In this document: in pieces, positions 1 to 26,846 of the stretch
Numbering within the stretch: the first letter of the stretch is position 1
Layout: each line of letters begins with the position of its first letter
IMG/VR virus record: IMGVR_UViG_3300047319_001004
Location: 1 to 26,846 of that record
From: a virus
Direction: 5' to 3' (one strand)
DNA: 26,846 nt
Made by a program: the position numbers and the translations under genes
The notes under the pieces: generated by a model
Seen by the model: the letters and a program-made list of their open reading frames with translations, nothing else
Told to the model about the DNA's origin: nothing
The model's database searches: none

Positions 1-1
1 C

Positions 2-649
2 ATGGAGTCCAACAAGCGTAAACGGCTTGGCACCACCAACGGTGCCAAGCCGTTTGGCAGTGAGGACGTTCGAGGCTCCGATGGAGCCTCGAACGTGATA
101 GCGGTCGGCAAGTACATGCCTGTCACCAACGACGACACCACCGAGACCGCCATCGCCGCCTATCGCCTTCTGGCCTCTCTCTTTCCGTCTGCCGCGCAGG
201 TTTGGTGGGGCGGCAACTATTACGCCAATGAACTGCCACCGTCACCGTGCTGGCTCGTGTGGGACAAAGAGAACACCGGCAACTTCGCGGACTGTGAACT
301 GGCGTGGACGAACCAGAAGACGGCGGTGCGCATCTTCCGTCATCAGTGGAACGGCATGCTCCGCGACAGTGAGCGTGAACGGCGCATTCATCCCACACAG
401 AAGCCCGCAGCCCTCGCCGCATGGTGCTTCGACAAGTACACCGAACCGGCCGCGCTGATCCTCGATCCGTTTTGCGGCGGCGGCATGACGGTCGCTGGCG
501 CGGAACAGAGCGGGCGGCGAGTGTACGCGGTTGAGATGGAGACGCATTACATCGCATGCGTCCTCGAAAGAATGTCAGGAATGGGTTTGGAGTGCCACCT
601 TGCGGAGCGCGTAGACACGACGGAGCGCACAACTGCGACAAAAGCGTGA
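2..649 (+). CDS. DNA methyltransferase (N4/N6 amino type), 5' end probably missing
   Basis: This is the C-terminal part of a phage-type DNA methyltransferase that would transfer a methyl group from S-adenosylmethionine to adenine or cytosine. The SAM-binding motif DPFCGGG lies at about residue 155, after the target-recognition half, with HPTQKP ahead of it; this order is typical of beta-class enzymes. The segment WWGGNYYANELPPSPCWLVWDK is also typical of phage orphan methylases. The catalytic DPPY-type motif IV is not visible and should lie upstream of the window, so the ATG at position 2 is probably internal. No restriction partner is visible. An orphan methylase next to terminase genes often protects phage DNA or marks it; that role is inferred. 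The coding sequence contains two strong inverted repeats at 20-96. Confidence 0.85.
   Translation: MESNKRKRLGTTNGAKPFGSEDVRGSDGASNVIAVGKYMPVTNDDTTETAIAAYRLLASLFPSAAQVWWGGNYYANELPPSPCWLVWDKENTGNFADCELAWTNQKTAVRIFRHQWNGMLRDSERERRIHPTQKPAALAAWCFDKYTEPAALILDPFCGGGMTVAGAEQSGRRVYAVEMETHYIACVLERMSGMGLECHLAERVDTTERTTATKA
20..55. repeat. Perfect 15-bp inverted repeat, 6-nt loop
   Basis: AAACGGCTTGGCACC at 20-34 is the exact reverse complement of 41-55, separated by ACCAAC. It lies inside the methylase reading frame. No T-run follows on either strand, so it does not look like an intrinsic terminator. Confidence 0.9.
66..96. repeat. Perfect 14-bp inverted repeat, 3-nt loop
   Basis: ACGTTCGAGGCTCC at 66-79 is the exact reverse complement of 83-96, separated only by GAT. 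It starts 10 bp after the previous inverted repeat and has a different sequence. It also lies inside the methylase frame and lacks a downstream T-run. Confidence 0.9.
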
Positions 650-735
650 CTTGCCCTTCGTCGCCTTGCCACGACTACCTTTCTTGGCGCGAACGCATGT
701 CCGGCATGGGCCTCACGCCGCGCCGGGTGGACTAA
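646..735 (+). pseudogene. Remnant or mini-ORF resembling a methylase C-terminus
   Basis: A 29-codon frame (GTG at 646, TAA at 733-735) ends with ERMSGMGLTPRRVD. The same octapeptide ERMSGMGL occurs near the end of the preceding methylase, in a different frame. The two 24-nt stretches (567-590 and 691-714) differ only at synonymous positions. This points to protein-level homology, so the stretch is probably the end of a second methylase-like gene whose body was lost. There is no convincing ribosome-binding site, and it may not be expressed. A chance similarity is unlikely given eight identical residues. Confidence 0.35.
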
Positions 736-759
736 GCGTTACACAATCCGAGGTTGACA

Positions 760-1248
760 ATGGCCGGACAGAGCCCAACGAGTGATCGCATGCTTGAGGC
801 GCGTGAGCGCGAGGTGCGTGCATTTGAACTGCGGAAAATGGGTGCGTCCTATCGCGCCATTGGCCGAGACCTCGGCATCTCGCAGACCGCTGCACACGAC
901 GCAATTATGCGTGTCCTTGCTCGTCTCGCCGCACAGACCGAGAAGCACACCCGCGAACTGCGGCAGATGGAAGTCGAGCGCTTGGATGCGGCAATGCTCG
1001 TCGTCATGCCGATGGTGCGGCGGGGAGACCTCCCTGCCGTGGATCGCATGATTCGCCTTGTCGATGCCCGCGCACGACTCCTCGGTCTCAATGCGCCCGC
1101 GCAGGTCGAGGTTGGCGGTATCCCGAACGGCGCACCACTGAAAGCGGAAATCATCAATGTCGATGCCGATGCCTTCAACCGCGACTTCGCTGCTCTCCTC
1201 GGTCTCGGATCGGGCGAGGATGACCGCGGTGGAGACGCTGAACCGTAA
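760..1248 (+). CDS. Terminase small subunit-like DNA-binding protein
   Basis: This 162-residue protein lies immediately upstream of the large terminase and is best read as the small terminase, which recognises the packaging site and loads the large subunit. A helix-turn-helix occupies about residues 24-50 (GASYRAIGRDLGISQTAAHDAI). A helical charged region follows (about 55-105), consistent with oligomerisation, then a C-terminal tail that could contact the large subunit. I chose ATG at 760 because GAGG at 750-753 sits six bases upstream; a TTG at 754 is possible but lacks spacing. The 3' end overlaps the large terminase start by 29 bp. Assignment rests on the HTH, size and position, because small terminases diverge strongly. 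Confidence 0.75.
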   Translation: MAGQSPTSDRMLEAREREVRAFELRKMGASYRAIGRDLGISQTAAHDAIMRVLARLAAQTEKHTRELRQMEVERLDAAMLVVMPMVRRGDLPAVDRMIRLVDARARLLGLNAPAQVEVGGIPNGAPLKAEIINVDADAFNRDFAALLGLGSGEDDRGGDAEP

Positions 1249-2470
1249 TCGTGCCTTCATCCCGCACACGCCGACGCATCGTCAGATTCTCTTTCTTGGC
1301 ATGCAGAACCGCGAGGCGATGTTCGGCGGTGCTGCCGGTGGCGGCAAAAGCGATGCCCTGCTAATGGCGGCCGCGCAATACCTCCACGTTCCCGGTTACA
1401 CCGCGCTCATCCTGCGGCGCACCTTCGTCGATCTGGCGATGCCGGATGCCATCATGGATCGGGCTCAGCAATGGTGGCGCGGCAAGGCGAACTGGAACGC
1501 ACAGCGGAAGCGGTTCACCTTCCCATCGGGTGCGAGCATCACGTTCGGCTACCTCGCCACGGATGCCGATGTCTACGGCTATCAGGGCGCGGCGTTCTCG
1601 TATATCGCCTTCGATGAGTTGACGCAGTTCGCGGAGTGGCAGTACCGCTATCTCTTCAGTCGCCTGCGCCGTCTCGAAGGCAGCGCGGTACCGGTGCGGA
1701 TGCGCAGTGCCTCCAACCCTGGCGGCATCGGGCATGAGTGGGTGCGGCAGCGATTCCTTACGGAAGGGCTGCGGAAGGGGCGCATCTTCGTTCCGGCGCG
1801 GCTTGCGGACAATCCGCACCTCGACGCGGTTGAGTATCAGCGGTCACTTGCCGAACTCGATCCGGTCACGCGGGCGCAACTGCTCAACGGTGACTGGACG
1901 GCCCGCAACGATGGCGGGTTCTTCAAGCGTGAGTGGTTTTCCATCGTGGACGAACCGCCCGCCGAGGCAAAGCGAGAGCGCCGCTGGGACTTCGCCGCGA
2001 CGGAAGCAACTGGCAGGAACGACCCCGACTGGACGGTGGGTGCGCTCGTCAGCAAGACGCCGGCGGGCATCTACTACGTAGAGGACATCCGCCGCGTGCG
2101 GGCATCGCCTGCGAGTGTTGAAGCCCTCGTCACGCAGACCGCCGCCCTTGATGGACGCTCCGTGCCGATCTGGATTGAGCAAGAACCGGGCAGCGCGGGG
2201 AAGCAGACCATTGCCACGTACACACGCCTACTCGCGGGCTATGAGGTGCATGGACAGCGGAGTACGGGCCCGAAGGAAGAGTACATCAAACCCTTTTCCT
2301 CGCAGTGCGAGGCAGGCAATGTGCGGCTCGTGCGCGGTGAGTGGATCGGCGCGTGGCTCGATGAATCCGAGGCGTGGCCGATGGGTGGGCATGACGACCA
2401 ACTCGACGCGACGAGCAAGGCTGGGATGCACCTGACCGTGCGCGGCAACCGCGGCATCTTCATTGACTAA
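1220..2470 (+). CDS. Terminase large subunit (packaging ATPase-nuclease)
   Basis: This 416-residue protein is the motor that cuts concatemeric DNA and pumps it through the portal into the prohead. Counting from the ATG at 1220, the Walker A motif GGAAGGGKS is at 36-44 and the Walker B segment YIAFDE at 128-133. An RNase H-fold nuclease follows, with the first acidic residue in RRWDF (Asp about 257) and the closing motif HDDQLDA at about 391-397. All expected catalytic elements are present and the length is normal for the family. ATG 1220 follows GGGCGAGG directly. An upstream ATG at 1157 would lie deep inside the small subunit gene and has no better signal. The portal gene starts 15 bp after the stop. 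Confidence 0.96.
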   Translation: MTAVETLNRNRAFIPHTPTHRQILFLGMQNREAMFGGAAGGGKSDALLMAAAQYLHVPGYTALILRRTFVDLAMPDAIMDRAQQWWRGKANWNAQRKRFTFPSGASITFGYLATDADVYGYQGAAFSYIAFDELTQFAEWQYRYLFSRLRRLEGSAVPVRMRSASNPGGIGHEWVRQRFLTEGLRKGRIFVPARLADNPHLDAVEYQRSLAELDPVTRAQLLNGDWTARNDGGFFKREWFSIVDEPPAEAKRERRWDFAATEATGRNDPDWTVGALVSKTPAGIYYVEDIRRVRASPASVEALVTQTAALDGRSVPIWIEQEPGSAGKQTIATYTRLLAGYEVHGQRSTGPKEEYIKPFSSQCEAGNVRLVRGEWIGAWLDESEAWPMGGHDDQLDATSKAGMHLTVRGNRGIFID

Positions 2471-2485
2471 ACGAAGGATCGCATA

Positions 2486-3868
2486 ATGGCGGGACCGTCT
2501 TTCAAAGCGCGCGTCTCCGCAGCGTTCAAAGCAATCCGCTTCGGCGGCCGCTCCGGGTATGCCCTCACCTACGGCGGTTATGCCTCCAGTTATGCGGGCT
2601 ATCAGTGGGGCAGGAACGCTGGCTACGCCCAGGCCGTTGGCGATCCGCTCGACAACAGCATCGTCGCGGCAACGGTCGGCTGGATTGGCCGGACGTTCCC
2701 CGAAGCGCCCATCCGTGTGGTCAAGGAGACAAGCAACGGTGATGAGCCGGTGCCTGGTCATCCGCTGACGTTGAAGATGCGCCGTCCGAACCCGTACGAT
2801 GCGCTCTCCGTCCTCTGGACACCGCTCGTTATCAGTTACATCGGTGACGGCAACGCCTACCTCATCATCGAGGAAACGAACGGCGGCGATGTCCTGAACC
2901 TGTGGTATGTGCCGCACTGGACGATGGAACCGAAGTGGACATCCGCCAGCGAGTTCATCTCCTACTACGAGTACAACGTCGATGGCACGATCACGAAGTA
3001 CGACCCGAAGAATGTCATCCATATTCGCAACGGCAAAGACCCGCGCAATGTGCGCAAGGGACTGTCGCAACTCAAGGCAGTGATTCGGGAGATTTACTCA
3101 GACAACATGGCAACGCAATACAGCGCGGCGATGCTGAGTAACTACGGTACACCGGGCGCAATGATCTCCCCGTTCCACCCCGACCAGAGTTACACCGAGG
3201 ATCAGGCGGCGGTCATCAAGCAGAACTATATTGAGAAGACCACGGGCGGCCGCAGGGGCGAACCCATCGTTTTCCTCGATCCGGTGAAGGTGGACAACCC
3301 CGCCTTCTCACCGCAACAGATGAATGTACGCGATTCGCAGTTCACACCCGAAGAGCGGGTATCGGCGGTGATCGGTATTCCTGCGGTGGTTGTTGGGCTC
3401 GGTGCCGGGTTGAATAGAAGCACCTACGCGAACACGGAGCAGATGAAAGCGGCCGCGTACGATTCCTACCTCATCCCAACACAGCGGTCGATTGCCGAGC
3501 AGTTGACGATCCAACTCCTGCCGCGCTTCTCGGACGACCAGACGGAGCGGGTCGATTTCGATTACAGCGACGTACGAGCCTTGCAGGAGGATGCGGACGC
3601 ACTGGCGAAACGCGCCGCGACGCTCTTTGCCTCCGGCATCTATACGCGAGCGCAGGCATTGACGCTCATCGGAGACGAACCGACGACTGAGGACGATGGC
3701 ATCTACTTCCTACCGCGCGGTGGTTCGTTCTCGAACGGCGAGATTGCCGAGCCTGTCAGCGCGGTGATCGAGAAGGTGGACACGGTGCCCGGTGCGAGCA
3801 ATCTTACACCACCACCGGCGACGAATGGCACGAGTAAAGCGCCCGTACCCGCAACCGCAACCCCATGA
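2486..3868 (+). CDS. Portal protein (HK97-like family)
   Basis: This 460-residue protein would form the dodecameric ring at the capsid vertex through which DNA enters and leaves, and which docks the terminase. Its position directly after the large terminase fits. So do HK97-type portal features: an N-terminal DNSIVAATVGWIGRTFPEAP, an HPL.L..RPN segment, the central region ending VIGIPAVVVGLGAG, and the helical stretch DYSDVRALQEDADALAKRA. The last 40 or so residues are proline/threonine/alanine-rich and look disordered. GAAGGA at about 2473-2478 gives a good ribosome-binding site for ATG 2486. The TGA at 3866-3868 overlaps an ATG of the next frame. Confidence 0.94.
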   Translation: MAGPSFKARVSAAFKAIRFGGRSGYALTYGGYASSYAGYQWGRNAGYAQAVGDPLDNSIVAATVGWIGRTFPEAPIRVVKETSNGDEPVPGHPLTLKMRRPNPYDALSVLWTPLVISYIGDGNAYLIIEETNGGDVLNLWYVPHWTMEPKWTSASEFISYYEYNVDGTITKYDPKNVIHIRNGKDPRNVRKGLSQLKAVIREIYSDNMATQYSAAMLSNYGTPGAMISPFHPDQSYTEDQAAVIKQNYIEKTTGGRRGEPIVFLDPVKVDNPAFSPQQMNVRDSQFTPEERVSAVIGIPAVVVGLGAGLNRSTYANTEQMKAAAYDSYLIPTQRSIAEQLTIQLLPRFSDDQTERVDFDYSDVRALQEDADALAKRAATLFASGIYTRAQALTLIGDEPTTEDDGIYFLPRGGSFSNGEIAEPVSAVIEKVDTVPGASNLTPPPATNGTSKAPVPATATP

Positions 3869-3882
3869 AGAGGGCACGTCTG

Positions 3883-4272
3883 ATGAATTGGAATCTGTAT
3901 CGTGACATAGAGAGACGCAGCCGGAATCTTGTTCGCCTGTACTTTGTTCTCGTGGACGGCGAAACGTACGGCATCTTTGATGAACTGACGCTCCAGACAA
4001 TCCAGGATGCGGCCTTTGCTGGCGGGCTTGCCTTTCGTGGAATGATGAACGAGATGGCGATGGCAGAGTTCCCGGAGTTCCCCCGCCAAACACATGCGTC
4101 AGTATCTCTCGCGTATGTGTTGGTTGAGGATCACGGCATTGATCGTAAGCGGTTGGCTTCGATGACAAACGCCGAACTGCTTGCTCTTCCTGGTATTGGT
4201 CGGACAAGTTTAGCGAAGATCCGCGCCGTCTTTCCCTGCGTGAGCAAGTCGTACGTACCCGCAGCCGCATAG
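3883..4272 (+). CDS. Unknown protein with a C-terminal helix-hairpin-helix motif
   Basis: I do not recognise this 129-residue family. The last third contains a helix-hairpin-helix-like element (LPGIGRTSLAKIR, about residues 102-114) preceded by an acidic helix, the kind of module used for sequence-independent DNA contact. The N-terminal half is helical and charged. I placed the start at ATG 3883 because GAAGAGGG at 3867-3874 is spaced eight bases upstream. An ATG at 3865 overlaps the portal stop but has no Shine-Dalgarno site. Being next to the portal, it could touch packaged DNA, but that is speculation. Confidence 0.7.
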   Translation: MNWNLYRDIERRSRNLVRLYFVLVDGETYGIFDELTLQTIQDAAFAGGLAFRGMMNEMAMAEFPEFPRQTHASVSLAYVLVEDHGIDRKRLASMTNAELLALPGIGRTSLAKIRAVFPCVSKSYVPAAA

Positions 4273-4278
4273 GAGGCG

Positions 4279-4629
4279 ATGATGCCACATCTTGGAACCT
4301 TCCTGGCGCACATCGCCAACGGTGCCACGACCTCATCGGAGACGGGCCCGGTGAACGGCGGGCTCGGCATCGGTGGCAACGGACTGCTGAACGTGCTTCT
4401 ACCTGCCGCCTTCACGGGCACCGCGATCTCGTTTTTGGTCTCACCCGATGACGGCACCTATTACGCGCTCTATAACGCCGATGGCACGCTCTATAGCGTC
4501 ACCGTCGTTCAGGGGCATGCGGTGATCCTCGACCCGTCCGCATTCATCGGCGTCGGCTACATCAAGGTCGTGAGTAATGCCACAGAAGGCGGAGCGCGGG
4601 TGGTGACGTTGGTTGGCAGGGCGTTGTGA
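4279..4629 (+). CDS. Small beta-rich structural protein, unknown function
   Basis: This protein of about 116 residues is rich in alternating hydrophobic strands, glycine and threonine. The repeat-like phrase SPDDGTYYALYNADGTLYSVTV suggests a small beta-sandwich. AGGAGG at 4271-4276 is the ribosome-binding site. Two consecutive ATG codons (4279 and 4282) are available, and the second has the better spacing. There is no signal peptide or membrane segment. It is translationally coupled to the next gene through a GTGA overlap at 4626-4629, so the two products may work together, for example as a decoration or fibre-attachment protein. I do not recognise the family. Confidence 0.65.
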   Translation: MMPHLGTFLAHIANGATTSSETGPVNGGLGIGGNGLLNVLLPAAFTGTAISFLVSPDDGTYYALYNADGTLYSVTVVQGHAVILDPSAFIGVGYIKVVSNATEGGARVVTLVGRAL

Positions 4630-5984
4630 GTCGCATCGTCACCGTCCTGCATCGTCGGCGGACGAAGGTGTGGGCACTCGGCACCGCAACCGCCGCGCAG
4701 ATGAACACGAGCATCACGAACAATATGGGTGCCGATGGTTTCACCTGGGCGAATGCGCCGAGCATCACGGATCAGTTCGGCAATATCATCACGATCACTG
4801 AGGACAATAGCCAGAATCATCGTTTTACGTTCTCGAACAATGGCGGCGCGACGTGGACGGATAGCACACTCAACGAGGGTTTCCTGACCCGTGGGGCGAT
4901 GTGGCTCGACGCGGCGCACAACCTGCTCCATGTTCTTTGGGTAGCGACACAGGCAAACGGCGGGGCAATCTATCGGCGCTACGCCATCACCTATTCCAGC
5001 CAGTCCATCACAGACATCGCCTCGGACAGCACCATCGGTACGCGCACAAATGTCGTGCTCGATGATGGCACGGCGCTCGTCCAGATTGAGCATCCCGTGC
5101 TGATTGGGTTGCCCGACATCGGCGGCACCTACGGGGCGCTGCTCGCGGTCTGGGGTGTCGGTACGGCATCGGCGGGCGAGGTGCGTGCCGCGATGCTGGT
5201 GATGGGTGCCACGGCGACGGCGGGGCAGACGCTCGCCAACTGGGTGGCACCCGTCACGTCATCGTCCACGACGCTCGGTGCGAACTCGACGCCCGCCACC
5301 GGGAGTTATTCCGCGCTGGCAACGGCGACGGTCTCATCGGGCAACGTTCCGTATCTCGGCGTGGCGCGGGGAGCAAACAAGAACCTCTTCATCGTCTACT
5401 TCGACAATACCGGATACCGCTGGCTGCGGGCGACATGGAATAGTGGTGCTTCGAACTGGTCATCAGGACTGACGGCTACGACGTTGATCTATAACCGTAC
5501 ACGCGCCGGGAGCGACACGGGTTACACGCTCAAAGCGCAACTGATTTCCGCGCCCTCTGAGGATGCGAGTGGCAACATGATCGTCGGTCTGGCGTCATGG
5601 AGAGACAACGCCAACGGCGATACGTGGGGCTTTGCGCGGATAGATCCAGCGGGCACACTGACCACCGTGGATGTCCACTCATGGGCCGGATCTTCCGCTG
5701 GCGGCTCGCCGTCCCTCTATCCAACCGGCGATGTGGCGTACGAACCGCTGCACGGGCTAATCCTCGCCACGTACATCACGCAGACGCAGGTATTCGCGCA
5801 ACTCTACAACCCGGCCACACTGGCGGTGCAGGGGAGCGCGACGGCGCTGCTCACACGGGTCTTTGACATCCCGCTCATCCTACGGAGCGCGGTGGGCACG
5901 AAGGTTGGCATTATCGGCAGGGACGCGGTGAACACGCCAACTCCTCCCTATCACGGATATTGGATCACCCTTACCGAGGTCTAG
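4626..5984 (+). CDS. Beta-propeller protein with a BNR/Asp-box motif, possible receptor-binding protein
   Basis: This 452-residue protein begins at GTG 4626, overlapping the previous stop. An Asp-box-like motif (SNNGGATW, residues 70-77) is followed by aspartate- and glycine-rich strands in a regular pattern (for example ASGNMIVGLASWRDN and DNTGYRWLRATWN). This is the signature of sialidase-like beta-propellers. I see no arginine triad that would argue for active sialidase, so it may only bind glycans. No signal peptide is visible, in keeping with a virion protein. Its position in a cluster with a LamG protein suggests a fibre, spike or decoration role at the particle surface. The fold is well supported; the role is inferred. 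Confidence 0.65.
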   Translation: MSRIVTVLHRRRTKVWALGTATAAQMNTSITNNMGADGFTWANAPSITDQFGNIITITEDNSQNHRFTFSNNGGATWTDSTLNEGFLTRGAMWLDAAHNLLHVLWVATQANGGAIYRRYAITYSSQSITDIASDSTIGTRTNVVLDDGTALVQIEHPVLIGLPDIGGTYGALLAVWGVGTASAGEVRAAMLVMGATATAGQTLANWVAPVTSSSTTLGANSTPATGSYSALATATVSSGNVPYLGVARGANKNLFIVYFDNTGYRWLRATWNSGASNWSSGLTATTLIYNRTRAGSDTGYTLKAQLISAPSEDASGNMIVGLASWRDNANGDTWGFARIDPAGTLTTVDVHSWAGSSAGGSPSLYPTGDVAYEPLHGLILATYITQTQVFAQLYNPATLAVQGSATALLTRVFDIPLILRSAVGTKVGIIGRDAVNTPTPPYHGYWITLTEV

Positions 5985-5997
5985 CAAGGAGTGCCCG

Positions 5998-6564
5998 ATG
6001 GTAGAACAGTACGACGGCGCACAAGCAACGGAGGGCGCGATGGTCACAAAGCAACTGCGTCCCGTCCACGAAGGTGTACGCGAGGGCGATCACGGCCGCT
6101 GGCGTGCTGATGTGCGCGTAGACAAATACTGGGGTGATGACCGCGAGGCGCATCCCAATCCCTACGACACCGTGACGGTGGAGGACTGCAATATCCTCGT
6201 CACGAACGGCATCGGCATCCTCCTGAACGCGCTGATAGTCGCGGCATCTCCTTTGTGGAATGCCACCAATGCCCGCATCGGCGTCGGTGACAGCGCCACT
6301 GCCGCGACCATCGCGGATACCGACCTCAACGCGGCATCGAATAAGTTGCGCGTCGTGGTAAATAGCATCCCGACTGTGGCCACGAACGTCCTGACGGCGG
6401 TCGCCACGTTCACCACCGGGCAGGCGAACTGGGTCTGGAACGAGTGGGGTCTGTTCAACGCCGCGTCGGGTGCGACCTCAATGCTGAACCACGCAGTTGT
6501 TTCGCTCGGCACTAAGACGAGCGCGAGTGCATGGACGATCACCGTGACCATAACGATAACATAG
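5998..6564 (+). CDS. Phage structural protein, conserved unknown family
   Basis: The protein has 188 residues. Its C-terminal part (about 60-188) matches a type I recall from many phage structural modules, with the phrases NARIGVGDS, ADTDLNAASNK, NWVWNEWGLFNAASGA and MLNHAVVSLGTKT, ending in a threonine/isoleucine strand. Such proteins sit among tail-fibre and decoration genes and are predicted to be beta-rich; their exact function is not known to me. AAGGAG at 5985-5990 supports ATG 5998. A second in-frame ATG at 6040 has its own GGAGGG (6030-6035), so two forms differing by 14 residues are possible. The tail KTSASAWTITVTITIT is highly hydrophobic/threonine-rich. Confidence 0.7.
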   Translation: MVEQYDGAQATEGAMVTKQLRPVHEGVREGDHGRWRADVRVDKYWGDDREAHPNPYDTVTVEDCNILVTNGIGILLNALIVAASPLWNATNARIGVGDSATAATIADTDLNAASNKLRVVVNSIPTVATNVLTAVATFTTGQANWVWNEWGLFNAASGATSMLNHAVVSLGTKTSASAWTITVTITIT

Positions 6565-6692
6565 TCAGCGCAAACGGTTCCGAGGGTTCGAGGTATTGGG
6601 AAGGATCATCGACTACCTAACATTCTGGCGTTCGAGGACGCCATCCGCATACCGGGTACACGTTTCCGAGCAATCGGGAAGGGACACATACC

Positions 6693-7367
6693 ATGCAACG
6701 TCGCATTGCTTTCGCGGCGGTCTTTCTCCTGCTCATTTCCGCCCTCGTGGTGGCGGGAGCGGGCACAAGCGGGAACACATCATGGGCGGGCAACTACCGC
6801 GTGATGCAGTTCTCCGCCCAGCACGTCATGTCGGTAACGGTGACGTGGGCAACGGGCGATACGCACGGCACGATCTATTGTGGCGTCACGAGCGGCACGC
6901 ATTACCCGCCCGCTGCCAGCGATCAGTTCGCCTGGATACCGGAGTGGGGTCCGACGAACACGACCGGCACGCAGAGTTACGGCGTGATGTGCGACACGAG
7001 CGCGGTACTGGTCGCGACAGGAACGCAGCCCGCGCCGAGCGACATGAACATCAGCCCGCCACCGGGAGGTGTGACATCAACACCATCAGCAACCGCGATC
7101 CCGGCGACGAACACGCCTTCATCTTCCATGACACCACTACCAACCGCATCTTCTACGCCGATTCCGCCGACTGCAACCTCCACCGCTACACCTGTTCCTC
7201 CGACCGCTACGACTACAGCTACGTCTACGCCCACACCGACGATGGTGATGCCGACCGCGACGAGCACGGCGACGACGCACAATACCTGCGGGGATGATCC
7301 CGCCGTGGATCAGAACGGTGTCAGCGTCGATGTCTGGGCACCGGGGCTGCGGGTTCCCTGGCTATGA
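6693..7367 (+). CDS. Secreted protein: signal peptide, small domain, Thr/Pro-rich linker; likely 5' part of a frameshifted gene
   Basis: Residues 1-24 form a clear signal peptide (MQRRIAFAAVFLLLISALVVAG). A small beta-rich domain follows (about 25-112) with two cysteines (63 and 100). Residues 113-195 are a threonine/proline/serine linker of the kind found in Chloroflexota exported proteins. The frame ends soon after the linker at TGA 7365-7367, which is unusual because such linkers join two domains. The missing domain appears in the +1 frame as the next feature, overlapping by 74 bp. GGAAGGG at about 6675-6681 gives an acceptable ribosome-binding site. An export signal is unexpected in a virion gene cluster; it could be a lysogenic conversion protein made for the host envelope. 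Confidence 0.7.
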   Translation: MQRRIAFAAVFLLLISALVVAGAGTSGNTSWAGNYRVMQFSAQHVMSVTVTWATGDTHGTIYCGVTSGTHYPPAASDQFAWIPEWGPTNTTGTQSYGVMCDTSAVLVATGTQPAPSDMNISPPPGGVTSTPSATAIPATNTPSSSMTPLPTASSTPIPPTATSTATPVPPTATTTATSTPTPTMVMPTATSTATTHNTCGDDPAVDQNGVSVDVWAPGLRVPWL

Positions 7368-8145
7368 GAACGGCGACAACCCGAATCCGCCCGGTTCGCC
7401 GCTGCCAGCGCCACGCCCATTCCGGTTCGACAAGAACGTGGACCACAACGAGGGCGTCTTTGGCTTCAAGGTCTTCTACCGCGCATCCGGTGATCCGCGA
7501 GGCTGCGGTGATGTGCGGGTAATCCTCCATCAGGGAGACGCGGTGGAAGGGCGGTTCGTCCGTTTCCACACGTTCCAGTACGCGATGGCGATCTGCGACA
7601 GTGCCGGGAATATGCGAATCATCGACGTGGGTGGACAGACGGATTCGGGTGGCGTCGAGGATCAGTTAGCCGACGACGGCAACCGCCCGATGAAACTGAT
7701 GGGCACGCCGGACGATTTCACGCAGCGCGGCTATCTCTTCGACATCTACTATAACTTCTTCGACTTCGAGGAACCGGGAGCGCCGTACGCAGCGCACATC
7801 AATCAGGGCTTCGCCAACGATGGCAGTGGCGTCTCGACCTTCTGGGATGCTGCTGACCCGCATCACCTCCAGTTCGTCTGCCACTACATCAACGGGCACG
7901 ACGACTATTCCTGCGGGCACGATGGTTCTCAGCATGCGCTCCGTGACCTGCAATACGAGATCCTGCAACCATCGCAGACGACATGGTGTGCCAGTTTCGA
8001 CATGACGCGGGCCGTGAATACCGTTGTGTCCTGCGGCACGCCTGGTTCGTGGCAGCAGCGTGTGGATGTCGGCGTTGGGCCGGTCTTCGAGCACGAAGGC
8101 GTTGTCCACGACAATCGCGTACCAGGGTTGCAGTATCCGGACTGA
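7294..8145 (+). CDS. Cysteine-containing domain, unknown; likely 3' part of the frameshifted secreted protein
   Basis: This reading frame is clearly coding: phrases such as VFGFKVFYRASGDP, FVRFHTFQYAMAICD and LFDIYYNFFDFEEPG are natural protein. It holds at least six scattered cysteines (in RGCG, AICD, FVCHY, YSCGHD, TWCAS and VVSCG), which fits disulfides in an exported domain. Its only early starts (ATG 7294 and 7330) lack a spaced Shine-Dalgarno site, and it has no signal peptide. The preceding frame supplies a signal peptide and linker but no C-terminal domain. I therefore think 6693-8145 is or was one gene of about 480 codons, broken by a +1 (or -2) shift around 7340-7367. I do not recognise the domain. 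Confidence 0.65.
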   Translation: MIPPWIRTVSASMSGHRGCGFPGYENGDNPNPPGSPLPAPRPFRFDKNVDHNEGVFGFKVFYRASGDPRGCGDVRVILHQGDAVEGRFVRFHTFQYAMAICDSAGNMRIIDVGGQTDSGGVEDQLADDGNRPMKLMGTPDDFTQRGYLFDIYYNFFDFEEPGAPYAAHINQGFANDGSGVSTFWDAADPHHLQFVCHYINGHDDYSCGHDGSQHALRDLQYEILQPSQTTWCASFDMTRAVNTVVSCGTPGSWQQRVDVGVGPVFEHEGVVHDNRVPGLQYPD

Positions 8146-8158
8146 GAGGCGGGACGCG

Positions 8159-8560
8159 GTGGACTTACAGATACTCCATAACGAGATCATCAACGACCCG
8201 GCGGCGTTGGGCTATGCGGGGAAGACGGACGCGCAGGTAGTGACGCTCATCAACGCGCCGAACCAGTCGCAACCGCGCGATACGATTAGCGCCGATCAAC
8301 TGATCCGCGCCTTCGATCCGACCGAGTTCGCCACGCTGACGCAGATTCAACTCAGCCGCTTACAGATCGTCCTCGGTGCCGAGCCGTTCTCGGTCAACGA
8401 CACGAATATCGTCGGTATCCTGACGGGCATCTTCGCGGGCAAGCCAACATCGCTCAATGCGATGGGTGCGTTACGGACGTATCAGACGAGTCGTGCGGCA
8501 ATCCTCGGCCTCGAAGCCGTGACAGTCGGTGATGTGCAGCGAGCGCGGGCGTGGTCATAA
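8159..8560 (+). CDS. Small helical phage protein, unknown function
   Basis: The protein has 133 residues from GTG 8159, with GAGAGG at 8144-8149 nine bases upstream. The open frame extends further upstream but without a ribosome-binding site, and that stretch overlaps the previous gene. It opens with DLQILHNEIINDPAALGYAGKTDAQVV and continues with helical repeats ending AVTVGDVQRARAW. I recall proteins of this layout from structural modules of other phages, always without known function. No enzyme motif, signal peptide or membrane segment is visible. Confidence 0.7.
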   Translation: MDLQILHNEIINDPAALGYAGKTDAQVVTLINAPNQSQPRDTISADQLIRAFDPTEFATLTQIQLSRLQIVLGAEPFSVNDTNIVGILTGIFAGKPTSLNAMGALRTYQTSRAAILGLEAVTVGDVQRARAWS

Positions 8561-8580
8561 GATTGATGCGGGGGTAAGCG

Positions 8581-9021
8581 ATGGCAACCGTCAACTGGTC
8601 TACGCTCCCCGCATCATCGACCGCGCTGACGACAGAGGTGAACTCGCTCGCCAGCGGCTCAAACAAGATCATGACATCCTCGCTTGACAACACGACGACG
8701 GGGCACCTGTTCGCCGCCGTGGAAATGAAACTGGCAACGCAGGGCTCGGCACGGTCGGCGGGTGCGTATGTCGCGCTGTACATCGTCAAGAGCGTAGACG
8801 GCACGAACTTTGAGATGGGCGGTGACGCGCTGACGCCTGCCGCGAGTGCCCTCGCCGGGGTCTTCCCATATGACGCGGCGACGACGGCGCGGCAGGTCGC
8901 GATCATCGTGCAGATACCGCCGACAAAGTTCTACTTCCTCGTGCAGAACAACACGGGGCAAGCGTTCGCCGCGTCCGGTAACACGCTGATCTACGCGATG
9001 TTTGACGAAGTCGTGGCGTAA
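8581..9021 (+). CDS. Beta-rich phage structural protein, unknown function
   Basis: This 146-residue protein contains the phrases YVALYIVKSVDGTNFEMG and FYFLVQNNTGQAFAASGNTL. These resemble a family of small jelly-roll-like virion proteins found near tail-fibre and decoration genes. GGGGGTAAG just before ATG 8581 gives the ribosome-binding site. It lies between the helical protein and the LamG fibre protein, with gaps of 20 and 5 bp, so it is surely co-transcribed with both. A partner or adaptor for the neighbouring fibre is plausible; this is inference from position. Confidence 0.7.
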   Translation: MATVNWSTLPASSTALTTEVNSLASGSNKIMTSSLDNTTTGHLFAAVEMKLATQGSARSAGAYVALYIVKSVDGTNFEMGGDALTPAASALAGVFPYDAATTARQVAIIVQIPPTKFYFLVQNNTGQAFAASGNTLIYAMFDEVVA

Positions 9022-9026
9022 CCGCC

Positions 9027-11159
9027 ATGACGACCCACAACCGCAACTCTATCTGGATGCCTCGCCCGCCCGCCGAGGCACCCTTAGACATCAACATCTA
9101 CTCCCCGCAGGCACTGGGGCTGGTGGCGTGGATCCCGAATACGCTCCGCAGCAACCCGCTCGACCTCAACCCGGTGAACGTCACCAACCCGTCGAACACT
9201 ATTGTCAACGATGCAATCAGGGGGCATGTCTATAACCTGCCTGCCGGGTACATGGAGATCACCGGGCTGAAACGGGCGGCGGCGCTCAATGCGCCGTGGT
9301 CGATCAGTGCCTGGGTGCTCTTCAACGCGGTCACGGGCACGCAGACGGTCATCGGCGTATCGAATCAGAGCGTGGGCACCGCGTCTGTCCATATCGCTTC
9401 CCGCTCTGCGGGCAACATCCGTGTTGAGAAGCCATCGGCGTCGCTGCTCGTGGATTCGGGTATAACACCGACCACGAATACGTGGTATCACGTCTGCTAT
9501 ACGTTCGACGGTACGAACAACCGCATTTACATCAATGGCTGGCAGCGGGCGACGAGCACCACCGCTCAGATCGTGAACACGCCGACCGCGATCAATATCG
9601 GACGCTACCACGATGCCGGGTTCACGGGCGACACGCTCAACGGCAAGATCGTTGACCTCCGTTACTATAACGTCGCCGTCCCGGCACCAGTCGTCTGGCA
9701 GATGTGGGCACCAGAGAGCCGATACGAACTCTGGCGGGCCGCACAGTCCTATTTCTCATTCGCGACCGGCGGCGGCACAACGCCAATCTCCTCCTCCGAT
9801 ACCGCGAGTGGAGCCGATAGCGCATCGCTGACGGCGGCGGCAACCGCTGCTGAGACGGGGAGCGGCGCAAACGCCGCAACCCTCACCGCAACCGTCACTG
9901 CCGCCGAAAGCGGCACGGGGAGCGAGGCGCAGGGCATCGCCCTTGCCGCAGTCGATGCGGGGAGCGGTGCGGATGCGGCGAGTCTGACCGCTGCCGTGAA
10001 TGGCGCGGATAGCGCGGTTGGTACAGAGTCCGCGAGCACCGCGCGCACGACCGCCGACAGCGCAACGGGCAGTGACGCGGCAACGATTACCAGCGCCACG
10101 ACCGCGACCGAGAGCGGCGTTGGCACCGAGTCCGCGAGCACGGCGCGCACGACAAGCGACACGGCAACCGGCACCGAGGCTCAGACCTTCACAGCGGCCA
10201 CCAGCGCCACGGAGAGCGGCGTTGGCACCGAAGGGGCGGCGATTGCCCTTTCGGGCGCTGACACTGCTACAGGGGCAGACAGCGCCACGCTAACGGTTCC
10301 GATTACCGGGGCCGACACCGCGAGTGGCGCAAACACCGTTTCAGGCATCGCGCTCGCCGCGACCGAGAGCGGATCAGGCACAGAGGGCGCAATACTCGCC
10401 ACGACGCTGACCGCCGCCGAGATCGCGGCGGGTGCCGATGGCGCGACACTCACCGCGTTACTGACCGCAACCGAAACCGCGACGGGCGCGGAGAATGCGT
10501 CCATCTTCTCCGGCACGCTCGTCAGTGGCGCGGATAGCGGCAGTGGCACCGACAGCGCAACGACAACCGCATCCCTCACCGCGACTGAGAGCGCGGCGGG
10601 CACCGATACCGCGGCACTGACCGTCACGGCAACGGCGACCGACGCCGCCAGCGGTGCGGACAATGCCTCCGTCTTCTCTGGCACGCTCATCAGCGGCAGC
10701 GATAGCGGCGCGGGCACGAGCGCGCAATCCCTGACGGCAACCGTGTCCGCCGGCGATGCTGCGACCGGAGCGGAGAACGCATCGGCCACCGCGAGCATAT
10801 CTGCCACTGATACAGGTGTTACCACCGAGGGCGCATCCGTTACTCAGGGCGGCACGAACGTTTCCGCAGCGGACACCGCCGGCGGTGCGGACAGCGTTAC
10901 GCGGATTGCGCTCGGTGCGGCAGACACCGCGAGCGGGGCGGATCACGCGGTCGTTGACACCGGCGCGGCGATTCTTGGCACATCAACCCTCACCGTGGTA
11001 CTCGCCACCACATCAACGCTTACCACCGTCATCACGACCACGTCCACGCTCAGCGTCGCGCTGCAAACGGTAAGCACGCTGGACGTGGCGGTTGAGGATG
11101 TATCCGACGTGGACGTGGAACTCGCAACGGAATCGACCCTCGTCGCGGTATTGATATAG
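9027..11159 (+). CDS. LamG-domain protein with two tandem repeat arrays; putative fibre/adhesin
   Basis: The protein has 710 residues in three parts. Residues about 70-220 form a LamG/concanavalin-like jelly roll (WSISAWVLF, NTWYHVCYTFDGTNNRIYING, GKIVDLRYYN), a common glycan-binding fold. Residues 257-650 are about 22 degenerate repeats of 16-20 residues, with consensus near (A/T)(D/E)(S/T)xxGx(D/E)xAxxTA. Residues 652-710 are six repeats of exactly ten residues (TSTLTVVLAT type). Low-complexity threonine/alanine/glycine repeats ending in a strand-rich tail look like an extended stalk or fibre. No Shine-Dalgarno site precedes ATG 9027, which lies five bases after the previous stop, so translation probably depends on coupling. 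There is no signal peptide, as expected for a virion component. A receptor-binding role is inferred. Confidence 0.7.
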   Translation: MTTHNRNSIWMPRPPAEAPLDINIYSPQALGLVAWIPNTLRSNPLDLNPVNVTNPSNTIVNDAIRGHVYNLPAGYMEITGLKRAAALNAPWSISAWVLFNAVTGTQTVIGVSNQSVGTASVHIASRSAGNIRVEKPSASLLVDSGITPTTNTWYHVCYTFDGTNNRIYINGWQRATSTTAQIVNTPTAINIGRYHDAGFTGDTLNGKIVDLRYYNVAVPAPVVWQMWAPESRYELWRAAQSYFSFATGGGTTPISSSDTASGADSASLTAAATAAETGSGANAATLTATVTAAESGTGSEAQGIALAAVDAGSGADAASLTAAVNGADSAVGTESASTARTTADSATGSDAATITSATTATESGVGTESASTARTTSDTATGTEAQTFTAATSATESGVGTEGAAIALSGADTATGADSATLTVPITGADTASGANTVSGIALAATESGSGTEGAILATTLTAAEIAAGADGATLTALLTATETATGAENASIFSGTLVSGADSGSGTDSATTTASLTATESAAGTDTAALTVTATATDAASGADNASVFSGTLISGSDSGAGTSAQSLTATVSAGDAATGAENASATASISATDTGVTTEGASVTQGGTNVSAADTAGGADSVTRIALGAADTASGADHAVVDTGAAILGTSTLTVVLATTSTLTTVITTTSTLSVALQTVSTLDVAVEDVSDVDVELATESTLVAVLI
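9795..10970 (+). repeat. About 22 degenerate 16-20-residue coding repeats
   Basis: Each unit starts with an acidic residue after Ala/Thr, then Ser/Thr, a small residue, a Gly, another acidic residue, and a strand such as SLTA. Unit lengths are mostly 16 or 18 residues. DNA identity between units is low, so the array is old or selected at the protein level. Confidence 0.85.
10980..11156 (+). repeat. Six 10-residue (30-nt) coding repeats
   Basis: The units read TSTLTVVLAT, TSTLTTVITT, TSTLSVALQT, VSTLDVAVED, VSDVDVELAT and ESTLVAVLI. The period is exactly ten residues, with alternating hydrophobic positions, consistent with stacked beta strands. Confidence 0.85.
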
Positions 11160-11168
11160 GAGCCACCA

Positions 11169-11447
11169 ATGCTGAGCGCGCTTATCGGAAATGTCTTCAC
11201 GCTGAAACATACGTGCGTCAATGCTGCGGGCGCACCCACCGATGCAACGACGGTGATATTCATCGTCAAACCGCCGATTGGTGCGAATGTGACGGGCTCC
11301 TTCACGCGGCATCCTGGCGTTGGTCTGTATGAGTACGATTTCTCCGCAACGGTGACAGGTACGCACAAGGCGGTTGTGCTGACGACAAGCCCCGCGAGCG
11401 AGGCCAGCACAGAGTTCTACGTCCATGCGAGTCATGTGACGCCGTGA
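11169..11447 (+). CDS. Small Ig-like/beta-sandwich protein
   Basis: This 92-residue protein has strand-rich phrases (VFTLKHTCVNAAGAPTDA, TVIFIVKPP, GLYEYDFSATVTGTHKAVVLT) that fit an immunoglobulin-like beta-sandwich. Similar small proteins sit beside fibre genes in other phages, as baseplate- or fibre-associated Ig-like domains. AGGAG at 11158-11162, overlapping the end of the LamG gene, supports ATG 11169. It is the last rightward gene of the adhesin-like island. Function is unknown; assembly or capping of the LamG fibre is possible. Confidence 0.7.
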   Translation: MLSALIGNVFTLKHTCVNAAGAPTDATTVIFIVKPPIGANVTGSFTRHPGVGLYEYDFSATVTGTHKAVVLTTSPASEASTEFYVHASHVTP

Positions 11448-11462
11448 AGCGCGCGAGATCGT

Positions 11463-11879
11463 CTAGTCCTCGTACTGTTCTTCCCGCATCGCGAGATATT
11501 CACCGAGGGCGGGCATGGCGGCGATGAGTTCATCCCAGAAGGCGCGATTGTCGCAGTCTTTCACATGGTCCAGCGCCACGTTCTGCCATGCTGTTGGGCC
11601 GAAAAACGCGAGGATGTCTCGGATTGTGTCGTCAGTCGCTGAGCGAGGAATGAGTTGGACGGCGGCGATCAGCAACCCGCACGCTGCACACTCCGCCTCT
11701 TGCTCCCACGCTCCCAGCCGCTGGCCGAAACCGAATCGCTGTCGTTCCTCCTCACGCAAGCGGTTACACAGCCAACCCGTGCGTGCATCAGGCGGGAACA
11801 TGATGTCGGCCAGTATCTGTGGTGCGCGCCAAACGGTCTCGTCGATGTCCGGCAATATCGAGCGCGGTGTATGGTTCAT
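11463..11879 (-). CDS. Leftward accessory gene, unknown function
   Basis: The protein has 138 residues and reads naturally (tryptophans, mixed helices, AFWDELIAAMPALGEYLAM). It is transcribed against its neighbours. GGGGAGGAA sits a few bases upstream of the start codon and is strong, supporting a real gene. There is one CxxC pair (ECAACG), too little for a zinc ribbon alone. I do not recognise the family. A -10-like TATACT lies 30 bp upstream on the same strand. Its isolated, convergent position suggests a moron acquired by the phage. Confidence 0.7.
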   Translation of the reverse strand: MNHTPRSILPDIDETVWRAPQILADIMFPPDARTGWLCNRLREEERQRFGFGQRLGAWEQEAECAACGLLIAAVQLIPRSATDDTIRDILAFFGPTAWQNVALDHVKDCDNRAFWDELIAAMPALGEYLAMREEQYED

Positions 11880-11908
11880 TGTTCCTCCCCTTCGCGAACG
11901 CTGCCGTT

Positions 11909-11914
11909 AGTATA
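11909..11914 (-). promoter_or_regulatory. Candidate -10 element for the leftward gene ending at 11463
   Basis: On the minus strand this reads TATACT, five of six matches to TATAAT, 30 bp before the start codon. No good -35 is visible at 16-18 bp spacing, so the call is weak. Confidence 0.35.
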
Positions 11915-11932
11915 GCAAAAGGAGTCGCGATC

Positions 11933-12097
11933 ATGACGCTCACGCTGCCCGCCATCTTGTTCCTCATTGCGGGCATCCTGTTCGCGATTGATTTCCTGCT
12001 CGGCTTCGCGCCGGACGCATACGGACGATGGCGCATCAACGCGCTGGCCTGGGCGCTCGTCGCCTTCGGGCTCATGTTTTGGAAAGCAGGCAAGTGA
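11933..12097 (+). CDS. Small two-helix membrane protein (holin-like in shape only)
   Basis: This 54-residue protein has two hydrophobic helices (about residues 2-24 and 33-51), a short APDAYGR-containing loop and a lysine at the end. AAAAGGAG at 11917-11924, eight bases before ATG 11933, is the ribosome-binding site. The stop overlaps the protease start (ATGA at 12097-12100). Two-helix proteins of this size can be holins, but there is no endolysin next to it and its place between head genes differs from a lysis cassette. I recall similar unnamed proteins in other phage head modules. It must act in a membrane; the role is unknown. Confidence 0.65.
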   Translation: MTLTLPAILFLIAGILFAIDFLLGFAPDAYGRWRINALAWALVAFGLMFWKAGK

Positions 12098-13521
12098 TGA
12101 GCAAATGGGGTACGGCCACTCCAAAGGAAAGACGGAACGCCCCGGCTGGAACATTCTGCGGTCCGAACCGTTCGTATCCCGTCGCGGACAAAGCGGATTT
12201 CGATAACGCCGTTCACGCCCTCGGTCGCGCGAAAGGCGATACCGCGCCAATCATCGCCTGTATGAAACGGAAGGCAAAGGCGGCCGGTTGGGCACTGCCC
12301 GATGCGTGGAAGCCCGCGAGCAAGGACATTGGCATGAACGAAACCCTCGTGCATTTCGGTGGCTCGGTCAAGGCACTGGGCGACGGCAGGGTGGGTGGCT
12401 ATCTCGTCATGTACGGTGATGAGGTGACGACCGATCTTGTGGGCGATTACTTCACGAAGGAAACTGACTACGATTTCGAGGATGGCAAGAAAACCGCCGT
12501 GTATTACGCGCACGGGCTCGACAAAAAGATCGGGTCACGGCGCATCGGCACGGGCACGATGAAATCCGATGACGTGGGTGTCTGGCTGGAAGCGCAACTG
12601 AATTTGCGTGATGACTATGAGAAAGCGATTTACAACGACCTCGCCACGAAAGACAAACTCGGTTGGTCATCGGGGACCGCCAATCATCTTGTTACCCGCC
12701 GGTCGTTTGAAGCCAAGTCGGGCAGCACCGTCCACGAGATTCTGACGTGGCCGCTCGGTCTGGATGCGAGCCTGACGCCGACGCCGGCGGAGCCGCGTAT
12801 TCAGGCGGTCGCATTGAAGTCGCTGGCACCGCTCATCGGCATGGACGAACCGTGCGGTTGCGACGACAACACCAAGAACCTACCCTCCGGCATGTCCTAC
12901 GACGATCTGCGTTCGTTCCTGCAAGATGAACTCAATGAGGACATCGGAGACAGCGACGATCCGTACGGCGGCGGTCTGTGGATCTGCGACATCTACGATG
13001 ACAACCTGATTTACCGCGATGACGAAGACCTATTCCGCATCCCCTATACCGTGACGGCGGGCAATGATGCCGCATGGGGCACGCCGGAGAGCGTTGTCCG
13101 TACGACGGTCTACATCACCCCGACGGATGGTGACGATGATACCAATGACGCGGCTCCAATGATGGCGAGCAAGCACGCAGATGTCACGGCGCTGAAGGAA
13201 GGGCTCACGAGGAGCATGACGTTCAGCGACCACGCCGATATTGCAACGAGTGCAATGGAGGGGTTTGTGACGCGGGCGGGCGGCCTCACGGAGATGTCCA
13301 CGAAGGCAGGCCGGGTCATCAGTGCCGCGAACCGCGACAAGCTGAAGCGGATTCACGCGGGCATGATGACAGCGCATACCGCGATGGAGGGGCATCTGCA
13401 AGCAATCAACGACATGCTGCTCTCCACCGACCCGGACGCGAAGAAAGACATCGAGGACTTCGCCGCGCTCAGGACGCAGTTTGTCCGCCTCCAGTCTGGG
13501 ATGCTGCACCTGACCGACTAG
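12097..13521 (+). CDS. Prohead protease with N-terminal and C-terminal extra domains
   Basis: The protein has 474 residues. The central part (about 85-240) is an HK97 gp4/S78-type prohead protease that matures the capsid by cleaving scaffold segments. The catalytic histidine is probably His139 (VYYAHG) and the serine Ser191 or Ser192 (LGWSSG). Residues 10-65 (RRNAPAGTFCGPNRSYPV through IIACMKRKAKAAG) form a small domain I know from other phage proteases and minor head proteins. Residues about 265-345 form an acidic beta domain (GGGLWICDIYDDNLIYR), and about 395-470 are helical (TKAGRVISAANRDKLKRIHAG). These C-terminal parts could act as an internal scaffold, consistent with the absence of a separate scaffold gene. 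It starts in an ATGA overlap and ends 80 bp before the capsid gene, with a terminator between. Confidence 0.88.
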   Translation: MSKWGTATPKERRNAPAGTFCGPNRSYPVADKADFDNAVHALGRAKGDTAPIIACMKRKAKAAGWALPDAWKPASKDIGMNETLVHFGGSVKALGDGRVGGYLVMYGDEVTTDLVGDYFTKETDYDFEDGKKTAVYYAHGLDKKIGSRRIGTGTMKSDDVGVWLEAQLNLRDDYEKAIYNDLATKDKLGWSSGTANHLVTRRSFEAKSGSTVHEILTWPLGLDASLTPTPAEPRIQAVALKSLAPLIGMDEPCGCDDNTKNLPSGMSYDDLRSFLQDELNEDIGDSDDPYGGGLWICDIYDDNLIYRDDEDLFRIPYTVTAGNDAAWGTPESVVRTTVYITPTDGDDDTNDAAPMMASKHADVTALKEGLTRSMTFSDHADIATSAMEGFVTRAGGLTEMSTKAGRVISAANRDKLKRIHAGMMTAHTAMEGHLQAINDMLLSTDPDAKKDIEDFAALRTQFVRLQSGMLHLTD

Positions 13522-13550
13522 GACTCAACCGAACAACCGAACCGCACAGA

Positions 13551-13576
13551 AACCGCCACGAAACAGGCGGTTTTTT
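13551..13576 (+). terminator. Intrinsic terminator/attenuator between protease and major capsid genes
   Basis: AACCGCC (13551-13557) pairs with GGCGGTT (13566-13572) around an 8-nt loop, and the T-run extends to 13576. The stem is 7 bp and the U-tract six bases, so it may be only partly efficient. It lies 24 bp before the capsid start codon. Confidence 0.65.
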
Positions 13577-13600
13577 GTGCATGCGAAGAGGAGTTTCCCC

Positions 13601-14944
13601 GTGGGAAAAACATTGCGCGAACTGACAACGGATATCAACACGGCGATGAAGACCGTGGACGACTTCTGGAAAGGCGTGCCCGCTGGCGAGGAGATGAGCG
13701 TTCCGCGTGAGAAGCGCGAGGAGATCAAGACGCTCAACCTTCAGATCGAGGAGTGGCAGCACGAAGCCGCCGACCTCAAAGAGGTCACGGACATGCGCGG
13801 CGCGAATGACGCCGTGAAAGCCTGGATCAATAGTTCCGCGGGCAACATGCGCCACGGCAATCCTGTTAGCGGTGATGTGGTCTCCGCCGATGCCGCCAAC
13901 GCGCAGTTCCGTCCGCAGATGAGCATCGGTGATTCCTTCACGACGAACGACACGTTCAAGTCATGGCACGGGATCGTCTCACCAGGAGGCCGCGAGCCAT
14001 CCAAAGACACGAAGGTACAGTCGCCGCCAATCCCGATGCCCGACCTCACCATCAATGCCCTGAAGACGCTCGTCACGAGCAACACGACTGGCGCGGGCGT
14101 TTACACCAACACCACAGGCGGCGCGCTCGTGCAGCCGCAGTACTTGCCCACGGTCGCGTTGCCGTTCCGTCCGCTGAAACTGCGTGACGTGGTGACGGTG
14201 ATTCAGGCGAGCAGCCCCGTCATCAACTATCCGCAGGTCACGGGCTATACGAATAGCGCGGTGGAAGTCGCGGAAGCAACCACCACCTCAAACGGCACGA
14301 AGCCAGAATCCGCGCTCGCCCTGGCGCTCGGCACGTCGGTCGCCGCGACCATCGCGCATTTCATGCCGATCACACGGCAAGCCTTGAGCGATGCGCCGCA
14401 GTTGCGCGACCTCATCAATCAGTTCCTCATGAACGGCCTCGCCCAGCGCCTCGAAGACGAGATGATTAGCGGCGATGCCACGGGTGCCAATATGCGCGGT
14501 ATCCACAACATCTCCGGTATCTCCACGCAGGCATTCGTCACCGATAACCTGACGACGCTGCGCAAGAGCATCACGAAGGCGCGCATCACGCCCATCTTCG
14601 TGGAGCCGAATGCGTATCTCATCAGCCCGCAGGATTCTGAGGGATTGGACCTCGCCACCGACAACGAGGCGCGGTTCTACTTCGGTGGCCCAGGCATGTC
14701 GGACAGCCAGCGGTTGTGGGGCAAGCCCGTCATCGTCAGTCAGGCCGTGCCGAGCGGTCGCGCCTATACCGGCGATTTCTCCACCCTCGTCCTCGCTGAC
14801 CTGATGGAAGCACAGATGTTCCTCTTCGATCAGCATTCTGACTGGGCGGTGAAGAACATCTTGGCCCTATTGGCTGAACTCAGAGCACATTTCTTCTCGC
14901 TCCGTCCTGCGGCGATAATCGAAATATCGCTAGGCGCGTGGTGA
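13601..14944 (+). CDS. Major capsid protein, HK97 fold
   Basis: This 447-residue protein would form the icosahedral shell. The first 65 or so residues are helical and charged (TLRELTTDINTAMKTVDDF, EIKTLNLQIEEWQHEAADLKEV). They resemble the scaffold-like delta domain that the prohead protease removes in HK97. The rest matches HK97-type capsids: YTNTTGGALVQPQYLP, the P-loop LAHFMPITRQALSD-like segment (IAHFMPITRQALSDAP), LINQFLMNGLAQRLEDEMI, and the closing LLAELRAHFFSLRPAAIIEISL. I chose GTG 13601 because GAAGAGGAG (13585-13593) lies seven bases upstream; a GTG at 13577 overlaps the terminator. An antisense HNH gene ends 10 bp after the stop. Confidence 0.94.
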   Translation: MGKTLRELTTDINTAMKTVDDFWKGVPAGEEMSVPREKREEIKTLNLQIEEWQHEAADLKEVTDMRGANDAVKAWINSSAGNMRHGNPVSGDVVSADAANAQFRPQMSIGDSFTTNDTFKSWHGIVSPGGREPSKDTKVQSPPIPMPDLTINALKTLVTSNTTGAGVYTNTTGGALVQPQYLPTVALPFRPLKLRDVVTVIQASSPVINYPQVTGYTNSAVEVAEATTTSNGTKPESALALALGTSVAATIAHFMPITRQALSDAPQLRDLINQFLMNGLAQRLEDEMISGDATGANMRGIHNISGISTQAFVTDNLTTLRKSITKARITPIFVEPNAYLISPQDSEGLDLATDNEARFYFGGPGMSDSQRLWGKPVIVSQAVPSGRAYTGDFSTLVLADLMEAQMFLFDQHSDWAVKNILALLAELRAHFFSLRPAAIIEISLGAW

Positions 14945-14954
14945 TAGCGTAGGG

Positions 14955-15731
14955 CTAATCAATATGCGCCCATGACTTGCGAAGGATGACGTTACTGACT
15001 TGGGTTTGCCGTATGCCGTATTCAGCGGCGAGTGCGGCCTGCGAGATGCCGCCTGCGGCGTACCGCGTGCGAATCTCACAAACGATCTGCTCAGTCAGTT
15101 TCGCATTCTCGCTCGTCTCGCCACGTCGCAAGCGTTCGGGATACAGTCGCGCACCATTGGCATCACCATGCGCCATCCGTTCGGGGTGAAGATGGCTCGG
15201 ATGATTCTCTCCACGCAGGATACTCTCTGGGTGAGTGTATGATCCGTGCCGTTCGCCACGTGCCATTCGTTCGGGATGAAGGTGGGGGCCGCTTTGATCG
15301 CCACGAGGCGTGCGTTCGGGATGCGTTGCATGGCCGTTTCGTTCGCCACGAGCGGCGCGCTCAGGGTGGAGTCGTAGGCCGCTGATTGCGCGTCCCTTGA
15401 TTGCCTTATCGCGCTGGTTGTCGGCCTCCGTGCCTATCCAGAGATGGCCGCGCCGAGGATGCGTGATGCCGTCTACTTCGTAGGTACCTTCATCGTCATT
15501 GCGGACACAGAGCGGGTTATCGCAGGTATGGCAGACGAGCATTTCATCAGGGATCGTTTCGCCAGCCATCTGGTAGGCGATGCGGTGAGAACGATGGTTC
15601 GCGCCGCTAAACCAGAAGCGACCATAGCGACGAGCAACGCTACCCGTCCACATCCAGCATCCCGTTTCGGGATCGACGGTGACATTGCGCATGAATCGTT
15701 CGCGGTCAGACGCAGTAAACTGAGGATGCAT
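14955..15731 (-). CDS. HNH endonuclease with six 15-residue repeats and C-terminal HTH
   Basis: This is a free-standing HNH-type nuclease of 258 residues on the minus strand, likely a homing endonuclease that nicks or cuts DNA. The nuclease core spans about residues 25-112, with CWMWTG, RSHRIAYQMAGETIPDEMLVCHTCDNPLCV, and HLWIGTEADN after a short insertion (79-95) common in this subgroup. Residues 121-210 are six exact 15-residue repeats ((L/T)HPERxxRGExxGxx). Residues 209-258 form a helix-turn-helix (AKLTEQIVCEIRTRYAAGGISQAALAAEYGI, closing SWAHID). GGAGGT (15737-15742) five bases upstream fixes the start at 15731. Free-standing, intron-less and convergent with the capsid gene, it is one of three related genes here. 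Confidence 0.9.
   Translation of the reverse strand: MHPQFTASDRERFMRNVTVDPETGCWMWTGSVARRYGRFWFSGANHRSHRIAYQMAGETIPDEMLVCHTCDNPLCVRNDDEGTYEVDGITHPRRGHLWIGTEADNQRDKAIKGRAISGLRLHPERAARGERNGHATHPERTPRGDQSGPHLHPERMARGERHGSYTHPESILRGENHPSHLHPERMAHGDANGARLYPERLRRGETSENAKLTEQIVCEIRTRYAAGGISQAALAAEYGIRQTQVSNVILRKSWAHID
15102..15371 (-). repeat. Six tandem 45-nt repeats inside the HNH gene
   Basis: HPER-type motifs start at residues 122, 137, 152, 167, 182 and 197 of the HNH protein, exactly 15 residues apart. Units vary at the DNA level but keep HPER (or HPES, YPER) and RG(E/D). This is coding repetition, not a CRISPR array. Confidence 0.92.
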
Positions 15732-15756
15732 TGACGACCTCCAATCGTTGATGCAC

Positions 15757-15787
15757 GAGACGCCGGTGTTCACTGCACCAGCGTCTC
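15757..15787. repeat. Hairpin-forming inverted repeat upstream of the HNH gene
   Basis: GAGACGC (15757-15763) pairs with GCGTCTC (15781-15787), and inner GGTG pairs with CACC after one mismatch, leaving a 7-nt loop. On the minus strand it would fall at the 5' end of the HNH transcript, just after the -10 element. The flanking pyrimidines are too few for a confident terminator. Confidence 0.6.
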
Positions 15788-15790
15788 TCT

Positions 15791-15820
15791 ATTATAGCAG
15801 ATACCGCGTCACAATGCCGA
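15791..15820 (-). promoter_or_regulatory. Candidate sigma70-like promoter for the HNH gene at 14955-15731
   Basis: The minus strand carries a perfect TATAAT (15791-15796) with TCGGCA (15815-15820, four of six) 18 bp upstream. Transcription would start about 50 bp before the HNH start codon. Confidence 0.5.
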
Positions 15821-15837
15821 AACAAGGAGCAACCATC

Positions 15838-16410
15838 ATGGCAAACACAGCGTCGGGGCGCAGTCGCGGTAGGACTGCGCGGGCCATCGAAACCTATCAG
15901 CCGGGAAACGTCGCGCTCGGCACGGCAACCGCCGTGCATGCGGCGGTGACGGATACGGGCGCGCAGCAAGTCATCACGACCGCCATCACCAGTCCTGATG
16001 TACCGCGCACGATCATCGCCACACCGGGCGGCACCACAGGGAATGTAACAGCTGTTAGTTGCATTGTGGCGGGTACGGACATCTCTGGCGCGGTACTGAC
16101 GGAGACATTGCCCGCTTTCGCGGCAGGCGCGGCAACGGCGAGGACGAGCGTGAACGCCTTTGCGACGGTGACGAGCATCACACAGCCCGCCATCGGCACG
16201 GCGGTAACGGTCTCGTACGGCACGACCGCACAACTCGGCATGCCGCAGCGCATGTCGCGCAACACCGTCCTCGCCGCCTATCTCGCTGGCGTCAAGGAGG
16301 CGACCCCACCCACGGTGACGACCCACGCCACGGATCGCTCCAAGACGCTGGCGCAACTGAATAGTGCGCTCAACGGCACTGCGGTCGTGATAGATTTTTA
16401 CGAGTCATGA
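15838..16410 (+). CDS. Capsid decoration-like or minor head protein
   Basis: This 190-residue protein directly follows the capsid gene apart from the inserted HNH cassette, where many phages encode a decoration or cement protein. It is rich in threonine, alanine and valine strands (TDTGAQQVITTAITSPDVPRTI, VSCIVAGTDISGAVLTETLPAF) and has the closing phrase LGMPQRMSRNTVLAAYLAG. I recall this pattern from unnamed head-module proteins of other phages. AAGGAG (about 15824-15829) before ATG 15838 sets the start. The role is inferred from position and composition, not from a recognised cement fold. Confidence 0.65.
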   Translation: MANTASGRSRGRTARAIETYQPGNVALGTATAVHAAVTDTGAQQVITTAITSPDVPRTIIATPGGTTGNVTAVSCIVAGTDISGAVLTETLPAFAAGAATARTSVNAFATVTSITQPAIGTAVTVSYGTTAQLGMPQRMSRNTVLAAYLAGVKEATPPTVTTHATDRSKTLAQLNSALNGTAVVIDFYES

Positions 16411-16796
16411 GTAGATTCGGTGACAAGTGGCGTGTGGAGTACCCGGAGAACACCGGGCCACGGCACGCGCCCGTGTCCCTTGAACCATCGGAACGAACGG
16501 AGGCACCCACGGTGGCAGACCCGAAAATGGTCCACGTTGACATGTACGGTAATGAGGTCTCAGAGAACGACCCGGCATCGCAGTCGAAGCACTTGCCGGC
16601 TGAGTTGAAGGCGCTCCGCAAGGGCGGGTTCTTCCCGAAGCAGGGAGACGATCCCGAAACCGATGCCGCTGCCGAGGCGGCGGAGGCGGAATCGGAAGGC
16701 ACGCCCGTCATGAACAGCGGTATACGCGCGCAGAACGCCGACGAAGACGCCGACGAGGAACCGCAGGCAAAGGGCACGCGAGGCACGAAGAAGTAA
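16407..16796 (+). CDS. Acidic, probably disordered head-module protein
   Basis: The protein has 129 residues. The first 75 or so hold some tryptophan/tyrosine and prolines (FGDKWRVEYPENTGP, VHVDMYGNEVSEND), while the rest is glutamate/alanine/aspartate-rich and ends in a basic cluster (TRGTKK). Its start overlaps the stop of the decoration-like gene (ATGA at 16407-16410), so the two are coupled. No domain is recognised. Such acidic proteins beside capsid genes can be scaffold remnants or head-tail joining factors, but nothing here decides it. Confidence 0.65.
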   Translation: MSRFGDKWRVEYPENTGPRHAPVSLEPSERTEAPTVADPKMVHVDMYGNEVSENDPASQSKHLPAELKALRKGGFFPKQGDDPETDAAAEAAEAESEGTPVMNSGIRAQNADEDADEEPQAKGTRGTKK

Positions 16797-16815
16797 CGGC
16801 AACGGAAGGGAGGGC

Positions 16816-17382
16816 GTGGTGTTGAATCTGGCTGATGCCCATGACGCAGTAGTGGATCTCGCAGAACCCACGCTCGACCCTGCCTTGACCGATGCGGAGA
16901 TTGACAGCGCCATCGTCCGTACCGCCGTGGCGTCGATCTGGTTGCCCGCCACGGCGTATACCGTGGGGCAGTTCGTTGTGCCGCCCGTGCCGATGGGGAG
17001 GCTGTTTATCTGCGTCCTCGCGGGTACGAGTGACACGACCGAACCGGCATGGCTGATTGCACCCGGCTACACAGGTCCGGTGAATCCCTATGCGGGCTAC
17101 TGGTGGGGGACGGGCACGCTGCCCTTCATTGAGAGCGTGCAGAACACGCCGTGGTACTGGGGACTTGCGGACGGCACGTGTGCGTGGCGTGACTATGGAG
17201 CGTTCGCGGGCGAGATTTACGATGTGCGCGCGGCCGCTTCGGAAGCGTGGCGGATGAAGGCTCGCAAGGCGGCAAATCGTTTTGATGTGAATATTCAGGG
17301 CGGCCCGAATGCGAGGCGGAGCCAGATATATGCATACTGCCTCCAGATGGCTCGGTCTCTACAACCCGTGCGGATTGTTTAG
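16816..17382 (+). CDS. Head-tail connector (HK97 gp6-like adaptor) with an inserted beta module
   Basis: The protein has 188 residues. The N-terminal part (about 1-40, LDPALTDAEIDSAIVRTAVASIW) and C-terminal part (about 140-188, VRAAASEAWRMKARKAANRFDV, QIYAYCLQMARSL) are the helices expected of an adaptor ring protein that sits under the portal. Between them (about 43-135) lies a segment built on TAYTVGQFVVP, GRLFICVLAGTSDTTEPAW, as in small surface or carbohydrate-binding-like modules of phage proteins. Starts GTG 16816, GTG 16819 and TTG 16822 are all possible after GGAAGGGAGGG. Its stop codon overlaps that of the antisense HNH gene by two bases. Confidence 0.72.
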   Translation: MVLNLADAHDAVVDLAEPTLDPALTDAEIDSAIVRTAVASIWLPATAYTVGQFVVPPVPMGRLFICVLAGTSDTTEPAWLIAPGYTGPVNPYAGYWWGTGTLPFIESVQNTPWYWGLADGTCAWRDYGAFAGEIYDVRAAASEAWRMKARKAANRFDVNIQGGPNARRSQIYAYCLQMARSLQPVRIV

Positions 17383-17945
17383 TCGATGTGTGACCAGTTG
17401 CGACGTGTGCAGATATGAGACACCGCCGATTCCCCGATTCCATATATCTTCGCTAGTTCGGCAAGCGTTGCGCCACTGATCTTAGCGAGGCGGATGGCAC
17501 GAACATCATCGGCGGTGACTTTGCTCTTGAATCGCTCACGATCTCGCGCTTCGTGCATATTCTGCGTCTGTGTTCCAAGGTGGAGGTGCGCAGGATTGAC
17601 GCAGATCTTATTGTCGCAGTCATGCAGCACTTGCTCGTCTTTTGGGATAGGGCCGTTCGCCATCTCCCATGAGACACAATGAGCACCCCGCATCCGCCCG
17701 CTGGCATAGATTGCGCCGTAGCCAACATTTCCGATGGTTCCTGTCCAAATCCAGCAGGGACCAAGTTCGGGGCGATGCAAAGGAGTTGGACCATCCTTGT
17801 CTACGCGAACCCAAAAGCGCGTGGGCAAGTTGTGCCGACTGAAGATGCCCGCGCATGAACGGGAACAGAAACGCTCCTGATCTTTTGTCGTTAGCGGCTT
17901 ATCGCATTGTTCGCAAACGCGGGGGGTGGTAGCCTGCTGAGGCAT
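17379..17945 (-). CDS. HNH endonuclease with N-terminal zinc ribbon and C-terminal HTH
   Basis: This 188-residue nuclease is on the minus strand. Residues 11-31 form a four-cysteine zinc ribbon (CEQC and CSRSC). The HNH core spans about 63-130 (CWIWTGTIGNVGYG, HDCDNKICVNPAHLHLGTQTQN), retaining the HNH histidines and asparagines. Residues 140-188 are an HTH ending NWSHID, the same ending as the HNH gene at 14955. AAGGAG eight bases before ATG 17945 (on its strand) is its ribosome-binding site. The HNH stop overlaps the connector stop, which suggests precise insertion at the gene end. Probably a homing endonuclease; its target site is unknown. Confidence 0.9.
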   Translation of the reverse strand: MPQQATTPRVCEQCDKPLTTKDQERFCSRSCAGIFSRHNLPTRFWVRVDKDGPTPLHRPELGPCWIWTGTIGNVGYGAIYASGRMRGAHCVSWEMANGPIPKDEQVLHDCDNKICVNPAHLHLGTQTQNMHEARDRERFKSKVTADDVRAIRLAKISGATLAELAKIYGIGESAVSHICTRRNWSHID

Positions 17946-18019
17946 CGAAGATTACTCCTTCGGTGTGTCGCCCCAACGCAGTTCACACCTGCCGAGGGGC
18001 ATTGCTAATTCACCCTTTC

Positions 18020-18048
18020 ATTCTACCAGTTTAGCGCATTGGAATCAA
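18020..18048 (-). promoter_or_regulatory. Candidate sigma70-like promoter for the HNH gene at 17379-17945
   Basis: On the minus strand TTGATT (18043-18048) and TAGAAT (18020-18025) are separated by 17 bp, and the start codon is 75 bp downstream. Confidence 0.5.
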
Positions 18049-18069
18049 GGAAATGGAGGGCTGGCATAG

Positions 18070-18435
18070 ATGGGTGGATTGACTACCGCTGACATGGCAG
18101 AACTGGCCACCCTTGACGCCCTTTTCATGCCGTCTACCTGTCAAATCGTCTCCACCGCTCCCGGCACCCAGAACCCTGACGGCAGTAGTGAACCGGGCAC
18201 GACGACCACCACGACCGTCGCATGCAGATTCGCGGATGGCATCCAGGCAGCGGAAGTGCTCGCGGCGATGCGGCTGACGGTGGAAGCCAACGCCATCCTC
18301 TCCGTGCCGCTCGGCACGGCGGCGACAGAAGCGGACACGGTGACATACGCGGGTGATAGTTGGGGCATTGTTGGGAGCAATCTCGGCGCGTCCTACGCCA
18401 CGTCATTGGTGCTCGCGATTCGATTGGTGAGGTGA
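18070..18435 (+). CDS. Head-closure / head-tail joining protein
   Basis: This 121-residue protein has the shape of small head-closure proteins (HK97 gp7 / SPP1 gp16-like group): an N-terminal helix, then PSTCQIVSTAPGTQNPDGS, a TTTTTTVACRFADG strand, and AILSVPLGTAATEADTVTY. It lies between the adaptor and the gp10-like gene, its usual place. It would form a ring closing the portal channel. GGAGGG at 18055-18060 supports ATG 18070; the upstream 124 bp hold the HNH promoter. Confidence 0.75.
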   Translation: MGGLTTADMAELATLDALFMPSTCQIVSTAPGTQNPDGSSEPGTTTTTTVACRFADGIQAAEVLAAMRLTVEANAILSVPLGTAATEADTVTYAGDSWGIVGSNLGASYATSLVLAIRLVR

Positions 18436-18438
18436 GCG

Positions 18439-18780
18439 ATGGCAGCATCACTCGACATCACCACCACCGTTGATACCGCGCAACTCGACGCCATGATCGC
18501 CCGCGTTGAGCACCTCGACGCCATCGTTGCGAAGTACGCCGCGCTCATCGAGGCTCGCGCCAAACAGTTGGTGCCCGTCCTCACGGGTGCGCTCCGTGAC
18601 TCGATCACGACGCATCTCGAAGGGCTCGCGGCGGAGATTGTCGCAGGCGAGGGGTTGGATTATGCTGCCATCATCGAATACGGTGGCTATAATCGCCCCG
18701 CGAAGCCATACATCAGGCCCGCCACCGAAGAGTACGTTGCCGCGTTCGTTGCCGAGATTTGGGCCGCGATGGGAGGCTGA
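18439..18780 (+). CDS. HK97 gp10-like tail completion protein
   Basis: The protein has 113 residues with the hallmark layout of this family: a helical N-terminal part, then VPVLTGALRDSITTHLEG, AAEIVAGEGLDYAAIIEYG and KPYIRPATEEYVAAF. These proteins help join or complete the tail at the head-tail interface. It starts three bases after the head-closure gene and its stop overlaps the start of the next gene, so the three are a tight translational unit. GAGGTGAG just before ATG 18439 is the ribosome-binding site. Confidence 0.85.
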   Translation: MAASLDITTTVDTAQLDAMIARVEHLDAIVAKYAALIEARAKQLVPVLTGALRDSITTHLEGLAAEIVAGEGLDYAAIIEYGGYNRPAKPYIRPATEEYVAAFVAEIWAAMGG

Positions 18781-19247
18781 TGATGCCGGTGCCAACGACC
18801 GTTGCTCGCGGAATCGAGACCCATCCCGTTCTCATCGCCATGCGGACCGCCCTCATCGCCAACACGACCATCGCGACCATGCTCGCGGTGCCAGCAACAA
18901 GCCCAACGCAGTATCGCATCTATCCTGGCGCGGATCTTGGGGGCGGTGCATTCCCGTTCATTGACTACCTCACCGTTTCCGATGTGACCGAGGGATCGTT
19001 TTCCCACGCCGGATTCAACGACCTCATCCAGTTCACGGCGCATGATAAATCAAGCAGCACGGCCAATGTCGTGACGCTCGCCACCGCAATCCTCGATGCG
19101 CTGATGAATACGCCGTGGAGTATTTCCGGGTGGGCACTCATCGGGAAGGGACGTGAGGGCGCACGATTGCTGCCGCCGGAACTCGTGAACGGTATCGCGT
19201 TTCAGAACTATCCCGTCACGATCCGGGTAGAGGCAATCAAGACGTAA
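18780..19247 (+). CDS. Tail terminator protein (DUF3168-like)
   Basis: This protein of about 155 residues matches the tail-terminator group in layout: an N-terminal helix (HPVLIAMRTALIANTTIATML), YRIYPGADLGGGAFPFIDYLTVSD, a histidine-containing strand (FSHAGFNDLIQFTAHDKS), and a helix followed by SGWALIGKGREG. Such proteins form the ring that caps the tail tube and fits the head. ATG 18780 overlaps the previous stop; ATG 18783 has better spacing from GGGAGG (18771-18776). Either start changes only one residue. Confidence 0.75.
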   Translation: MMPVPTTVARGIETHPVLIAMRTALIANTTIATMLAVPATSPTQYRIYPGADLGGGAFPFIDYLTVSDVTEGSFSHAGFNDLIQFTAHDKSSSTANVVTLATAILDALMNTPWSISGWALIGKGREGARLLPPELVNGIAFQNYPVTIRVEAIKT

Positions 19248-19258
19248 GGGGGGAAAAG

Positions 19259-19642
19259 ATGCTGCAAGCAATCTTCGGACGAAACAAGCGGCGCAAGGCG
19301 GAGACCGACGGACGAAACAAGCGGCGCACGGTGGAGATCGACGCCTTCTGGGACGGGGTGCGTGACAACTTCCACAGGGACGAGATGCGGAACTACCCTG
19401 TGATGTTTCGTAGGAATCATCGCGAACTCGCTGAAATGATCGCGGACCCAGAGAATGCGCCCGATCTGCCATTCTTGATCGCCTTGCATGACAGCCACGC
19501 GGTGTTGCTTGCGGAGATGGAATCGCAACTGCCGTGGACCTCAATCGACCAATGTGACGCCTTCGCATCGCGCTCCGAAGCCGAGACACGCGCGATTCTC
19601 GAACGGTTTCGCCCTGAAGAGGCAAAGGCGTTCCATTACTGA
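19259..19642 (+). CDS. Unknown charged protein with an 11-residue N-terminal duplication
   Basis: The protein has 127 residues and is helical and charged, and I do not recognise it. An 11-residue unit is repeated near the start (GRNKRRKAETD and GRNKRRTVEID), encoded by two 33-bp copies with 18 identical bases each (19277-19294 and 19310-19327). A GGGGGGAAAAG ribosome-binding site precedes ATG 19259. It lies between tail terminator and tail tube genes, where phages often keep small accessory genes. Confidence 0.65.
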   Translation: MLQAIFGRNKRRKAETDGRNKRRTVEIDAFWDGVRDNFHRDEMRNYPVMFRRNHRELAEMIADPENAPDLPFLIALHDSHAVLLAEMESQLPWTSIDQCDAFASRSEAETRAILERFRPEEAKAFHY

Positions 19643-19644
19643 TA

Positions 19645-19667
19645 ATGACCACACCATATCGGTTCGG
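19645..19667. repeat. Copy 1 of a 23-bp direct repeat encoding MTTPYRFG
   Basis: It reads ATGACCACACCATATCGGTT plus CGG and differs at two positions from 19926-19948. It begins just after the stop of the 19259-19642 gene. A ten-codon frame MTTPYRFGQE closes at TAG 19675-19677. Confidence 0.75.
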
Positions 19668-19686
19668 ACAAGAGTAGGGGGAAGCG

Positions 19687-19929
19687 ATGTCCCACCCATA
19701 TGCAGGGCTCAAATATTTCATTGACGCACCGGAGCTTCACAGAATGATCGATGGGAATCGCTCACCGCCAGAGATCGTCGGTTGGCTCATGACGAATCTG
19801 TCGGAAGATGCTCTACGCACTCTGGCCATGTTGTGGCGGCCACAGTGGCCCCGACCACTAACGCGACCGTTCTATTATCGCCCCCTCGCCTATTGGCGGG
19901 AGATTCCGTTTCACTCGTATCACAGATGA
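19687..19929 (+). CDS. Unknown small protein
   Basis: The protein has 80 residues and no recognised domain. The N-terminal half is helical (APELHRMIDGNRSPPEIVGWLM, SEDALRTLAMLW). The C-terminal part is rich in Arg, Pro, Tyr and Trp. AGGGGGAAG gives a good ribosome-binding site for ATG 19687, and aromatic content is normal for a real protein. The stop overlaps an ATG that begins the second MTPPYRFG repeat. Confidence 0.6.
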   Translation: MSHPYAGLKYFIDAPELHRMIDGNRSPPEIVGWLMTNLSEDALRTLAMLWRPQWPRPLTRPFYYRPLAYWREIPFHSYHR

Positions 19930-19948
19930 CCCCACCTTATCGGTTCGG
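19926..19948. repeat. Copy 2 of the 23-bp direct repeat (MTPPYRFG)
   Basis: It reads ATGACCCCACCTTATCGGTT plus CGG, with 21 of 23 bases identical to 19645-19667. Its ATG overlaps the stop of the preceding gene. Confidence 0.75.
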
Positions 19949-19994
19949 CTGGGTATCGCATGGGCGGTGCCTGTTACATGTACAGGAGGAACAG

Positions 19995-20156
19995 ATGCCA
20001 GAGGACACGAAGAAGGACGAGGCGAAAGCACCGACCGTCGATACCAAGGGCATGACGAAAGAGGAAGCGGTAGCCGCGAAAGAAGAGGCTCGCGCCGAGG
20101 CACAGCGGCAGTTGGCGCGGCGACTGGAGTACGGGCCGATCCGCGACCCAGAGTAG
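19995..20156 (+). CDS. Small charged helical protein, unknown
   Basis: The protein has 53 residues, rich in Glu, Lys, Ala and Arg (TKEEAVAAKEEARAEAQRQLARRLEYG), likely one long helix or coiled coil. AGGAGG at 19984-19989 five bases before ATG 19995 makes this the best start. The frame is open back to an ATG at 19926 that would add 23 residues beginning MTPPYRFG, but that start has no ribosome-binding site. Function is unknown. Confidence 0.6.
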   Translation: MPEDTKKDEAKAPTVDTKGMTKEEAVAAKEEARAEAQRQLARRLEYGPIRDPE

Positions 20157-20168
20157 GCGAGGCGCACG

Positions 20169-20696
20169 ATGGATGATGACGAATGGGCGCAGATTGTACG
20201 GGAACGGCGCATCTTCGTTGCCATGCAGGAGGCGAACGATCCCGCACTCAGCACGCCCGAAGTGCGGGCGGCGCATATTGATCTGCAAGAGCGGACCGCC
20301 GACTGGGTACGCAGGCGTGATGGTCTGCCAATACCCTCGCGCCCATTCAGCCGTCGTCCACCCCTCGCACCACAACCGAGTAGCATGCAGGTAGTCTGGG
20401 AGGACAAACCCGAACCGCCACGACCACCACGACCTCTGCTCCTCGATCCCGATACCCTTGAACGGGCGCGGTGTGCGGCAGACGGATACAGCGCATCAGA
20501 GAAGGCGCAGTACGCGCTGCGCTGTAAAAAGCTGCCGCAGGATGCCGTCTCGGTGATTCTGCGACGGCGCAGGCAAATCGAGGAGGATAATGACCTCCTG
20601 TGCGCCATCGCGGGCATCCGTGAGCCAGACATAGTCGCCGCGCTCGGTGCCGTGATTCCGTGGAAGATTCCGTCTGAGGAGGTGAGCCAGATGTGA
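20169..20696 (+). CDS. Unknown protein with a proline-rich middle
   Basis: The protein has 175 residues. The N-terminal (about 1-55) and C-terminal (about 90-175) parts are helical and charged. A proline-rich segment lies between (RPFSRRPPLAPQPS, EDKPEPPRPPRP). The two halves could be separate domains on a linker. GAGGCG lies about six bases before ATG 20169. It is followed within three bases by the stop of an antisense HNH gene. I do not recognise the family. Confidence 0.65.
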   Translation: MDDDEWAQIVRERRIFVAMQEANDPALSTPEVRAAHIDLQERTADWVRRRDGLPIPSRPFSRRPPLAPQPSSMQVVWEDKPEPPRPPRPLLLDPDTLERARCAADGYSASEKAQYALRCKKLPQDAVSVILRRRRQIEEDNDLLCAIAGIREPDIVAALGAVIPWKIPSEEVSQM

Positions 20697-20699
20697 ACG

Positions 20700-21464
20700 C
20701 TAGATATGTGTCCACGTTTTACGCTGAACCATCAGGCAGACCGAGGGGGCACTAATGCCATACTCGCGGCCAAGTGCCTTCATGGAGATGCCACCAGCCG
20801 CGTACCGTGCGCGTATGGCGATCACATCAGCATCGGTGATCTTGGCATGGCCGCACGCTTCACCTTGACGTGAGGCGAAGACACGCGGCTTGGCGGGCGG
20901 TGCGTCGGGGTCTTCGACATGCGCCCATCGCTTTCCACTGACGATCTGACCGATGACGGTTTGCTCGGTGCCCCACTCCTTCGCCAATATGAGTTGCGAG
21001 ATGTCGCCCTCAGCGTAACGGCGGCGGATGGCGATGATGTCTGCCTCGGTGAACTTGGCGGCCGGATTCTCTTCGCCGCGCTTCCCGATGATCGGAGATG
21101 CGCCGGGATTGCGATGCGTCCAGTGATCGTCGCCAAATGAATGCGCGACATAGACGGCGCGACCTTTGGCTATCTTATCGTCGGAGTTGTCTTTATCAGT
21201 GCCGAGGAAGAGATGTAGCGGGTTGACGCAGGGCGGCGTATCGCATGTGTGGCAGACCTTCATTCCATCAGGGATGGGGTCATAGACAGCCTCATAAACG
21301 ATGCGATGCGCTTTCCGAACCTGCCCGCCAAACCATGCAAAGGTGCCATAGCCCCAATCATCGGTTGAGGCTAGCCAGAGCCAGCAACCATCCGGGCCTT
21401 CGACTTCAACCTTTGCCCAGAAGCGGTTATTTCCATACGGGATCATGATACTATCGGGGAGCAT
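20700..21464 (-). CDS. HNH endonuclease with duplicated C-terminal HTH domains
   Basis: This 254-residue nuclease is on the minus strand. The HNH core spans about residues 14-103: FWAKVEVEGPDGCWLW, AHRIVYEAVYDPIPDGMKVCHTCDTPPCVNPLHLFLGT. Two homologous DNA-binding modules follow at about 136-183 (AKFTEADIIAIRRRYAEGDIS through KRWAHV) and 207-254 (AKITDADVIAIRARYAAGGIS through KTWTHI). The same module occurs once in the HNH at 14955. TAGGAGG five bases upstream sets the start at 21464. Its stop lies three bases from that of the rightward gene it faces. Likely a homing endonuclease; the duplicated module may lengthen target recognition. Confidence 0.9.
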   Translation of the reverse strand: MLPDSIMIPYGNNRFWAKVEVEGPDGCWLWLASTDDWGYGTFAWFGGQVRKAHRIVYEAVYDPIPDGMKVCHTCDTPPCVNPLHLFLGTDKDNSDDKIAKGRAVYVAHSFGDDHWTHRNPGASPIIGKRGEENPAAKFTEADIIAIRRRYAEGDISQLILAKEWGTEQTVIGQIVSGKRWAHVEDPDAPPAKPRVFASRQGEACGHAKITDADVIAIRARYAAGGISMKALGREYGISAPSVCLMVQRKTWTHI

Positions 21465-21493
21465 CGCAGCCTCCTAACGGCTTCGGTGTCATG

Positions 21494-21525
21494 CCCCCTA
21501 CTGTGTCGAGCAGTGAGGGGGTTTT
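21494..21525 (+). terminator. Candidate intrinsic terminator between the connector and tail blocks
   Basis: CCCCCT (21494-21499) plus ACTG (21500-21503) pair with CAGT (21511-21514) and AGGGGG (21516-21521), with one bulged G and a 7-nt loop, followed by TTTT. It would stop rightward transcription before the tail tube gene. The short U-tract makes it moderate. Confidence 0.5.
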
Positions 21526-21535
21526 CGCTATCCCG

Positions 21536-21564
21536 ATTATCGCAGGATTCCCTTGTCAGTGCAA
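21536..21564 (-). promoter_or_regulatory. Candidate promoter for the HNH gene at 20700-21464
   Basis: On the minus strand GATAAT (21536-21541) has TTGCAC (21559-21564) 17 bp upstream. The -10 matches five of six bases and the -35 three of six. Confidence 0.35.
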
Positions 21565-21793
21565 GGAAAAGGGGGCGTGCATGAGTGGGTGACACAAAGC
21601 GATTGTGGCTCGCTGTCCGGCGCGCCGTCCACATGATTGTCGCCGCCTTTGATACGTTCTTTGGCGTCACGAAGAACGACAACTGATCCGCCTCCCCGAA
21701 AGCCGCATCCGGCCATGCCGGACCCGCTAGAGGGTAGGGAGCCGTAGCCATTGTGGCCCCGCTCCTGTGATGTGAGTCATAGGAGTATCTAGT

Positions 21794-22480
21794 ATGGCAG
21801 AACTATTGCCGATCACAGGAACAGATGGGGCATTGGTACTTTTGAACGGCGCGCCAACACCAGTAACGGCACAGGCGGCGACCAACATCCTGGCGATCCC
21901 CGGCGGCACGCTGGCCTACCCGGCGCAACAGGTGTTTCAGACCGCGATACGCACGCACAAGATTTGGGACCCGCGTGTGACGCCCATCGTCTATAACGCC
22001 GCGACACCGCTGCCCAGCACGCAATATTTCGTGGACTGGGGCAACGGCCTGGTGGTGTTCTACACGCCGCTGACCGGCACACCGACAATCACCTTCGATT
22101 TCACGTACATTCCGACCGCGACGACGACCGATGTCGTGGCCCTGCCGCACACGTCAAACATCAACATGACGATGACAGGCAACAACATCCCGCTCGACGA
22201 GTACCGCACCCTCATCATCCCCGAAGCACGCGGCAAGATGCAGGGGACGTTCCAGTTCGACTGCTGGGCGTCCAGCACTTCGGTCGATCTCCTCGGTCTG
22301 ATGAAGTTGCGGAACTACTTCATCTTCGGCGCGTACGACAGCATCCAGGCGAACAGGCTCAATATTCTCTACGCAGACCTTACTGGTATCCCGAAAAATA
22401 TCCCCGTTAATGGCGGCATCGGCGGCACGATCACGGCGACCCTGAAGCAGTTGCCTTCCTTTGTGAATGAGGCGCTTTGA
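21794..22480 (+). CDS. Probable major tail tube protein
   Basis: This 228-residue protein is beta-rich and sits immediately before the tail assembly chaperones and tape measure, the standard place of the tail tube protein of siphoviruses. Strand phrases include QYFVDWGNGLVVFYTPLTGTP, TITFDFTYIPTATTTDV and RGKMQGTFQFDCWASS; the NGGIGGTITATLKQ ending is also tube-like. GGAG nine bases before ATG 21794 is the ribosome-binding site. It would stack as hexameric rings to make the tail tube. The assignment rests on order and fold impression; I cannot match a named family. Confidence 0.7.
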   Translation: MAELLPITGTDGALVLLNGAPTPVTAQAATNILAIPGGTLAYPAQQVFQTAIRTHKIWDPRVTPIVYNAATPLPSTQYFVDWGNGLVVFYTPLTGTPTITFDFTYIPTATTTDVVALPHTSNINMTMTGNNIPLDEYRTLIIPEARGKMQGTFQFDCWASSTSVDLLGLMKLRNYFIFGAYDSIQANRLNILYADLTGIPKNIPVNGGIGGTITATLKQLPSFVNEAL

Positions 22481-22495
22481 TCGCGTCTCGCAACG

Positions 22496-22723
22496 CTACG
22501 GCGACGGTGATGCATCCGCTATCCGTCGTCGGGCGCGCAACTTTGCGGCTGAGACGCGGAACGTTTCGCGTCTGACGAGCGCGCGGCACGGTTCGCAGTA
22601 ATGCGGCTGATCGGTGCGAAATCGTTTGCGGCGCACCATGGGTGTACCGCAGCGGTCACAGGTTGCGAGTTGCCCCCGTTCCCGCAGGATCGTCGCCATC
22701 TGCTCGGCAAGTGCATCGTCCAT
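22496..22723 (-). CDS. Small zinc-ribbon protein on the minus strand
   Basis: The protein has 75 residues with two CxxC pairs (Cys22/Cys25 in TCDRCG and Cys43/Cys46 in YCEPC), a classic four-cysteine zinc ribbon. A basic helical tail follows (RRETFRVSAAKLRARRR), suggesting nucleic-acid binding. I chose the ATG at 22723 because GGGAGG lies five bases upstream on the same strand, even though the frame stays open farther back. Five bases further upstream begins a promoter-like region. It ends 16 bp from the tail tube stop, convergent. A small regulator or HNH-like relic is possible, but no nuclease core is present. Confidence 0.65.
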   Translation of the reverse strand: MDDALAEQMATILRERGQLATCDRCGTPMVRRKRFRTDQPHYCEPCRALVRRETFRVSAAKLRARRRIADASPSP

Positions 22724-22745
22724 TGCATCCTCCCTATCGCTGCCG

Positions 22746-22775
22746 AGTATACGCAAGCGCACGGCTAGGTGTCTA
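22746..22775 (-). promoter_or_regulatory. Candidate sigma70-like promoter for the zinc-ribbon gene
   Basis: On the minus strand TAGACA (22770-22775) and TATACT (22746-22751) each match the consensus at five of six bases, 18 bp apart. The start codon is 22 bp downstream of the -10 element. Confidence 0.55.
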
Positions 22776-22863
22776 CATGCGTTTGCTGTTTGTTTGCTGT
22801 TGACATCGGTTTCGCAGCCCGTACCAGGCGGTAGGGGCTTTCGTCTGTGCGTCGTGCAGGGTG

Positions 22864-22895
22864 GCGGGGTTTTGACACCTTCCCCAAAGCCCCGC
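22864..22895 (+). other. Stable hairpin in the leader of the tail chaperone gene
   Basis: GCGGGGTTTTG (22864-22874) pairs with CAAAGCCCCGC (22885-22895) over 11 bp with one G-U, leaving a 10-nt loop. No U-tract follows, so it is not a terminator. It ends 28 bases before the chaperone start codon and might control translation or act as a processing site. Confidence 0.6.
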
Positions 22896-22923
22896 ACGCC
22901 GCAATCTCAAAAAGGTGTGATTC

Positions 22924-23355
22924 ATGGCAACGAAGAGTATCGTGAAGAGCCCCATGTCCCTCGACCAACTGCAAGCAAGGCTAGCGGAGAAACTGACCGG
23001 AACACCTCTCGACATCCCCGACTGGGGCACGGTTGAAGTGACAATGCTAAAGGCGATTGAGATTCAGGAAATCAACCGGGCGACACGCGGCACCAACGGT
23101 GAGGTCACGGACGCATGGCTATGGAACAGCATGTCGGCGGCGAAGGGACTCGTGGCACCAGCGTTGACGCCGGAGCAGATGTCGCAGTACCCACCGGAGT
23201 TCGTGATGCCCATCGCCAATAAGGTCTGGGATCTGACGAACGCCTACCTCGTCGAGCAGAACAAGGCAAGCGAGGAACCAGTCTCCCCTTTTCCTCGGCG
23301 GAGCATATCGTCTATTTCCTCGCCGATAGACTCCGCAAACTCCCCAGGGAAGTAG
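22924..23355 (+). CDS. Tail assembly chaperone, short form (gpG-like)
   Basis: This 143-residue protein sits between the tail tube and tape measure genes, the universal place of the lambda G/T-type chaperones that coat the tape measure during tail assembly. The body is helical (SLDQLQARLAEKLTG, KAIEIQEINRATRG, NKVWDLTNAYLVEQNKASEE). The last 22 or so residues (after the slip site) are serine/proline-rich and look like out-of-frame readthrough. A canonical -1 slippery site CCCTTTT lies at 23286-23292, and a second, clearly coding frame continues to 23618. ATG 22924 has AAAAAGGTG upstream, a moderate ribosome-binding site. Confidence 0.85.
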   Translation: MATKSIVKSPMSLDQLQARLAEKLTGTPLDIPDWGTVEVTMLKAIEIQEINRATRGTNGEVTDAWLWNSMSAAKGLVAPALTPEQMSQYPPEFVMPIANKVWDLTNAYLVEQNKASEEPVSPFPRRSISSISSPIDSANSPGK

Positions 23356-23618
23356 CCGACCTGTCCCAAGAGGAAATAGACCGACTGAGGGATTACTTCC
23401 TTCTCTACGGCGGGTTTGATGCAGACGGAAAGCCCGTTGGCATTCTTCAGCGCCCGCAGCCGTTCAAGCCGTCTGGTGTACCCGAGGGCTGGCATCCTCA
23501 CCAACTGCGTGACAAGCCGCCCGAAGCCGACCCGGAGCGTGACGCGGAGTTCTCGCAACTCTCGCCCCATCGTGTGATCGCCCTGCGCACGAATCCCGAT
23601 ACTGAGCAATCATCGTAG
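22924..23618 (+). CDS. Tail assembly chaperone, -1 frameshift fusion (gpGT-like)
   Basis: At C CCT TTT (23286-23292) a -1 slip moves ribosomes into a frame that opens at 23292 and ends at TAG 23616-23618. It adds about 108 residues to the first 123, for about 231 in total. The extension reads as genuine protein (AEHIVYFLADRLRKLPREVADLS, EEIDRLRDYFLLYGG, GVPEGWHPHQL) and has no start codon or ribosome-binding site of its own. A two-part hairpin begins five bases after the slip site: GCGGAG (23298-23303) with CTCCGC (23331-23336), and TATCG (23306-23310) with CGATA (23324-23328). This matches the conserved G/GT strategy in tailed phages, where the ratio of the two forms matters for tail assembly. 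Confidence 0.88.
23286..23336 (+). promoter_or_regulatory. Programmed -1 ribosomal frameshift signal
   Basis: Slippery heptamer CCCTTTT, aligned as X XXY YYZ in the incoming frame (TC[C CCT TTT]), a 5-nt spacer, then an 11-bp two-part stem ending at 23336. Both tRNAs can re-pair after slipping (CCT to CCC, TTT to TTT). Confidence 0.85.
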
Positions 23619-23627
23619 GAGACTCCC

Positions 23628-26600
23628 TTGCCAGACAGCACGGTTTCTACCCGCATAACCGTGCTCGGTGGCGCGGAGGCGATTGCGCAGTTACAGGCGT
23701 ATCGCGCGGAGATTGCTGGTATCGGTGCGGCAGGATCAGCGGCCGGAGCAACGCGCCTCAATGTTGACACGACGGCGGTCAAGGCGGCGCAGACCGAGGT
23801 AGCGGGACTCAACGCTGGCTTGAAAGTGGTGGAAGGAAACGCGAAGGGCGCAACGCTCGCGCTCATGGGTATGAGTGCGGGCACGGTTGGCATCGTTGCG
23901 GTCGGCGCGGCCCTCGGTGTCGCGGTGCATTCCGCCGAGCAGTTTCAGCAATCAATGGCAAACCTGCAAGCGGTTCTGCACGCGAACGCCACGGACTTCG
24001 CCGCCCTCGGTGCGGGTATCCAGGCATCGGCACGCGCATCCGTTTTCAGTGTGACGGAGATCGCGGACGCAGACCGCATCCTGGCAAAGAGCGGTGCGGA
24101 CACGAATGCGATCCTCCGTGAGCAAGCCGACGTGCTCAATCTCGCCTCTGCCGCGAACACCAATGCGACGGATGCCGCCGCAGGCATGGTGACGGCGCAG
24201 AAGTCGTTCGGTCTTGCGGCGAAAGACTCAACGGTGATTGCCAACGATCTCGCGCAAGCCGTCGATTCGTCGGTGGGCAGTTTTGCCGATATGACCGACG
24301 CATTGAAGCAGGTTGGGCCGGTAGCACAGCAGGCGGGACTTGACCTGCAAACCACGACCAATGCCATCGCCGCTTTGGAGAATGCCGGACTGTCCGGTGA
24401 CACGGGCGCGGGGCTGAAAATCTTTCTACAACGACTCGAATCACCCACAGGTGCGGCACAGAAGGCGATCCACGACCTCGGATTAGAGGTCTACGATGCC
24501 AATGGCAAGATGAAAGACCTCGCGGACATCGCGGACCAGTTGCGCCTGAAAACACAGGGACTCAGTGACGAGGCGAAGAACGCCGATTTGACGCAAATCT
24601 TCGGTGCGCGTGGTGTGCGTGTCGCAGATATTTTCGCGAATCAGGGCTCGGACGGGTTGCAAGCCGTCATTGACCACGAACGCGAACTTGGCACGGCGGC
24701 AGACATCGCGCAAACGAAACTGGAAACGCTCTCCGGGCAGATGAAGCAACTCAAATCGTCTGCCGATACGGTGGCTGCGAACTTCGGTGGGGTGCTGGTG
24801 CCCGCGTTGTCAGCGGCAGGTTCAGAGGCGACTGACCTCCTCAACTCCATCGCGAAACTGACGGGTAGCTTGTCCAATCTCGGCGGCGCAAGCAAATACG
24901 GGCAGCAGATTTCCACTGCAATCAGCGGAGCGACGACCGCGCCACCGGGCGAGCAGCCGTTCACGCAGGACGAACAGCGCATCAACCTCATGAAGGAGAA
25001 GAAGAATCTCCTGGAAGAGATTGCGAAGTTGCAGCCCGGTGTGGACGCGGCGAAAGGCGACATCCTCGGCAATTTCCTTGGTAATGATGGCGGCAAGGCA
25101 CAACTCGATCAGGCAAACGAAGGTTTGCGACAGGTCAACGCGCAGTTGGATAATCTCGATCCCGCGAAGGTCGCGGCGGCGGGTATTCAGAAACTCTCGC
25201 AGGAGGAAGCGAATCTCGCTGACCAGTTCTCGCGCGGCAAAGTCACGATGGAAGCCGCGATGGCGCAAGCGCAAGCGTGGGGGCAGACCGCGATTCGCAT
25301 GGGCGCGGACACCGTCACCGTCACGAACAGCCTCAAGGACTACGAGGTTGCGCTGAAGAACATTGCCAATGCGCAGTACGAACAGCGATACGCTGAGTTG
25401 CAGACACTTGAGGAGGAGCGCCAGCGGGCAATCAAGCTCGCCAATGAGGGCGCGCCGAACGACCTCATCACGACTGCCGTGTTCGGTAAGGGCAACGGCG
25501 TCGATCCGGCGATACTCGTCGCCGCTGAGGCGCAACTGAAGCAGTGGGAAGATGACTACGCCAAGGCGGCAGCGGAGCAGGCTGCGGCACGGAAGCAAGC
25601 GGACGCGGAGCAGGCTGCGGCACAGAAGCAACTCATTGCCGATGCCGATGCTCAGGCGAAGCAACTGGAGGCTGATCGGGCCGCTGCCCTGAAACAGCAG
25701 ATGGCGGACATCGTGAGCGCCGCGACGAACGCGCAAACCGCCCTCAGTTCCGTCAACCTTGGGGCAGGGGGATTGGACAGCCTCACCGGCTCCGCGTCGG
25801 GCCTCGATGAGGTGCGCGCCAAACTGACGGCCCTGGGGCAGAACAGCCCGCACCTTGACGCGCTCTCGGCACTGGCCGATCAGTTCAAGACGATCAGTGA
25901 CGCCGAGGACAAAGCATCTGAGGCAACGCGCGCCTTCAATCTGACGCTGACCGAGACGAATAAAAGCATCCAGGCGCTCGGCAGTCTCAAGGGTGAGTAC
26001 ATTTCCGCCCTCGATGCAGCGGAAAAGCGGCAGGCACAAGGCACGGCATCACAGTCCGACCTTGACATCATCAAGGCGCGCTCCTCGGTGCTCGGTACGA
26101 TCCAGAGTCAGACGACCCAACTGCAACAGCGCAGTAATGTCGATATTTTGGGCAAGTTGCAGAATCTCCCTGATTACGTCAAAGCCGATGACACACTGCG
26201 GGACATGATTAATCAGGTACCGGGCGGGGCGAAGCAACTGCAACTCGATGTGCAGACGAATATCAAAGAGGCGGCGGCTGAGTTGCAGGCCGTGGTGGAC
26301 GCGCACCATGAGACGAACCTAAAAGTCACGGTGAGTTACGTACTGCCGGACGGCACACCGATTGATAATCCGGGTGGTGTGGATACGCCGGGTGGGTCGG
26401 GTTCGAGTGCGAGCAGTGGCTATGCGCGGCCGACGATAATCCGCTCCACGGGCGGCGGACCCTATGGGAACGATACCCTCACGCAGGGTGGCGGCGGTGG
26501 CCCCGTCGCGGGTGCGGGCTTCAATCAGTTTCGCCCGCTCTCACAATCGCAGTACGGGCAGATCGTCACGTCCGGGCCGCTTGCGGGCAACCCACAGGCA

Positions 26601-26846
26601 TATGCCGCGATGATTGCGGCCGCGCAGCAGTACGGAGTTGATCCCCGCGCATTGCTCGCGTTCATGAAAAATGAGAACGTCGGCGCGGGTCTGCAATCAA
26701 TCAATAACTTCAGCGGCATCAAGTACGAGGGCCAAGCGGGTGCATACAAGAGCAACCAATATCCGCCCGCTGCTGAAGGGCCGACACCGTACGCAGGATT
26801 CAACAGCATCCGGGACTACTTCAATACCTACGCTGCCAACCTCTCC
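23628..26846 (+). CDS. Tail tape measure protein with C-terminal peptidoglycan-hydrolase-like domain, 3' end outside window
   Basis: The frame is open for 1073 codons from TTG 23628 (AGGAGA at 23617-23622 upstream) to the window edge. It sets tail length and later helps DNA cross the envelope. A hydrophobic segment lies at about residues 73-100. A TP901-type tape-measure core follows at about 125-330 (SVTEIADADRILAKSGADTN, ALENAGLSGDTGAGLKIFLQRL, IFGARGVRVADIF). Long helices fill about 420-860, including an 11-residue duplication (AEQAAARKQAD/AEQAAAQKQLI). A glycine/serine linker (about 905-965) leads to a domain at about 985-1073 (MIAAAQQYGVDPRALLAFMKNEN, NNFSGIKYEGQAGAY) of glucosaminidase/lysozyme-like type, as in tape measures that open peptidoglycan. 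Its glutamate in KNEN is a candidate catalytic residue. Confidence 0.9.
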   Translation, partial: MPDSTVSTRITVLGGAEAIAQLQAYRAEIAGIGAAGSAAGATRLNVDTTAVKAAQTEVAGLNAGLKVVEGNAKGATLALMGMSAGTVGIVAVGAALGVAVHSAEQFQQSMANLQAVLHANATDFAALGAGIQASARASVFSVTEIADADRILAKSGADTNAILREQADVLNLASAANTNATDAAAGMVTAQKSFGLAAKDSTVIANDLAQAVDSSVGSFADMTDALKQVGPVAQQAGLDLQTTTNAIAALENAGLSGDTGAGLKIFLQRLESPTGAAQKAIHDLGLEVYDANGKMKDLADIADQLRLKTQGLSDEAKNADLTQIFGARGVRVADIFANQGSDGLQAVIDHERELGTAADIAQTKLETLSGQMKQLKSSADTVAANFGGVLVPALSAAGSEATDLLNSIAKLTGSLSNLGGASKYGQQISTAISGATTAPPGEQPFTQDEQRINLMKEKKNLLEEIAKLQPGVDAAKGDILGNFLGNDGGKAQLDQANEGLRQVNAQLDNLDPAKVAAAGIQKLSQEEANLADQFSRGKVTMEAAMAQAQAWGQTAIRMGADTVTVTNSLKDYEVALKNIANAQYEQRYAELQTLEEERQRAIKLANEGAPNDLITTAVFGKGNGVDPAILVAAEAQLKQWEDDYAKAAAEQAAARKQADAEQAAAQKQLIADADAQAKQLEADRAAALKQQMADIVSAATNAQTALSSVNLGAGGLDSLTGSASGLDEVRAKLTALGQNSPHLDALSALADQFKTISDAEDKASEATRAFNLTLTETNKSIQALGSLKGEYISALDAAEKRQAQGTASQSDLDIIKARSSVLGTIQSQTTQLQQRSNVDILGKLQNLPDYVKADDTLRDMINQVPGGAKQLQLDVQTNIKEAAAELQAVVDAHHETNLKVTVSYVLPDGTPIDNPGGVDTPGGSGSSASSGYARPTIIRSTGGGPYGNDTLTQGGGGGPVAGAGFNQFRPLSQSQYGQIVTSGPLAGNPQAYAAMIAAAQQYGVDPRALLAFMKNENVGAGLQSINNFSGIKYEGQAGAYKSNQYPPAAEGPTPYAGFNSIRDYFNTYAANLS
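25572..25637 (+). repeat. Two 33-bp tandem copies inside the tape measure gene
   Basis: GCGGAGCAGGCTGCGGCAC recurs at 25572 and 25605, 33 bp apart, encoding two 11-residue helical units. Confidence 0.85.

Follow-up and report, generated by a model that had tools for sequence, protein, structure and literature searches.

Why do three endonuclease genes lie against the direction of transcription in the head-tail region of a phage, each ending at the stop codon of the gene that it faces? We addressed this question in a 26,846-base stretch of the IMG/VR virus record IMGVR_UViG_3300047319_001004 (hereafter the window), which carries terminase, portal, capsid, connector and tail genes. Apart from two small ORFs and the three HNH genes, which point leftward, all of its genes run rightward. 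A megablast search with the region revealed no near relative in the annotated phage collection; in IMG/VR, relatives were found in L007 to L011 (capsid proteins 72-79% identical in amino acids), L040 and L049. No tRNA was detected in the window or in these relatives.

The three leftward ORFs at borders of rightward head-tail genes are all present, with the ends and the strand that an earlier note on this DNA had assigned to them. All three matched PHROG HNH families and carry the nuclease motif of free-standing HNH homing endonucleases. For HNH1 (14955..15731, minus strand) this motif was recognized through PHROG 1872 (E=2e-19), the Pfam HNH_3 match remaining below the cut-off, and for HNH2 (17379..17945, minus strand; E=6.9e-13) and HNH3 (20700..21464, minus strand; E=5.7e-9) HNH_3 scored above it. 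An alignment confirmed that the three proteins share a C-terminal HTH ending in W-x-H-(I/V), of which HNH3 has two repeats.

The genes end as closely to the stops that they face as had been claimed. HNH1 stops 10 bp (14944/14955) from the gene of the HK97-type major capsid protein (13577..14944, plus strand; PF05065, E=3.6e-25; PHROG 10), whose C-terminus is as in L007-L010 and L040. The stop of HNH2 overlaps the TAG stop of a head gene (16816..17382, plus strand; PHROG 20658, E=2.4e-6) by the four bases TTAG (17379-17382), and the C-terminus of the head protein, ARSLQPVRIV, matches ARSLQPVRVV in L040. HNH3 lies 3 bp (20696/20700) from a rightward gene (20169..20696, plus strand) for which no homologue was found in the relatives. 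On the other side, site 1 is followed by a structural gene that is conserved in the relatives (plus strand, start at 15838 or 15841, end at 16410; tblastn and gene caller), site 2 by a connector-like gene (18070..18435, plus strand) whose start in the relatives overlaps the stop of the preceding gene, and site 3 by a gene (21794..22480, plus strand) that is 87% identical in L049 and, judging from gene order and position, probably encodes the tail tube. The spacers before these genes exceed 100 bp in all three cases, as proposed earlier (about 106-109 bp for HNH1, 124 and 329 bp for the others), although the start of HNH1 had to be corrected. It is most likely 15731 rather than 15773, because the leader described below then adjoins ATGC and the N-terminus ATGCATCCTCAGTTTACT. 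The N-termini MHPQFT (HNH1), MPQQAT (HNH2), MLPDSI (HNH3), MHDQST (L009) and MPNQYT (L008) are alike.

The earlier note had proposed to look for relatives lacking each cassette, and at two of the three sites such relatives exist. HNH1 is missing from site 1, the border between the capsid gene and the next, in five relatives (L007, L008, L009, L010 and L040). At site 2, the two flanking genes of L007, L008, L009 and L040 overlap or nearly touch (TGATG), with no HNH2 between them. HNH1 and HNH2 are separate ORFs present or absent at one locus. Among the relatives, site 3 has no exact unoccupied counterpart. At the position where HNH1 ends, L007 and L009 retain GCTAATC, either as native sequence or as the scar of a deletion.

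Two of the relatives carry antisense HNH genes elsewhere. In L009 the gene lies one border further on and shares a CTAG stop with the gene that it faces. In L008 it lies inside a tail gene, one gene beyond the HNH border of L009, and its stop is a shared TTAG; a tail-gene 5' fragment of 43 codons comes first, then the HNH gene and then a second, divergent 5' copy of the same tail gene. Identity between the two copies amounts to 68%; compared with L009, it is 74% for the left fragment and 61% for the right copy. That the right copy is a hybrid is something we infer rather than observe, because L008 ends before the tail gene does. The empty sites 1 and 2 together with the 4-bp shared stops in L008 and L009 bear out the earlier suggestion of repeated insertion at or near stop codons.

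All three genes are preceded on their own strand by a promoter-like site. The site of HNH1 is TCGGCA-N18-TATAAT with TG before the -10 box (15791..15820, minus strand; PWM p=0.02), that of HNH2 TTGATT-N17-TAGAAT (18020..18048, minus strand; p=0.01) and that of HNH3 TTGCAC-N17-GATAAT (21536..21564, minus strand; p=0.05). An independent consensus scan recovered the first two; the third fell below its threshold. Such a sigma-70-like site lies 5' of five of the five HNH genes of the window group (p≤0.05 each against shuffles), and in the wider family the promoter score is higher for antisense than for sense HNH genes (Mann-Whitney p=0.004), with a hand-written sigma-70 matrix that in both cases may not suit the host.

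Between promoter-like site and start codon lies a structured 5' leader, whose plan emerged when the sequences 5' of antisense HNH genes were compared. A bulged, GC-rich hairpin with a loop of 6-7 nt is followed by RUGRCACC, by a second hairpin whose loop contains or adjoins the Shine-Dalgarno sequence, and by AUGC-N6-AGNNUACC. In the leader of HNH1 (W1; 15732..15790, minus strand), assigned by anatomy, these elements are a 12-bp hairpin, CGUGCAUC and a second hairpin with GGAGG. The leader of HNH2 (W2; 17946..18019, minus strand), likewise assigned by anatomy, has a GCCCC..GGGGC hairpin, ACACC and a CGAAG..CTTCG hairpin around the Shine-Dalgarno sequence. The leader of HNH3 (W3) occupies 21465..21535 on the minus strand. 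The folding z-score was -3.6 for W1 and unremarkable for W2 (-1.2), W3 (-1.6) and L009 (-0.7). Among 56 viral leaders, 42 have a TATAAT-like box 14-30 nt before hairpin 1 (shuffled mean: 9).

Two covariance models were built, R1 (hairpin 1) from nine sequences and R2 (both hairpins) from 15. W3 scored 43.8 bits with R1 and 60.4 bits with R2, as a member of both training sets; the R2 match (21461-21522) extends into the start codon. Within the window family R2 also detected the leaders of L009 (E=0.019) and, at E=0.08, of the HNH gene that lies in sense orientation in L040. At E≤10 it did not report the leaders W1, W2 and L008, which differ in their loops and were assigned by eye. Beyond its training set, R1 located leaders nearly all of which lie directly 5' of HNH ORFs, one lying 5' of a GIY-YIG-like ORF. 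Of 17 pairs, 13 show changes on both sides, and the covariation score was 0.497, compared with 0.130 after shuffling and at most 0.15 with slid partners. A second set of 35 distinct leaders gave 0.470 versus 0.098, a value that is partly independent for the outer stem and hairpin 2 only, because the DNA pattern by which the set was chosen fixes hairpin 1 in part, the alignment was made to the model, and some training members are among the 35 leaders. Neither the other phage contigs (522 kb; no leader-model match with E<1) nor the Rfam 15 covariance models (no match at any leader with E up to 1 or 2) yielded a counterpart.

A 19-nt DNA pattern from the spacer of L008 and L009 matched only those two contigs. 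Pairing of the -10 region (GGTATAAT) with the coding motif (ATTATACC) was perfect in L105, L118 and L008 and not in others, and was rejected as inspection showed no covariation. A CsrA-type site in hairpin 2 was set aside since the leader occurs in phyla in which, to our knowledge, CsrA is not expected.

What follows the leader is mostly a nuclease gene. The 55 viral leader ORFs include 30 matching HNH_3 and eight matching HNH (overlapping sets), two GIY-YIG ORFs, one endonuclease VII and one integrase. In bacteria (Actinobacteria, Planctomycetes and others), a like hairpin precedes IS1595 transposase, integrase, HNH and unknown genes, although the fixed stem used to select these matches makes them weaker evidence. 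We lean slightly towards regarding the leader as a cis-acting structured RNA of a class not yet described, which moves together with genes of mobile elements.

Orientation and junctions were then compared in the wider family. In 80 further IMG/VR loci our own gene caller placed 43 HNH genes in sense and 29 in fully antisense orientation, and L040 also has a sense HNH gene; the random orientation that the earlier note had named as evidence against its view was thus encountered in part. The leader is associated with antisense placement (12/35 antisense versus 5/43 sense HNH genes in these loci, p=0.026). Among the viral leader genes, 25 diverge from the preceding gene and converge with the following one, and 11 are sense (same/same); antisense placement is therefore not a requirement of the leader. 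The distance to the divergent gene is mostly 75-125 bp in the viral contigs. Of the convergent HNH genes in the 80 loci, 23/35 stop no more than 12 nt from the stop codon facing them. With a stricter caller, junctions of at most 12 nt occurred in 12/17 HNH pairs against 11/51 other convergent pairs from a larger locus set (p=6.5e-4). Our gene caller is simple and overlooks genes whose codon use is unusual, including HNH1 and HNH2. Sharing of a 4-nt stop alone was not significantly enriched (5/17 versus 7/51, p=0.16), and we rejected it as an insertion signature.

The account that we consider probable starts from these computational observations: presence and absence of the cassettes, promoter-like sites, covariation of the leader, tight junctions and an orientation bias. 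In this account the cassettes are autonomous free-standing homing-endonuclease elements, tolerated at gene borders and antisense because they bear promoters; we infer their mobility, cleavage and timing and the role of the leader, and assume homing of this HNH family from kinship. Each cassette would comprise an HNH nuclease with C-terminal HTH domains, expressed from its own host-type promoter and translated behind the structured leader. Homing during co-infection would copy the cassette into unoccupied phage genomes, and the surviving copies would be those at gene borders of the essential head-tail operon. There, the ribosome-binding site that serves the following rightward gene may lie in, or directly beside, the outer end of the cassette, and the 3' end of the cassette meets the facing stop. 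An antisense cassette with a promoter could be expressed independently of the late operon and would spare the downstream structural genes mistimed transcription; the antisense bias would arise because a sense cassette with a promoter would drive late genes early, and sense copies without a leader could ride on the operon. The probable role of the leader is to control or insulate nuclease translation, with insulation, timing and autoregulation as candidates. The earlier suggestion that convergent placement limits harm is plausible in this light, given the minus-strand promoter-like sites of the cassettes and the mostly antisense position of leader genes.

The promoter-like sites would also fit cassettes kept as antisense regulators, whose leftward transcripts enter the 3' ends of capsid and connector genes and tune those messages. 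The consensus scan predicted minus-strand terminators but placed none of them past the HNH stops within the capsid gene, so antisense read-through into its 3' end is possible. However, HNH1 is absent from site 1 in five close relatives and HNH2 from site 2 in four, which means that those phages do without them, the antisense HNH genes in those relatives face other genes, and we saw no conserved antisense product beyond the HNH ORF. Antisense control of capsid and connector messages, which had been offered earlier as an alternative, is accordingly unsupported and in our view very improbable. Orientation might instead be meaningless: HNH genes would insert anywhere and either way, copies at borders would survive, and compaction would trim the 3' junctions. 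This would fit the 43 sense and 29 antisense genes of the wider family and the 4-nt shared stops in other convergent pairs. We think it unlikely, since leader genes lean antisense and HNH junctions are tighter than those of other convergent pairs.

A further alternative concerns the leader, which could act as DNA, that is, as an operator bound by the nuclease or as a recombination site. There is a precedent in I-TevI, which binds an operator over its own promoter (PMC2988022). Moreover, the leader adjoins the promoter-like site, and its conserved AGNNTACC-like motif runs on into the reading frame, where TA stands at the same place in 44/56 leader genes although these encode several protein families. 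Yet pairing is preserved despite free variation in the sequence of the stems, the Shine-Dalgarno sequence is presented by the second of them, and the leader precedes unrelated nucleases, for which one shared DNA-binding specificity is not to be expected. We regard a role as DNA as improbable and retain the reading of promoter-bearing homing elements with an RNA leader. Such elements would explain how selfish nucleases occupy essential phage structural operons, by bringing their own promoter, a leader and probably the ribosome-binding site of the next gene. If the leader is indeed common to unrelated nucleases, regulatory RNA modules would spread between mobile elements independently of the protein, and the covariance model would offer a way to find new mobile genes.

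Among known systems, segD of T4, a free-standing GIY-YIG gene between genes 23 and 24, is similar in being an antisense homing-endonuclease gene beside the major capsid gene. It is the one antisense homing gene of T4, and no gene-specific promoter was found for it (PMC2988022), whereas each of the window cassettes encodes an HNH nuclease behind a promoter-like site and a structured leader. Stable hairpins also lie 5' of seg43(25) of Aeromonas phage 25, of I-TevI and segB of T4 and of mobE of Aeh1. The hairpin of seg43(25) does not sequester the ribosome-binding site, and these are single cases in T4-like phages, in contrast to a covarying two-hairpin leader found across many phages and nuclease families.

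The SAS and ESAS elements of Cluster K mycobacteriophages and EF Microbacterium phages consist of a conserved 13-nt sequence, GGGATAGGAGCCC or GGGAAAGGACCCC, immediately preceding start codons, and of repeats upstream of it. A SAS might form a small hairpin like hairpin 2 of the leader. However, SAS genes are diverse non-structural genes, and sequence and spacing differ: no GGGATAGGAGCCC-like 13-mer was found 3-7 nt before the leader-gene starts, and hairpin 2 is similar in shape but not conserved in sequence. For the ESAS, with 17-bp inverted repeats, the authors found little support for RNA pairing, whereas hairpin 1 covaries strongly.

The arrangement in L008, an endonuclease ORF in a gene with a second copy of a gene end, resembles the mobile ORFs of fungal mitochondria (Allomyces, Glomus atp6, cox2 and others), which combine an endonuclease ORF with a foreign copy of one end of the target gene (PMC3630166). 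There the C-terminal end is duplicated; in L008 it is the 5' end, around an antisense HNH gene. A further likeness is to the free-standing phage HNH endonucleases of HNH_3 and PHROG 1872, 59 and 826, with which the window genes share the nuclease domain, the C-terminal HTH and insertion at gene borders, and for which a promoter-and-leader module with preferred antisense convergent placement is, as far as we found, a new description.

At site 1, the border between the major capsid gene and the next gene, the relative L007 (3048-3244) is empty of HNH1 and carries what appears to be the leftover C-terminal part of an HNH gene in sense orientation (TLANLRACCLRCNSGKRDRW), which suggests turnover of nucleases at a single border. 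Two further relatives empty of HNH1, L008 (2492-2660) and L010 (11101-11288), have an insert of roughly 110 bp at site 1. Within this insert are a T-arm resembling that of a tRNA and the palindrome GGGACGGTTC..GAACCGTCCC; ARAGORN detected no tRNA.

In the relative L040 (1505-2653), an HNH gene in sense orientation belongs to a different type (zinc ribbon, HNH/HNH_5). It is preceded by the same kind of leader, the structured 5' element found before the HNH genes, and reads in frame into the structural gene that follows. In L008 (5370-6424), an antisense HNH gene has on its left a fragment from the 5' end of a tail gene and on its right a second copy of the 5' part of the same gene; the right-hand copy is incomplete, as the contig stops before its end.

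The window itself encodes two further antisense ORFs. A zinc-ribbon-like ORF of ~73-75 aa (22496-22714, minus strand) has its 3' end 15 bp beyond the stop of the probable tail tube gene (21794-22480). No hairpin leader precedes this ORF, despite a promoter-like site on the minus strand (TAGACA-N18-TATACT, 22775-22746). The other ORF (11463-11879, minus strand; 138 aa) and the stop at 11447 lie 15 bp apart, and TGCTATACT is found directly 5' of the ORF's start. It had no match in the family search of window ORFs.

Searching with R2, a covariance model of both leader hairpins built from 15 sequences, revealed about seven leader copies on one phage contig (the L140 record, 60 kb). In a single Planctomycetota genome (L208, L211, L213, L232) the hairpin precedes a gene family that occurs repeatedly, and it is located at contig ends in several genomes (L205, L216, L220, L221, L229, L234, L235), as would be expected of multi-copy elements.
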